A DNA stretch of 56,373 nucleotides. It comes from Alphaproteobacteria bacterium. GTDB lineage: Bacteria > Pseudomonadota > Alphaproteobacteria > GCA-2731375. The notes below the pieces were generated by a model. That model searched no databases and had not been told where the DNA came from. It was given only the letters and a program-made list of their open reading frames with translations. Where the stretch lies: positions 1-56,373 of the forward strand of contig JAJFGG010000094.1 of the NCBI GenBank assembly GCA_021776235.1, in the 5' to 3' direction. Each line of letters begins with the position of its first letter. The first letter of the stretch is position 1. Both the position numbers and the translations under genes were made by a program. Below, in pieces: positions 1 to 56,373 of this stretch.

Positions 1-1
1 C

Positions 2-46
2 GGTCCGGCCGGTGGCCTCGACAAGATCTATAAGATCGTTCCCTGA
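2..46 (+). CDS. C-terminal tail of a gene cut by the window edge
   Basis: An open frame from base 2 encodes 14 residues ending LDKIYKIVP and stops with TGA at 44-46. A rho-independent terminator follows at 73-110, which supports this being the real end of a gene. The next gene encodes a small c-type cytochrome, so a periplasmic dehydrogenase (for example a PQQ sugar-dehydrogenase type) is possible, but 14 residues cannot identify the family; this is only a guess. Confidence 0.45.
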   Translation, partial: GPAGGLDKIYKIVP

Positions 47-72
47 TCAATCACGGGAACAAATCGACCATT

Positions 73-110
73 CCAGCCCTTTTCCCAGCAGTGGGGAAAG
101 GGCTGGTTTT
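73..110 (+). terminator. Rho-independent terminator
   Basis: Arms at 73-86 and 93-106 (CCAGCCCTTT paired with AAAGGGCTGG, plus partly paired inner bases) enclose a short loop and are followed by TTTT at 107-110. It lies 27 bases after the stop codon at 44-46, so it most likely ends the gene cut off at the left edge and separates it from the cytochrome gene. Confidence 0.75.
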
Positions 111-132
111 CGATTGCCACAAGGAGACGGCG

Positions 133-489
133 TTGTTGCGATTTGTCATGGCATGGGCACTTGCATTCATGTTGGCCGGAACCGCTTTCGTCCTTTCAGG
201 CGGTGCTGTTGCCGCGGCCGGGGTCGAACTGACCGACGCGTTCATGAACGACCCGGACAATATCGCCCTGGGCAAGAAGCTGTTCGCGAAACAATGTGCC
301 CGCTGCCACGGCCGCAAGGCCTATCCGGGCAAGGCGCCGAAACTGAAAGAGAAGACCTACAAGCCGGAATTCGTTTACAAGCGCATCACCAAGGGCTTTC
401 GCGGCATGCCCGCCTGGAAGAGCCGCTACAACGAAAAGCAACGCAAGAGCCTCACGGCCTATATCATGAGCAAGGATTTTACCAACTAG
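133..489 (+). CDS. Small monoheme c-type cytochrome, exported
   Basis: The protein has an N-terminal signal peptide (hydrophobic stretch ending near AVAAAG), one heme-binding motif CARCH about 40 residues after it, and a probable methionine ligand in GFRGMPAW, as in class I cytochromes c. It is about 118 residues long, usual for a periplasmic electron carrier. I chose the TTG start at 133 because AAGGAG lies at 121-126, six bases upstream; ATG at 148 is the alternative and would leave a shorter signal peptide. It lies between a terminator and idi. Its redox partner cannot be seen; it could serve the enzyme cut off at the left edge or the acyl-CoA dehydrogenases further right, both guesses. 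Confidence 0.85.
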   Translation: MLRFVMAWALAFMLAGTAFVLSGGAVAAAGVELTDAFMNDPDNIALGKKLFAKQCARCHGRKAYPGKAPKLKEKTYKPEFVYKRITKGFRGMPAWKSRYNEKQRKSLTAYIMSKDFTN

Positions 490-536
490 ATCAAACAGTC
501 CAAGAATGGAATCATTTTTGCGCTGATAGTTTGATC
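489..536. promoter_or_regulatory. 8-bp inverted repeat upstream of idi
   Basis: GATCAAAC at 489-496 is repeated in inverted form as GTTTGATC at 529-536, spanning the gap between the cytochrome stop and idi. There is no T-run, so it is not a typical terminator. It could be an operator or an mRNA hairpin; an 8-bp match with a 32-base spacer may also be chance. Confidence 0.25.
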
Positions 537-572
537 GATTTCAAAGAGTTAGAGCGACTTGTCGGCGTTCAA

Positions 573-1193
573 ATGAACGCAGGTTGCTCCAGGACAGACG
601 GCGAAGGCATTGCAATCGTGAACACGGGCAAGGTGGTTTTGGCAGAAGAAAAAGATGCGGCGGCGCCGCAGACAATGGTTCTGGTGGATGCAGCCGATCA
701 GCAAATTGGTCTTTGCGAAAAGCTGGAAACCCACCGCCGGGGCCTGCTGCACCGGGCCTTTTCCGTGATTGTCAAAAATGCCGCCGGACAGATCCTGCTG
801 CAGCAACGGGCGGCCGGAAAGTATCATTCGCCGGGCCTGTGGGCCAACGCCTGTTGCGGCCATCCGGGCGCGGGCGAGGATGTGGGAGAGGCGGCGCGGC
901 GGCGACTGGGCGAAGAAATGGGGTTTGCCTGCGATCTGTACCCGGTCAGGCAGCATAGTTATTGCGCCGATGTGGGCGGCGGTCTGACCGAGAACGAACT
1001 TGTGCATGTCTTCTTTGGCCGTTTCAACGGTCCGGTCCTGCCGAACCCGGATGAAGCCGCCGACTATCACTGGTGGGCTCCCGATGCCCTGCTGGCCGAC
1101 GTGGCGGCCGCGCCGGGCCGGTACAGCGCCTGGTTTCGCGATTATTTGCATCATTTTGGCAAAGAGATCATTGCCTGGACGCCGGGGTCGTAG
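573..1193 (+). CDS. idi: Isopentenyl-diphosphate delta-isomerase, type 1
   Basis: The enzyme interconverts isopentenyl and dimethylallyl diphosphate in the cytoplasm, balancing the building blocks for prenyl chains. The 206-residue product has the Nudix fold: HRRGLLHRAFSV near residue 54, the catalytic-cysteine motif NACCGHP (Cys95), the Nudix helix around AARRRLGEEMGF (108-119) and the catalytic glutamate in TENELVH (Glu142, counted from ATG 573). The start is uncertain: ATG 573 has a poor ribosome site, while GTG 618 has GAAGG about ten bases upstream and gives a length closer to the family norm. It directly precedes eboA, and the cluster contains a UbiA-type prenyltransferase, so it may supply prenyl donors to that pathway; this is inference. 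Confidence 0.92.
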   Translation: MNAGCSRTDGEGIAIVNTGKVVLAEEKDAAAPQTMVLVDAADQQIGLCEKLETHRRGLLHRAFSVIVKNAAGQILLQQRAAGKYHSPGLWANACCGHPGAGEDVGEAARRRLGEEMGFACDLYPVRQHSYCADVGGGLTENELVHVFFGRFNGPVLPNPDEAADYHWWAPDALLADVAAAPGRYSAWFRDYLHHFGKEIIAWTPGS

Positions 1194-1243
1194 CAGCGGC
1201 GACGGTTTAGGTATAGGTTTGACGATTGACGGCAGGTTTGGAA

Positions 1244-1267
1244 ATGGAACCGACGGCGAAGCAATGA
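1244..1267 (+). other. Possible 7-residue leader ORF overlapping eboA
   Basis: ATG at 1244, seven bases after an AGG, encodes MEPTAKQ and stops at TGA 1265-1267, overlapping the eboA ATG (1264-1266) as ATGA. The eboA start itself has no good ribosome site, so translation could reach it by coupling. A similar arrangement sits in front of eboD. Such short overlaps can occur by chance, hence the low confidence. Confidence 0.25.
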
Positions 1268-1929
1268 GCGGCTGTTTTAGCGACATACTCTGGGCTCGAA
1301 TTGAAGGGCCGGCCAGAAACTGGCTTGCAGGGGCCTGGCCTGCCGCGGACGAGGCGCCGGCGATTGTGCGCTTTCGTGCGGCTTTTGCCGGTGCCGCGCG
1401 GCGCCTGCGCGACTGCCAACTGCAGGCTGAGGACATTCGGGCCCTGACCGCCGCCGGTGTGATCGGGGCCGAAAGCTGGCAAATCGACAATGTCGCGCGC
1501 ACGGCCCTTTTGCTGCGCGCCCTGTCCGCCCTGCCGGCGGCGGGGCATGCGGAGTTCGTCCGTCAGGTCTATTTGCGGGGCGATTACCGGGAGCAGGCGG
1601 CGGTCTTGCACAGCCTGTCATTTCTGCCCCAACCGGAGCAGTATCTGGAATTGGCCATCGATGCCTGCCGCACCAACGTACTGGATGTGTTCGAGGCGAT
1701 CGCCTGTGAAAACGCCTATCCGGCGGCCTACTTTCCAACGGCGAACTTCAACCAGGTGGTGCTGAAAGCCATCTTCATGGCGGTGCTGGTAGGGCGCATT
1801 GCCGATCTGGCCAGCCGTGTGACCCCGGAATTGAAGCGCATGGTTATGGATTTCGCCTCGGAGCGACGGGCCGCGGGCCGAACCGTACCTGACGATGTGG
1901 ATTTGATCGTGAACCTGGAGACCGCCTAG
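1264..1929 (+). CDS. eboA: EboA-like protein
   Basis: This 221-residue protein carries no catalytic motif I can name. It is helix-rich, without a signal peptide or membrane segment. Its identification rests on the neighbours: it stands before a TatD-like hydrolase and an alkaline-phosphatase-fold protein, facing a UbiA-like, a TIM-barrel and a sugar-phosphate cyclase gene, exactly the ebo gene set, and sequence features such as the FEAIACENAYPAAYF stretch fit the EboA domain as I remember it. Function is unknown in the family. ATG 1264 is taken as start; an in-frame TTG at 1219 is an alternative. The gap to eboB is 32 bases with AGGA before the next ATG, so the two are probably cotranscribed. 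Confidence 0.8.
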   Translation: MSGCFSDILWARIEGPARNWLAGAWPAADEAPAIVRFRAAFAGAARRLRDCQLQAEDIRALTAAGVIGAESWQIDNVARTALLLRALSALPAAGHAEFVRQVYLRGDYREQAAVLHSLSFLPQPEQYLELAIDACRTNVLDVFEAIACENAYPAAYFPTANFNQVVLKAIFMAVLVGRIADLASRVTPELKRMVMDFASERRAAGRTVPDDVDLIVNLETA

Positions 1930-1961
1930 GTCTCCTGGTTTTGCAACGATAGGAACAAGCT

Positions 1962-2852
1962 ATGAAAATGTTCGACCACCATATTCATATGACTTCGCGC
2001 ACCACTGACGATTATCAGGCCATGGCCGATGCGGGGATCGTCGCCATTATCGAGCCGGCCTTCTGGGTGGGGCAGCCGCGCACTCATGTTGGCGCCTTCG
2101 AGGATTATTTTCTCTCGCTGGTGGGCTGGGAGCGCTTTCGGTCCAGGCAATTCGGCATCCACCACTTTTGCACCATCGGCCTGAACCCCAAGGAGGTCAA
2201 CAATCCCGATGTTGCCGAAGGGGTGATGGAGCTGTTGCCGATTTATCTGGAAAAGGAAAGCTGCGTGGGCGTCGGCGAGATTGGCTTCGATGACCAGACG
2301 GCGGCGGAAACCAGACATTTCGAGGCCCAGATGCAACTGGCCATGGATTTCGATCTGCCGGTGCTGATCCATACCCCGCACCGGGACAAAAAGGCCGGCA
2401 CCGCGCGCACCATCGATTTGGTCAAGGCATCGGGTATTGAACCGGGGCGGGTGCTGATTGACCACAACAACGAAGAAACCCTGCCCCTGACCCTGGACAG
2501 CGGCTGTTGGGCCGGCCACTCCATTTACCCCAATACCAAGATGGACGAGGATCGTATGGCGGCCCTGGTGCAGCAATACGGGACCGAGCGGATTACCATC
2601 AACAGTGCCGCCGATTGGGGCGTCTCTGATCCCCTGAAGGTACCGAAAACGGTTGCCGCCATGCGCAAGGCGGGCATTTCCGAGGCCGATATCGAAACCG
2701 TGGTCTGGCACAATCCGGTGAGCTTCTTCGGGCAAAGCGGGCGCCTGGATCTGGGCGAACATGGCGAACGTCCGCGCATCGATCAATCGGAGCTGTGGGA
2801 AGGCAATTCGGTCCTGCGCGGCCAGGAAGCCGTCGTTGAGCCGGCGGAATAG
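1962..2852 (+). CDS. eboB: EboB-like TatD-family metal-dependent hydrolase
   Basis: The 296-residue product is an amidohydrolase-fold protein of the TatD type. Metal ligands expected for the family are visible: HIH (His7, His9), glutamate in GVGEIGFD (Glu106), HTPH (His137), a histidine in LIDHNNEE (His168) and aspartate in SAADWG (Asp219). TatD proteins are usually nucleases or hydrolases; the ebo branch has no established substrate. It is cytoplasmic by appearance. AGGA at 1951-1954 supports the ATG at 1962. It lies between eboA and eboF in one transcription direction with short gaps (32 and 34 bases). Confidence 0.88.
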   Translation: MKMFDHHIHMTSRTTDDYQAMADAGIVAIIEPAFWVGQPRTHVGAFEDYFLSLVGWERFRSRQFGIHHFCTIGLNPKEVNNPDVAEGVMELLPIYLEKESCVGVGEIGFDDQTAAETRHFEAQMQLAMDFDLPVLIHTPHRDKKAGTARTIDLVKASGIEPGRVLIDHNNEETLPLTLDSGCWAGHSIYPNTKMDEDRMAALVQQYGTERITINSAADWGVSDPLKVPKTVAAMRKAGISEADIETVVWHNPVSFFGQSGRLDLGEHGERPRIDQSELWEGNSVLRGQEAVVEPAE

Positions 2853-2886
2853 ACCGGACTGGCAGTCGCACCGGGGGGCATAGGTT

Positions 2887-4263
2887 TTGCAGCGTACGAT
2901 TGTTGTTCTGGTGGTCGGTCTGACGCCATCGTTGATGGGGCCGAACACGCCGAACCTGTCAAAATTGGCCCAGCGCGGCTCTATGCAGCCACTGCGCACG
3001 GTGACGCCGGCCGTCACCTGTGCGGCGCAATCCACTTTTGTTACCGGCCTGCCGCCCGATCAAACCGGTATTGTGGGGAACGGTTGGTATTTTCGCGATC
3101 TGTCGGAAATCTGGTTCTGGCGCCAGTCCAACAAACTGGTGGCGGGGGAAAAGATCTGGGATGCGGCCCGGGCTCGCGATCCGGATTTTACCTGCGCCAA
3201 GCTGTTCTGGTGGTATAACATGTACGCGGATGTGGACTGGGCCGTGACGCCCCGGCCCATGTATCCCGCCGATGGCCGCAAGTTGCCGGACATTCATGCC
3301 AAGCCGGAAAATCTACGCGGCGAATTGAACGGCACGTTGGGCCAGTTTCCGCTGTTCCGGTTCTGGGGCCCCGGCGCCGATCTTGTCGCCTCGGACTGGA
3401 TAACCCGATCCGCCTTGCATGTGCGCGAGACCCGGGATCCGACCCTGACCATGGTCTATCTGCCCCACCTGGATTATTGCCTGCAAAAATTTGGCCCCGA
3501 TGCCGCCGAGGTTGAGCCGGAGGTCAGGTCCGTGGATGCCCTGTGCGGCCAGTTGATCGAACAGGCGGACAAGGACGGCAGCCGCATCGTGGTGCTCTCG
3601 GAATACGGCATTACCAACGTCACCGGCCCGGTGCACATCAACCGCGCCCTGCGCCAGGCCGGCCTGCTACAGATCCGCGAGGAGGTGGGCCTGGAACTGC
3701 TGGACGCCGGCGCCTCCGACGCCTTTGCCATTGCCGACCATCAACTGGCCCATATCTATGTTCCCGATCCCGAACGCCGGGCCGCCGTCAAAGCCTTGAT
3801 CGAGGCGTTGGATGGCGTCGAGACGGTGCTGGATGAAGAGGGCAAGCGCAGCTATGGCCTGGCCCATGACCGCGCCGGCGATCTGGTGGCGATCAGCCGG
3901 GCCGACCGCTGGTTCACCTATTACTATTGGCTGGATGATGCCAAGGCGCCGGATTATGCCCGCACCGTGGAGATCCACCGCAAGCCCGGTTTTGATCCGG
4001 TGGAATTGTTCATGGATCCGGCCATCGCCATTCCGCAGCTGGCCATTGGCTGGCGTCTGGCGAAAAAAGCTCTGGGCTTTCGCACCTTGATGGACGTCAT
4101 CCCCCTTGATGCCAGCCTGGTCAAAGGCTCTCACGGCAGGATAACCGACCGGCCTGAAGACGGTCCCCTGATTATCAGTTCGGAGGCCGATCTGTTGCCT
4201 GATGGCGAAGTGCCGGCCACGGACGTGAAACAAATCGTCCTGAATCACATCTTTGGGCCCTGA
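2887..4263 (+). CDS. eboF: EboF-like alkaline-phosphatase-fold protein with altered metal ligands
   Basis: The 458-residue product resembles nucleotide pyrophosphatase/phosphodiesterases of the alkaline phosphatase superfamily: the nucleophile region reads AVTCAAQSTFVTG (Thr44 candidate), followed by DYCLQKFGP and SEYGI and a late SHG. Compared with catalytic members, the first-strand metal aspartate is replaced (VVGLTPS), the DxxGH histidine is Gln200, and DHG is EYG. Either the ebo branch binds metal differently or the protein is not a classic phosphodiesterase. The start is TTG 2887, eight bases after a GGGGGG run; no ATG fits better. It is the last gene of the + arm and converges on the kinase-like gene. 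No signal peptide is visible. Confidence 0.82.
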   Translation: MQRTIVVLVVGLTPSLMGPNTPNLSKLAQRGSMQPLRTVTPAVTCAAQSTFVTGLPPDQTGIVGNGWYFRDLSEIWFWRQSNKLVAGEKIWDAARARDPDFTCAKLFWWYNMYADVDWAVTPRPMYPADGRKLPDIHAKPENLRGELNGTLGQFPLFRFWGPGADLVASDWITRSALHVRETRDPTLTMVYLPHLDYCLQKFGPDAAEVEPEVRSVDALCGQLIEQADKDGSRIVVLSEYGITNVTGPVHINRALRQAGLLQIREEVGLELLDAGASDAFAIADHQLAHIYVPDPERRAAVKALIEALDGVETVLDEEGKRSYGLAHDRAGDLVAISRADRWFTYYYWLDDAKAPDYARTVEIHRKPGFDPVELFMDPAIAIPQLAIGWRLAKKALGFRTLMDVIPLDASLVKGSHGRITDRPEDGPLIISSEADLLPDGEVPATDVKQIVLNHIFGP

Positions 4264-4351
4264 CAACAACTTCACCAAGTCCCGCAAGGCGTCTCTCTGG
4301 GTTCCTATGGGTGCGGGTTGGTATAAATCGCTCTATTCCCAACAATCTGCC

Positions 4352-4885
4352 TCAGCTGTTTTCCACCCATTGCACGCGGCGAAATATTTCTTCCGCTATG
4401 TCAGGGATGGATCGTTGCTCAGTATCGACGGTAAAGTCACTTGGCGCCGATTTGGCGAGGGTGCCTGATAGTTCGTGAGACCGTTTTTCATACCACTTCC
4501 GTCTCGCGCCCTTTTCGCGCATTCGCACCCGTTCGATCAATGTCTCGTCCTGCGCCCGCAGCTGGCACACGGTTACGCGAGCGCCGGGTATTGCCTGCTT
4601 AATCTTCCTCACATCTTCTTCTGTTTCGATGACACGGGGGATGATCAGATTACGTGACCCAGATGCGGAACAATTGGTCCAAATGTCCCGCAAATTGAGC
4701 AGCGCAATCCTGGTTCCAAAACGGTCGCCCGCCGGGCGTGGATATGTTTCGGCAAGAGCATCCAAATCTACTTTGCTGTGAGCCATTTTGTGAGAATTCA
4801 GCAGGCCGCTTACCTCGTTGCCGGTGCTGGTCTTGCCAACCCCTACTGGGCCGCTAATAATTAACAGGCACACGGGTATAACCAT
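4352..4885 (-). CDS. P-loop kinase-like protein between the two ebo arms
   Basis: The 177-residue product begins with a hydrophobic strand and a Walker A motif GPVGVGKTS (residues 12-20), then VDLDAL and a basic segment RVRMREKGARRKWYEKR that looks like the lid of a small-molecule kinase (adenylylsulfate kinase, shikimate kinase or zeta-toxin type folds). I cannot name a substrate. The start ATG at 4885 puts the P-loop at the usual distance from the N-terminus; an upstream open frame runs into eboC and is a shadow. It follows eboC by 47 bases on the same strand, so it may be the last gene of that arm. Its base composition appears lower in GC than its neighbours, which hints at a later insertion. 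Confidence 0.7.
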   Translation of the reverse strand: MVIPVCLLIISGPVGVGKTSTGNEVSGLLNSHKMAHSKVDLDALAETYPRPAGDRFGTRIALLNLRDIWTNCSASGSRNLIIPRVIETEEDVRKIKQAIPGARVTVCQLRAQDETLIERVRMREKGARRKWYEKRSHELSGTLAKSAPSDFTVDTEQRSIPDIAEEIFRRVQWVENS

Positions 4886-4932
4886 TTTCAACGACGTTCC
4901 CGAATTCAGGTTTCTATAACGGGCTCTCGATG

Positions 4933-5790
4933 TTACGTACCCGGAATGAAGCGCTGGAAGGCCAGGGTCAGGACAAAGCAGGCCGCCGCGGCGATGGCCA
5001 TTTGCCCGGCCCCCATATAGGCGATAAAGACCGCATCCAGCAGGGACATGCCGGCGATCAGGCTGATCACCGCACGGGGGATGTCGCCGGGTTGCCGCCG
5101 CCACAAATACCGCAGGGCGTTGACCATCCACAAAACCAGGGCCGCGGCCAGTAGCATGGTCAAGGGACCGCTTTGTGCTGCCAGCCAGATTGCCGCCACG
5201 ACCGGCACGGCCAGAAACAGCAGGGGCCAGAGATTGGCGACCCGGCCCAGGTTTTCCTGCTTGGCGATGTAGGTCAGGCCGATCAGATAGCAAAACAACG
5301 CCAAGGCGCCCAGATACAGGACGGTTGGTGGTTGTGCCGTGACCAGAAACGCGGCGCCCAGATAGATCAGTACCCGGCACAGGCCCATCCAGGCTGGACC
5401 GAAGGGGTCTGATTTGTGCCGCCAGTCGTAATAGACGATGGCTCCGGCCAGGGCGATGCCGGTCAACCCCGGGCGCCAGCCCGGCCCCCACCAGAACAGC
5501 GCCACGATGCCCAGGGCCAACATGCCATAGCCGCAGGCATAAACGGTTCGGGCGCTGATCTGGCCGGACGGAATGGGCCGTTCAGGCCGCTCGACCGCAT
5601 CAATGTGCTGATCAAAGGCGTCGTTGAGATACATGCCGCCGATGTAAAACAGCGACATGATGAGCATCACGCCGATGCTGATATCCAGTGCGAGGCCGCC
5701 GCCGGCCAGAACCAGTCCGGCCAGACTGTTGGACCAGACGGTGGGCAGGTTCGAAACCCGGCCCAGGCGCAAAGCGACCTGCCAGTTCAC
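4933..5790 (-). CDS. eboC: EboC-like UbiA-family prenyltransferase
   Basis: The 285-residue protein is an integral membrane protein with about eight or nine hydrophobic helices. The first aspartate-rich motif of UbiA enzymes is clear, NDAFDQHID (Asn56-Asp64), and a second acidic site lies at DWRHKSD (Asp122, Asp128). UbiA proteins transfer prenyl chains from a diphosphate to an acceptor, here unknown. The ATG at 5790 follows the eboE stop by four bases, so the two are translated from one mRNA. The neighbouring idi fits a prenyl substrate. A member of the same superfamily with another acceptor (heme O, chlorophyll, menaquinone) is less likely because of the ebo context. Confidence 0.88.
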   Translation of the reverse strand: MNWQVALRLGRVSNLPTVWSNSLAGLVLAGGGLALDISIGVMLIMSLFYIGGMYLNDAFDQHIDAVERPERPIPSGQISARTVYACGYGMLALGIVALFWWGPGWRPGLTGIALAGAIVYYDWRHKSDPFGPAWMGLCRVLIYLGAAFLVTAQPPTVLYLGALALFCYLIGLTYIAKQENLGRVANLWPLLFLAVPVVAAIWLAAQSGPLTMLLAAALVLWMVNALRYLWRRQPGDIPRAVISLIAGMSLLDAVFIAYMGAGQMAIAAAACFVLTLAFQRFIPGT

Positions 5791-5794
5791 GGCC

Positions 5795-6997
5795 CTAGGA
5801 ATTCCGCAATTGATTTCGGGCCCATTGCATTTCCTTGACGATGTTTGTCACCACATCGTCGCGCCGGTGCTCTTCGGGCAGAACGTCCCAAGTGTAGGTT
5901 TCCACCTCCAGGTGCCGGGTCACCGGATCCCGGCGCTGCCGGGCCAGGAAGGTCTCGACAGCCGGGCGCGTGGTGGCGAAGCCGTCCAGGTCGGCCAGGA
6001 AAATCGGGACGTGGAAATGCACCCGCCATTCCGGCTGCTCGGTTTCCTTGAAAGCCTCGAAGGCATCACCCAGGTCCAGGTATCGATCCAGGCCGCGCGC
6101 GGAACTGGCGACCACTTGATGCAGATAGACGGCGTCGTCGAAGGGCCGGATACGTTCAATATCCGCCGCACTGACCCGGGGCAGGCGGATGCCGGCGCTG
6201 ACTTGTACTTTCGGAATAGCGATGCCGTTGGCCTGCAGGGCAGCGACGGCATCGTCGGGATCTTCGAACTCGACCGCGGCATGGCACAGGTCCAGGCATA
6301 CGCCCAAGTGGCGGTGTAGATCCGCCTCGGCCTCGGCCGGCGAAGCGCCTGTAAGTTTGGCCAATTGGGCGATGGCGGCGGCGCTGTACAGATAGGTTTT
6401 GAAAAAATCCACTGCTTCCTGAGTGGTTTCCAGCAGGCAACAAGGCTCCGGCTCCAACGCCAAGGCGATGCTCTGCCCCGTGTCCCGGCGCAATGCAACC
6501 AGATGCGCCGCGTGGCGTAGCAAATTATCGGCCATCGCCCTGATGGTATCGGGACTATTCACTTCCGGCTTAAAGCCCCCCGGCACCGTGGAGATGCTGC
6601 CGTCGACGCCCTCGGGCAACAGGCGGACCAGCAAATCGGCCAGTTGATTGGAATAGGCTAACCGCTCCGCCGTACGCCAGTCCGGTTGATAGACTCCCTC
6701 TTTAACCCGGGCCCCATGGAAGGTGCCATAGGGAAATCCGTTGATGGTGAAAACGTACAAGCCCCCGTTCGTCAGGATCTCCTGCAACTCGGCGAACGCT
6801 TCGGGTGCGGACAGATCCTGTGCAGCGACAGCCGAAAGACGCAGGCCGACGCCGAAATCCTGCTCGGGACAGAGCCGCGCCTTTACCGCCGGCAGGTGGA
6901 CGCGCAGGGCGTGGGCGACTTCTGACCAGGTCTCTCCGGGATGGATATTGGTGCAATAGGTCAGGTGGGCATCGCCCCTGTCCGGGCCAAGTATCAT
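5795..6997 (-). CDS. eboE: EboE-like TIM-barrel metabolite traffic protein
   Basis: The 400-residue protein resembles sugar phosphate isomerase/epimerase (xylose isomerase-like) barrels. Candidate metal ligands occur in order: Glu182/Glu184 in ALEPEPC, Asp236 and His239 in CLDLCH, Gln265 in KVQVSAG, His327/His329 in RVHFH and Glu366 in LEVETYTWD. The opening HLTYCTNIHPGETW and the closing VETYTWDVLP fit the EboE family as I know it. The start ATG at 6997 overlaps the eboD stop as ATGA, a strong sign of coupled translation; a longer frame to 7039 exists but would overlap eboD more. EboE reactions are not established. Confidence 0.88.
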   Translation of the reverse strand: MILGPDRGDAHLTYCTNIHPGETWSEVAHALRVHLPAVKARLCPEQDFGVGLRLSAVAAQDLSAPEAFAELQEILTNGGLYVFTINGFPYGTFHGARVKEGVYQPDWRTAERLAYSNQLADLLVRLLPEGVDGSISTVPGGFKPEVNSPDTIRAMADNLLRHAAHLVALRRDTGQSIALALEPEPCCLLETTQEAVDFFKTYLYSAAAIAQLAKLTGASPAEAEADLHRHLGVCLDLCHAAVEFEDPDDAVAALQANGIAIPKVQVSAGIRLPRVSAADIERIRPFDDAVYLHQVVASSARGLDRYLDLGDAFEAFKETEQPEWRVHFHVPIFLADLDGFATTRPAVETFLARQRRDPVTRHLEVETYTWDVLPEEHRRDDVVTNIVKEMQWARNQLRNS

Positions 6998-8262
6998 GCG
7001 TCTGGCGCCGTACGGCCAAGCATCCGGTCCTGCAGCCAACTGAGGGCCGTCATCATGTGTGCGCCGTCGATGCTATGCACTTCCACGCCGCGGCCAATAG
7101 CCTCGATCAAGGTGATGGTCAACTCTCCGCCCAGATGTTCCTGAAATTCCCGCAGGCCATCCAACACCGCCGGTTCGCCATTGGCGCCGCTGATCTGCAG
7201 GCTATCGTGCCATAGCGCGAAGCCCAGCCGTTCCAACAGGCGGCAAATGCGTTCCCCTACCGCCTCCGGAAGCAGGCCTGAAAGTACGGCATAGCGCGCG
7301 TCCAGGGCCATGCCAATGGCCACGGCTTCGCCATGGCGCAGGCCGTGACCGCTCAACCCTTCCATCTTGTGGGCCGACCAATGGCCATAGTCCAGGGGCC
7401 GCGCGCTGCCCTGCTCGAACGGATCACCCCCCGATGCAATATGCCGCAGATGCAGTTCGGCACAGCGGCGGATCATGTGGCGCATGGCCGGGGCATCAAA
7501 TTGCGCCAGCGCCGCGGCGTTGGCTTCCAGCCAATTGAAAAAGCTGTCGTCCCGGATCAAGGCGACCTTTACCGCCTCGGCCATGCCGGCGATCTTGTCC
7601 CGGCGCTCCAGGGTCTCGATAAAGGCGAAATCGTTCAGCACGGCGAAAGGTGGCGCGAAAGTACCGACGAAATTCTTTACGCCCAGGGCGTTGGCGCCGT
7701 TTTTCACACCGACACCGGAATCGTTCTGCGCCAGCACCGTGGTCGGCACCCGCAACAGGCGTACCCCGCGATGGCAGATCGCGGTGGCATACCCGACCAG
7801 GTCCAGGACCGCGCCGCCGCCAATCGCGACCACATAGGAATGGCGGTCAACAGCCAGCGCCTGCATGCGCCGCAACAAGCCTTCGACCATATCGGGCTGG
7901 TTCTTGATTTCTTCGCCGCCGGGCACCAGATCTACCGCCAGCAATTCCAAGCGGGCGTCGTGGCGCTTGGCATAGGCCGCCAGACGCGCCGTCAGATCCG
8001 GCCAGGCCTCGGCCACCCCGCTATCCAGAACAGCGAACAGGCGATGGCGCTTGCCGGGCTCCTGGCGCGACACGGCGTCGGCCAAAACCGGATTGTCCGG
8101 ATCGAACAGAGCATCGGTAAAGACAACCGGGTATTCCACCGCCATGGTAAAGCGTTGGACATAGATCTCTGTCGCGCCGGCTTCTGTCATGCTCTGCGCA
8201 AAGTCCTGCCAATTGTCAGGCTCCGGATCCATCCGGCTGCCAAAATCCACGTCCTGTTTCAT
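6994..8262 (-). CDS. eboD: EboD-like sugar-phosphate cyclase (3-dehydroquinate synthase family)
   Basis: The 422-residue protein has the dehydroquinate-synthase fold: the NAD-binding glycine motif IGGGAVLDLVGY (147-158), RVPTTVLAQNDSGVGVKNG (171-189), a metal glutamate in GMAEAVK (Glu229), and metal histidines in DYGHWSAH (His294) and RHGEAV (His310). The sequence DSGVGVKNGAN replaces the DSSVGGK pattern of true dehydroquinate synthases, so the substrate is probably a different sugar phosphate; another aroB would then serve the shikimate pathway. The family uses NAD and a divalent metal. It is followed by eboE with a four-base overlap. The start ATG 8262 is overlapped by a six-codon leader (8259-8279) that has the only good ribosome site. 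Confidence 0.88.
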   Translation of the reverse strand: MKQDVDFGSRMDPEPDNWQDFAQSMTEAGATEIYVQRFTMAVEYPVVFTDALFDPDNPVLADAVSRQEPGKRHRLFAVLDSGVAEAWPDLTARLAAYAKRHDARLELLAVDLVPGGEEIKNQPDMVEGLLRRMQALAVDRHSYVVAIGGGAVLDLVGYATAICHRGVRLLRVPTTVLAQNDSGVGVKNGANALGVKNFVGTFAPPFAVLNDFAFIETLERRDKIAGMAEAVKVALIRDDSFFNWLEANAAALAQFDAPAMRHMIRRCAELHLRHIASGGDPFEQGSARPLDYGHWSAHKMEGLSGHGLRHGEAVAIGMALDARYAVLSGLLPEAVGERICRLLERLGFALWHDSLQISGANGEPAVLDGLREFQEHLGGELTITLIEAIGRGVEVHSIDGAHMMTALSWLQDRMLGRTAPDA

Positions 8263-8279
8263 GCCGCCCCATAGGTCAT
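8259..8279 (-). other. Six-codon leader ORF coupled to eboD
   Basis: On the minus strand a perfect AGGAGG lies two bases before ATG (8277-8279), which encodes MTYGAA and stops at TGA (8259-8261), overlapping the eboD ATG (8260-8262) as ATGA. No start codon for eboD lies closer to this ribosome site, which is 20 bases from the eboD ATG, too far for direct use. Translation of eboD therefore probably depends on reading the leader first. Confidence 0.45.
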
Positions 8280-8327
8280 TTTCCTCCTGACACTATGACA
8301 CGGTTTAGGGGTGGCGGGCCACTGCTA

Positions 8328-9530
8328 TCAAAGGCCCAGAACCAGCTTTGCCATGATGTTGCGCTGTACTTCCGAGGAGCCGGCATAGATGGTGGCGGCG
8401 CGGAAATTGAGGTACTTCGGCATCACCGGGACCGACGCCGAGGGGCCGACCGGTTCCACATTGTTGCCAGGCACGCGGGCTTCGGGTTGATAGGGCGCGG
8501 CGTAATATTGCGTTGCTTCGACGGCCAGTTCAGAGATCCATTGATTGGTTTCGGAACCAAGCACCTTCATGATCGAACTGGCGGGGCCGGGGCGGCCACG
8601 TTGGGCGATATCCGACATGATGCGGTGTTCCGTGGCCTGCACGGCCCGCTGACGCACCTCGACGGCGGCCAGTTTGGCAGCGAAGGCGCCGTCGTCGATC
8701 AGGCGGCCGCCGCCACTTCGCTCGGCCTCGGCGATGGCGCGCAATTTCTCAAGCCCGGCCGCCAGGGTGGTGGCATAGGCCGCCCCGCCGCGTTCGAATT
8801 CCAACAGATATTTGGCCACGGTCCAGCCGTCGTTTTCCGGGCCGACCCGATTGCTGATCGGCACCCGGACATCGTCCAAAAAGACCTGATTGACTTCGTG
8901 GTCGCCGGCCAGGGTCAAAATTGGCTCGATCGTGATACCCGGCGTATCCATATCGATCAGGATGAAAGAGATGCCTTCCTGCGGCTTGCCCTCGGTCGAG
9001 GTGCGAACCAGACAGAACATGCGGGTCGCGTGTTGCGCGCCCGTGGTCCATATTTTTGTGCCGTTCACCACATAATCAGCGCCGTCGACAATCGCCCTGG
9101 TCTGCAGCGAAGCCAGGTCGGAGCCCGAGCCGGGCTCGGAATAGCCCTGACACCAGACGTCCTCGCCGGAACGGATGCGGGGTAGATAATAGGCCTTCTG
9201 TTCATCACTCCCGAACTTCATCACGACGGGGCCGACCATGCGCAGGCCCATGGAAAACAAGCGCGGCGCACCGGCCGCCCCGGCTTCGGAATCATAGATA
9301 TAGCGCTGCATGGGGCTCCAATCGGTGCCGCCATGTTCCGCCGGCCACGATGGTGCGATCCAGCCCTGTTCGTACAGGGCCTGGTGCCAACGGCGGCCAA
9401 TCTCCATCTCGGCAAAGACGCCGGAGGTCAAACCGGTCGCCTCGCGCATATCATCGGTCAATTTCTCGTCAAAAAACGCCCGCACGTCCTCGCGAAAGGC
9501 CGCGTCCGCAGCGGTCATGCCCATTTCCAT
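8328..9530 (-). CDS. Acyl-CoA dehydrogenase family protein, copy 1
   Basis: The 400-residue flavoprotein family member contains the acyl-CoA dehydrogenase signature WCQGYSEPGSGSDLAS, the strand GTKIWTTGAQHA, VAKYLLEFERGG and the C-terminal flavin-binding AGSSEVQRNIMAK. It resembles the PimC-like branch acting on larger acyl-CoAs; the substrate is unknown. GAGGAG lies about eight bases before the ATG at 9530. It is 65 bases upstream of eboD on the same strand and 67 bases downstream of a close paralogue, so the two dehydrogenases may share an operon with eboD-E-C. Electron acceptors would be ETF or another carrier not present in the window. Confidence 0.92.
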   Translation of the reverse strand: MEMGMTAADAAFREDVRAFFDEKLTDDMREATGLTSGVFAEMEIGRRWHQALYEQGWIAPSWPAEHGGTDWSPMQRYIYDSEAGAAGAPRLFSMGLRMVGPVVMKFGSDEQKAYYLPRIRSGEDVWCQGYSEPGSGSDLASLQTRAIVDGADYVVNGTKIWTTGAQHATRMFCLVRTSTEGKPQEGISFILIDMDTPGITIEPILTLAGDHEVNQVFLDDVRVPISNRVGPENDGWTVAKYLLEFERGGAAYATTLAAGLEKLRAIAEAERSGGGRLIDDGAFAAKLAAVEVRQRAVQATEHRIMSDIAQRGRPGPASSIMKVLGSETNQWISELAVEATQYYAAPYQPEARVPGNNVEPVGPSASVPVMPKYLNFRAATIYAGSSEVQRNIMAKLVLGL

Positions 9531-9597
9531 GTCTTGAACTCCTCGTCACCTATGCTTTTGCAGCCGCAGTTTGGACTGCTATCAACGAATATTGGTT

Positions 9598-10782
9598 CTA
9601 CATACCCAAAACCAGCTTTGCCATGATATTACGCTGAACCTCGTTGGAACCGCCAGCAATGGAACGGGCCCGTTGATCGAGATATCGGCCCACCACGGCT
9701 AGTTCGTCGGCCCGACCGATGGCGTCAACGTTGCTGCCCCATTGGCTGGCCTTTGGCTGATAGGGCGCGGCGTAATTGCCGATGGTTTCCACGCCGCATT
9801 CGCTGATCGCCTGCAAGACGGCACAGGCGCGCGTCTTCAACAGTGATGACGCCGGGCCTATACGGCCGGTCTTGGACAGTTCTGCGATCACCCGTTGTTC
9901 AGTGAATTCCACCGACGTGACGTCTACCGCCAGGGCGGCCAGACGTTGGCTGAGGCCGCCATTGGCGATGCCCCGCGCCTTGGCCAGGCGCTGTAGGTTG
10001 GCCAGCGCGCCGCGCAAACGCGCGCCCCAGGCCCGGCCACCGCGCTCGAACTCCAACAAATACTTGGCAACGGTCCAGCCTTCGTTCTCCGCGCCGACGC
10101 GGTTTGCCCGCGGCACCCGAACAGCATCGAAGAAAACCTGGTTAACCTCGTGATTGCCGGCCATGGTGATGATCGGTTCGACCCTGACGCCTGGGCTTTC
10201 CATATCCAGCAGCAAAAATGTGATGCCCTGTTGCGGTTTGCCGGAGGTTTTTGTCCGGACCAGGCAAAACATACGATTGGCGTGCTGTGCATGGGTCGTC
10301 CAGATCTTGCTGCCGTCGATAATATAGTCGTCAGCATCCCTAATGGCGCGGCATTGCAGCGACGCCAGGTCCGAGCCGGAACCAGGCTCGGAATAACCCT
10401 GGCACCAACTATCCTGCGCCGACAGAATGCGCGGCAGATAACCGGCTTGTTGCCGGGCGCTGCCATAGCCCATGATCGCCGGGCCAACCATATCCAGGCC
10501 CATGGGCGCCAGCATGGGGGCGTCGGCCAGATTGCATTCCGTCGCAAAGATGTGGCGTTGCATGGCATTCCACCCCGTACCGCCATGTTCGACCGGCCAA
10601 CTGGGCGCGGCCCAGCCTTTGGCATAAAGGATTTTCTGCCAGGCCTGACTGGCCTCGTGGGGACTGCAGATACCCATGGTGCGTTGTCCGGCCTGGCGCA
10701 GCTCCGGCGTTAAATGGCCGGTCAGAAAATCCTGAACTTCCTCGCGAAAGGCTTGGTCATCAGCTTTTGCCTCGAGGTGCAT
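9598..10782 (-). CDS. Acyl-CoA dehydrogenase family protein, copy 2
   Basis: The 394-residue product shares long identical stretches with the next gene (WCQGYSEPGSGSDLASLQ, VAKYLLEFERGG, EVQRNIMAKLVLG), showing tandem duplication followed by divergence. Signature features of the family are intact: flavin-binding segment and the C-terminal AGGSNEVQ arm. PimC-like dehydrogenases often work in pairs, so a heteromeric enzyme is possible; this is inference. It is the first gene of a minus-strand run that continues into eboD-E-C. The ATG at 10782 has only a modest ribosome site (GGGATCGGAA). Confidence 0.92.
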   Translation of the reverse strand: MHLEAKADDQAFREEVQDFLTGHLTPELRQAGQRTMGICSPHEASQAWQKILYAKGWAAPSWPVEHGGTGWNAMQRHIFATECNLADAPMLAPMGLDMVGPAIMGYGSARQQAGYLPRILSAQDSWCQGYSEPGSGSDLASLQCRAIRDADDYIIDGSKIWTTHAQHANRMFCLVRTKTSGKPQQGITFLLLDMESPGVRVEPIITMAGNHEVNQVFFDAVRVPRANRVGAENEGWTVAKYLLEFERGGRAWGARLRGALANLQRLAKARGIANGGLSQRLAALAVDVTSVEFTEQRVIAELSKTGRIGPASSLLKTRACAVLQAISECGVETIGNYAAPYQPKASQWGSNVDAIGRADELAVVGRYLDQRARSIAGGSNEVQRNIMAKLVLGM

Positions 10783-10881
10783 TTCCGATCCCGTCTCCCA
10801 TATTTTGACCCATCTTGCAGTCTACGCGCCATCCGGCGAAACGATAGCCGCAAATTTTGGCAAATTTAATTGCCGCAGCCT

Positions 10882-10963
10882 TTGACTCGGACGGCAAGAA
10901 AGCGTGAAATGATACCAATCTAATGTCAAAATGATTGGCTTCTAGCGGCCCTGTCGAATATAT
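10882..10963 (+). promoter_or_regulatory. Two candidate sigma-70 promoters before the aminotransferase
   Basis: TTGACT (10882-10887) and TGAAAT (10905-10910) are separated by 17 bases; TTGGCT (10935-10940) and ATATAT (10958-10963) are also separated by 17. Both point toward the aminotransferase gene. Matches are partial, so these are candidates only. Confidence 0.35.
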
Positions 10964-10996
10964 GCGGGGTCCAATGCCAGAAAAGGATCTAATCCC

Positions 10997-12391
10997 ATGA
11001 CCGACCGCGGCAATTCTCCTGCTAGCCGGGACATCGCCCACTACCTGCACCCCTATACAAACTTGGCGACCCACGAAATCACCGGCCCGCAAATCGTGAC
11101 CAAGGGCCGCGGCGTCTATGTCACGGACGAAAGCGGTAAGGAATATATTGAAGGTCTGGCTGGTCTTTGGTGCGCCTCGTTTGGTTTTGCGGAAGAAGAA
11201 CTGGTCAATGCCGCCACGGAGCAACTGCGCACTTTGCCGTACTATCATGGATTTGCCGGCAAATCCGTGCATCCAGCCATCGATCTGGCGGAAATACTTA
11301 AAGAGATCGCGCCGGTCGAATTTTCCAAGGTATTTTTTGCCAATTCGGGTTCGGAAGCCAACGATTCGGCCGTGAAAATGGTCTGGTATTTCAACAATGC
11401 CCGCGGCCAACCGAAAAAGAAAAAATTCATCTCGCGTCTGCGCGGTTATCACGGTGTAACCGTGGCAGCCGGCAGCCTGACCGGCCTGCCTTATGCCCAG
11501 GCCGATTTCGATCTGCCCCTGGATTTCGTGCGCCACACCATGACCCCGGATTATTACCGCGGTGCTGAAGCCGGTGAATCAGAGGAGGATTTTGCCTCGC
11601 GCTGCGCTCAGGCCCTGGAAGACATGATCCTCGAAGAGGGACCGGAAACCGTGGCTGCTTTCATCGCCGAACCGGTGATGGGCGCGGGTGGCGTTATCCT
11701 GCCGCCAAAAACCTATTTTGAAAAAATCCAAGCGGTTCTGAAAAAATACGATGTCCTGATGATCGCGGATGAGGTGATTTGCGGTTTTGGCCGGACAGGG
11801 AATATGTGGGGCAGCCAGACCTTTGGTATTCAGCCGGACATACTGACCTGTGCCAAGGCGCTGTCATCGGCCTACCTGCCAATCTCAGCGGTCATGATCA
11901 GCGAGGAGATCTACCAGGGTCTGCGCGGCAATTCGGAAAAACTGGGCCTGTTTGGCCATGGCTATACCTATTCCGCGCATCCGGCATGCGCGGCGGTGGC
12001 CTTGCGGACGCAACAATTGATGCAGGAGCGGGATATAATTGGCCATGTACGGGCCATGGCGCCGCAGTTCCAGAAACGAATTGCGGCCCTGGGGTCCCAT
12101 GAAATGGTTGGTGACGCCCGCGGCGTTGGCCTGATCGGCGCGGTGGAAATCGTTGCCGATAAAGAGACCAAGCGATCCTATGACCCGGCCGCCAAGGTTG
12201 GCGCCCTGGTGCAAAATGCAGCCCAGGAACATGGCCTGATTACACGCGCCATGCCAGGTGATATTCTGGGTTTCTGTCCACCCCTGATCATTTCGTCCGC
12301 CGAAATTGACGAAATGTTTGACCGTTTCACCCGGGCGCTGGACGAGGTCGCCATGCAGTTGAAACAGCAGGGCGCGACAGCGGCGCAGTAG
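10997..12391 (+). CDS. Class III PLP-dependent aminotransferase
   Basis: The 464-residue enzyme transfers an amino group, typically between an omega-amino compound and pyruvate. Features are the cofactor phosphate-binding NSGSEAND (117-123), YHG (151-153), the aspartate in MIADEVICGFGRTG (Asp258) and the PLP lysine in TCAKALSS (Lys287). The LWCASFGF opening and HPYTN segment are typical of the taurine/beta-alanine/putrescine-pyruvate branch; the exact amine is not readable. AAGGA at 10983-10987 supports the ATG at 10997. The gene is monocistronic: it is divergent from the acyl-CoA dehydrogenases and convergent with the cysteine-repeat gene. Confidence 0.9.
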   Translation: MTDRGNSPASRDIAHYLHPYTNLATHEITGPQIVTKGRGVYVTDESGKEYIEGLAGLWCASFGFAEEELVNAATEQLRTLPYYHGFAGKSVHPAIDLAEILKEIAPVEFSKVFFANSGSEANDSAVKMVWYFNNARGQPKKKKFISRLRGYHGVTVAAGSLTGLPYAQADFDLPLDFVRHTMTPDYYRGAEAGESEEDFASRCAQALEDMILEEGPETVAAFIAEPVMGAGGVILPPKTYFEKIQAVLKKYDVLMIADEVICGFGRTGNMWGSQTFGIQPDILTCAKALSSAYLPISAVMISEEIYQGLRGNSEKLGLFGHGYTYSAHPACAAVALRTQQLMQERDIIGHVRAMAPQFQKRIAALGSHEMVGDARGVGLIGAVEIVADKETKRSYDPAAKVGALVQNAAQEHGLITRAMPGDILGFCPPLIISSAEIDEMFDRFTRALDEVAMQLKQQGATAAQ

Positions 12392-12545
12392 CACCAACGC
12401 GCGAACATTTCATCGCGCTGATTGCGGGCCATTCGAAGGTGCCCGTAGGCGGCTGAAACGGCGGCTTGCGGACGCTTTCGCGAGGCGCCGCAGCTGCGTC
12501 CTATCCGCGGTCTTCCAAAAAATCAGTTGGAACGGGCCGCCAGCA

Positions 12546-12583
12546 GCTAAAACGAAACCCGCCGCGCCATGAGGCGCGGCGGG
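12546..12583 (-). terminator. Strong terminator of the cysteine-repeat gene
   Basis: A perfect 11-bp inverted repeat (CCCGCCGCGCC at 12558-12568 and its complement at 12573-12583) with a four-base loop is followed on the minus strand by a T-rich stretch GTTTCGTTTTAGC. It lies about 40 bases after the stop of the small gene at 12623. A 12-bp palindrome GTCGCATGCGAC sits between them at 12590-12601. Confidence 0.8.
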
Positions 12584-12622
12584 ATCAGTGTCGCATGCGA
12601 CGCTTTTGGTCTTACCTCGGGC

Positions 12623-12865
12623 CTACTTCTTTTTCGCGGCGCAGGGATTGCAGGGACTGCAAGCCTTTTTCGCGGCGCAGGGATTGCAACCGCCACAGCC
12701 TTTTTTCGCGGCACAGGGATTGCAGGCCTTTTTCGCGGCGCAGGGATTGCAGGCTTTCTTGGCTCCACAAGCCGCCAGTGCGCTTGGCAGGGTGGCAGTC
12801 GCGGTCATGGCGGCAATGGCCACGGAGCCTAGAATGGTTTTGATTTTCGCGGTCGGGTTCGACAT
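12623..12865 (-). CDS. Exported cysteine-repeat mini-protein
   Basis: The 80-residue product has a typical signal peptide (lysines at 7 and 9, hydrophobic core 11-30, cleavage likely after SALA), then a mature part of only about 50 residues built from repeated CNPCAAKKA units. It has 11 cysteines (33, 39, 42, 48, 51, 57, 60, 63, 69, 72, 75) and no aromatic residue after the signal. I set the start at ATG 12865 because GGGAGG lies eight bases upstream; a longer frame to 12952 lacks this. A strong terminator follows. Lone cysteine pairs alternating with Ala-Lys suggest metal binding or substrate status for a peptide-modifying enzyme, such as the DUF692/MNIO group, but no such enzyme is in the window. 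The family is unrecognised. Confidence 0.8.
   Translation of the reverse strand: MSNPTAKIKTILGSVAIAAMTATATLPSALAACGAKKACNPCAAKKACNPCAAKKGCGGCNPCAAKKACSPCNPCAAKKK
12630..12751 (-). repeat. Four in-frame 23-bp direct repeats
   Basis: The 23-base unit TTTTTCGCGGCGCAGGGATTGCA (plus-strand reading; first 20 bases TTTTTCGCGGCGCAGGGATT) occurs at 12630-12652, 12666-12688, 12702-12724 (one change) and 12729-12751. Spacing is 36, 36 and 27 bases, all multiples of three, so copy number can change without a frameshift in the cysteine-repeat protein. Confidence 0.9.
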
Positions 12866-12990
12866 AGAATGGGCCTCCCAGTCAGGATTATTGTCATCGT
12901 GCACCCGTAATCTGGCCATTTCCATGGGGCAAAGCCAATCAAATGCGATCACGAGAGCTTGAACACGGCTATCGCCCGCCGCGACAATTT

Positions 12991-13758
12991 CTAAAGGCTC
13001 ATACCGCCGTCGGCGTGAATGGTTTGACCGGTGATATAGGCCGCGTCCGGCGACAGTAAAAATTCCACCAACGCAGCGATTTCATCCGGTTGACCCAGGC
13101 GGCCGAGGGGGATGCGGGCGCTGGCCCGACGCCAATTTTCAGGGTCGAGGGCGGCATGCGCACCAGCCTGTTTCTGGATATAGCCGGGCGCGACGCAATT
13201 TACCGTCACGCTATATGGCGCCAGATCCACGGCCAGGGCGCGGGCCAGGGCTTCCAGCCCCGCCTTTGCTGCCGCGCTCGCCGGCATGGATACACCATCA
13301 AGCTGGAAACGATGGGCGACAAAGGACGAAACGGCTATTACCCGCCCGGCCGGTGCGGCCCGCAACAGGGGCATGGCGGCCCGGCAAAGACGATGAAACG
13401 CGCCTGGCATAGCCGCCAGGCTGTTGGCCAGACCGGCATCGTCAAGATCCGCCAACGGTGTTTTATTCGCGAAACCGGCGTTGGCGACAAGCCCATCCAA
13501 ATTACCATGCGCCGCCACCGCCGCGATTAATTTGTCCGCCACGGAGGCCTCGGCCAAATCACCAAGCAATATCTGGCTCTGCCCGCCGGCCGCCAGCACC
13601 GCTTCGGCCACCGTTTCGGCGCCGGCCCGATTGGCGCGGGTATGAACGAACAGACGGGTGCCCGGCTGGGCCAGCCGCAGGCACAGCGCCGCACCGATGC
13701 CGCTGGCGGCGCCGGTGACCAGAATGTTGCGGTTTGGCGCTTCAGACTGCGTGTTCAA
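12991..13758 (-). CDS. SDR-family oxidoreductase lacking the catalytic tyrosine
   Basis: The 255-residue protein has the Rossmann motif TGAASGIG (15-22), NAG, the active-site serine region AVSSF (143-147) and the usual end ITGQTIHADGG. At the YxxxK position it reads SAAAK (Ser161, Lys165), so the tyrosine that normally donates the proton is absent. The start is taken as TTG 13758 with AAGGAAAG six bases upstream; the open frame extends to 13884 without support. It may be inactive, use another residue, or bind NAD(P) for a regulatory role. It follows no obvious operon partner. Confidence 0.82.
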   Translation of the reverse strand: MNTQSEAPNRNILVTGAASGIGAALCLRLAQPGTRLFVHTRANRAGAETVAEAVLAAGGQSQILLGDLAEASVADKLIAAVAAHGNLDGLVANAGFANKTPLADLDDAGLANSLAAMPGAFHRLCRAAMPLLRAAPAGRVIAVSSFVAHRFQLDGVSMPASAAAKAGLEALARALAVDLAPYSVTVNCVAPGYIQKQAGAHAALDPENWRRASARIPLGRLGQPDEIAALVEFLLSPDAAYITGQTIHADGGMSL

Positions 13759-13928
13759 ATCGGCTTTCCTTGCGGTTGTTGTGGGTCTTCTCCCACAAGG
13801 GCAGTAACGCGCGGTGATGATGATCACTGACAATTTACCGGGCCTGGCTAGTCTAGCATTGCCCCAGGAATGACAAAGCGGCATTTACCAGATTCGGTGC
13901 CGGCAATTTTCGGAGTCGCTATTAGGTT

Positions 13929-14408
13929 ATGTCCGGTCAAGACGGCGAAAAATTGCAGATCATGACCGCAGCCCAAATCTGGGGCCGGCGTGTGATGCTG
14001 GCGATATTCGCATTGGTTGTCGCCATCCCTACGGTAAATTTTCGCCGTCTGATGACCGAAGGCGTGCCGGCGGGTTTGCAACATGGGGACATCAATCTAG
14101 CATATGCCATTGGCATGTTCTTTTCCGTTTTGCTGGTTCTGGTTTGGTATTTCGCCTATATCGGCCGCGGCCGGGCGCGGGTGGCGTTGGGAATGATTTA
14201 CCTGCTGACCACTTCGGTTACCGTGGTGGTGCCGCTGGTCCTGCTGTTTTTGGGCACGGCCTTGCCACCGTCCTGGCCCATTAGCATTGGCCTGGCGTCG
14301 GTCTATGGGTTGGCCGGATGGGTCTTGTTGGTTTCGCCCAATATAAAGGCCTTTCAGCATTACCAACGGCAGTTGCGGTCAGTTCCGGTCTACAGCCCAT
14401 TACGCTGA
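13929..14408 (+). CDS. Small four-helix membrane protein of unknown function
   Basis: The 159-residue product has four hydrophobic segments (about residues 23-37, 58-77, 86-107 and 115-135) joined by short loops, a charged N-terminus and a basic C-terminus. No conserved motif is recognised. Start ATG 13929 has no clear ribosome site; ATG 13962 is an alternative. It is divergent from the SDR gene and upstream of the murU-like gene by about 120 bases, so an operon is possible but not shown. Confidence 0.65.
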   Translation: MSGQDGEKLQIMTAAQIWGRRVMLAIFALVVAIPTVNFRRLMTEGVPAGLQHGDINLAYAIGMFFSVLLVLVWYFAYIGRGRARVALGMIYLLTTSVTVVVPLVLLFLGTALPPSWPISIGLASVYGLAGWVLLVSPNIKAFQHYQRQLRSVPVYSPLR

Positions 14409-14531
14409 CAACGGTCTATTGGGGTCAGCCGCCTCGATCCGGCGTTTGCGGTGCCCATTCCCCCTTGTTCCCGGGCACACCAAGCCGCACTATCATGCCC
14501 TGATTCCTTTTACGACCGGGCTGCGCGTTCA

Positions 14532-15242
14532 GTGGAAATACCAGATACCGCGATGATCCTGGCTGCCGGACTGGGCCGCCGCATGGGTGCCTTGACCCAG
14601 GCGTTGCCGAAACCGCTGTTACAGGTCGGCGGACGCGCCATCATCGACCGGGTGCTGGACCGCTTGGTCGAAGCCGGGGTCGGCCGGGCCGTGATCAACT
14701 TGCATCATGGCGCGGCCTTGTTGCGAGAGCACCTGTTGGGCCGGGACGATTTGGCTCTACAATTCTCCGACGAAAGCGGTGGCCTGCTGGATACCGGCGG
14801 CGGCGTTGCCAACGCCCTGCCGCTACTGGGAGAGAGGCCGTTCTATGTCATCAATGGCGATGTCCTGTGGATTGACCGCCTGGGCAATTCTCTGCATGCC
14901 CTGGCAGCGCGGTTCGCACCCGCGCAGATGGATGCCTTGTTGTTGATGCAGCCGACCGTTGGCGCCACCGGCTACAATGGCATTGGCGATTTCGTCATGG
15001 GCCCCGACGGGCTGTTGTTTCGCCGGAAAGAGCGGCAAGTAGCGCCTTTTATCCATACCGGCGTACAAATATTGCAGCCGGAACTGTTTACGGAGTGCCC
15101 TAGTGGACGGTTCTCGCTCAATCACATTTATGACCGCGCCGCGGCGCGCGAGCGCCTGTTCGGCCTGCGGCACGAGGGCGAATGGATGGAATTGAACCGC
15201 CCGGAGGGCCTGGCCGCCGCCGCGCGAGCCTTGTTGGATTAG
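14532..15242 (+). CDS. murU: MurU-like nucleotidyltransferase
   Basis: The product (about 236 residues) is a sugar-1-phosphate nucleotidyltransferase: AMILAAGLGRRMGALT at the N-terminus binds the nucleotide, PKPLLQVGG follows, and YVINGDVLWID carries the metal aspartate. In alphaproteobacteria this gene, between cell-wall recycling genes and addB, is N-acetylmuramate-1-phosphate uridylyltransferase, producing UDP-MurNAc from recycled MurNAc. The usual amgK partner is absent directly upstream, so it is either elsewhere or missing. Start GTG 14532 places a few residues before AMILAAG as is normal; ATG 14553 is the alternative. addB starts four bases after the stop. Confidence 0.75.
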   Translation: MEIPDTAMILAAGLGRRMGALTQALPKPLLQVGGRAIIDRVLDRLVEAGVGRAVINLHHGAALLREHLLGRDDLALQFSDESGGLLDTGGGVANALPLLGERPFYVINGDVLWIDRLGNSLHALAARFAPAQMDALLLMQPTVGATGYNGIGDFVMGPDGLLFRRKERQVAPFIHTGVQILQPELFTECPSGRFSLNHIYDRAAARERLFGLRHEGEWMELNRPEGLAAAARALLD

Positions 15243-15246
15243 GGGC

Positions 15247-18180
15247 ATGTCCGTGCAAGCCAAGGTTTTTACTATTGCCGCCGGCGACAGCTTTTCCGAC
15301 CGTTTGGTCGAGGGTTTGCTGCAACGTTTCGGCGGCGATCCCCTGACCTTGAATAGCGTCACCCTGTTGCTACCGACCCGGCGGGGCATGCGCGCGGTAA
15401 GGGACGGCTTTCTGCGCCAGACCGGCGGCCGCGCCATGCTGCTGCCTCGGATGTACGCCATCGGCGATGTGGACGAGGAAGAATTGCTGCTGGATCCCCT
15501 GTACGGGGACGATCTGTTCAGCCTGCCACCCGCGATCACGGCGCTGCGCCGACAGCTTTTGCTGTTGCATCTGATCGCCGGTCCCCGCGGCATAGACCCG
15601 GCACTGGCGGCCCCCTTGGCCCGGGAATTGGCCGAATTGTTGGACCGGCTGCAGACTGAGGATGTGCCGTTGTCGGCCCTGGATGACCTGGTGCCCGCCG
15701 ACCTGGCCGCTCATTGGCAGGAAACCTTGGAATTCCTGAGCCTTTTGGCCGCACCCTGGCAGGAATTGCTGGCCGTGGAAGGCTGCATGGACCCAGCCGC
15801 GCGGCGCAATGAGCTGCTGCACACCCAGGCGGACCGCTGGCGTCAATCGCCGCCGCAGGATCCCGTCATCGTGGCCGGCTCCACCGGTTCTATACCCGCC
15901 ACCGCTGCTCTGATCGCCGTTGTCGCGCATCTGCCCCAGGGCGCGGTGGTGCTGCCCGGTCTGGATAGCTTTGCTGACGAAGAGACCTGGGCCGCCGTGG
16001 ATCAAAGTCATGCTCAATTTGGCCTCAGGCAATTATTGCAACGGATCGGCGTGGATCGGGCAAACGTCAGGCCTTGGCTGCATAATAGCGAGGAAAGCCC
16101 GCGCCATCGTCTGATCCGCGAAACCCTGCGGCCGACCGAGACCACCGAACATTGGCGGAGATTACCCAGCTTGCCGGCGGCGGCGGCGGCGGGTTTGTTG
16201 CGGGTCGATTGCGCCAATCCCATCGAAGAAGCCAGTGTAATCGCCCTGTGTCTGCGCCAGGCCTTGGAGACACCAGAGCGGACCGCAGCACTGATCACCC
16301 CGGATCGCGGCTTGGCGCGCCGGGTGGCGGTGGAGTTGAAACGTTGGCGGATCGTGGTGGATGATTCCGCCGGCCAGCCCCTTGCCGCCACGCCGCCCGG
16401 CTCATTCCTGCGCCTGACGGCGGAGATGTTGGGCGGCGGCCTGGACCCCATCGATTTTCTGGCCACTCTGAAGCATCCCCTGGCGCAGGGCGGACGGGAC
16501 CCGGGGCTCCTGAAGGCCGCTGCGCGGGATATCGACCGTAATGTTCTGCGGGGCCCGCGTCCGGCGCCGGGCCTGGCCGGCCTGGCCGACGCGGCTGCAG
16601 GCGCGCGGCATCTGCCGGACCGGGCTATGGCGTTGCTCGATGATTTAACCAGGCATGGTACAGAGGTGCTGTCGTTTTGTGCGCGGCCCGAGGTGCATTT
16701 GGTGGATTTGCTATCCGCTCATGTGCGTTTCGCGGAATGGTTGGCGACGGATCCGGATGGCCGATGCCAGCTATGGGCCGGTGATGCAGGCGAGGCGGCC
16801 ATGCGCTTCATCGCCGATTTGTTGGCGGCCGGGGCCGGCCTGCCGGTTATGGCGGGCGCGGGCTATGCCACTCTGTTGAGCAGTTTGATGGTGGGGCAGG
16901 TGGTGCGGCCGGCTTTCGGCCTGCATCCGCGCCTGCATATTTGGGGGCCGCTGGAAGCACGCCTGCAGCAGGCCGATCTGGTGCTGCTGGGTGGGCTGAA
17001 TGAAGGCACTTGGCCGGCCGCGGCAGATGCCGACGCCTGGTTAAGCCGGCCCATGGCGGCCCGGTTGGGTCTGCCGGCGCCGGAGCGGCGGATTGGACTG
17101 GCGGCTCATGACTTTGCCCAGGCGGCCTGCGCCAACGAGGTGATTTTGACCCGTGCGGCAAAAGTGGAAGGCACCCCCACCGTGCCCTCGCGCTGGCTGT
17201 TGCGGCTGGAGCAGGTCTTGCAGAGCACCGGGTTGACGCTGGATCAAAAACTGCCCGCGGCATTGCACGCCTGGTCGGAACGCTTGGACGATGCCGGCCC
17301 GCCGCAACCCGTGGCAGCGCCTGAATGCCGGCCGCCCGTAGCGGCGCGGCCGCGGCGTATGTCCGTAACCCAGATAGAGACCTGGATCAGGGATCCTTAT
17401 GGGGTCTATGCGCGGCGTATTCTGGGCCTGCGCGCGCTGGACCCTATCGCCGCGGACCCCGGCGCGGCAGATTATGGTAATGCGGTGCATCATGCCCTGG
17501 AGCAATTTGCCGCTACCTATCCGGCGCAAATCCCGACCGGAAGAGAGGCCAAGACGGCTTTGCTGGCGTTTGGCCGGGAGGCCTTTGGCGAACTGTTAAC
17601 CCGTCCCGGTGTCCGCGCCTTCTGGTGGCCCCGTTTCCAACGCATAGCGACCTGGTTCCTGGCGCAGGAGGCTGAACGCCGTCCCGCCATTCTGCCTCTG
17701 GTGACCGAGGCCAAGGGCAGTCTGAGCCTGCCGGGCCCCGCAGGATCGTTCACACTGACGGCCATTGCCGACCGCATCGACCGCCTGGCGGATGGCGCCA
17801 TTAATATCATCGACTACAAGACCGGCGTGGTCCCCACCGAGGCCGAGTTGAAGCGGGGCCAGTCGCCCCAATTGCCCCTGGAAGCCGCCATAGCGTCCGC
17901 CGGCGGCTTTCCCGGTGTGCCGGTCGGTGCCGTGGCGACGTTGAGCTATTGGCGGATTTCCGGTGGCCGCGAGGCGGGCAAGATCAAGGATATTAAGGCC
18001 GATGGCAACGCCCTGGCCCAGGCCGCGCGAGAGGGCCTGCAAGCCCTGATCGCCGAGTTCGATGATCCCGCCACTGCCTATCTGGCGCGGCCCCGGCCGG
18101 CCATCGCGCCGCGCTTTTCCGACTACGACCATCTGGCCCGGATCAAGGAATGGTCCGCCGGTGGTCCGGGCGATTTCTAG
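15247..18180 (+). CDS. addB: Double-strand break repair protein AddB
   Basis: The 977-residue protein is the AddB subunit of the AddAB helicase-nuclease that resects double-strand ends and loads RecA, the alphaproteobacterial counterpart of RecBCD. It has the degenerate helicase N-terminus (LLPTRRGMRAVRDGF) and a C-terminal nuclease of the PD-(D/E)XK type with NIIDYKTG near residue 856. Length is normal for the alphaproteobacterial form. It starts four bases after murU, with a GGATTAGGGG ribosome site, and is followed after eight bases by addA, so both subunits are cotranscribed. Confidence 0.95.
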   Translation: MSVQAKVFTIAAGDSFSDRLVEGLLQRFGGDPLTLNSVTLLLPTRRGMRAVRDGFLRQTGGRAMLLPRMYAIGDVDEEELLLDPLYGDDLFSLPPAITALRRQLLLLHLIAGPRGIDPALAAPLARELAELLDRLQTEDVPLSALDDLVPADLAAHWQETLEFLSLLAAPWQELLAVEGCMDPAARRNELLHTQADRWRQSPPQDPVIVAGSTGSIPATAALIAVVAHLPQGAVVLPGLDSFADEETWAAVDQSHAQFGLRQLLQRIGVDRANVRPWLHNSEESPRHRLIRETLRPTETTEHWRRLPSLPAAAAAGLLRVDCANPIEEASVIALCLRQALETPERTAALITPDRGLARRVAVELKRWRIVVDDSAGQPLAATPPGSFLRLTAEMLGGGLDPIDFLATLKHPLAQGGRDPGLLKAAARDIDRNVLRGPRPAPGLAGLADAAAGARHLPDRAMALLDDLTRHGTEVLSFCARPEVHLVDLLSAHVRFAEWLATDPDGRCQLWAGDAGEAAMRFIADLLAAGAGLPVMAGAGYATLLSSLMVGQVVRPAFGLHPRLHIWGPLEARLQQADLVLLGGLNEGTWPAAADADAWLSRPMAARLGLPAPERRIGLAAHDFAQAACANEVILTRAAKVEGTPTVPSRWLLRLEQVLQSTGLTLDQKLPAALHAWSERLDDAGPPQPVAAPECRPPVAARPRRMSVTQIETWIRDPYGVYARRILGLRALDPIAADPGAADYGNAVHHALEQFAATYPAQIPTGREAKTALLAFGREAFGELLTRPGVRAFWWPRFQRIATWFLAQEAERRPAILPLVTEAKGSLSLPGPAGSFTLTAIADRIDRLADGAINIIDYKTGVVPTEAELKRGQSPQLPLEAAIASAGGFPGVPVGAVATLSYWRISGGREAGKIKDIKADGNALAQAAREGLQALIAEFDDPATAYLARPRPAIAPRFSDYDHLARIKEWSAGGPGDF

Positions 18181-18188
18181 CGGCCGCC

Positions 18189-21100
18189 ATGCGTGCGACC
18201 GACCACCAACGCCTGGCCGCCGATCCCGGTGTATCGGCCTGGGTAACGGCCTCTGCCGGTACCGGTAAGACCCACGTCCTGACCGACCGCGTGCTGCGCC
18301 TGTTGTTGCGGGACTGCCCGCCCGGGCGCATCCTCTGTCTGACCTTCACCAAGGCGGCGGCGGCGGAAATGGCCAACCGTCTGCATGAACGCCTTGGCGC
18401 CTGGGCCGTTGCCGGTGACGACGAACTGGCTCAGGCGCTGGCGGGTCTGACCGGATCACAGTCTGCGCCAGAGGAGATGAACCTGGCCCGGCGTCTGTTC
18501 GCACGGGTGCTGGATACGCCCGGCGGCTTGAAGGTCCAGACCATTCATTCGTTTTGCGAAGCCCTGTTGCGCCGCTTCCCGTTGGAGGCCCGGCTGGCGC
18601 CCCACTTCAAGGTCATGGAGGACCGGCAGGCGGCCCAAGTGCTGCAGGCCGCCCTGGAACAGGTGCTGGAACGCGACGCCGGAGAACCGGCGCCGTTGGT
18701 CGCGCAATTGATGGCCCTGGTCGATCAGCAGACTTTTGCCAATCTAATGGCCACCTTGTCGGCTGACCGTGGCCGTATGCAACGGCTGCTGGACCGGCCC
18801 GGCGGCATCGACAGCCTGCTGCAAGATGTCCGCCGGGCCCTTGGCTTGGCTGAGGGCGAGACCGAAGCCGCTATCCTGGCCGCGGCGGGGCGGGAGGAAC
18901 ATTTCGACGGTCCCGGTCTGGTTCGGATCGCCGAACTTATGTGCGATGGCGGCAAGAATGAAAGCCGCCATGGCCGGGCCATCGGCGATTGGCATGCCAC
19001 GCCCGCGAGCAGGGCGAACCAGTTCGACCACTATTTGGCGGCCTTTTTCACCGACAGCGGCCAGGGCACGCCATTTACCAGGCCCCTGACCAACAAGACC
19101 GCCGCCGCCATGCCGGAAGGGGCGGAAATTCTTGATCGGGAATGTGCCCGCCTGGAGCTGGTCCGGCAACGGCGAAACCCGGCGCGCGTTGCCGCCGCCA
19201 CCGAATTGTTGTTGCGCCTGGGGGCGCAACTCATGGCGGCTTACGCCTTGGAAAAACAACGCCAGGCGCTGTTGGACTATGACGATTTGGTGCTGAAAGC
19301 GGGTTTCCTGTTGTCGCATGGGGCCAGTACCGATTGGGTGCTCTACAAACTGGACGGCGGCCTGGAGCACATTCTGATCGACGAGGCGCAGGATACCAGT
19401 CCGGAACAATGGCAAGTGGTACAGACCCTGGCCGATGAGTTTTTTACCGGCGAGGGAGCCTACGAAGACGGTGATGAAAGCGCCATGGCCACGGGCCGGA
19501 CCCTGTTCGCGGTTGGCGATGTAAAGCAGTCAATATACAGCTTCCAACGCGCCGACCCGGCCGCCTTTCAGGCCATGCGCAATCATTTCGCGGCCCGCAT
19601 CGGGGCCGCCAAGCGGCGCTGGCAACCGGTTGAGTTGGCCTTGTCGTTCCGCTCCACGCCGGCGGTATTGGAGGCTGTCAACGCCATCTTTGCCGATCCC
19701 CTGGCCAGCGACGGCCTGATCTTTGGTAATCATGGGGCTATCCGCCATATCCCAAATCGCGCCAGTGAGGCCGGGCTGGTAGAAATCTGGCCAACAGAAC
19801 AGCCCCCCGAAACAGAGGAACATCCCGCGTGGGCGCTGCCGACAAAACAGCTTTACCTTGACAGCCCGGTGGCCCGCCTGGCCGATCGTATCGCGGTTCA
19901 GATCGGCCAATGGCTGGAACAAAAAGAAATGCTGGTGGCCAAGGGCCGGCCGATTGGCGCCGGCGATATTCTGATTCTGGTGCAGCGCCGTGCGACCTTT
20001 GTCGAAACTATGGTGCGGGCCTTGAAACGCCGTAACATTGCCGTGGCCGGGGTCGACAGAATGGTCCTGAGCGAACAGCTGGCGGTCATGGACCTGATCG
20101 CCCTGGGCCGCTTTCTGCTGCTGCCGGAGGATGATTTGAACTTGGCCGTGGTCCTGAAAGGACCACTGGTTGGGTGGGACGACGAGCAATTGTTCGCTTT
20201 GGCACATGGCCGCCAGGCCAGCCTATGGGCCGCACTGAGAGAGCGGCCGGAGGCGGCCGCCTACCAGACCCTGGCCGCATTATTGGCGCAGGTTGATTTC
20301 AAGCCGCCATTCGAACTTTACGCCGAACTGCTGGGCGCCGGCGGCGGGCGACGGCAAATTCTGGCCCGCCTGGGCCAGGATGCCAACGATCCGATTGACG
20401 AGTTCCTCGATTTGGCTTTGTCCTACGAACGGGATCATGCCCCCAGCCTGGAGGGCTTTTTGCATTGGCTGGAAAGGGGCGAAACCGAGATCAAGCGGGA
20501 CCTTGAACAAGGCCAGGACCAGGTTCGGGTAATGACCGTACATGGCGCCAAGGGCCTGGAAGCACCCATCGTCTTTCTCGCCGATACGGTTCGGGTGCCA
20601 GACAAGACACCGGCACTGCTGTGGCCCGCAGGTGATGCCGGCGGCAGCGATGACTCCGGGATTGGCGGGCCGGCGCCCCTGTGGGCGCCGATCCGTGCGA
20701 TGGAGGAAAGGGTGATACAGCAGGCCCGTACCGATGCGGAACAGGCCCGGGACCGCGAATACCGCCGCCTGTTCTATGTCGCCCTGACCCGGGCGGCGGA
20801 CCGGTTGTATATCTGCGGCTTTGAGGGCAAAAACGGGCGAAAGGCGCATTGCTGGTACGATATGGCCTGGCGCGCCCTGGCCGCCCTGCCTGAAATAACC
20901 AAGCCGGCGGAACTGGCCGGTGGTATGCGCCTGCGTAGTGACCAGGCCAAGGCGCCGCCCGAGCGGCAGGCTCCAGTCAAGCCAGAACGCCAAAGCTTGC
21001 CCGATTGGGCCAGCCGGCCGGCGCCCACGGAACCGGTTCCACCCCGGCCATTGGCCCCGTCGCGTCCGGAAGAAGCGGAACCCAGCGTTGCCAGTCCTCT

Positions 21101-21611
21101 GGCCGATGGCGGCCAGGCCCGATTTCAACGGGGCAACCATATCCACCGCCTGTTGCAGACCCTTCCGGACCATGAAGAAGCGCGGCGCGAGGCCGCCGCC
21201 GCCCGCTATCTGGCCATGCCTGCGCATGTCATTGCCCCGGCGCAACAGCACGAGATCCTGGCCGAGACCATGGCGGTTCTGCGGCATCCGGACTTCGCTC
21301 CGATCTTTGGTCCGGGGTCCCGGGCCGAAGTCCCTTTGACAGCTCTGTTGTCCGGGCGGGTGATCAGCGGCCAGGTTGATCGCGTGCTGATTACCGATTC
21401 GGAAATTCTGGTGATTGACTATAAAACCAACCGCCCGCCACCCGTTAAAGTGGCAGAAGTAGATCCGGCGTACTTGCGACAATTGGCCAACTACCGCGCT
21501 GCATTAATGGAAATTTACCCTGGTAAAACAGTGCGTTGTGCGCTGTTATGGACCGATGGGCCAAATCTGATGGCCATTGATCAGGCTATTTTATCTGCCT
21601 ATGCGCCTTGA
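18189..21611 (+). CDS. addA: Double-strand break repair helicase AddA
   Basis: The 1140-residue UvrD-type helicase-nuclease has Walker A ASAGTGKT (21-28), TFTKAAAAEM, the Walker B equivalent LIDEAQDTSPEQW, motif VTVHGAKGLEAPIVFL-like helicase region and a C-terminal nuclease with VIDYKTN near residue 1075. It unwinds and cuts DNA ends with AddB. ATG 18189 is preferred because it lies just after the addB stop and gives a normal N-terminus; a 13-residue longer start at 18150 overlaps addB. About 120 bases then separate it from trxA. Confidence 0.95.
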   Translation: MRATDHQRLAADPGVSAWVTASAGTGKTHVLTDRVLRLLLRDCPPGRILCLTFTKAAAAEMANRLHERLGAWAVAGDDELAQALAGLTGSQSAPEEMNLARRLFARVLDTPGGLKVQTIHSFCEALLRRFPLEARLAPHFKVMEDRQAAQVLQAALEQVLERDAGEPAPLVAQLMALVDQQTFANLMATLSADRGRMQRLLDRPGGIDSLLQDVRRALGLAEGETEAAILAAAGREEHFDGPGLVRIAELMCDGGKNESRHGRAIGDWHATPASRANQFDHYLAAFFTDSGQGTPFTRPLTNKTAAAMPEGAEILDRECARLELVRQRRNPARVAAATELLLRLGAQLMAAYALEKQRQALLDYDDLVLKAGFLLSHGASTDWVLYKLDGGLEHILIDEAQDTSPEQWQVVQTLADEFFTGEGAYEDGDESAMATGRTLFAVGDVKQSIYSFQRADPAAFQAMRNHFAARIGAAKRRWQPVELALSFRSTPAVLEAVNAIFADPLASDGLIFGNHGAIRHIPNRASEAGLVEIWPTEQPPETEEHPAWALPTKQLYLDSPVARLADRIAVQIGQWLEQKEMLVAKGRPIGAGDILILVQRRATFVETMVRALKRRNIAVAGVDRMVLSEQLAVMDLIALGRFLLLPEDDLNLAVVLKGPLVGWDDEQLFALAHGRQASLWAALRERPEAAAYQTLAALLAQVDFKPPFELYAELLGAGGGRRQILARLGQDANDPIDEFLDLALSYERDHAPSLEGFLHWLERGETEIKRDLEQGQDQVRVMTVHGAKGLEAPIVFLADTVRVPDKTPALLWPAGDAGGSDDSGIGGPAPLWAPIRAMEERVIQQARTDAEQARDREYRRLFYVALTRAADRLYICGFEGKNGRKAHCWYDMAWRALAALPEITKPAELAGGMRLRSDQAKAPPERQAPVKPERQSLPDWASRPAPTEPVPPRPLAPSRPEEAEPSVASPLADGGQARFQRGNHIHRLLQTLPDHEEARREAAAARYLAMPAHVIAPAQQHEILAETMAVLRHPDFAPIFGPGSRAEVPLTALLSGRVISGQVDRVLITDSEILVIDYKTNRPPPVKVAEVDPAYLRQLANYRAALMEIYPGKTVRCALLWTDGPNLMAIDQAILSAYAP

Positions 21612-21665
21612 CGCGCACCCCTTGTCTACCTAACTTTTTAGGCTTAGGTGAATTATCTACGCAGC

Positions 21666-21696
21666 AAAGGGGCGGCTGCGAAAAATCCGCCTCTTT
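21666..21696 (+). terminator. Hairpin between addA and trxA
   Basis: AAAGGGGCGG (21666-21675) pairs with CCGCCTCTTT (21687-21696), with one G-T pair, around an 11-base loop. The 3' side ends in CTTT and lacks a longer T-run, so it may attenuate rather than stop addA transcription. Confidence 0.4.
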
Positions 21697-21730
21697 GAGT
21701 TTACGTTGCTGGAAAGAATTGGAAAAGACC

Positions 21731-22051
21731 ATGACCACAAAACCCGTATCCGACGATTCGTTCGATAAGGATGTACTCAATGCCGAGGGTCCAGTGGTGG
21801 TGGATTTTTGGGCCGAATGGTGCGGTCCCTGCAAACAGATCGCGCCGGCGTTGGAAGATATTGCAACCGAATTGGGCGACCGGGTAACGATCGCCAAAGT
21901 GAATATCGACGATAACCCGTCAATTCCGGCGAAGTATGGGGTGCGCGGAATTCCCACCTTGATGCTATTCAAGGACGGTGAAGTGGCGTCCATGAAAGTT
22001 GGCGCCCTACCCAGGGGCAAGATTCAGGAATGGATCGAGGAGTCGATCTAA
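21731..22051 (+). CDS. trxA: Thioredoxin
   Basis: The 106-residue cytoplasmic protein reduces disulfides, including those of reductive enzymes such as ribonucleotide reductase. It has the active site WCGPC (30-34), the conserved aspartate in VVVDFWAEW and the cis-proline region GIPTLMLF. The ATG at 21731 follows GGAAAAG by a normal distance; a longer open frame upstream reads through the addA-trxA gap and is not supported. The gene is convergent with folC, 14 bases apart. Confidence 0.95.
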   Translation: MTTKPVSDDSFDKDVLNAEGPVVVDFWAEWCGPCKQIAPALEDIATELGDRVTIAKVNIDDNPSIPAKYGVRGIPTLMLFKDGEVASMKVGALPRGKIQEWIEESI

Positions 22052-22065
22052 GGCGGCCGCCGCTT

Positions 22066-23457
22066 TTACGCTAATTTGATTTCATCTTGCGGGTTGGTGG
22101 CGAGGACGCTGCCAGCAAGGTAAAGTGTGCCGCAAATGAGCACTCTGGGCGGGGTTTCCCCCTCTGTCCGTACGATGCGGTCCAGCGCCTGCGTCACGCT
22201 TTCGGCAGGCGAAGCGTCGAGGCCTTGGGCCGTGGCCGCCTGGACGATTTTCGCCGGTGGCATGGCGGCGGCTTCATGGGGCACGGCAACGGCATGCAGC
22301 CTCGGGCTAAGAGAACGGAATGGAGCCAGGAAGTTGGCCACATCCTTGTTGTTCAACATGCCCACGATCAGGTGCAAAGGCCTTGGCCCGTCGTCCCGCG
22401 CCTGCCAGTCAGCCAGGGTCTGGGCCAGGGCGGCGCCGGCGCCTGGGTTGTGGCCGCCGTCCAGCCATAATTCCCCGTCAGTGCCGAACCGGTTACGTAA
22501 CCGGTTGTAAAGTGACCCTTGTTGCAGCCGTTGCAGGCGGCCGGGCCAGTGCGCGGTGGCTAGACCGGCGGCCATATCCCGGGCCGACGGGAAAAAGCCC
22601 GCCAAGTTTTGTAGGCAAGCCAGCGCAAGACCGGCATTTTGCAGTTGATGTACGCCATTCAGGGCTGGCAGGGGCAGCTGTAATTCGCCCATGGCCGATT
22701 GAAAATTTAGTTCGCCTTGGCGGGCTTCGACCTGCCAGTCATGGCCTTGGCGCAACAGTTTGGCGCCGACCTCGGCCGCTGTGGCTTCGATGACACGGGC
22801 TGCCTCGGGGGTCTGTTGGCCGATCACGCCGGTTACGCCCGGTTTCAGAATTCCGGCTTTTTCACCGGCGATTTCGGCCAAGCTATCACCCAGAAAATGC
22901 TGATGATCCAAGGATACGGTGGTGATTGCCGTCAACAGCGGTTTGGCGATGACATTCGTGGCATCCAGGCGTCCACCCAAGCCCGTTTCCAGCAGCAGGA
23001 TATCCGCCGGGTTGTCCCGAAACGCCAGAAATGCAGCCGCCGTCGTCACCTCGAAATAGGTAATTGGCTCATCGCCGTTCGCCTCTTCGCAGGCGCGCAG
23101 AACCGTCACCAGGCCTTCATCGGATATCAATCGGCCGGCCAGCCGGATGCGTTCGTTGAAGCGCACCAGATGGGGCGAGGTCAGGACATGGACCCGCTGT
23201 CCCGACGCCTCCAGAGCAGCACGCAGATAAGCAATCGTCGAGCCCTTGCCATTGGTCCCCGCCACATGCACGACGGGAGGCAGCTGGCGTTCGGGATTGC
23301 CAAGCTTCTGCAACAGAAGCCGCAGACGTCCCAAGGATAGATCGATCAGCTTTGGGTGCAGCCGGATCAACCGGGCCAGGACCGCCTCGCACTCTGCCGT
23401 CCCTAACGGCGAGCCCGCCGCCGGGCCCGACACTTCAGGGCGCGCCGCCAGGTTCAC
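22066..23457 (-). CDS. folC: Bifunctional dihydrofolate/folylpolyglutamate synthase
   Basis: The enzyme adds glutamate to dihydropteroate and extends the polyglutamate tail of folates. The 463-residue product has the Mur-ligase ATP-binding motif [21 protein letters not shown], the metal/catalytic segment [15 protein letters not shown] and [11 protein letters not shown]. The GTG at 23457 is chosen because AGGAAGG lies eight bases upstream; this overlaps the accD end by 23 bases. GTG 23433, immediately after the accD stop, is the alternative. It is the last gene of the aroA-to-folC run. Confidence 0.93.
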
Positions 23458-24388
23458 CTGTCTCGCCTTCCTGTTCAGTGTCTGCCAATGCCGGGATTTC
23501 CAAATCCGGTTGCGGCAAGCTGATGACCTCTGCCGACGGCGGCCGGTTGCCCAACAGTTCAACCACCCTGATCAGGGTTTCGCGCAAGGCATGGCGATGT
23601 ACCACCATGTCCAGCATGCCATGTTCCAGCAGGTATTCCGCCCTTTGGAAGCCTTCGGGCAGACGCTCGCGGATCGTGTTTTCGATCACCCGGGGGCCGG
23701 CAAAGCCGATCAGCGCACCCGGTTCAGAGATCGCGACATCACCCAGCATGGCATAGCTGGCGGTGACGCCGCCCGTGGTGGGGTCGGTCATAACCGAAAT
23801 ATAAGGCTGTCCGGCTTCCTGTAGCAATTGCACCGCGATAGTGGTCCGGGGCAATTGCATTAAGGACAGAATGCCCTCCTGCATGCGGGCCCCGCCGGCA
23901 GCGGCGAAAATGATCAGTGGCGCATTCTGCAGGACGGCCAATTTGGCCGCCGCAATAATCGCCTCGGCCGCGCCCAGACCCAGGGAGCCGCCCATGAAGG
24001 AAAAATTCTGTACCGCGATGACCGCGCCGTGTCCGCCCAGTTTGCCGTGGGCGACAACGACCGCATCCTGTTGGCCGGTCTTGCTCTGGGACTCTTTTAG
24101 CCGGTCGGTATAACGTTTCTCATCACGGAACTTCAGCGGGTCCGCCAAAACCTCCGGCAATTCGATGGTTGAATATTCCCCGTCGTCAAACAGATTGGGG
24201 AAGCGGTCTTCAGGTCCGATGCGCAGATGATGTTCGCAATGCTGGCAGACGAACTGGCGCAGCTTGATTTCCTTGTGATGGATCATTTGCCCGCAGCTGG
24301 GGCACTTGATCCATAGATTGTCTGGCACCTCGCGCTTGCGCACCAGGGCCTGGATTTTGGGTCGGACAAAATTGCTGAGCCAGTTCAA
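23435..24388 (-). CDS. accD: Acetyl-CoA carboxylase carboxyltransferase subunit beta
   Basis: AccD, with AccA, transfers carboxyl from biotin to acetyl-CoA, making malonyl-CoA for fatty-acid synthesis. The 317-residue protein has the four-cysteine zinc ribbon (Cys29, 32, 48, 51) and the crotonase-like GGARMQEG and [17 protein letters not shown] segments. It begins four bases after the trpA stop and overlaps folC. The trpA-accD-folC order is common in alphaproteobacteria. Confidence 0.96.
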
Positions 24389-24392
24389 GGCG

Positions 24393-25244
24393 TTATCCCT
24401 CTGACGCTGCGGCAGCCACGCCGGCTGCCAGGGCGCGGGTCAAATCCAGTACCGCCGCGACCGTTGTCGCGGTCGCCTTGCCGTCAGGGTCCAGGCTGCC
24501 GCGTACGGCATCGGTAAAAGCCGTGCCGACCACCGCGCCATCGGCAACGGTGGCTATGTCGCGGGCCTGCTCTGGTGTGCGGATGCCAAAGCCTACAGCG
24601 ATGGGCAAATCCGTATGCTGCCGAATGCGGGCTACGGCGCTTGCCACCGTATCGGCATCTACCGAGCCCGCCCCCGTGATGCCCGCGTAGGATACGTAAT
24701 AGACAAAGCCTGATGTATTGGCCAGAACCGCAGGCAGGCGTTTCTCATCGGTAGTCGGCGTCGCCAGACGAACAAAGCTAAGCCCGGCTTGCAACGCTGG
24801 CAGGCACAGCTCTGCATCTTCCTCGGGCGGCAAATCGACGACGATCAAGCCATCGATGCCCGCGGTCTGGGCCGCCGCCAGAAACGCCGGTACGCCAAAG
24901 GCGTGAATGGGATTGTAATAACCCATAAGCACGACCGGCGTTTCGGTATCGTGGCGGCGAAATTCCGCCGCCATGGCCAGGGTTTTCGACAATGTAATGC
25001 CGGCCTTTAGGGCCCGCAGCCCGGCCACCTGGATTGAAGGGCCGTCCGCCATGGGGTCGGTAAAGGCCATGCCCAATTCGATGATATCCGCCCCGGCAGC
25101 CGGTAGACCCGCCATGATCTGGGCAGAGGTTTCCAGATCGGGGTCGCCGGACATCACGTAACTCACCAGCGCGGCGCGGCCTTCTGTCCGAAGTCTGGCG
25201 AAGCGCGCCTCGATCCGGGTCCGGCCGCCCCTCATCGCGCTCAT
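24393..25244 (-). CDS. trpA: Tryptophan synthase alpha subunit
   Basis: The 283-residue alpha subunit cleaves indole-3-glycerol phosphate to indole and glyceraldehyde-3-phosphate, passing indole to TrpB. The catalytic acids are in place: Glu56 in ADIIELG and Asp67 in DPMADGP. The start overlaps the trpB stop as ATGA (25241-25244), typical for these two genes, whose products form a complex. Confidence 0.97.
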
Positions 25245-26452
25245 AACTTCACCCCCAGCATCTCTGCCACGGCAAAGATATCCTTGTCACCCCGGCCGCA
25301 CATATTCATCACGATGATATGGTCCCGGGGCAAATCGGGCGCAATCTTCGCCACATGCGCCAAGGCGTGTGCAGGTTCCAGGGCCGGAATGATGCCTTCC
25401 AGTTTGCTGCACAGTTGGAATGCGGCGAGGGCGTCAGCGTCCGTGGCCGAGACGTAGTTTGCCCGGCCAACATCGTGCAGCCAGGCATGTTCGGGGCCGA
25501 TGCCGGGATAATCCAGGCCGGCGGAAATGGAATGTGCCTCGATGATCTGGCCGTCGTCGTCCTGCAACAAATAGGTCCGGTTGCCGTGCAAAACGCCAGG
25601 GCGTCCGCCGGTGATGGAGGCCGCATGGCGGCCCGTTTCAATGCCGTCGCCGGCCGCCTCTACTCCGATGATGTTGACACCGTCATCATCCAGGAACGGG
25701 TGGAACAATCCCATGGCGTTGGAGCCGCCGCCGATGCAGGCGACCAGGGTGTCGGGCAGGCGGCCCTCGGCCTGCAGGATTTGTTGCTTGGCCTCGTCAC
25801 CGATCACTGATTGAAAATCGCGCACCAACTCCGGATAGGGATGCGGGCCGGCCACTGTGCCAATGATATAGAAAGTGTCATCCACGTTGGTGACCCAATC
25901 GCGCATGGCCTCGTTCAATGCATCCTTCAGGGTGCGCGAGCCGGAACCGACGGGCACCACATCGGCGCCCAGAAGTTTCATGCGAAAAACGTTCGGCTGC
26001 TGCCGTTCCACATCTACTTCGCCCATATAGACCGTACAGGGCAGACCAAACAGGGCCGATACGGTGGCCGAGGCTACGCCATGCTGGCCGGCCCCGGTCT
26101 CGGCAATAATGCGGGTCTTTCCCATGCGCCGGGCCAACAACATCTGACCCAGGCAATTATTGATCTTGTGACTGCCGGTATGGTTCAATTCGTCACGTTT
26201 GAAATATATCTTGGCACCGCCGAAATGGTCCGTCAGCCGCTTGGCGAAATACAGTGGGCTGGGCCGGCCGGCATAGTGCTCCAGGTAGTAATCCAGTTCG
26301 TCGCGGAACCCTGGATCTGCCTGGGCCGCACGATATGCGGTCTCCAGCTCCAATATCAGGGGCATTAGAGTTTCAGCCGCAAAACGCCCGCCGTGGCTGC
26401 CGAAACGGCCAGCCACATCGGGCCCGGCTCTATAGGAATTTGGCTTTGACAT
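25241..26452 (-). CDS. trpB: Tryptophan synthase beta subunit
   Basis: The 403-residue PLP enzyme condenses indole with serine. The cofactor lysine is Lys96 in NHTGSHKIN, followed by [10 protein letters not shown] and GGGSNAMG, which bind substrate and PLP phosphate. The ATG at 26452 is used; a GTG two codons upstream is possible. It lies 17 bases after trpF and overlaps trpA by four bases, so trpF-B-A form one unit. Confidence 0.97.
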
Positions 26453-26469
26453 GTCCACTCGATGCTATG

Positions 26470-27150
26470 TCAGAGGGTCTTCACGGCGTCAAGGAAAGCT
26501 TTGATGGCGGCCGGATCTTTCACACCTGGCGCGGATTCCACGCCAGAGGAAACATCAACCGTCCTGGCACCGGATATACGCACCGCCTGGGCGACGTTAC
26601 CGGCATCCAGGCCACCCGACAGCATCCAGGGCTGTCGCCATTTCCGGCCCGTCAATAGGTTCCAGTCGAACATCAGGCCATTGCCGCCCGGCAGCGCGTC
26701 CGCCATATCCGTCGGCGCCTTGGCATCGAATAACAGCATATCGGCAATCTCGTCATAGTCGCTCGCCGCTTCCAGGTCCGCGCGCTTGGCCACCTTGATC
26801 GCCTTCAATATCGACAGATTGGCCGGGGCCGAAATCCGGGCGGCGATCTGGGCCACACGCTCGGGGCTTTCCCCGCCATGCAACTGAATCAGATCCAAGG
26901 GCACTTGCGCCAGGACCGTCTCGAGCAGAGCATCATCGGGATCGACGAACACGCCGACTTTTTTCATGGCCGGGGGGAGCAAAGCCGTCAGTTCCTTCGC
27001 CCGCGCCGGTGTTACCGCCCGAGGGGACGGCGGATAAAACATCAGGCCCACATAGGACGCACCACCCGCAACCGCGGCGGCGATCGCCGTGGGGTCTTTC
27101 AAACCGCAGATTTTCGCTGCCACGGGCACACTTTCGGATGGGTTTTTCAT
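26470..27150 (-). CDS. trpF: Phosphoribosylanthranilate isomerase
   Basis: The 226-residue TIM-barrel enzyme isomerises phosphoribosylanthranilate in tryptophan synthesis. Catalytic residues are Cys15 in AKICGLK and the aspartate in GVFVDPDD; RTVDVSSGVE near the C-terminus binds phosphate. ATG 27150 gives a normal distance to KICG. A TTG at 27198 overlapping the upstream stop would add 16 residues and is less likely. Confidence 0.93.
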   Translation of the reverse strand: MKNPSESVPVAAKICGLKDPTAIAAAVAGGASYVGLMFYPPSPRAVTPARAKELTALLPPAMKKVGVFVDPDDALLETVLAQVPLDLIQLHGGESPERVAQIAARISAPANLSILKAIKVAKRADLEAASDYDEIADMLLFDAKAPTDMADALPGGNGLMFDWNLLTGRKWRQPWMLSGGLDAGNVAQAVRISGARTVDVSSGVESAPGVKDPAAIKAFLDAVKTL

Positions 27151-27194
27151 GGCGCGGTTTATAGCAAGGCCGATTGCCTTTGTCCCAGTCCGCG

Positions 27195-28160
27195 TCAAAG
27201 GTTTTGCATCACCAGCCGTGCCGCCGCCAGATCCTCCAGGGCCGTGCCCACTGATTTGAACAACGTGATGTCGGTATCCTTGCCTGGTGTCCGCCCTTCG
27301 ACCAGCCCACGGGTCAAATCGAACAAATCTCCATGCACGTCGCTTTCCTTGATGACGCCATTTTCGAGGGGGATCGCGATGTCGCCACCTTCGACCAGGG
27401 CACCTTCGCGATTATCCACATAGATCCGGGCCCGGGTCACCGCCATATCGTCGCTTTCCCGCATGTCGGGGCGAAAGGCCCCGACCAGATCCAAATGGCA
27501 ACCTGCGGGCAACCATGCCCCCATGACCAGAGGTTGGCTTGAAAGAGTGGCGCAACTGACAATATCGGCGGCCCGAACCGCGGCCTCCAGATCCGTGCTG
27601 GCCGCCACTTCGACACCTTCGACTTTTAACTCGGCGGCCAACGCGTCGGCCTTTTCACTATTATGGTTCCAGATCGTCACGGATCGGATGGGCCGCACCG
27701 CGGCATGGGCCCGGATCAGATAGGGTGCCAGGGCGCCCGCCCCAACCATGACCAGCTTGGCGGCATCCTGGCGCGCCAGATAGTCCGCCGCCAGGGCCGA
27801 GGCGCAGGCAGTACGCCACAACGTAAGCTGCACACCATCGATTAAGGCTTGCGGTTGCCCGGTGGTCCCATCCAGCAACAAATACTGCCCCAAAATAGAG
27901 GCCAGGCCGACCCGGCCGTTATCGGGAAACACCGTCACCAGCTTGATGCCGATCTGCCCGCCGCCTTGCGCATTGATCTGCCATGCCGGCATCAGCAACA
28001 AGGTACCATCGGCGGCTGCGGGGATGGGAATATTGTGGTGGTGACGCAACGGAACATCGCAGCCGCTGCGGAACATCTCGCGCAGGGCCTCGACCAAAGC
28101 CCTATCGTCGAGGGCATTATCAACCTCTTCGGCGCTTACCAAACGCATGCTGTCTGCCAT
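27195..28160 (-). CDS. Ornithine cyclodeaminase/mu-crystallin family protein
   Basis: The 321-residue protein belongs to a Rossmann-fold family that includes ornithine cyclodeaminase, alanine dehydrogenase and ketimine reductases. The dinucleotide motif is VGAGALAPYL, the substrate arginine/lysine region is QIGIKLVTVF, and the catalytic aspartate lies in HLDLVGAFRPDM. Substrate cannot be decided from sequence. It sits between lapA and trpF on the same strand with short gaps, an uncommon place for such a gene, so it is probably cotranscribed with the trp genes without an obvious pathway link. Confidence 0.85.
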   Translation of the reverse strand: MADSMRLVSAEEVDNALDDRALVEALREMFRSGCDVPLRHHHNIPIPAAADGTLLLMPAWQINAQGGGQIGIKLVTVFPDNGRVGLASILGQYLLLDGTTGQPQALIDGVQLTLWRTACASALAADYLARQDAAKLVMVGAGALAPYLIRAHAAVRPIRSVTIWNHNSEKADALAAELKVEGVEVAASTDLEAAVRAADIVSCATLSSQPLVMGAWLPAGCHLDLVGAFRPDMRESDDMAVTRARIYVDNREGALVEGGDIAIPLENGVIKESDVHGDLFDLTRGLVEGRTPGKDTDITLFKSVGTALEDLAAARLVMQNL

Positions 28161-28182
28161 GTCGAGAGCCCTATTGGCCTAA

Positions 28183-28530
28183 TTACGCAGCCTCAACCAC
28201 TGCCGTGGCGCCGCTTTTCGGTGCCGCGCCCGTACCCGTGCCCGGCGTCATGCTGTCATTGCCAGCCGCCCGCAATTCCTCTTCCAGACGACGTACAGTC
28301 CGTTGTTCCTCACGCAATTGCCGGCGCCAGCGCCCGGCCCGCAGCCAGGTGATCAGGCCACCAGCGGTCAGACCGGCAAATATGCCGGCATATACCAAAC
28401 CATATAGTGGCGCTTCTATACTCAACGGTGCAGGATCAAGCGACAAGGTGACCGCGTGGCGATTTGCGATTGCAAACGCGGCAAAAATCAAGGTCAGCGG
28501 CAGCAGCAACAGCCAAAGCAAAATTTTCAC
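28183..28530 (-). CDS. LapA-domain membrane protein (DUF1049)
   Basis: The 115-residue protein has two transmembrane helices (about 4-22 and 42-62), with AIANRHAVTLSLDP between them, then a cytoplasmic coiled coil rich in Arg and Glu. This matches the LapA/DUF1049 family, which in enterobacteria works with LapB in lipopolysaccharide assembly. Function in this lineage is not shown. It lies 15 bases after ihfB, a standard alphaproteobacterial pairing. Confidence 0.85.
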   Translation of the reverse strand: MKILLWLLLLPLTLIFAAFAIANRHAVTLSLDPAPLSIEAPLYGLVYAGIFAGLTAGGLITWLRAGRWRRQLREEQRTVRRLEEELRAAGNDSMTPGTGTGAAPKSGATAVVEAA

Positions 28531-28545
28531 CCGGCACCCGCCTGG

Positions 28546-28878
28546 TCAGTCACTGGTCTCGGAAACAGCGTCCGCGTCTGCCGCGGGTTGCCCGCCGCCG
28601 GGCGCGTTCAGGCGTTCGCGCAATTCCTTGCCAGTCTTGAAGAAGGGGACGAATTTTTCCGCGACAGATACGGACTGACCGGTACGTGGGTTGCGGCCAA
28701 TGCGGGCTGGACGGCGCTTTACGGAAAAGGCACCGAAGCCGCGCAATTCGACCCGGTCGCCGCCCCGCAGGGCATCAGTAATTTCATTGAATACCGTTGT
28801 CACGATGCGCTCCACATCCCGTTGGTAGAGGTGTGGGTTTTGTTCTGCAAGACGGGCGATCAATTCAGACTTAATCAT
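28546..28878 (-). CDS. ihfB: Integration host factor beta subunit
   Basis: The 110-residue DNA-bending protein forms a heterodimer with IHF alpha. The family start [11 protein letters not shown], the arm [21 protein letters not shown] and [15 protein letters not shown] are clear. It has about 16 extra residues at the C-terminus ([17 protein letters not shown]), longer than the enterobacterial protein. It lies between sppA and lapA; 173 bases upstream separate it from sppA, enough for its own promoter. Confidence 0.96.
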
Positions 28879-28985
28879 CTTCAGCTCAACTTTCCTGCAT
28901 TCCGGGTTGCCCGCTCGTGTAACCGATTGACGCTATAGGCCGACTTTCCCAAGAAACCATGACCGTATTCGAAAGGGCCGCGTTC

Positions 28986-29027
28986 AAACGGTGCGCATAC
29001 AAACGGTGCGCATACGAACGGGGCATA
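28986..29027. repeat. 15-bp tandem repeat between sppA and ihfB
   Basis: AAACGGTGCGCATAC occurs twice head to tail (28986-29000, 29001-29015) and is followed by a partial third copy beginning GAACGGGGCATA. It lies in the leader region of ihfB. A site for a DNA-binding protein or simple replication slippage are both possible. Confidence 0.6.
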
Positions 29028-29051
29028 TTCAAATCTACAGCGGCACACCCC

Positions 29052-29945
29052 TCAAGGTTGCCAAACCGACAACAGCCCGTCAAGGGTAAGTCGTTCATTC
29101 TTAAACAGTTTTCCGCCTAAACTGTCAAGCGTCCGGGCGAGCAGGCCAGAGTCTTCACCCCAACGCACGTCAATGGTTGGCAGATCCTTGGCAACACCAT
29201 GCTGGTCTTTCAGCCAACGCCGGGCCGCCGCCTCGCCGCCCAGGGCATCGATCAGGCGCAACTTGATTGCCTGCCGGCCATTGAAAACCCGGCCATCGGC
29301 CGCCCGTTTTAATTCCTCGGCATCGAATTGGCGTCGATCCCGTACCAGTTCTGCAAACCAATCATAGCTGTCTTGCAGCAGGAGACGCAGGGCTTGCCGC
29401 ACTTCTTCCGTAACAGGTTCGACCGGCGAGGGTTGCCCTTTCAATGGCGAGCTTTTCAAAGAGAAAGGCGTAATGCCCAACTTTTCCATCAGGCCGGTGA
29501 ATTCCGCCGTCTGGAATAATACGCCGATGGAGCCGGTTAGCGAGGTCTCCATGGCAACGATATGATCGGCCGCAATGGCAACGATGTAGCCGCCCGACGT
29601 GCCGATGGTGCCGATTACCGCAACCATTGGTTTTTTCGCGGCTACCCGCCGCAAGGCCTGATAAATCTGTTCCGAACCGGCGGTGGTGCCGCCGGGGCTG
29701 TTGATACGGAGAACGACCGCCCGGACCTCGTCTCGCTCAGCTAACTTGTCGATCGCCTCGCCGAGCTCGATATCTTCCGTAATGAAGCCGGTGATGGACA
29801 GCCGGGCGACATGGGATTCTTCGTGGGTATAGAATTTTCCAATGCCGACGGTGATCAGCACGATCATCGCCAGGGCGGCGGTGACCCGCCAGAATATCAG
29901 CCGCCGTTTCAGGCTCCGGCGATCTAGAATGGCATCGGCGTCCAT
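29052..29945 (-). CDS. sppA: Signal peptide peptidase SppA
   Basis: The 297-residue membrane-anchored serine protease degrades cleaved signal peptides. It has an N-terminal transmembrane helix (about 20-37), INSPGGT, the nucleophile Ser117 in GTSGGY and the general base Lys169 in SSPLKGQPS. This is the short (about 300-residue) form that works as an oligomer. The gene follows rpsA by 71 bases on the same strand. Confidence 0.95.
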   Translation of the reverse strand: MDADAILDRRSLKRRLIFWRVTAALAMIVLITVGIGKFYTHEESHVARLSITGFITEDIELGEAIDKLAERDEVRAVVLRINSPGGTTAGSEQIYQALRRVAAKKPMVAVIGTIGTSGGYIVAIAADHIVAMETSLTGSIGVLFQTAEFTGLMEKLGITPFSLKSSPLKGQPSPVEPVTEEVRQALRLLLQDSYDWFAELVRDRRQFDAEELKRAADGRVFNGRQAIKLRLIDALGGEAAARRWLKDQHGVAKDLPTIDVRWGEDSGLLARTLDSLGGKLFKNERLTLDGLLSVWQP

Positions 29946-30016
29946 GGGGCTCCCAGCACTCTAATGATCCGGAACGGCACGGTGCAACGCGGCATAACCC
30001 GCTACGGGTCGCCGCC

Positions 30017-31999
30017 CTAGCTCTCCGGTTTGCCGTCAGCACCCTCGTCGCCGCCACTGTCGCCAGCAGTTTCGTCCTCGGATCCGGCTTCCGGCCCGGC
30101 CTCAGCCTCCGCTTCAGCCGCGGCCTTGGTTTCGGCTTCGGGCTCGGCTTCAATTTCGGTTTTAGCTTCAGGTGCCGCTTCGGGTTCGGCTTCGGCGGCG
30201 GACACGTCCGCTTCCGGCGCCTCGTCCTCAGCTGTTTCAATGACCGGAACCTCGGTGTCGCCGTAATCGGGTTCAGCGTCGTCTTCCTCGTCATCAGCGT
30301 CGGCCAACTCCCTGGCCCGGCCCATGGCGGGACCAAGAATATCGCCCAGGCTTGCGCCGGAGTCGGAAGAGCCATATTGCTGCACGGCTTCTTTCTCTTC
30401 CTTGATCTCCCGCGCCTTGATCGATAGGGCCAGGCGGCGGGTGTTTTTCTCGATCGAGGTGATTTGCGCGTCCAGCTTGTCGCCGACCGCAAAGCGCTCG
30501 GGCTTTTGTTCCGAACGGTCGCGGGATAAATCGGCACGGCGGATAAAGCCACGCAGGCCATCGCCAACCTCGACCTCGATACCGCGATCCAGTATGGCGG
30601 CGACGGTGCAGGTCACCACGTTGCCACGCTTGAGCGTGTTCGCTTCGGCGAAGGGATCGCTGCCCATTTGCTTGATGCCCAGGCTGATGCGTTCCTTGCT
30701 GATATCAATGTCCAGCACCTTGGCCTTGACCATGTCGCCCTTGTTGTAGCCCTGCATGGCTTCTTCGCCACTCTTGTCCCAGTCGATATCGGACATATGG
30801 ACCATGCCGTCCAAATCGAAGCCCAGACCGACAAACAGGCCAAATTCGGTGATGTTCTTGACCTCGCCTTCGACGACATTGCCAACCGGATGGGCCGCGA
30901 TGAACTCTTCCCATGGGTTTTCCATGCATTGCTTCAGCCCCAGGCTGACCCGACGGCGTTCCGGATCCACATCCAGCACCATCACTTCCACCTGCTGCGA
31001 GGTCGAGACGATCTTGCCGGGGTGGACATTCTTTTTGGTCCAGCTCATTTCCGAGACGTGGACCAAACCTTCAACGCCGGGCTCCAGCTCCACGAAGGCG
31101 CCATAATCGGTAATGTTGGTGACCCGGCCGGTAAATTTCGCATTCAGCGGGTATTTCACCTTGATGCCGTCCCAGGGGTCTTCCAGCAACTGTTTCATGC
31201 CCAGGCTGATGCGTTGGGTTTCCGCGTTAACTTTAATCACCTGCACCTTGACGGTTTCGCCGATGGTCAGGGCTTCGGAAGGGTGGTTGATGCGCCGCCA
31301 GGCCATGTCGGTCACATGCAGCAGGCCATCTATGCCGCCCAAATCGACAAAGGCGCCATAGTCGGTGATATTCTTGACCACGCCTTCCAGCACTTGACCT
31401 TCGGCCAGGTTAGAGACCAACTCGGTCCGTTGTACCGCTCTGGTCACTTCCAAAACCGCCCGGCGTGAAACCACGATGTTGCCGCGGCGGCGGTCCATCT
31501 TCAAAATCTGGAATGGCTGCGGGATGCTCATCAACGGGGTAATGTCGCGCACGGGGCGGATGTCGACCTGGCTGCCCGGCAGGAAAGCCACAGCGCCCGA
31601 TAGATCCACAGTGAAACCGCCTTTGACCCGGCCAACGATGGCGCCTTCGACCTGTTCGCCCTTGTCATGGGCGACCTCAAGATGATTCCAGGCTTCTTCC
31701 CGGCGGGCCTTGTCGCGGCTGATGACAGCCTCACCCAGCGCGTTTTCGATGCGCTCCAGAAAAACCTCGATCGCGTCGCCAACGCCAATTTCCTCGTTCG
31801 ACTTGGAAAATTCCCGCAGAGAGATCCGGCCTTCGGTCTTCAGGCCAACGTCGATCACGACATTGTCGTTTTCGATCGCCACGACGGTGCCATGCACCAC
31901 GCGGCCTTCCAGTTGGTCCTGGGAAATAAAGCTATCCGCCAGAAGGGCTTCGAAGTCGTCATCTGCGCCTGCGCCGGCGCCGCTGTCTAGATCAGTCAT
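30017..31999 (-). CDS. rpsA: 30S ribosomal protein S1 with a long acidic tail
   Basis: S1 binds mRNA on the small subunit and aids initiation. The 660-residue protein contains six S1 domains in order (VHGTVVAIEN, VGRVKGGFTV, VVKNITDYGAFVDLG, RVTNITDYGAFVELE, EVKNITEFGLFVGLG, TVAAILDRGIEVEVG). It then has roughly 100 extra residues, dominated by Glu, Ala and Asp, that most alphaproteobacterial S1 proteins (about 570 residues) lack. ATG 31999 has GGAAAGAG upstream. It follows cmk by 159 bases, the usual cmk-rpsA pair. Confidence 0.96.
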   Translation of the reverse strand: MTDLDSGAGAGADDDFEALLADSFISQDQLEGRVVHGTVVAIENDNVVIDVGLKTEGRISLREFSKSNEEIGVGDAIEVFLERIENALGEAVISRDKARREEAWNHLEVAHDKGEQVEGAIVGRVKGGFTVDLSGAVAFLPGSQVDIRPVRDITPLMSIPQPFQILKMDRRRGNIVVSRRAVLEVTRAVQRTELVSNLAEGQVLEGVVKNITDYGAFVDLGGIDGLLHVTDMAWRRINHPSEALTIGETVKVQVIKVNAETQRISLGMKQLLEDPWDGIKVKYPLNAKFTGRVTNITDYGAFVELEPGVEGLVHVSEMSWTKKNVHPGKIVSTSQQVEVMVLDVDPERRRVSLGLKQCMENPWEEFIAAHPVGNVVEGEVKNITEFGLFVGLGFDLDGMVHMSDIDWDKSGEEAMQGYNKGDMVKAKVLDIDISKERISLGIKQMGSDPFAEANTLKRGNVVTCTVAAILDRGIEVEVGDGLRGFIRRADLSRDRSEQKPERFAVGDKLDAQITSIEKNTRRLALSIKAREIKEEKEAVQQYGSSDSGASLGDILGPAMGRARELADADDEEDDAEPDYGDTEVPVIETAEDEAPEADVSAAEAEPEAAPEAKTEIEAEPEAETKAAAEAEAEAGPEAGSEDETAGDSGGDEGADGKPES

Positions 32000-32158
32000 C
32001 AAAAGTCTCTTTCCAATATTCGTTGTCGGCCAACCGGTTGTATCCGGCGGTCTTGGACCAAAGGGGATTTCCTAACTGGCGCATCGCGAATTCAATATGC
32101 TGTCCCGGATGAAAAATTGTCCATGGACGGGGGCAGCGATGGCACCTGAAGAAATCGA

Positions 32159-32878
32159 TTATGACGGCCCCGGGGTTGAGCCCGGCGGCGCCAAGAAGTC
32201 GTACTCTTCCTCGATACACGCGGCGACAATTTTCCGTGCCGCCTGAACCGCGGCCTCTATATCCATTTTTGTGGTGTCGAGCAAGTGCGCATCGGAGGCC
32301 GGCGCCAGGGGAGAGGCCGAGCGCTCTGTATCGCGGGCGTCACGTTTTGCCAGATCAGCCTGGACCGTGGCCAGACTGACATTCTCACCGCGGCCCAGCA
32401 ATTCGGCGTGACGGCGCCTGGCCCGGGCCTCCGCGCTGGCGGTGACAAACAATTTGACCGCCGCATCGGGGCAGACGACCGTGCCAATGTCGCGGCCATC
32501 CAGCACCGCGCCGGCCGTGCCATCGGGCGGTTGCGCGGCGAAATTCCGCTGATACTGCAACAGCGCGGCGCGCAATGCCGGTTGCGGTGAAATCACGCTG
32601 GCCGCCTCGCCAACCTGTTCCTCGCGCAATGCCGGATTGTCCAGGTCGGCCAGGCTGACCGCCTGGGCCTGGGCCACCATGGCGGAAATATCGTCCAGCC
32701 TCTGGCTGTCCCGCAGCATCCGCAAGGCCACGGCCCGATACAGCCCGCCTGTATCGAGATAGGCAAAACCGAAATGCGCCGCCAGCCGCCGGCCAAGAGT
32801 GCCCTTGCCAGCTGCCACCGGGCCATCCACCGCTATGACCATGCGATTTTCCGAATGATGATCGGACGAAGTATTCAT
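32159..32878 (-). CDS. cmk: Cytidylate kinase
   Basis: The 239-residue enzyme phosphorylates CMP and dCMP. The P-loop is [10 protein letters not shown] (about 18-27), followed by [13 protein letters not shown] and the CMP-binding [16 protein letters not shown] lies in the lid. The start overlaps the aroA stop as ATGA (32875-32878), so the two are coupled. The tail [17 protein letters not shown] is a short lineage-specific extension. Confidence 0.96.
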
Positions 32879-34230
32879 GTCGCATTCTCCATCTGCGCGC
32901 CCAAACTCGTCATCAAATCAATAAAGCCTGGAAAAGAGGTATCGATCATTTCGCAACCGGCGACCTGCACCGGGCCCTGCGCGGCCAGGCCATAAATCAA
33001 AAACGACATGGCGATGCGGTGATCCATTTCCGTGTCGATACAGACGCCATTGCGGGCCGGAGCGGCGCCATCGTGGCCATGCACGATCAGGCCGTCGGCA
33101 AGTTCTTCCACCCGCACGCCCAATGCGCTCAGACCATTGGCCATTGCCGAAATACGGTCGCTTTCCTTGACCCGCAACTCGCCGATGCCCCGCATTATCG
33201 TAGGTCCGGAGGCAAAGGCGGCCGCGGCGGCTAGGATCGGATATTCATCGATCATCGCCGGCGCCCGTTCGCTGGGCACTTCGATCCCGCGCAAGGGGCC
33301 GGCGCGGACGACCAGGTCGGCGATCGGCTCGCCCTGATCCTGGCGGCGGTTGCGTTCCGTGATCTGGGCCCCCATATCGCGCAAGGTATCCAGCAGTGCC
33401 GTGCGCAGGGGATTCAGGCCAACCCCGGTGACCGTGACCTCCGAGCCGGGGACCAGAAGGGCGGCCATGATTGGAAATGCGGCGGAGGATGGATCCCCCG
33501 GCACCCGTACCGATTGCGGCCGTAATTCCGGCCGGCCCGTCAGGCTGATACGGCGCGCGCCATCGTCATCGCTGTTGATCGTTACCTCGGCCCCGAAATG
33601 GCGCAGCAGATGTTCCGTATGATCCCGGCTCGGACGCGGTTCGATCACCACCGTGCAACCGGGCGCATTCAGGCCGGCCAGGAGTACGGCGGATTTGATC
33701 TGTGCCGATGGCACCGGCAGGCGGTATTCTATGGGCGCCGCCCGATTGGTGCCGATCACGGTAAGCGGCAAACGCCCGCCCCCCGATGCCTCGAAGCGGG
33801 CACCCATTTGCTGCAGCGGGGTGATGACCCGCTCCATGGGCCGTTGTCGCAGCGATGCATCACCGGTAAAGATCGAGGTGATCCCATGGGCCGCCGCGAG
33901 ACCCAGCAACAGCCGTACCCCGGTGCCGGAATTGCCCAGGTCGAGAATATCCGGCGGCGCCATCAGGCCCCCAACGCCAACTCCGTTGACGCGCCAGACG
34001 GCATCCGCGTCACGCCTTATATCCGCGCCATAGGCGCGCAGGGCCTGGGCCGTGGCCAGCACGTCGGCCCCTTCCAGCAGGCCGTGAACGGTGCTTTCGC
34101 CCACGCTCAACGCGCCCAGGATCAAGGCTCGGTGCGAGATCGATTTATCGCCGGGCACAGCGATCTTGCCCCGCAGGCTAGTGCCCTGGGATACGGCGGG
34201 ATGAACGGTCTTGACGGACACAGTCGGCAA
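32875..34230 (-). CDS. aroA: 3-phosphoshikimate 1-carboxyvinyltransferase (EPSP synthase)
   Basis: The 451-residue enzyme makes EPSP in the shikimate pathway. Motifs include [30 protein letters not shown], the substrate-binding [13 protein letters not shown] and [14 protein letters not shown] with [11 protein letters not shown]. The start is uncertain: TTG 34230 or GTG 34221, both with weak ribosome sites. It is the first gene of the minus-strand run down to folC, divergent from the TIGR02300 gene. Confidence 0.95.
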
Positions 34231-34377
34231 TTACCTATAATTGGCGGCGGATATTTGAAAGGCGCTTGGGAAATGCTCTAACATAAAGCCATAGCCATCG
34301 CCAGACGGACAATCGCAAAATCCATGGGCCATTTTCCGTGGTTAAAGTTACAATTTGCGGTGGCCGCAGAATCTCTG

Positions 34378-34407
34378 TTGACACACAAGGCGCATGTTCT
34401 CTATTGG
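34378..34407 (+). promoter_or_regulatory. Candidate promoter of the TIGR02300 gene
   Basis: A perfect TTGACA (34378-34383) is followed after 17-18 bases by CTATTG/TATTGG, a poor -10. It lies about 45 bases before the GTG start at 34454. A second weaker pair, TTGAAA (34255-34260) and TAACAT (34279-34284), lies further upstream. Confidence 0.4.
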
Positions 34408-34453
34408 GGTGCGCCGATAATTCTGAGCGGCGGACAGTTGGGAGATAATATCA

Positions 34454-34828
34454 GTGGCCAAGGCGGAATGGGGCGCCAAGCACACCTGCTTGAGCTGTGG
34501 CGTTAAGTTTTATGACATGGGCCGTAATCCAATCATCTGCCCAGCCTGTGATGCACCTTTTGCTGCTGCGGCGCCGGGCCGAACCCGGCGGGCGCGGAAA
34601 GTCGAGGCAAAAGTGGTTGAGGTTGCGGTTGCGACCGCCGGGGATGAAAAAACCGCGTCTACGGGCGATGACGGGGAGTCCCTGATCGACGGGATCGACG
34701 ATTTGATTGAAGACGACGACGACGATGAAGATGACGTCGTTGTCGCCTTGGCGGCCGATGATGACGATGATGACGATGATGTGCTGGCTGAAGCGGACCT
34801 AAGCAAGAACAAGATTTCCGACGAATGA
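34454..34828 (+). CDS. TIGR02300 family protein with zinc ribbon and poly-Asp tail
   Basis: The 124-residue protein has a zinc-ribbon-like N-terminus (Cys12, Cys15, Cys29, Cys32) with the FYD motif, and an extremely acidic C-terminus containing runs of five and eight aspartates. This matches the alphaproteobacterial TIGR02300 family of unknown function. The start is GTG 34454, nine bases after GGAGA. It lies just before a tRNA gene, as commonly seen in this class. Confidence 0.9.
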   Translation: MAKAEWGAKHTCLSCGVKFYDMGRNPIICPACDAPFAAAAPGRTRRARKVEAKVVEVAVATAGDEKTASTGDDGESLIDGIDDLIEDDDDDEDDVVVALAADDDDDDDDVLAEADLSKNKISDE

Positions 34829-35012
34829 TCGGTTGCGGATGCTTGGTTGCGGTTGCGCGGCGGTGATTGATGGGCCCTCGCCCGACGTTGCCTGAATAAT
34901 TGTTGAGAATCATCAGAAAATATAATCCCGGGGGCAGTTTGGCCTTGAATTGGATGCCCCCGCACCCTAGTTTCCGCCCGTCGCGTTTCCGCGCCGCGGG
35001 GCACGCCAATAT

Positions 35013-35088
<76 letters not shown>

Positions 35089-35098
35089 AATATTTCAA

Positions 35099-35131
35099 GG
35101 GGTTAGCTCGTCGTTGGCTAGCCCCTTTTTT
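35099..35131 (+). terminator. Terminator after tRNA-Ala
   Basis: GGGGTTAGC (35099-35107) pairs with GCTAGCCCC (35117-35125), with one T-G pair, and is followed by six T residues at 35126-35131. Confidence 0.88.
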
Positions 35132-35195
35132 CTTGCGGGCGGGCAATTTGAAAGCATGCGGAACAACGGCAAATACAGAAGGGGGAGGATCTTAG

Positions 35196-36161
35196 ATGGG
35201 CTCGAAAATCGTTTTCGTTACACAGTTTCCCGCCGCGGCGGAATTTGCACGGGAACTGGTGCCGGCTGGTTATGATCTGGTCATCGCCGAGGCGGCAAGC
35301 GCGGAATACAAGGCTGCCCTTGCCGATGCGGAGTATCTTGTCGGTTTCGTGGACATGCTGGTCAATGACACGTTGTTTGCTGACGGGCCAAAGCTTCGTC
35401 TGATACAATTGCTCAGCGCGGGCTACGACAATGCGGACATCGCAGCCGCTCGCAAGGCGGGCGTGCCGGTTTCGAACAATGGCGGTGCGAATTCCGTCGC
35501 GGTTTCGGAACACGCATTACTGTTGATGCTGGCGGTGTCCCGCAAACTGGTCCGCCAGCACGCGGATGTAGCGGCCGGCCGTTGGCGCGGCAACGAAACA
35601 CCAAAGTTGTATGAATTGCGCAACAAGACCCTTGGCATTATCGGCCTGGGCACCATTGGCCGGAAGACAGCCCGGTTGGCGCTGGCCTTTGGCATGGAGG
35701 TCATCTATTTCGACATCGCCCGCCTGAGCGAAGGCGAGGAAGACGCCCTCGGTGTGCGGTTCCGCCTGTTGCGGGAGATCCTGCGTGAATCCGATCTGCT
35801 CAGCCTGCACGTCCCGTTGAACAGCTCTACCCGGCACATGATCGGTGCCGCGGAACTGGCCGAGATGAAAGCCTCGGCGATGCTCGTCAATACCAGCCGC
35901 GGCCCGGTTATTGATGAAGCCGCCTTGTATGAGGCCTTGACCTCGGGTGATATTGCTGCCGCCGGCCTGGATGTTTTCGATCAGGAACCGCCGGTGGCCG
36001 ATAACCCCTTGCTTGCTCTCGATAACGTTATTTTGACGGCCCATATGGCCGGGCCGACCTTCGAAAGCAACAAGGCGCGGGTCCGCAACGCATTTGATAA
36101 TGTCCAAAGGGTGAACCGGGGCGAAACGCCGCTTTGGGTGATACCGGAACTATCGGCTTAG
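35196..36161 (+). CDS. D-2-hydroxyacid dehydrogenase
   Basis: The 321-residue NAD(P)-dependent enzyme reduces or oxidises 2-hydroxy acids. It has the dinucleotide motif GLGTIG (150-155) with an acidic residue after strand 2 (YFD, favouring NAD), and the catalytic set Arg235 in NTSRGPVID, Glu264 in FDQEP and His283 in TAHMAG. GGAGG stands eight bases before ATG 35196. Substrate is open (glyoxylate, hydroxypyruvate, phosphoglycerate and others are possible). It is followed by an oppositely oriented LLM gene. Confidence 0.9.
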   Translation: MGSKIVFVTQFPAAAEFARELVPAGYDLVIAEAASAEYKAALADAEYLVGFVDMLVNDTLFADGPKLRLIQLLSAGYDNADIAAARKAGVPVSNNGGANSVAVSEHALLLMLAVSRKLVRQHADVAAGRWRGNETPKLYELRNKTLGIIGLGTIGRKTARLALAFGMEVIYFDIARLSEGEEDALGVRFRLLREILRESDLLSLHVPLNSSTRHMIGAAELAEMKASAMLVNTSRGPVIDEAALYEALTSGDIAAAGLDVFDQEPPVADNPLLALDNVILTAHMAGPTFESNKARVRNAFDNVQRVNRGETPLWVIPELSA

Positions 36162-36208
36162 CGCAGCCAAACGACGCTGATAGAGAACCATTGAGGCGCC
36201 GCCGTTGG

Positions 36209-37051
36209 CTACAATACCGCTTCGGCGATGCGTTCCAGTTGCGCGCCCATCTCGGCCTCTGTTTCGACGTATTCGGGCCGTACAACCACCCTTTCGGCGC
36301 CGGCATCCAGTAGCGACCTCAAATTGGCCCGGTCGGGTTCCTGGCCATAAACTGTAATCGTGATGGACTTCGGGTCACGTCCGGCGGCCTCGGCCATGGT
36401 ATCAAGCTGGCGCCGGCTTTCTTCCAACACCGCCGGACTGATCCGGTTGGGCATCCAGCCATCCGCATGCGCGACAACGCGCCGCAGGACGTTCTTTGCG
36501 AAGCCGCCGATCAGGATCGGCGGATAGGGTTTCTGGGCCGGCTTGGGATATGAGCGTACCGGGGGAAAATCGAAATACTTGCCATGATGCTCCGCCTCTT
36601 CCTGGGTCCACAGCTTTTTCATGACCTCCAAGGCTTCGCGGGTTTGGCTCCATCGATGGGCGAAATCGCCGCCCATGAGTTCGGTCTCCTCCCTGAGCCA
36701 CCCGGTTCCCACGCCAAACAAGAACCGCCCGCCACTGTATAGATCAAGGGTGGCGATTTCCTTTGCCAGCAGCAGCGGGTTCCGCTCCGGCACCAGGGTT
36801 ATCCCCGTCGCCAGCTTGATGCGACTGGTCACGGCCGAGGCCCGCGCCAAAGCGATATAGGGTTCGGTGAAATGAGAATAAGTCCAGGGAATTTCGCCGC
36901 CGGTCGACGGGAACGGGCTTTCCGAATGCACCGGAACCGCCGGGTGCTCGGCATACCAGATGGAATCAAATCCCAGATCCTCGGCTTTTTTGGCCATGAA
37001 GGCGGGGTCGATGTTGTAAGCGGGCAAGGGAACGGCAGTGCCAATTTTCAT
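36209..37051 (-). CDS. LLM-class flavin-dependent oxidoreductase 1
   Basis: The 280-residue protein has the bacterial luciferase-like barrel: MKIGTAVPLPAY, the FDSIWYAEHP strand, ATGITLVPERNPLLLAKEIATLDLYSGGR-like core and GVGTGWLREE. Its pattern resembles the TIGR03619 branch, often F420-linked, but cofactor choice (F420 or FMN) is not readable. ATG 37051 is taken as start; ATG 37066 is an alternative. It is divergent from a second LLM gene, a paired arrangement that may reflect common use. Confidence 0.85.
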   Translation of the reverse strand: MKIGTAVPLPAYNIDPAFMAKKAEDLGFDSIWYAEHPAVPVHSESPFPSTGGEIPWTYSHFTEPYIALARASAVTSRIKLATGITLVPERNPLLLAKEIATLDLYSGGRFLFGVGTGWLREETELMGGDFAHRWSQTREALEVMKKLWTQEEAEHHGKYFDFPPVRSYPKPAQKPYPPILIGGFAKNVLRRVVAHADGWMPNRISPAVLEESRRQLDTMAEAAGRDPKSITITVYGQEPDRANLRSLLDAGAERVVVRPEYVETEAEMGAQLERIAEAVL

Positions 37052-37272
37052 CTCAATACCGTGCATTAAACATGGGGCCAAATGCGTCGCTGCGGACACG
37101 AAAAAAGCAAGCCGTTGTCCAAATTGACCACAAACCTATCGCGTATGCGGAATTTTGACCAGAGATCCGGCCGGATCCGTTGCTGCGCCGCTTTGCGTAA
37201 CCTATTCTTGCCGCCTGGATGAGATAGTCGCATGCCGAATTAGGTGTGGGCGTAGTTGCGGGAGAGCTGGGA

Positions 37273-38292
37273 ATGGCGCAAGAGATGCGGTTCGGCGTGA
37301 TGCAGCGCGGGGTTTTCCCTTGGGAAGAGGATATGCGGGCCCGTTTCCACGAGCTTATGGAGCAAGCCCGCATCCTTGATAAGTTGGGCTATGACTCCCT
37401 CACCACGGGCTCTCATTTTTCCACTTATCCCAATCGGGAATTCATGCAGATACCCTACCTTTGCCGGGTCATGTCCGAGGCGCCGAACATGCGCCTGAAT
37501 GCCGGTATCGTGCTGCTGTCGCTGCACAACCCCCTCGAGGTCGCGGAGAATTTCGCCGCCATGGATGTGATGTCGGGCGGGCGCATGATCTTCGGCTGCG
37601 CACTGGGTTACCGGGATGTGGAATACAAGGCTTTTGGCGTTCGCAAGGGCGAGGGTGTCGCCCGTTTCGAAGAAAATCTGGAAGCGGTGAAAAGGCTCTG
37701 GACGGAAGAGAAGGTGAGCATGGCCGGCTCGCACTTCGAGCTGGACGAGGCGGTTGTCTCCGTGCCCGTGCAGCAAGTGCCCCATCCGCCCATCTGGATT
37801 GGCGCCAATGTCGACAATGCCGTCAGGCGGGCCGCCCGGCTCGGCGATTGCTGGTATCTGAACCCACATCAGAAGCTGGAAACCCTGACCCGGCAGATGG
37901 ATTTGTACCGGGCGGAACTTGACAGGCTGGGCAAGCCGTTTCCGCAAGAGGTGCCGATCCGCCGCGAGGTATTTTGCGCCCGCAGCCATGATCAGGCGGT
38001 CGAGATTGCCGCCCCGTACATGAAACGCCAGTATGATCTTTATCAGGCCTGGGGCCAGAACAAGGCCATGGCCAAGGGTGATCAGGACATCACCATGGAC
38101 TACCACGATCTGGCGCGGGACCGCTTCATCGTCGGCGATCCGGACGAGGTTGCCGAAGAGATGCTGCGCTACCACAGCGTGCTCGGCGTCAACCACATTA
38201 TCATGAGCGTCCAGGGCGTGGGCATGCCCCAGGCCCAGGTGCTGGACACTTTCCACCTGATGGCGGAAGAGGTCTTCCCGAAAGTCCAATAG
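37273..38292 (+). CDS. LLM-class flavin-dependent oxidoreductase 2
   Basis: The 339-residue luciferase-like protein has MRFGVMQRGVFPWEE, NAGIVLLSLHNPLEVAENFA, SGGRMIFGCALGYRDVEY and PPIWIGANVDNAV, typical of flavin monooxygenases of this class. The start ATG 37273 follows GGGAG by nine bases; a GTG at 37246 would lengthen the N-terminus without support. It differs strongly from the divergent LLM gene, so the two are not a recent duplication. Substrate unknown. Confidence 0.88.
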   Translation: MAQEMRFGVMQRGVFPWEEDMRARFHELMEQARILDKLGYDSLTTGSHFSTYPNREFMQIPYLCRVMSEAPNMRLNAGIVLLSLHNPLEVAENFAAMDVMSGGRMIFGCALGYRDVEYKAFGVRKGEGVARFEENLEAVKRLWTEEKVSMAGSHFELDEAVVSVPVQQVPHPPIWIGANVDNAVRRAARLGDCWYLNPHQKLETLTRQMDLYRAELDRLGKPFPQEVPIRREVFCARSHDQAVEIAAPYMKRQYDLYQAWGQNKAMAKGDQDITMDYHDLARDRFIVGDPDEVAEEMLRYHSVLGVNHIIMSVQGVGMPQAQVLDTFHLMAEEVFPKVQ

Positions 38293-38327
38293 CCCCGACG
38301 TGCTCTGACCGCCGATATGCCGCGCGG

Positions 38328-39239
38328 CTACTTGATCGCGCCGGCGGTCAGGCCGGAGACGAAATAGTCCAGGAAGAAGCCAAATAGCAGGATGATAGGC
38401 AACGCACCGGTAAAGCAGGCCGCCATCAGCGAACCCCAATAGTAGATATCGCCCCGGATCAGTTCGGTTATGACGCCGACCGAAAGCGTCTTCGCGGTCT
38501 CGTCCTGGATGAAGATCAGGGAATAGAGCAATTCATTCCAGCAGAGCGTGGCGGAGAACAGGATCGCGCACATGATGCCCGGCATCGCCATGGGCAAGAC
38601 GACACGGAACAGCGCGCCAAGGCGTGAGCAACCGTCAAGGTAGGCGCACTCCTCCACCTCCACGGGAATGGTTTTGAAATAACCCATTAGAAGCCAGGTC
38701 ACGAAAGGGATAAGAAATGTCGGGTAGGTAAGGATCAACGACCAGTAGGTATCCCGGATCGGGATCACATCGTCGATGGTATTGATCACGTCGATCAACG
38801 GCAGAAAAAGCAACGTCTGGGGCACCAGGTAGGTGATGAAAACGGCAACGCCAAACAGCTCCACGCCGCGAAATCGAAGTCGTGCCAGGGCGTAGGCCGC
38901 GAGCGTTCCTATGGTGACGGAAATAATCGTCGAGATCGCAGTGGCGATGAAGGTGTTGAGCATCCAGTGCTCGAAATAGGCAGTGTTGGTCGCCAGATAG
39001 AGGTAGTTCTCGACGGCGATGCCGCTGGCCCAGAATGGCGAATTGCCCAGGTTGTTGATTTCCTGCTCTGATTTCAGGGAGGTGACAAACATGATGTAGA
39101 AGGGGAACAGAGCGAAGGCCAGATACGGCAAGAGCGCAAAATAGTTTGCCGCTGACTTGCGCCGGCGCCAGATCGGAACCTTGTTTAAAGCCAGCGCCCG
39201 GCCGTCGCTGGTCACTAGGGTCGCTGCGCGGGAGCCCAT
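38328..39239 (-). CDS. Orphan carbohydrate-type ABC transporter permease
   Basis: The product (about 303 residues) is an MalG-like permease: a cytoplasmic N-terminus, about six transmembrane helices and the EAA loop in EECAYLDGCSRLGALFRVVLP (197-217) that docks to the ATPase. No ATPase, binding protein or second permease lies nearby, so it is an orphan or the remnant of an operon. AGGATGG eight bases before ATG 39239 supports this start; the open frame continues upstream to 39356 without a match I recognise. It converges on the LLM gene 35 bases away. Confidence 0.82.
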   Translation of the reverse strand: MGSRAATLVTSDGRALALNKVPIWRRRKSAANYFALLPYLAFALFPFYIMFVTSLKSEQEINNLGNSPFWASGIAVENYLYLATNTAYFEHWMLNTFIATAISTIISVTIGTLAAYALARLRFRGVELFGVAVFITYLVPQTLLFLPLIDVINTIDDVIPIRDTYWSLILTYPTFLIPFVTWLLMGYFKTIPVEVEECAYLDGCSRLGALFRVVLPMAMPGIMCAILFSATLCWNELLYSLIFIQDETAKTLSVGVITELIRGDIYYWGSLMAACFTGALPIILLFGFFLDYFVSGLTAGAIK

Positions 39240-39546
39240 GCGGCATACCATCCTCAAGCAATGGATCGGAGAGATTACCGGCACAGGGATGGAAGCAGCC
39301 CGGCCGTTCGCACCCGGCAGGCGCAACTGCCCACCACGTGCACCGAAAATGACCACCGCCAGCCTGCGTCGACTGACGGCTGACCGGCGGGTGATTGCCG
39401 GTTAACGCTTTTCAATTATAGCCGTGATGACCAAAGAAGTCTCATGCCCGTAAACGGGCTCCTATAGCCGGTCCATAAGCTTCGTTGTTGGCCGTCGAGG
39501 GATTGGCCGTTTCTCGGCCAACCCCTCGAGGTAAATGCCCGGGTCT
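39240..39546. other. 307-base gap with one hairpin
   Basis: No convincing gene is seen. A near-perfect 15-bp inverted repeat TCGAGGGATTGGCCG (39495-39509) and CGGCCAACCCCTCGA (39515-39529) lies about 20 bases after the stop of the cyclase gene. It has no T-run, so it may be a non-classical terminator or mRNA-stabilising hairpin. Confidence 0.5.
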
Positions 39547-40644
39547 TCAGGACTGACCAGGCGCGCCGATGGCCACCGGTCGGACGGGCGAACCCGAGCC
39601 GCCACGGGAGCGTAGCGGCAGGATCATCGTGCACGAAGTCCAGACCTTATCCTTGGCCAGGGCGGCCAGATTGGCATTCTGGATCTGATGGATACCCGAT
39701 ACGGCTAAATTCTCGTGGTGTATGGCGAAGGGAAGACCGGCTGGAACGCCTTCCGCCGGACCGGCCTTGCCCATCAACTGACCGTCGTTGACCGGGTCGG
39801 TGAATGGATTGTCCAGGGCCACCAGCACCACCGCTTTTTCACGCAGGTACTGCGCCGCATCGTAGGACAGGCCCGGACCCTTGGTGTAGTACATCTTGCC
39901 GTTGTCGGGATCTTTCCAATTGTCGCTCCAGCCTGTGTAGATGTAAAGCACGTCGCCGGGCAACAAGCCGCGCCAGGCCAGACCCTGTGCCGCCAGCATG
40001 GCCGTAATATCCTTGGTGGTGACCAACTGGCCCGGCTTCATCGCCTGCCCGCCGCCCAGGTGGCTTTTGGCGTCCAGCAGCACCGCGGAGGTGACGATGG
40101 GCGGAACATTCTCGATGCCCAGTTTCAAAAGCGGCGAATCCGCCGACGGTTTGACATCGCTTTGTTCATGACCGCCATAATAATGCGCCTTGGCGGAGGG
40201 AAAATCGCCCTCGCCGTTCCAGGCGTCATCGAAATAGGCAAAATGCCCCAGGGCGTCCATCTGCGTGCCCTGGGCACCAGGTTCGCCGCTGGTGACCTGT
40301 TCGCCGTTGAAGGCGTGTTTGGTGCCGGGAATGCCCACCGTGGGCCGGTACTGGTACTTCAGCGGCACGCCAAAGGGCGACAGCGGCATGCTGTTGGAGC
40401 GGAGATGGGAAATTTCATAGGTTTTTGATTTGGCGTTGGTCAGATGCTGGGCGCAACGCATCCAGGTGCCCGGGCCCAAGGTGTTGGCCATGCCCCTTTG
40501 ATCGCTGGCGGGCCAAGGCGGCATGGGTACCAGGGCCTTGGATTTTGCCACGACGTCGGGATTGCTTTGTGCCCCGGCTGTCTGCGCCAAGCACATTCCG
40601 CTCACCGCAAGCAACGCCGCGGCGCCTAACTGCAATATTTTCAT
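39547..40644 (-). CDS. Exported cyclase-family protein (kynurenine formamidase-like fold)
   Basis: The 365-residue protein begins with a clear signal peptide (MKILQLGAAALLAVSGMC..., cleavage near residue 25). It belongs to the metal-dependent cyclase family of which kynurenine formamidase is the best-known member; the family motif HxGTHxDxPxH appears as GTQMDALGHF (126-135), with Asp130 and His134 kept and the first histidine replaced by Gln128. The start ATG 40644 follows GGGGAGG. A lipid- or metabolite-lactonase role is possible; substrate unknown. Its export is less usual for the family. Confidence 0.8.
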   Translation of the reverse strand: MKILQLGAAALLAVSGMCLAQTAGAQSNPDVVAKSKALVPMPPWPASDQRGMANTLGPGTWMRCAQHLTNAKSKTYEISHLRSNSMPLSPFGVPLKYQYRPTVGIPGTKHAFNGEQVTSGEPGAQGTQMDALGHFAYFDDAWNGEGDFPSAKAHYYGGHEQSDVKPSADSPLLKLGIENVPPIVTSAVLLDAKSHLGGGQAMKPGQLVTTKDITAMLAAQGLAWRGLLPGDVLYIYTGWSDNWKDPDNGKMYYTKGPGLSYDAAQYLREKAVVLVALDNPFTDPVNDGQLMGKAGPAEGVPAGLPFAIHHENLAVSGIHQIQNANLAALAKDKVWTSCTMILPLRSRGGSGSPVRPVAIGAPGQS

Positions 40645-40834
40645 CTTTGCCTCCCCTGAAGCGGTCAATCGTTTTTTGAAAGCCAAGCCCATTTGCGGGC
40701 CGTTATGTCACCAACTATAGAGGCTACAGGGGAGGAAGGAAATTGCCCTTGAAGCTTGCCCGGGCATCCGTCCGTGTAGTCACCAGCCCCGTCGATCAGC
40801 GCCTGATAGCCGAGAGCCTTCCATCGGGCACGGT

Positions 40835-41566
40835 TTAAAGACAGCAGTAACCGCCATCCACGGGGATGGTGACGCCGGTGATGAATCCGGCGGCATCGGA
40901 CGAGGCCAGAAACAATGCCGTGCCGATCATCTCGTCCGGCTTGCCCCAGCGGCCCATGGGCGTGCGTTGCAGGATAGGGTCGGCGATTTCCGGCATATCC
41001 TGGATCGGCGCCGTCAGATTGGTGCTGATCCAGCCGGGCGCGATGGCGTTGACGCGAACGCCGCTCTGCGCCCACAGGGCGCCGAGGCTCATGGTCATTT
41101 GCAGGATCGCCGATTTCGAGGCGCCATAGCCCGGGCCCCGGGGCGAGCCAAAATACGAGGTCATGGAGGCGATATTGATGATCGAGCCGCCTGACGGCTG
41201 TAATTTCGGTTGCAGGCGATGGCACAGGCGGTAGACCGAATTCAGATTGATGTCGATGGTTGCCTCGAAATTCTCCGGATCATAGGCCGCGGCGCCGCGA
41301 AACGTCGTGCCCGCGTTGTTGACCAGCACATCCAGTTGCTCAACGCCTTCCGCCAAAGCCTCCACCGCGGACACGTCCAGCATGTTCACCTGTTGATAGG
41401 TAAAAGCCGAAAGGTCGTCGGGATAATCAGCGATGCCGCCTTTGGTCCCGGTAATGGCCACCCGGGCGCCGGCATCGCGAAAGCCCCGCGCAATGGCCAG
41501 GCCGATGCCGCTGGAGCCACCGGTCACCAGCACAGACCGGCCGGAAAAATCAAAACTTGCGGTCAT
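40835..41566 (-). CDS. SDR-family oxidoreductase
   Basis: The 243-residue enzyme has TGGSSGIG (15-22), NNAG, the catalytic triad Ser134, Tyr147 and Lys151 (YGASK), and the C-terminal VTIPVDGGY of classical SDRs. It begins 21 bases after the TetR gene on the same strand, so the two likely share an mRNA and the regulator may control its own operon. Substrate is unknown. Confidence 0.9.
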   Translation of the reverse strand: MTASFDFSGRSVLVTGGSSGIGLAIARGFRDAGARVAITGTKGGIADYPDDLSAFTYQQVNMLDVSAVEALAEGVEQLDVLVNNAGTTFRGAAAYDPENFEATIDINLNSVYRLCHRLQPKLQPSGGSIINIASMTSYFGSPRGPGYGASKSAILQMTMSLGALWAQSGVRVNAIAPGWISTNLTAPIQDMPEIADPILQRTPMGRWGKPDEMIGTALFLASSDAAGFITGVTIPVDGGYCCL

Positions 41567-41587
41567 GTCAGTTGCTCCAGCTTTGTT

Positions 41588-42223
41588 TTAGGTGCCGCTT
41601 TTCCGAAACTTGGCCTGCGTGGCGCGCCCGATGCACGCCTCAACCATGAACTGCGCCATGTCTTCGATATCATCAGGGGGCACGATCATCAATTCCCGAA
41701 GTGCCGCTACCTCGCAAATGCCAAAAAAGCCAGCCCACAGAGTGCGCGCTAAACGCCGGCGAAAGACCTTGTCGACCCTGAACTGTGGTAGCAGGGCATT
41801 TTCAAGCTCAGCCATGGTCTCCGATACCTTGGAGATGTACCAATTGGGCAGGGGCCGGTCGGTGGGCCAACGAACATGAAACAATTGCCACCAGATGGCC
41901 GGGCGTCGGCGCATGAAGTCAAGCTGTGTCCGGGCCAGGGCCATGACCGTGCCGACCGTTGTTGCGTCCGTCTCGTCGGCGGCCCGCTGTCGCGCCTCGG
42001 CGAGGGCAACGCGCAATTCTTCCAGGGCGCGAACGTTGACATAAAGAAGCAACTCGTCCAGGTCGGCGAAGACATTGTACAGGGTGCCTGGCGCATAACC
42101 GATTGCCTTGGCAATCCGCCGCGCCGTCAGGTTTTCCCCGCCTTCGTCTTCCAAGACGTTGGTCGCTGCCTGGATTGCCATTTCGCGAATTTCCGCCCGC
42201 GTATGATCCTTACGTCTTGCCAT
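41588..42223 (-). CDS. TetR-family transcriptional regulator
   Basis: The 211-residue protein has an N-terminal helix-turn-helix (EIREMAIQAATNVL, NLTARRIAKAIGYAPGTLYNVFADLDELL) and a larger ligand-binding C-terminal part with WHG-type features (FMRRRPAIWWQLFHVRWP). The ATG at 42223 follows AAGG by seven bases; the frame starting at 42247 is less likely. It is divergent from an exported-protein gene, and an inverted repeat in the shared region overlaps both promoters. Confidence 0.9.
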   Translation of the reverse strand: MARRKDHTRAEIREMAIQAATNVLEDEGGENLTARRIAKAIGYAPGTLYNVFADLDELLLYVNVRALEELRVALAEARQRAADETDATTVGTVMALARTQLDFMRRRPAIWWQLFHVRWPTDRPLPNWYISKVSETMAELENALLPQFRVDKVFRRRLARTLWAGFFGICEVAALRELMIVPPDDIEDMAQFMVEACIGRATQAKFRKSGT

Positions 42224-42262
42224 GGCTGGCCTTGTTTTTGTGAACACCGGTCAAAATAACCC

Positions 42263-42311
42263 TTGACGCGTGGGGCGGCAATAGCAATATTATGAACATC
42301 GTTCAATATAT
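42263..42311. promoter_or_regulatory. Divergent promoters with a TetR-type operator candidate
   Basis: Rightward: TTGACG (42263-42268) and AATATT (42286-42291), 17 apart. Leftward: TTGAAC (complement of 42301-42306) and TATTGC (complement of 42278-42283), 17 apart. Across both lies an 11-bp imperfect inverted repeat, ATATTATGAAC (42287-42297) and GTTCAATATAT (42301-42311), 9 of 11 matching with a 3-base centre and a perfect TGAAC/GTTCA core. It is well placed for autorepression by the TetR protein and control of the exported pair. Confidence 0.6.
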
Positions 42312-42324
42312 AAGGAATTTTGCA

Positions 42325-42774
42325 ATGACCATTTCTTTCAAGTCCACGCTTGGACCTTTGCTCTTCGCTTCGACGCTCGCCTCCGTACCGGTCGCGGCTG
42401 AAGCAGCCAGTGTGGCCATTGTCAGTACATCACTGGCGGTGATGGCGTCCGCGACGGCTGCCGGCATGGGCGATCCGGAAGGCTCCGAGCATCTTGTCCT
42501 GCTGCCGGCCTACAGCGTCGCGGGCGTCATTGTCAGTGTTGCGGCCATGGGCGTCGGCACAATCGTTTTGCTCAAGACGACCATCGATGGGTCAACTCAG
42601 GTGGTAAAACTTGCGCTCAAGGGGCTGCAAAAGGGTTCGTTGGCGGTTGGTCAAACCATTACGGCGGTTTCCACCGAAGCCGGCCATATCCTGCTGTCCG
42701 AAGGCAAACTTCTGGCCTTTGCCCCGAACGAAACCGGCAGGCAACTGCTGTACAACGAGGAACTGGGCCAATGA
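42325..42774 (+). CDS. Exported small protein upstream of DUF2145 gene
   Basis: The 149-residue product begins with a signal-peptide-like segment (MTISFKSTLGPLLFASTLAS, then VPVAAEA) and has one further hydrophobic helix (about LPAYSVAGVIVSVAAMGVGT) followed by a polar, Thr-rich tail. No family is recognised. ATG 42325 has AAGGAA eight bases upstream; an ATG at 42292 falls inside the operator and is unlikely. The stop overlaps the next ATG (ATGA), so both proteins are made in concert, probably in the envelope. Confidence 0.72.
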   Translation: MTISFKSTLGPLLFASTLASVPVAAEAASVAIVSTSLAVMASATAAGMGDPEGSEHLVLLPAYSVAGVIVSVAAMGVGTIVLLKTTIDGSTQVVKLALKGLQKGSLAVGQTITAVSTEAGHILLSEGKLLAFAPNETGRQLLYNEELGQ

Positions 42775-43559
42775 TTGCCCGAGCAATCCTCGGCGTGTTT
42801 GCCATCTGTTTGGCGACCTGGCCGGCGCTGGCCGGGACACAATGCAGCGAAAAAGCGCCGACCGCTGAAATGATCGCCAAGGCCGTCGAAGTGGCCACGG
42901 CGACTTATGCGGCGTTGGAGCATAGCGGCGCGGAGACCGCGATCCTGGCGCGGGTCGGCGCTGATATTTCCCAACATGGGCTTCGATACACCCATGCCGG
43001 ATTTGTCCTGCGCGACCATCCGAAAGGGCGCTGGATAGTGCGCCATCAACTCAATATCTGCGCGACGGACCAGTCAAGGATTTACGATCAGGGCCTGTTG
43101 AATTTTCTTCTCGACGACCCTTTGGCCTATGAGGTGCTCGTCATAATACCGACGCCTTCCATGCAGCGCCGGATTGGCGTAACGGTTCAATCGCCGGCGG
43201 CACTGGCGATGCATCATCCAAACTATAGCATGATCGCCAATCCCTTCAGCACCATGTACCAGAATTCAAACCAATGGATGCTGGAACTGTTGGCAATGGC
43301 CCGGGCATCGGACGGTATGCCGTCCGACCGTCGCCAAGCGCAGGCGGTGCTACGCCGTACGGGCTATCGACCGACACAAATATCCATCTCGCCCTTCATG
43401 GCGTTGGGGGCCTCGCTGTTTCGTGCAAATGTCCGATTTGACGACCATGAACAGCAAGAACGCGACAATGGCCGTTACAACGTTGCCAGTGTGCGTTCAA
43501 TCAGGGATTATCTGCGTTTGCAAGGTGGAACAAGCCGCGAATTAGTGATCAAGCCGTAA
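42771..43559 (+). CDS. DUF2145 family exported protein
   Basis: The 262-residue protein has a signal peptide (about residues 1-21) and the DUF2145 features RYTHAGFVLRD, WIVRHQLN, YDQGLLNFLLDDP, HHPNYSMIANPFSTMYQNSNQW and GYRPTQIS. Conserved His, Asn and Tyr residues suggest a cysteine-protease or hydrolase-like fold of unknown role. It overlaps the preceding gene by four bases. Expression is presumably under the TetR-site promoter at 42263. Confidence 0.85.
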   Translation: MIARAILGVFAICLATWPALAGTQCSEKAPTAEMIAKAVEVATATYAALEHSGAETAILARVGADISQHGLRYTHAGFVLRDHPKGRWIVRHQLNICATDQSRIYDQGLLNFLLDDPLAYEVLVIIPTPSMQRRIGVTVQSPAALAMHHPNYSMIANPFSTMYQNSNQWMLELLAMARASDGMPSDRRQAQAVLRRTGYRPTQISISPFMALGASLFRANVRFDDHEQQERDNGRYNVASVRSIRDYLRLQGGTSRELVIKP

Positions 43560-43578
43560 GGGATGGCCCCGGCCCGGT

Positions 43579-45918
43579 TTAGCCGCATTTCGAATAGCCG
43601 CAGGAAATGCAGGTTTCACAGCCTTCTTGCTGGACCAGGCCTGGGGTGTTGCATTTGGGACAGCTGCGCAGGCGGGGACCGTCCGAGCCCTCGTCGCCGT
43701 CTTGATTGCCGCCCACCGCCAGGGCCATGCGGGCCTCCGCCAACTCCGGGCCGGCGTTGGGATTGACGATGAAACCGATAATAATCATGTGCCGTTCGAT
43801 CACCTCGCCAATAGCGGCCAAAAGCGATGGAATGTAGTGGCCGTCCACCCAATAGCCGCCACGGGGATCAAACACCGCCTTCAGTTCCTCGACGACGAAA
43901 GAAACATCGCCGCCGCGGCGGAAGACGGCAGAAATCATCCGGGTCAGTGCCACTGTCCAGGCAAAATGGTCCACGTTCTTGGAATTTATGAAAACTTCGA
44001 ACGGACGGCGGCGGCCATCCTGAACCACATCGTTGATGGTGATATAGATGCCGTGGTCACTTTCGGGCCAGTTGATCTTGTAGGTCTGGCCAGGCAGCGC
44101 GCCGGGGCGGTCCAGGGGCTGGGTCATATAGACCACGCCACCAGCGTCAAGTTCATCGCGGGGCTTGCTCTCTGGCGGTAGCAGCGGCAGTTCCGGTTCC
44201 GCGGGACGCGTTGGCGCGGTCGTTTGGCCAGACTCCAGCACCGCCCCCGTGACCTCGTTTGGCCGATAGGTGGTGCAACCCTTGCACCCCTGGTCATAGG
44301 CCTGCATGTAGACATCCTTGAAGGCGTCAAAGGAGATATCTTCCGGCAGGTTGATGGTTTTCGAGATAGAGGCGTCGATGTATTTCTGCACCGCGGCCTG
44401 CATGCGGATGTGATCCGATGGGGTCAGGGCGGCGGCGGTGACGAAATACTCGGGTAATTGTGCCGCATCGCCAAAAATGGCCCGGAACTGGCGATAGGCA
44501 TAATCACTAACGGGTTCTTGCCGCCGGTTGCCGTCGGGACCGGTGACGTGGCGGCGATAGGTAAAGGCAAACACCGGCTCTAATCCCGAGGAAACGTTAT
44601 CCGCAAAGATGGAGATGGTTCCCGTCGGCGCGATGGACGTCAACAAGGCATTGCGAATGCCGACATCGGCGATGGCGGCGCGCACATCCGCGTCCAATTC
44701 CTGCACGCTTTCGCCGGCCAGATATGCCGTCGCCTCGAACAAAGGAAACGGGCCCTTTTCCCGCGCCAAATCGATACTGGCCAGATAGGCTGCCCGGCGC
44801 ATCTCGGCCATCCAGCTTTCCGTCAGGCTGACCGCGCGGTCAGAGCCATAGCGCGCCTTGCAAAAGATCAGGGCATCCGCCAGCCCTGTCACGCCCAGAC
44901 CGATCCTCCGCTTGGCCCGCGCCTCGTCCTGCTGTGCCTGTAAGGGAAACCTGGAGACGTCGATGGCATTATCCAGCATGCGCACGGCGACCGTCACCAA
45001 TCGGCGCAATTCGACCAAATCGATCTCGGGATTGGGGCCGAAGGGGTCCTGCACCAGGCGGGCAAGATTGATCGAGCCCAGCAGACAGGCACCATAGGGC
45101 GGCAGGGGTTGTTCGCCGCAGGGATTGGTGGCATGGATTTCTTCGCAATAGCCCAGGTTATTGCGCTGGTTGATGCGGTCAATGAAGATTACACCAGGTT
45201 CGGCGAAGGCATAGGTGGCCCGCATGATGCCGTCCCACAAATCCTGGGCCCGGATACTGCGGTAGGTACGCCCGGCGAAGTGCAATTCCCACGGCGTGTC
45301 ATCCTTTACCGCCTGCATGAACGCATCGGTGATCAGCACCGAGAGATTGAACATGCGCAGGCGGCCAGGATCCTGTTTAGCTTCGATAAAGGCCTCAATG
45401 TCGGGATGATCACAGCGCAGCGTCGCCATCATGGCACCGCGCCGATGACCCGCCGACATGATGGTGCGGCACATGGCGTCCCAGACATCCATGAAGGTCA
45501 AAGGACCGGAGGCATCGGCGCCGACACCTGCCACAGGTGCGCCATTGGGCCGCAGGGTGGAAAAATCGTAACCAATGCCACCCCCCTGTTGCATGGTCAG
45601 GGCGGCTTCCCGTAAATTTTCGAAAATTCCGGACATATCGTCCGGAATTGTTCCCATAACGAAACAATTAAACAAGGTGACGTTACGATTGGCACCGGCA
45701 CCGGCCAGGATGCGCCCGGCCGGCAGAAAGCGAAAGTCTTTCAAGGCCTCGAAAAATGGATCTATCCATGCCTCGGGCTCAACTTCCGCCGTCGCCAGCG
45801 CCCGGGCCACCCGGTGCCAGCTGTCTTCAATTGTATCGTCGACCGCCTGGCCATCGGGGCCCTTCAGGCGGTATTTCCTGTCCCAGATCTGTTGGGAAAT
45901 AGGTGCGACGGTCGGCAT
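43579..45918 (-). CDS. nrdJ: Adenosylcobalamin-dependent ribonucleotide reductase (class II)
   Basis: The 779-residue enzyme makes deoxyribonucleotides with a B12-derived radical. It has the substrate-binding and radical-site motifs LFNCFVMGT, TNPCGEQPLPPYGACLLGSIN and SIAPTGTISI, and a C-terminal zinc-type region SCPKC ... CETCISCGYSKCG carrying redox-active cysteines. The middle length and tail match the alphaproteobacterial class II form. No cobalamin riboswitch fits in the 100 bases upstream. Thioredoxin, present elsewhere in the window, is the usual reductant. Confidence 0.95.
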   Translation of the reverse strand: MPTVAPISQQIWDRKYRLKGPDGQAVDDTIEDSWHRVARALATAEVEPEAWIDPFFEALKDFRFLPAGRILAGAGANRNVTLFNCFVMGTIPDDMSGIFENLREAALTMQQGGGIGYDFSTLRPNGAPVAGVGADASGPLTFMDVWDAMCRTIMSAGHRRGAMMATLRCDHPDIEAFIEAKQDPGRLRMFNLSVLITDAFMQAVKDDTPWELHFAGRTYRSIRAQDLWDGIMRATYAFAEPGVIFIDRINQRNNLGYCEEIHATNPCGEQPLPPYGACLLGSINLARLVQDPFGPNPEIDLVELRRLVTVAVRMLDNAIDVSRFPLQAQQDEARAKRRIGLGVTGLADALIFCKARYGSDRAVSLTESWMAEMRRAAYLASIDLAREKGPFPLFEATAYLAGESVQELDADVRAAIADVGIRNALLTSIAPTGTISIFADNVSSGLEPVFAFTYRRHVTGPDGNRRQEPVSDYAYRQFRAIFGDAAQLPEYFVTAAALTPSDHIRMQAAVQKYIDASISKTINLPEDISFDAFKDVYMQAYDQGCKGCTTYRPNEVTGAVLESGQTTAPTRPAEPELPLLPPESKPRDELDAGGVVYMTQPLDRPGALPGQTYKINWPESDHGIYITINDVVQDGRRRPFEVFINSKNVDHFAWTVALTRMISAVFRRGGDVSFVVEELKAVFDPRGGYWVDGHYIPSLLAAIGEVIERHMIIIGFIVNPNAGPELAEARMALAVGGNQDGDEGSDGPRLRSCPKCNTPGLVQQEGCETCISCGYSKCG

Positions 45919-46019
45919 CTAGTCCTCTTAGCATGGCCCTCGAACGGCAGCAAGCGGGCCGGATCGGTTGGCGTTTGTTCCTGTTATGTACTATACGCGT
46001 GCAGGCTTGGTAATGGGAG

Positions 46020-46778
46020 TCATAAATTTGCCGCCTCCTCCTCCGGAACTTCCGCCTCCAGGGCTTCGGTTGCGGTTTCCAGACGTTCCTGCAGAACGGC
46101 ATCAAATTCCTTGCGCCGCAGGCCGGGTGGAATGGGTTGCAGGAATTGCAGGACAATTGTGCCGGGCCGGCGCATGAAACGCCGCCGCGGCCAGAACAGG
46201 CCGGAATTCAACGCCACCGGCACCACCGGCACATTCAAACCACGATACAGCGCGGATACGCCGGGTTGGTAGGGCGCATCCTTGATCGATGCGCCTGACG
46301 CCGTACGCGTACCTTGGGGAAAAATCACGATGGGCCGGCCCAGCGCCACAGCGGACCGTCCATCGTCCAACATTGCCCGCAATGCTTTCGTGCCGGCCTT
46401 TCGGTTCACCGCGATCATGCGGGTCTTACGGCACATCCAGCCATAGATGGGAATACTCAACAGCTCTTGTTTCATGACCATGGCCGGATCGTCGAGGATA
46501 ACGTGCCAGATCAAGGTGTCCCAGGCGGATTGGTGCTTGGCGGCGACAATAGCGGCGCCACGCGGGCGGTGTTCCAGGCCTCGGTATTCTACATTGATGC
46601 CGACACTTAGCCGCATCAGATAGTTGACGCCTCTGGCCCATTGCCGTTGGCCCCAAACCGTCGCTTGATAGGGCAGTAACAGAGCGGGTGAAAACGCGAT
46701 CACCATGACGACCGACCAGGTGTAAAAGAGCAGGTTGAACAGATTGGACCGAACTGTCCGCAAGATATAATGGACCAT
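46020..46778 (-). CDS. plsC: 1-acyl-sn-glycerol-3-phosphate acyltransferase
   Basis: The 252-residue membrane enzyme acylates lysophosphatidate to phosphatidate in phospholipid synthesis. It has a N-terminal transmembrane segment, the catalytic HX4D motif (His82, Asp87 in KHQSAWDT), and the substrate-binding FPQGTR (153-158). ATG 46778 is chosen (GAGTGG eight bases upstream); GTG 46790 is the other option. It overlaps or closely follows the YdcF-family gene, forming the ftsE-ftsX-ydcF-plsC run. Confidence 0.93.
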   Translation of the reverse strand: MVHYILRTVRSNLFNLLFYTWSVVMVIAFSPALLLPYQATVWGQRQWARGVNYLMRLSVGINVEYRGLEHRPRGAAIVAAKHQSAWDTLIWHVILDDPAMVMKQELLSIPIYGWMCRKTRMIAVNRKAGTKALRAMLDDGRSAVALGRPIVIFPQGTRTASGASIKDAPYQPGVSALYRGLNVPVVPVALNSGLFWPRRRFMRRPGTIVLQFLQPIPPGLRRKEFDAVLQERLETATEALEAEVPEEEAANL

Positions 46779-46783
46779 TGACG

Positions 46784-47401
46784 CTACCACTCCGGCCCGG
46801 TCAGCCGTACGCTGAGAAGGCTGACCAGATATTTACTGTATTCCATTGCCAACAGCCTCATGGTGCCGGGAAAAAACCACCAATCGGCCAACTTCACATG
46901 TTTTGTAAATACCGGGTTGGCCTGTAAAACGACATTTGGCATGGCCCGCTGAAAAAGCAACAGGCTACGCGGCATGTGATAGGACGCCGTTACCAGATGC
47001 AGACTGCGATAACCGTGCCGTTCCATCCACAGGGCCGTCTCTATGGCATTACCCCTGGTATCACGGGCCCGGTAACCAAGATCAACACAGCAACCGAACT
47101 TGTCCACGCCGACCTTCTGGCCAACCCGTAGTTCCGCTGTCGTGGTCCCCGGTGCAACGCCTGAAATCAACAAGTTTCGGCCCATGCCCGCCGACAACAA
47201 TTGCAGCCCAACCTCCAGCCTGCCGGTGCCGCCCGTCAGGACCACGATGGCGTCGTTAACTTCGGGCTTCGCCGTCATCTGCCGGGGCAATTGAGCCGCA
47301 AACAGCAAAAATCCGCCCAGCCAAAGCAGAATTATGGTGGCGATGGCTAACACCACACTACGACGCAACCAGGTATGGTGCCGGGCTCTAGTTGCCGCCA
47401 T
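46784..47401 (-). CDS. YdcF/SanA family membrane protein (DUF218)
   Basis: The 205-residue protein has one N-terminal transmembrane helix (about 14-33) and a DUF218 domain (AIVVLTGGTGRLEVGLQLL, LISGVAPGT, YRARDTRGNAIETALW, LVTASYHMPRSL). Relatives (SanA, ElyC) act on envelope glycan metabolism, but the reaction is not settled. GGAG eight bases before the ATG supports the start. It lies between ftsX and plsC, 33 bases from ftsX. Confidence 0.88.
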   Translation of the reverse strand: MAATRARHHTWLRRSVVLAIATIILLWLGGFLLFAAQLPRQMTAKPEVNDAIVVLTGGTGRLEVGLQLLSAGMGRNLLISGVAPGTTTAELRVGQKVGVDKFGCCVDLGYRARDTRGNAIETALWMERHGYRSLHLVTASYHMPRSLLLFQRAMPNVVLQANPVFTKHVKLADWWFFPGTMRLLAMEYSKYLVSLLSVRLTGPEW

Positions 47402-47434
47402 TAATGGTGCTCCATCTTCCCTGGCCCGCCATCT

Positions 47435-48322
47435 TCAAGGCATCCGGGACAGTTCGCGCAGTACCGTCCGCCGTGCCGTAACCGCGGTCAGCAGCGCTGC
47501 CAAAAATGGCAGGACGGTCAGGGATAACAGGGCAAGAGGCGAGAGGGCAAGGTTGCCCAGCAAAGGCCCCTCCAGATCGGCGGCCAGGCGGGACAGCGCA
47601 AATAGCGCAGCCGCGGTGACGGCCAGTCCAAGCAAGCCGCCTTTCAGGCCCATGGCCATGGCGCGCCATAGGAACAGCCGGGCAATGTAACCATCGCGCG
47701 CGCCCATGACATGCAACAGATTTACCACTTCCAGATGGGCGGCGAAGGCCGCTCGGGTGCCAAATATTACCACGGCGCAGGTCGCAAAGCAGATCATTGC
47801 CAGGCAGGCCAGCATCATCCACTGCAACGATTGGCTTAATCTGATCAGTTTGCCGAGCCAAAGTTGGTGATCATCAATGCGGATATCCGGGCCGATCTTG
47901 GCCAATTGTTTCGCCAACAGGGACAAATCGATCGCCTGTGAACCGGACAAACGCACATCAATCAGACGAGGCAGGGGCAAATCCCCGATCAGGCCGCCGC
48001 CTAGCCAGGGATGCAACAGTTTTGCAATTGCCGCATCCTCCAAAGGCCGCGCTTCCGCGACACCGGCTGTGGCACGCAGCATTTTGGTCACAGCGATGAC
48101 GCGGGACGAATCGGGCCCGGTTTGGCCTGTCTTGGTGCCTTTAAGGGGCAGAATTTCAACGGTAATGGTGTTTATCAGGTCATTGCGCCAGGCACCCGTT
48201 GCCTGATGCAGGGCCAGACCGGAGGCCCCCGCCAACGCAGCAAAAAAGACCATCACCGCCACGACCCAGGGCAAAAAGCGCCCCGCGCCTTCCGAGTCAG
48301 GTATCAGGTCCGGTCGCGCCAT
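47435..48322 (-). CDS. ftsX: Cell division protein FtsX
   Basis: The 295-residue membrane protein is the permease-like partner of FtsE. It has an N-terminal transmembrane helix (about 19-37), an extracytoplasmic domain, and three further C-terminal helices with the FtsX fold. In other bacteria FtsEX activates peptidoglycan hydrolases at the septum. It starts six bases after ftsE. Confidence 0.93.
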   Translation of the reverse strand: MARPDLIPDSEGAGRFLPWVVAVMVFFAALAGASGLALHQATGAWRNDLINTITVEILPLKGTKTGQTGPDSSRVIAVTKMLRATAGVAEARPLEDAAIAKLLHPWLGGGLIGDLPLPRLIDVRLSGSQAIDLSLLAKQLAKIGPDIRIDDHQLWLGKLIRLSQSLQWMMLACLAMICFATCAVVIFGTRAAFAAHLEVVNLLHVMGARDGYIARLFLWRAMAMGLKGGLLGLAVTAAALFALSRLAADLEGPLLGNLALSPLALLSLTVLPFLAALLTAVTARRTVLRELSRMP

Positions 48323-48328
48323 GGCATC

Positions 48329-49030
48329 CTATTTTGATTTGCGTCGGGGGCCGGCGTCGACATCGGCGTCGGCTGGACAGGGTTGTAGGACGCTATCGGC
48401 CAAAACCAGAACCGGTTGGGAAAAACGCTGCACCAGGGCGTCATTATGGGTCGCCACGACGACCGCGGTGCCGGAGCGGTGCAATTCTTCGAACAGCCGT
48501 ACCAGACGATAGGCGATGCGGTCATCAACATTGCCGGTGGGCTCATCGGCAAGCAGCAAACTGGGTTTCGAGATTACCGCACGGGCAATTGCCACCCGCT
48601 GCTGTTCGCCGCCCGACAAGGTGTCAGGGTTGTCTCGAAGCCGGCTTGCAAGACCCACCCAATCCAGTAATTCCGAGACATTGTTGCGGGTGCGTTTTTC
48701 ATCCTCGCCGGCAATGCGCAGGGGCAGGGCGACATTGTCGAAGACATTCAGGTTCTTCAGGAGACGAAAATCCTGGAATACAACACCGATACGCCGGCGC
48801 AGAGCCGGGAGATCGTTGCGATGGGTTTTGGCGACGTCATGACCGAAAACCTGCATGAAGCCCCGCGACGGCAGCTGGCCCAGATACATCAGTTTCAGCA
48901 GCGTCGACTTGCCGGCACCCGAGGCGCCAGTCAGGAAATGAAAGCTGCCGGGTGCAATATGCAAATTTATATCGCGCAACACTTCCGGCCCCGCACCATA
49001 ACGGACACCGACATTTTCGAAGCGAACCAT
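48329..49030 (-). CDS. ftsE: Cell division ATP-binding protein FtsE
   Basis: The 233-residue ATPase has Walker [10 protein letters not shown] (35-43), Q-loop FQDFRLL, signature [14 protein letters not shown] and Walker [13 protein letters not shown]. It pairs with FtsX, six bases downstream. The ATG 49030 gives the normal N-terminus [12 protein letters not shown]; a long upstream frame is not supported. A candidate promoter lies at 49112-49140. The acidic-basic tail [13 protein letters not shown] is a variable end. Confidence 0.95.
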
Positions 49031-49111
49031 TCGAACCAAACCATCCGAAGCGGAATTTGGGGCCGAAACCCTCTCGTTACAGGTTAGTGCGGCATTTCTG
49101 CAATTCGGCGC

Positions 49112-49140
49112 ATTATATGCGCCCAATTTCCGCATATGAA
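49112..49140 (-). promoter_or_regulatory. Candidate promoter of the ftsE operon
   Basis: On the minus strand TTCATA (complement of 49135-49140) precedes a perfect TATAAT (complement of 49112-49117) by 17 bases. It lies about 80 bases before the ftsE ATG. Confidence 0.5.
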
Positions 49141-49352
49141 TCACGTTGGATTCAAAAAGTTTGCGGCCAGCCCGTCCGGAAGCTTCACGCCGGAAATTTC
49201 CCTGGGCCAGACACTGAAGGCAAGATGCCACGAGCCTGGGCCAGGGTCCAGCGCCGCAAACATAATCCGATCAACAATCGCTGCCGGTGGCAGTCGGCGG
49301 ATTGCGCTGAATGGCAATCACGGCTAGTTTTTCTCTGCTGCACAGTGTGACC

Positions 49353-49381
49353 TTGCCTCGCCGTTTGGGAATACCTATAAC
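49353..49381 (+). promoter_or_regulatory. Candidate promoter of the zinc-ribbon/hpt/cpdR unit
   Basis: TTGCCT (49353-49358) and TATAAC (49376-49381) are separated by 17 bases and lie 30 bases before the ATG at 49411. The remainder of the 380-base gap between ftsE and this gene shows no convincing gene. Confidence 0.5.
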
Positions 49382-49410
49382 AACCTCGCTTCGACCTATC
49401 GGTAGATTGC

Positions 49411-50223
49411 ATGATCCTTTCCTGCCCATCCTGTCAAACGCGCTTCGTTGTCGATCCCGATGCCATTGGCGAGGGTGGTCGGCGGGTACGTTGTGCCAAA
49501 TGCGGTGACAGTTGGCACCAGTTACCCGTTGAAGAGGTCGCCGGGTCGCCGGCCCCAGAACCAGATGCCGACGCGGACGATGCAAATTCTTCTCGTGACA
49601 CCGAAAATGGCGATCCCGACCAGGCGGCCGCAGTTGACCCCGACACTGATACGGCCGCAAGCGACGAAGCCGACACCGATGACAACAATGATGATGATCC
49701 GGCGACGGCGCCCACCGGCGATAAAGCGCGCCGCGCCAGATCCAGAACGGGCCGAATGGCCGATCGTCAGGCCGAAGAAGGCACCGGCAGAGCCAGCCGC
49801 GTCGGCTGGCTGGTTCTGGCCTTGGTTCTACTTGGGTTTGGCGGCGCGGGCTTCTTCTATCAGCAAAAGATCGTTGAAATCTGGCCACCCGCCGGGCAAC
49901 TGTTCGAACTCATTGGGCTGACCCCGGAAGCGGAAGAATTCGGTCTGGCAATTCAGAACGTCAAATGGGAACACAAGCGGCAAAAAGGCCGGCCGGTATT
50001 GGTGGTGCTTGGTGAAGTGATCAATACCTCGGGCAAGCCACGGTCCGTGCCGCGATTACGTGTGGTGATTCGCGATGAGAGTGACCGGCGACTGTTTCGC
50101 TGGACCGTAACCACCACCCTGAATAGTCTGGAACCTGGACAGGCCACAAAATTCAGCACCCGGCTGGCCAACCCCCCTGAAGGCGCCCGCAGTCTCGCGG
50201 TATCCTTCCTGATGCGGCCATGA
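49411..50223 (+). CDS. Zinc-ribbon membrane protein (MJ0042-type finger, DUF3426)
   Basis: The 270-residue protein has an N-terminal zinc ribbon (Cys5, Cys8, Cys28, Cys31), a long Asp/Glu/Ala-rich linker (about 45-100), one transmembrane helix (131-150) and a C-terminal extracytoplasmic domain (VKWEHKRQKGRPVLVVLGEVIN...) typical of DUF3426. It probably couples cytoplasmic and periplasmic events but no role is proven. The gene stop overlaps hpt as ATGA. This gene facing ftsE is standard in alphaproteobacteria. Confidence 0.9.
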   Translation: MILSCPSCQTRFVVDPDAIGEGGRRVRCAKCGDSWHQLPVEEVAGSPAPEPDADADDANSSRDTENGDPDQAAAVDPDTDTAASDEADTDDNNDDDPATAPTGDKARRARSRTGRMADRQAEEGTGRASRVGWLVLALVLLGFGGAGFFYQQKIVEIWPPAGQLFELIGLTPEAEEFGLAIQNVKWEHKRQKGRPVLVVLGEVINTSGKPRSVPRLRVVIRDESDRRLFRWTVTTTLNSLEPGQATKFSTRLANPPEGARSLAVSFLMRP

Positions 50224-50804
50224 GCGGCCTTGGGCCTCCCTCGGCCAGCGGGGCGACTGACGCCGTCCAGAGGCCGCCAGGCAAAGTAGAAATAATGTAT
50301 TCCGCCGCCGAGATCAGCGCTCGTGTGGGCGCCCTCGCGGCTGATATCGCCGATACCCTCGGCCCGGACATCCTGGTCGTGGCGGTCTTGAAAGGCAGTT
50401 TTGTTTTTACCGCCGATTTGTTGCGGGCCTTGCATCACCACGGGGTGCATCCACGAATCGATTTTATGACCCTATCCAGTTATGGCACGGGCACGGAAAG
50501 CAGTGGCAAGGTAAGGATCACTAGGGACATCACCGACGAGGTTCGCGGGGCGAAGATATTATTGATCGATGATATTCTCGAATCGGGCCGCACCTTGGCC
50601 TTTGCCCGCGAATTGCTGCGCGAGCGCGGTGCGGAGGTGGTGCAGTCGTGCGTCTTGTTGGACAAGCCCGAAAAACGCAAGACTGAAATCAATGCAGAAT
50701 TTGTTGGCTTCGCCATCGGCGACGCATTTGTGGTTGGTTATGGTTTGGATTACGCTCATTATTTTCGTGAGTTGCCCTATATTGGCGTTATTGCTACCGA
50801 CTAA
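50220..50804 (+). CDS. hpt: Hypoxanthine phosphoribosyltransferase
   Basis: The 194-residue purine-salvage enzyme makes IMP or GMP from base and PRPP. Motifs are VVAVLKGSFVFTADL, the flexible loop LSSYGTGTESSGKV and the PRPP-binding ILLIDDILESGRTL. The N-terminus has about 24 extra residues before the usual start of the fold; ATG 50295 is the alternative start. The frame overlaps the preceding gene by four bases. Confidence 0.93.
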   Translation: MSGLGPPSASGATDAVQRPPGKVEIMYSAAEISARVGALAADIADTLGPDILVVAVLKGSFVFTADLLRALHHHGVHPRIDFMTLSSYGTGTESSGKVRITRDITDEVRGAKILLIDDILESGRTLAFARELLRERGAEVVQSCVLLDKPEKRKTEINAEFVGFAIGDAFVVGYGLDYAHYFRELPYIGVIATD

Positions 50805-50813
50805 GGAAGCGCT

Positions 50814-51191
50814 GTGGCAAAGATCCTAGTAGCTGAGGATGAAGACTCGGTGCGCAACATGGTGAGCCGGGCCCTGGAATTGCACGACCACGAGGTCAGG
50901 GCGGTGATCGATGGCTCGGCCGCACTCGAGGCGTTGAGCCAGGACGAATACGATCTGCTGCTAACCGATATTGTCATGCCGGTCGTCGATGGTATCGCGC
51001 TGGCTCTCAAGGCCTCGGCCGAATACCCCTCTTTGCGCATCCTGATGATGACCGGCTACGCCGAACAAAAACGCCGGGCGCATAATCTGGACGTCTTGAT
51101 CCATGATGTCCTGTTGAAGCCATTTTCTATCGAGGAACTGGCCCAGGCCGTGGAACAGACCTTGCAAGCAGATTTTACCAAGGGTCCTTGA
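50814..51191 (+). CDS. cpdR: CpdR-like single-domain response regulator
   Basis: The 125-residue receiver has the acidic pocket AEDED near the start, the phospho-acceptor Asp52 in LLLTDIVMP, a threonine in MMTGYAEQ, and the lysine in LLKPFS. In Caulobacter, CpdR helps the ClpXP protease select substrates such as CtrA; this gene is its closest match and follows hpt. The GTG at 50814 is the start. The presence of CpdR implies CtrA-type cell-cycle control. Confidence 0.85.
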   Translation: MAKILVAEDEDSVRNMVSRALELHDHEVRAVIDGSAALEALSQDEYDLLLTDIVMPVVDGIALALKASAEYPSLRILMMTGYAEQKRRAHNLDVLIHDVLLKPFSIEELAQAVEQTLQADFTKGP

Positions 51192-51238
51192 TATTGATGG
51201 CCTACCTGCCAACGACGGTTGGCAACGGGTTCTATACC

Positions 51239-52330
51239 TTACGGTTTGATCGCGAAATCGGTCAATACCTCGGGCTTGAAGGCCAGGCCATGTCCGGGCC
51301 TGTCGGGCGGTGTCAGGCAATTGCCTACCGGTAGCACCGGATCGATCCAGAGATCGTCCAGGAAATTGACATATTCCAGTACATCCGGATTGGGGATCGC
51401 CGCCATTACCTGGACCATCAACTCGTGGAACAGATGCGGCGCAATGCGGATGCCCTTGGCATGGGCCAGGGTGGCGATCCGGCGCATTTGGGTCAGGCCG
51501 CCGCGCATCATGTCGGGCTGCAGGATGGGGATCTTGGGATTGTCAAAGAAGGGCGCTAAATCATAATGGGTAAAATGGCTTTCGCCGCCAACCACCCGGG
51601 TACGCAGGGCATCCGCGATGCGAAAATAGCCGGCAAAATCCTCCGCCACGACCGGTTCTTCCAGCCAGTGAATGTTGTAGTCGTCCAATCGCCGACCAAC
51701 CATGATCGCCTCGTCCGCCGTCCAGCCCATGTTGACATCGACCATGATGGCGACACCATCGCCCAAGGCATCCCGCATGGCCGCCACATTGGCCACATCG
51801 GTGGCATGGTCGTACATGTGGCCGGTTTGCATCTTGATGGCATCGAAGCCCTGCGCCACATAGGCTTTGGCCTTGGCTATCATGCCGTCCCGGCCCAAGC
51901 CGCGCCAGCAGCCCGAACCGTAAGACGGAATGGGCCCGCCATCCTGGGCCCCGCCCCATAGCTGGTAAAGGGGCAGGCCGGCATGTTTGCCCAGGGCATC
52001 CCAAAGTGCGATGTCGACGGCCGACTGGGCAAAGACACTGACGCCCATGCGGCCAACCCAATAGGTCGCCTGCCAGATATCCTGCCAGATTGCCTCCACC
52101 GATCCGATGCTGCGTCCCAGAACCACCGGGGCTACCAATTCCTCGATGCAGGCTTCGATCGTCCGCAAGCCGCCCGACAGGACCATCAGGTAACCCATGC
52201 CCGTCACCCCGGAGGCCGTCTCGACCTCCACCACAAGGATCTCGCGCGGGCGGTCGTAATCGGCGCTCCAGCGCGGCGGATCCGTGAAGGGAACGGATAG
52301 GCAGGTGGTGCGGATATGTTTGACGATCAT
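51239..52330 (-). CDS. Enolase-superfamily protein (mandelate racemase/muconate lactonizing type)
   Basis: The 363-residue protein has the MLE-type N-terminal domain and TIM barrel with metal ligands Asp198, Glu224 and Glu250 and a His299-Asp273 dyad (APHLFHE, LQPDMMRGGL). The KxK motif at the end of the second strand reads IKMQ (Lys166, Gln168), so one catalytic lysine is gone and a dehydratase-type mechanism using the histidine is more likely than racemisation. Substrate (an acid sugar?) is unknown. AGAAGGAG eight bases upstream supports ATG 52330. Confidence 0.88.
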   Translation of the reverse strand: MIVKHIRTTCLSVPFTDPPRWSADYDRPREILVVEVETASGVTGMGYLMVLSGGLRTIEACIEELVAPVVLGRSIGSVEAIWQDIWQATYWVGRMGVSVFAQSAVDIALWDALGKHAGLPLYQLWGGAQDGGPIPSYGSGCWRGLGRDGMIAKAKAYVAQGFDAIKMQTGHMYDHATDVANVAAMRDALGDGVAIMVDVNMGWTADEAIMVGRRLDDYNIHWLEEPVVAEDFAGYFRIADALRTRVVGGESHFTHYDLAPFFDNPKIPILQPDMMRGGLTQMRRIATLAHAKGIRIAPHLFHELMVQVMAAIPNPDVLEYVNFLDDLWIDPVLPVGNCLTPPDRPGHGLAFKPEVLTDFAIKP

Positions 52331-52353
52331 GACGCGGGCTCCTTCTGTGGCGC

Positions 52354-52507
52354 TGTGAATAAAGTCCAACTCGGGCCTGTGAACTACCTTAATGATGGGG
52401 GTGGATGTTCTATGTTATTGTCCAATCGACGCTTCGCAAAGCGATAATTTGTGCCGGAACTGTGGATAAACCCGCCAGTACATTTTGTGTAACTTATTGA
52501 ATTCACA
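52354..52507. promoter_or_regulatory. DnaA-box-like sites upstream of the dCTP deaminase gene
   Basis: The complement strand reads TTATCCACA at 52461-52469, a perfect DnaA box, and TTATTCACA at 52354-52362, which fits TTATNCACA. A weaker site GAATTCACA (7 of 9) lies at 52499-52507. The region is AT-rich. Three sites in 150 bases before a nucleotide-metabolism gene suggest control by DnaA; a full replication origin is less likely. Confidence 0.4.
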
Positions 52508-52525
52508 AAGATTTTCCTCTATTCT
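52497..52525 (+). promoter_or_regulatory. Candidate promoter of the dCTP deaminase gene
   Basis: TTGAAT (52497-52502) and TATTCT (52520-52525) are separated by 17 bases, 36 bases before the ATG at 52561. The -35 overlaps the weakest DnaA-box-like site, compatible with regulation there. Confidence 0.45.
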
Positions 52526-52560
52526 CAAGGTAGGCATATTGTAAGCAAAGGCACCATGGG

Positions 52561-53736
52561 ATGAGCATCGCAGCCACTGATCCGAGCGAACGGGCCAAGC
52601 CCGGAACCGGCGCTAAAACCGGTGCAAGCGTGGGGATTCTGCCCTGTCAGGCCATTCTGGCGTTGTGGCGGGATGGCGAAATAAGCGCCGCCAAACCCTT
52701 GATGGAAGGGCAGATTCAGCCATCCAGCCTGGATCTGCGCCTGGGCGAGGTTGCCTATCGCGTGCGCGCGTCGTTCCTGCCTGGTTCCGGCAATAGCATG
52801 GCGCAAAAAATCGAACAGTTCACCATGCACGCCGTTGACCTGACCCAGGGCGCGGTGCTGGAGCGGGGCTGCGTCTATATCGTGCCGCTATTGGAGCGGT
52901 TGACACTATCCGAGCGCCTGTCAGCCATCGCCAATCCGAAGAGCTCGACCGGCCGGCTGGACGTCTTCACCCGGCTGATCACCGATGGGGCCAGCGAATT
53001 CGACCGGGTCGAGGCCGGATATCACGGCCCGCTTTACGCGGAGATCGCCCCGCGCACGTTTTCGATCCTGGCCCGCACGGGGGGCCGGTTGAATCAGTTG
53101 CGCCTGCGCCGCGGTGAACATCGCCTGTCTGATGCTGAATTGACCCGGTTGCACGAGCGCACGCCCCTGGTGCATGCCCAGGCGGGGACGGAAAACATCG
53201 CCGGTGGCATCGCGCTAACCGTGGATTTACAAGGCGCAGGCGGCACCGGCGCCCTGATCGGCTACAAGGCGCGGCCGCATTCCCCGCTGATCGACATAGA
53301 CAAAATCGGCCATTACGATCCGGCTGATTTCTGGGAGCCTATTTATGCCGGCACGGGAAGTCACTCCGGTCTTGTCCTAAACCCGGATGATTTCTACATC
53401 CTGGCCTCGCGGGAAGCCGTTTCCGTGCCTCCGGACTACGCTGCCGAAATGGTCGCCTATGACACATTGGTCGGCGAATTCCGGGTGCATTATGCCGGGT
53501 TCTTCGACCCCGGCTTTGGCTGGGCTGAGGCGGGCGGCACGGGTACCCGTGCCGTGCTGGAAGTGCGTAGCCACGATGTACCTTTCCTGTTGGAACATGG
53601 CCAGACAGTGGGCCGCCTGGCCTATGAGCGCCTGACCGCTACCCCAGACCGCATTTATGGCCAGGGCATCGGCTCCAACTATCAAAAGCAGACCCTGGCC
53701 CTCGCCAAGCAATTCCACCGGGATCGGAACATTTAG
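52561..53736 (+). CDS. Two-domain dCTP deaminase family protein
   Basis: The 391-residue product belongs to the alphaproteobacterial dCTP deaminase family that carries two copies of the fold, about twice the enterobacterial length. The first copy has NPKSSTGRLDVFTRL and EIAPRTF; the second has LEVRSHDVPFLLEHGQTVGRLAYERL. It converts dCTP to dUTP, feeding thymidylate synthesis. Whether both domains are catalytic is not readable. It lies between the DnaA-box region and a hairpin, and is convergent with the pentapeptide gene. Confidence 0.88.
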   Translation: MSIAATDPSERAKPGTGAKTGASVGILPCQAILALWRDGEISAAKPLMEGQIQPSSLDLRLGEVAYRVRASFLPGSGNSMAQKIEQFTMHAVDLTQGAVLERGCVYIVPLLERLTLSERLSAIANPKSSTGRLDVFTRLITDGASEFDRVEAGYHGPLYAEIAPRTFSILARTGGRLNQLRLRRGEHRLSDAELTRLHERTPLVHAQAGTENIAGGIALTVDLQGAGGTGALIGYKARPHSPLIDIDKIGHYDPADFWEPIYAGTGSHSGLVLNPDDFYILASREAVSVPPDYAAEMVAYDTLVGEFRVHYAGFFDPGFGWAEAGGTGTRAVLEVRSHDVPFLLEHGQTVGRLAYERLTATPDRIYGQGIGSNYQKQTLALAKQFHRDRNI

Positions 53737-53790
53737 AGCAACCTGTGCTGGTTGATGGAACTCGTTGGAATGGACCGATTATCAGCCGAG

Positions 53791-53847
53791 AATTGGTTCT
53801 AGTTCACACGATTTTCCGGACACTGTATAAGGCGTCGCGAACCAATT
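53791..53847. other. Inverted repeat between convergent genes
   Basis: AATTGGTTC (53791-53799) and GAACCAATT (53839-53847) form a 9-bp inverted repeat with a 39-base loop in the 154-base gap between the dCTP deaminase and the pentapeptide gene. There is no T-run; a bidirectional terminator is possible but weak. Confidence 0.3.
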
Positions 53848-53890
53848 GCGGCGCTCCGGTCAGCCCGGCCCGAGAGGCCGCATAGCAGAA

Positions 53891-55186
53891 TTATTCCAGG
53901 TGCGCCGTCTTCATATCGGTTCCCTCCAGGCGGGCGCCGGTTAGATTGGCACCTCGGAAAGAGGCGTCGGCCACATCAGCGCCGGAAAGATCGGCGTTAT
54001 GCAAATTGGCATCGTCCAAACTGGCGCCTGTCAAATCGGCCCCATTCAATTTTGCGGCCGTTAAATTCGCTTCGCGAAAGCGGGCATGGGACAAGCTGCT
54101 GCGCCAGGTCCGGTCGATAGAAGCTGCGCTTTCCAGCGGTCCCAGGTTGGCGCCGGTCAAATCAGCGCCGTTCAATGTGGCCCGTTCCAGCCGTACGCCG
54201 CGCATGTCGGCCTGCTGCAAATTCGCGCCCCGCAGATCGGCGCCAGACAGATCGGCCATGCTGAGCACACTGGCCGACAGGTTGGCTGATTTGAAGATGG
54301 CAGCGGTCAGGACCGCCGCGGCCAGATTGATGTTTTGCAAATCCTTGCCGCCCAAGTCCGCGTTGGAGAGGTCGGCCCGTACCCCGCCATCGTCATAGAC
54401 CCATCGGCGGTGCGCCGACAAAATTTCGTCCAGGCGTTCGGCGATGGTGGTATCGGGGTTTGGCAGCTTGGCCACCTGTAGCTCTGGCGCCTCCAAGGCT
54501 TCAGGGTCGATGATGGCGCCGGCCATCTCTGCGCCGCTTAAATCAGCTTTGTCGAAGGTGACGCCGGTCAGATTTGCGCCACTGAGATTCGCGCCCATCA
54601 GTTTGGAGCCGGACAAATCAGCGCCTTCCATCTGCGCCCCAACAAGGAAGCAATTTCGCATGTCGGCGTCAATCAGGCTGACGTTGCGAAGAACCGCATC
54701 GGTGAAATCTGTTTGCGCGGCAAAACTGCCCGACATCCTGGCGGAGGTAAAATCGGCGCGAGTGGCAATAGCCGCCGATATTTCTGCATTTCGATGTTCC
54801 TGATGGGTTACGCCATTCTCATGCCTGGCCAGCACGCCTTCGCGCATATCAGCGTGAACCAGGATCGCGTCGCTTAAATCGGCGCCGCGCATGCAAGCGC
54901 CGCGCAAGTCGCAACGCGTCATATTTGCGCGCCGCAGATTGGCAATCCGAAGGTCCGTGCCGAACAGAGTGGCATTGGTGAAATTGGTCTCCATCAGGAT
55001 AGCATGTTGCAGGCTGGCGCCGGAGAAATCAGCCATGGACAGGTCAAATCTGGAGAACTCCTGATCGGCCAAATCATAGAACGATAAATTGGCACGGCGA
55101 CCGCCATTACGCTGTTCCACCATTTTCTTGTGGTCGCGCAGGATATCTACCAGCTGCGTGCGCTCAATTTTCTTTAACTCCGCCAT
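53891..55186 (-). CDS. Duplicated pentapeptide-repeat protein
   Basis: The 431-residue protein consists of many A(D/N)LXX repeats forming a right-handed quadrilateral helix. There are two blocks (about 30-230 and 268-430), each introduced by the same helical motif: RTQLVDILRDHKKMVEQ-GGRRANLS at the start and ERLDEILSAHRRWV-GGVRADLS in the middle. So the gene arose by duplication of a cap-plus-blade module. It has no signal peptide or membrane segment. Such proteins may mimic DNA or bind partners; no role is known here. GGGGAG supports ATG 55186. Confidence 0.9.
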   Translation of the reverse strand: MAELKKIERTQLVDILRDHKKMVEQRNGGRRANLSFYDLADQEFSRFDLSMADFSGASLQHAILMETNFTNATLFGTDLRIANLRRANMTRCDLRGACMRGADLSDAILVHADMREGVLARHENGVTHQEHRNAEISAAIATRADFTSARMSGSFAAQTDFTDAVLRNVSLIDADMRNCFLVGAQMEGADLSGSKLMGANLSGANLTGVTFDKADLSGAEMAGAIIDPEALEAPELQVAKLPNPDTTIAERLDEILSAHRRWVYDDGGVRADLSNADLGGKDLQNINLAAAVLTAAIFKSANLSASVLSMADLSGADLRGANLQQADMRGVRLERATLNGADLTGANLGPLESAASIDRTWRSSLSHARFREANLTAAKLNGADLTGASLDDANLHNADLSGADVADASFRGANLTGARLEGTDMKTAHLE

Positions 55187-55453
55187 CCTACTCCCCGCAA
55201 GACCAGGCGTGCGAAATACTCGCTCATAGTCGTTGGAACGTTCGATCGATATTCTGAGCCATCAGTATAGATGCCAAGGTATTAACCAAATGCTTCCCGC
55301 GGGCACTTTATGATCATTTTACTATTTTGCCGATTGAGGGCTTTTCCAGTTCACCCAACACCGTGCCCATCGGCCGCGGTTGCGCAAGCGGGCCGGTTCG
55401 TCCAATCTAACGCCCGCGCCAATGCCGGCAAACAATATGAGATGGAATAGACC

Positions 55454-56203
55454 ATGCAGGATTTCGAAACCGAGATTAAGACTGCCGATGGCGCGATGGA
55501 TGTCTTCGTCTGCCATCCGGATCAGGATGGCCCGCATCCAGCGGTCATAATGTACATGGACGCGCCGGGAATGCGCGAGGAACTGCGTGATATGGCACGG
55601 CGCCTAGGGACCGTGGGTTATACCGTACTGCTGCCCAATATGTATTACCGGACGGGCCGGGAGGGTCATTACGGCTATGATCTGTCGCGCATTCGCGATG
55701 ACGATGAAGAACGGGCCAAGATGTTCGCGGTGATGAACACCCTGACCAATGCCCGGGTGGTCGATGATACCAAAGGCCTATTGGGCTTTATCGATAATTG
55801 CGACGCCGCCGCGCCGGGACCGGTGGGCTGCGTCGGTTATTGCATGAGCGGGCAGTTCGTCATGTCCGTGGGGGCGGCTTATCCCGATCGCTTCGATGCC
55901 ATCGCGTCGTACCACGGCGTCAAAATTATTACCGATCAGGCCGATTCTCCCCATCTTGTGGCCAACCAGATCAAAGGCGAGGTTTATCTGGGTTTTGCCT
56001 CGGATGACCCGCATGTGCCGGAAGAGGAACTGGCGGCCATGCCCGGCGCCATGCAGGCGGCCGGTATCAATCATGCCATCGAGATTTATCCCGATACGGA
56101 ACATGGCTTCGTTTTTCCTCTACGTCCGGTTTACAAAAAGGCTGCCGCGGAACGCCATTGGGAAACCATGCTGGCGCTGTTCGACCGCCGCCTTCGAAGA
56201 TAG
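55454..56203 (+). CDS. Dienelactone hydrolase family protein
   Basis: The 249-residue alpha/beta hydrolase has nucleophile Cys130 in GYCMSGQ, an aspartate in SDDPHVP (184-185) and His217 in EHGF, the dienelactone hydrolase triad. Members cleave lactones or act on related esters; the natural substrate is not clear. It begins 267 bases after the start of the divergent pentapeptide gene, and ends before a strong inverted repeat. Confidence 0.92.
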   Translation: MQDFETEIKTADGAMDVFVCHPDQDGPHPAVIMYMDAPGMREELRDMARRLGTVGYTVLLPNMYYRTGREGHYGYDLSRIRDDDEERAKMFAVMNTLTNARVVDDTKGLLGFIDNCDAAAPGPVGCVGYCMSGQFVMSVGAAYPDRFDAIASYHGVKIITDQADSPHLVANQIKGEVYLGFASDDPHVPEEELAAMPGAMQAAGINHAIEIYPDTEHGFVFPLRPVYKKAAAERHWETMLALFDRRLRR

Positions 56204-56252
56204 CGCAGGCCGGGCCGGGTCACCCAAAAATGGACTGCCAAGATCCCCTATC

Positions 56253-56284
56253 AGCCCGACAGGCTCTTAGAGCCTGTCGGGGCT
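56253..56284. terminator. Inverted repeat after the hydrolase gene
   Basis: AGCCCGACAGGCTC (56253-56266) and GAGCCTGTCGGGGCT (56270-56284) pair over about 14 bp with one bulged C around TTA. It can end transcription of the hydrolase gene. Its right arm also looks like an insertion-sequence end, so it may have a double origin. Confidence 0.45.
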
Positions 56285-56373
56285 ATTCTGAACCATTTGA
56301 CCGGTTTTCGAGGCCCCGTGGGTAGGCGCGGTTCGCAGGCCGATGTGGGGCATCGGCCAAGAGCCGCAACGCC
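56266..56373. mobile_element. Possible insertion-sequence end at the right edge
   Basis: The sequence GAGCCTGTCGGGGCTATTCT at 56270-56289 and the following GC-rich non-coding stretch differ in texture from the hydrolase gene, and the minus-strand reading contains KPVKWFRIAPTGS, a stretch I associate with frames near insertion-sequence ends. No transposase is visible because the window stops. This is a weak call. Confidence 0.25.

Follow-up and report, generated by a model that had tools for sequence, protein, structure and literature searches.

The short gene at positions 12,623–12,865 (minus strand) of the window, the whole 56,373-nucleotide stretch of alphaproteobacterial DNA analysed here, encodes an 80-residue peptide that by its sequence belongs to a widespread, apparently undescribed family of exported cysteine-repeat proteins, whose members, seen mainly in Alphaproteobacteria, stand alone or form fusions with a cytochrome P460-like domain. 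A genetic partnership between this cysteine-repeat peptide and DUF6969 (PF22308) is well supported by comparative genomics, and the peptide probably handles metal or sulfur with a partner enzyme of its own.

The coding sequence runs from an ATG (12,865–12,863) to a TAG stop codon (12,625–12,623), and a plus-strand reading of the same interval was rejected. Residues 1–31, MSNPTAKIKTILGSVAIAAMTATATLPSALA (12,773–12,865, minus strand), can be read directly as a Sec signal peptide, as judged by eye and with a simple rule, and are near-identical in nine sequences of the genus. Cleavage would fall between ALA and AC, giving a mature part of 49 residues, ACGAKKACNPCAAKKACNPCAAKKGCGGCNPCAAKKACSPCNPCAAKKK (12,626–12,772, minus strand), which carries CNPC-AAKK units and contains all 11 cysteines of the precursor, with four CNPC units, CGGC and CSPC. 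An earlier sequence-only reading had described a secreted 50-residue peptide with this pattern; the signal peptide and the 11 cysteines in CNPC-AAKK units are present, and the length is corrected to 49 residues. The four direct repeats reported there as 23-bp units form a single family (D1, 12,615–12,751) with copies of 38 nt as extended by the repeat-finding tool, the other three sharing 95, 74 and 71% identity with the reference copy. Their spacings of 36, 36 and 27 nt are all multiples of three, as had been stated, and the repeats are in frame.

The gene has its own expression signals, again as first proposed. The ribosome binding site GGGAGG (12,874–12,879, minus strand) lies eight bases 5′ of the ATG, and its GGAGGC is invariant in ten aligned leaders. 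An intrinsic terminator (12,558–12,583, minus strand) consists of an 11-pair all-GC stem followed by the T-rich tail TTTCGTTTTA, and the 106 nt across the gene end fold with −47.6 kcal/mol (z −2.45). Further upstream, a block of about 54 bp, TCAAG..CTCGTGATCGCA..TGATTGGC..GGCCA (12,909–12,962, minus strand), is kept in ten leaders, whereas the remaining leader sequence varies. Because it is conserved without a convincing RNA fold, this block is probably a promoter or operator. An RNA element was rejected, since the consensus fold reached only −3.8 kcal/mol with compensatory change in one of eight pairs, and an Rfam search of the region returned only sub-threshold matches. A role as a regulon site was also rejected: the sole exact site in the genome is that of the peptide gene itself and the next has two mismatches. 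With up to three mismatches, the pattern occurs at 13 sites in the genome against two for a control pattern.

The gene is flanked by a convergent class III aminotransferase (10,997–12,391, plus strand) and, upstream, by a short-chain dehydrogenase (12,991–13,884, minus strand). At the ten orthologous places besides the window, both neighbours are present in six cases and one in three, and the tenth lies at a contig end. Despite this synteny, they are not thought to be part of the peptide system. A scan of ten window genes surrounding the peptide gave no pointer to a metal. Elsewhere in the window (15,247–21,611), two adjoining genes carry PD-(D/E)XK nuclease and UvrD-helicase domains and are presumably AddB and AddA.

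Peptide matches were found in all 11 genomes of the genus that were searched (G000–G010, ten besides the source genome), including one orthologue at a contig end (G005) and one whose repeat part reads as N (G008, locus L051). The nine readable sequences range from 47 to 90 residues, with 3–12 cysteines and 1–4 CNPC units, showing that the array expands and contracts; a difference in repeat number between strains had been named as a point to check, and it is seen here among species. Eight sequences compared over their first 33 codons (a further one being omitted for an insertion, one for N and one for its contig-end position) gave a pooled dN of 0.062 and dS of 0.70, a dN/dS of 0.089 that indicates strong purifying selection. 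Together with the open frame and the genus orthologues, these comparisons confirm that this is a real, conserved protein-coding gene.

The source genome encodes three paralogues of 359–434 residues (contigs C3, C140 and C82), in which long CNPC-type arrays precede a Cytochrome_P460 domain (PF16694; 31.4, 28.7 and 28.8 bits against a cut-off of 27). The window peptide had no PF16694 match in Pfam. Across 20 aligned P460 domains the CxxCH motif is invariant; with regard to the haem–lysine cross-link, invariant lysines exist. Compared with cytochrome P460 itself, these proteins have an extra cysteine-repeat arm, and one solved relative was found (E 0.00099). A fourth P460-type domain in the source genome (G000:C20:10523–11011, in a 229-residue frame) has no repeat match. 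A scan of genome contigs with the repeat alignment A1 returned at least 28 loci, whose titles read Alphaproteobacteria, with one given just as ‘Proteobacteria’; we take their genus names to belong to the Alphaproteobacteria. The related peptides sought by the earlier reading thus exist in many genera, and among the A1 loci listed some are stand-alone peptides, some are P460 fusions and some have both adjoining. P460 domains of this type (alignment A4, E ≤ 1e-20) occur in 53 of 385 genomes of the class.

In three genomes (G110:C3, G218:C10 and G307:C18) the A1 match lies between the two halves of a P460 domain within one frame, near position 90 of the domain, suggesting that the haem domain tolerates a cysteine-rich loop. 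A second kind of haem fusion is found in a genome outside the class (L160, 3865–4713): its NPC repeat arms enclose a cytochrome c domain of the SoxA/TsdA type (PF21342, E 6e-10), and the gene lies next to DUF6969. In the proteins tested, the cysteine repeat received no Pfam or NCBIfam name, and a zf-CXXC assignment (PF02008) of the window peptide was rejected as a low-complexity match (14.5 bits against a cut-off of 26.5, E 0.037). A tblastn search of plasmids with the peptide gave no match. Literature searches in one open collection on P460 with cysteine-rich repeats, CNPC, FGE/copper/RiPP and S. meliloti sulfur/copper gave, by title among the matches listed, no paper on this family.

DUF6969 emerged as the partner from the genes next to the repeats. 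Clustering of neighbour genes placed it in 14 of 33 repeat loci, and tblastn detected it in 15 of 47 loci, some of which duplicate the same places, and an FGE-sulfatase family protein in nine of the 47; the partner gene scores 278.5 bits against PF22308 (cut-off 27). In the 385 class genomes, the repeat and DUF6969 were found together in 41, the repeat only in three, DUF6969 only in 49 and neither in 292. DUF6969 is thus present in 41 of 44 repeat-bearing genomes versus 49 of 341 others (90/385 overall; Fisher 1.9e-26, ignoring shared ancestry), and 21 of the 22 repeat-bearing families, counted by hand from tables, also have it. The two lie within 3 kb of each other in 26 genomes. Repeats were called with A1 at E ≤ 1e-6, with up to 14 candidates scored per genome, and the resulting table is an undercount, as the ‘A1-negative’ loci L095, L097, L109 and L115 carry NPC repeats. 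It used 70 of 92 repeat rows, the omitted rows coming from genomes already counted, so that all 44 genomes are in. DUF6969 occurs in 11 of 319 genomes drawn from across the phylum and is absent from all 14 well-known control genomes, and a search of phages for it gave no match.

The FGE-like gene follows the same distribution in part. Its subfamily (alignment A3, E ≤ 1e-50) was detected in 32 class genomes; 30 of these also encode DUF6969 and 24 carry the repeat (Fisher 5.4e-19 and 1.4e-19, respectively, both ignoring shared ancestry), and it lies within 1.5 kb of DUF6969 in 27 genomes. It was not found in 20 of the 44 repeat genomes. In the source genome, contig C140 carries the DUF6969 and FGE genes next to a P460-fused paralogue; the window peptide is not beside them and would accordingly be served in trans.

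Of the 11 genus genomes, 10 encode DUF6969, the copies in G007 and G008 being broken or partial; 10 have P460 domains and nine the FGE subfamily, which is absent also from the fragmented genome G008. The earlier reading had named a linked DUF692-type (MNIO, PF05114) or other modifying enzyme as something to look for. A specific partner family does exist, but it is DUF6969: an MNIO gene is present in one of the 11 genomes, the source genome, where it lies on another contig (G000:C122:52774–53556), and none was found in the other ten. G003 is the sole genome of the 11 with no match to DUF6969, FGE or P460. Its peptide gene is in place and retains the leader block, the ribosome site and a hairpin resembling a terminator, and encodes 47 residues with one CNPC unit. 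This joint loss with a shortened peptide matches what dependence on the partner would predict, in a single metagenome-assembled genome (96% complete, 7% contaminated) in which assembly may have collapsed tandem repeats.

The partnership was also approached from the side of DUF6969, starting from nine plasmid loci and from loci of 39 class genomes, out of the 49 that have DUF6969 but no A1 match (L130, from an A1-positive genome, was omitted). The rule applied, which was drawn up after examples had been seen, called for a signal-like stretch, at least five cysteines making up at least 5% of residues, and a tripeptide around cysteine occurring at least three times, within 3 kb. Such peptides were found at 12 of 39 A1-negative loci and three of nine plasmid loci versus one of 27 controls (1/20 control stretches and 0/7 other window blocks; p 0.007, treating loci as independent), and loosening the start-codon limit left the counts unchanged. 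The rule returned nothing at 27 of the 39 A1-negative and six of the nine plasmid loci, that is, at more than half of the former, and it misses clear cases, including L107, L137 (where the frame overlaps DUF6969), L131, L134 and L138. Fifteen loci picked for their repeat (15/15) were excluded from the evidence, and of six further loci two (L160 and L164) conformed to the rule.

By eye, a cysteine-repeat peptide directly precedes or follows DUF6969 at seven of the nine plasmid loci, namely four related Sinorhizobium copies, Ciceribacter, Skermanella and Burkholderia glumae; the two Azospirillum plasmid loci have none by eye either. In Sinorhizobium meliloti 2011, pSymA and pSymB each carry the peptide gene immediately ahead of DUF6969. 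The repeat letters near DUF6969 vary (CGAC, CGAKAK, GCGGSHAGDCGG, CCAAEG, APCAAG, KCAPKC, NPCAAK) while DUF6969 stays, which argues that what the loci share is DUF6969 with an exported cysteine repeat rather than the CNPC letters.

The AlphaFold2 model of DUF6969 has a mean pLDDT of 89.5 and a pTM of 0.89. Foldseek returned no match to it at E ≤ 0.001 (best VIA-align Z 2.9 over 92 residues), which does not prove a new fold, and the sole PDB sequence match, a tRNA ligase (E 0.025), was set aside as chance-like. Among 63 loci, six histidines are conserved (59/62, 61/61, 61/61, 62/62, 62/62 and 63/63), and D57, D60, E84, N140 and R194 are also near-invariant; the six-histidine pattern resembles a metal site and may represent one. 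The one open literature collection searched returned no paper on DUF6969.

The FGE-fold neighbour matches PF03781 (E 3e-37, 129.1 bits against a cut-off of 23.3 at L059) and has a hydrophobic leader and, in 14 sequences, an invariant CGxC within GGSWDDKGCGxCRPAAR, whose flanks vary slightly. Other genes recur near the repeats or DUF6969. An unannotated exported protein of about 165 residues with a predicted cupredoxin-like fold is encoded at six of 47 loci, five of them distinct (L058 1950–2435, L062, L071, L072 and L074); its model is modest (pLDDT 66), with EfeO and nitrous oxide reductase as best matches. YeeE/YedE sulfur transporters lie near DUF6969 at eight of 63 loci (L060, L072, L074, L122, L123, L126, L133 and L138).

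We tentatively propose, at somewhat less than an even chance, a Sec-exported, bufferin-like peptide whose cysteines are modified or loaded by DUF6969. The precursor is made with its conserved signal peptide, and cytosolic DUF6969 would bind the cysteine repeats and modify or load them, a role suggested by linkage, co-occurrence and the one co-loss. After export, the FGE-fold protein with its CGxC, encoded beside DUF6969 in a subset of loci, may work on the same thiols in the periplasm. The mature array would then hold a thiophilic ligand, and we infer a soft metal or sulfur, with Cu(I) or another soft metal as the first candidate and sulfane sulfur as the second; in the fused paralogues the array would be held beside a c-type haem domain. 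Copper is hinted at by the cupredoxin-like exported neighbour and by the FGE family, described as cuproenzymes (PMC12452194). Sulfur is hinted at by YeeE, rhodanese, MsrB, the SoxA/TsdA-type fusion and thiol-redox genes. DUF6969 could also act as a chaperone or regulator instead of an enzyme. The original suggestion of a metal binder or modification substrate fits the related peptides and the linked partner family.

These sulfur-related genes give some weight to an alternative that we consider rather unlikely, in which the repeat is a periplasmic sulfane-sulfur or thiol-redox carrier, holding or handing on sulfur (as persulfide) or electrons. In S. medicae the gene order is rhodanese–YeeE–peptide–DUF6969, MsrB (SelR) is encoded at four of 47 loci, a DsbA-like gene lies near the C140 cluster, the B. 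glumae copy has thioredoxin and CcdA genes close by, and the L160 repeat flanks its SoxA/TsdA-type domain. Such genes are, however, missing at most loci, YeeE being present at eight of 63, and the scan of ten window genes turned up none of them.

A plain periplasmic metal buffer, in which an unmodified cysteine array binds Cu(I), Zn or another soft metal and DUF6969 maintains the thiols in reduced form or delivers the metal, is likewise unlikely. Eleven cysteines in 49 residues with lysine spacers recall an exported metallothionein, repeat number and letters drift among species as in a low-structure chelator, and the six DUF6969 histidines could carry metal; the cupredoxin-like neighbour points the same way. 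ECF sigma factors also lie nearby, with zf-HC2 in B. glumae or with NrsF in Skermanella, comparable to the sigma/NrsF genes in some Buf1 clusters (PMC12452194). Yet a conserved separate partner in 41 of 44 genomes exceeds what a chelator needs, and no metal transporter was present among the neighbour families that were clustered and named, some clusters being left unnamed.

It is very improbable that the repeat is a formylglycine substrate, with the FGE-fold protein oxidizing the first cysteine of CNPC as a CxP motif, although this protein belongs to the FGE/SUMF1 family by sequence, has two invariant cysteines in its C-terminal loop and adjoins DUF6969. The CGxC spacing is presumably unlike the catalytic cysteine pair of known FGEs, and the leader sequence is a further difference. 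A PDB search ranked ToxD, CalU17, SUMF2 and OvsA above true FGEs, with ToxD as the closest solved relative, and the NCBIfam matches (PvdO, EgtB and SenA) were all far below cut-off. FGE loci with CGAC or CGAKAK repeats (L094 and L110) have units without CxP, so a CxPxR-like target is not general, and the FGE gene is missing from many repeat genomes. Finally, a chance or decaying frame without a useful protein, as its orphan position and low complexity might suggest, can practically be dismissed given the low dN/dS, the conserved start, ribosome site and upstream block, and the matches in every genus genome searched.

The proposed DUF6969-served peptide resembles the bufferins (Buf1, which is DUF2282, and Buf2) and oxazolins, which are MNIO-modified RiPPs, in having a Sec signal on a cysteine-containing exported precursor, a dedicated partner gene and precursors encoded apart from the enzyme, as well as sigma/NrsF genes in some clusters and haem/FGE associations, one bufferin-type fusion with cytochrome c and FGE domains having been described (PMC12452194). 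In contrast, the window peptide has no DUF2282 match in Pfam, the partner of its family is DUF6969 and not an MNIO, and the repeat letters vary freely; P460 is not mentioned in the main text of the bufferin paper (PMC12452194). Since DUF2282 is lacking and MNIO is confined to a single genus genome, the peptide is, by analogy, bufferin-like in logic and not a bufferin by family. High cysteine density and plausible metal binding are shared with metallothioneins and other cysteine-rich metal stores, but this peptide is exported, repeat-built and accompanied by a partner gene, and no such family matched it in Pfam or NCBIfam.

A more far-reaching version of the proposal, which we regard as possible but doubtful, is that DUF6969 constitutes a new class of six-histidine metalloenzymes with an unrecognised fold, which would modify tandem-repeat cysteines before Sec export and define, independently of MNIO, a second lineage of exported RiPPs that handle metal or sulfur in Proteobacteria, with some members grafted onto haem domains (P460 and SoxA/TsdA-type cytochrome c). 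These results provide a biological context for DUF6969 and define a set of exported cysteine-repeat proteins, the tested members of which carry no Pfam or NCBIfam repeat name, and the pSymA and pSymB pairs of S. meliloti 2011 make the question testable in a standard strain. If DUF6969 is an enzyme, it would represent a new peptide-modification chemistry, the kind itself being new; if it is not, the family would represent a periplasmic buffer of a new kind, for metal or sulfur, partly tied to haem domains.
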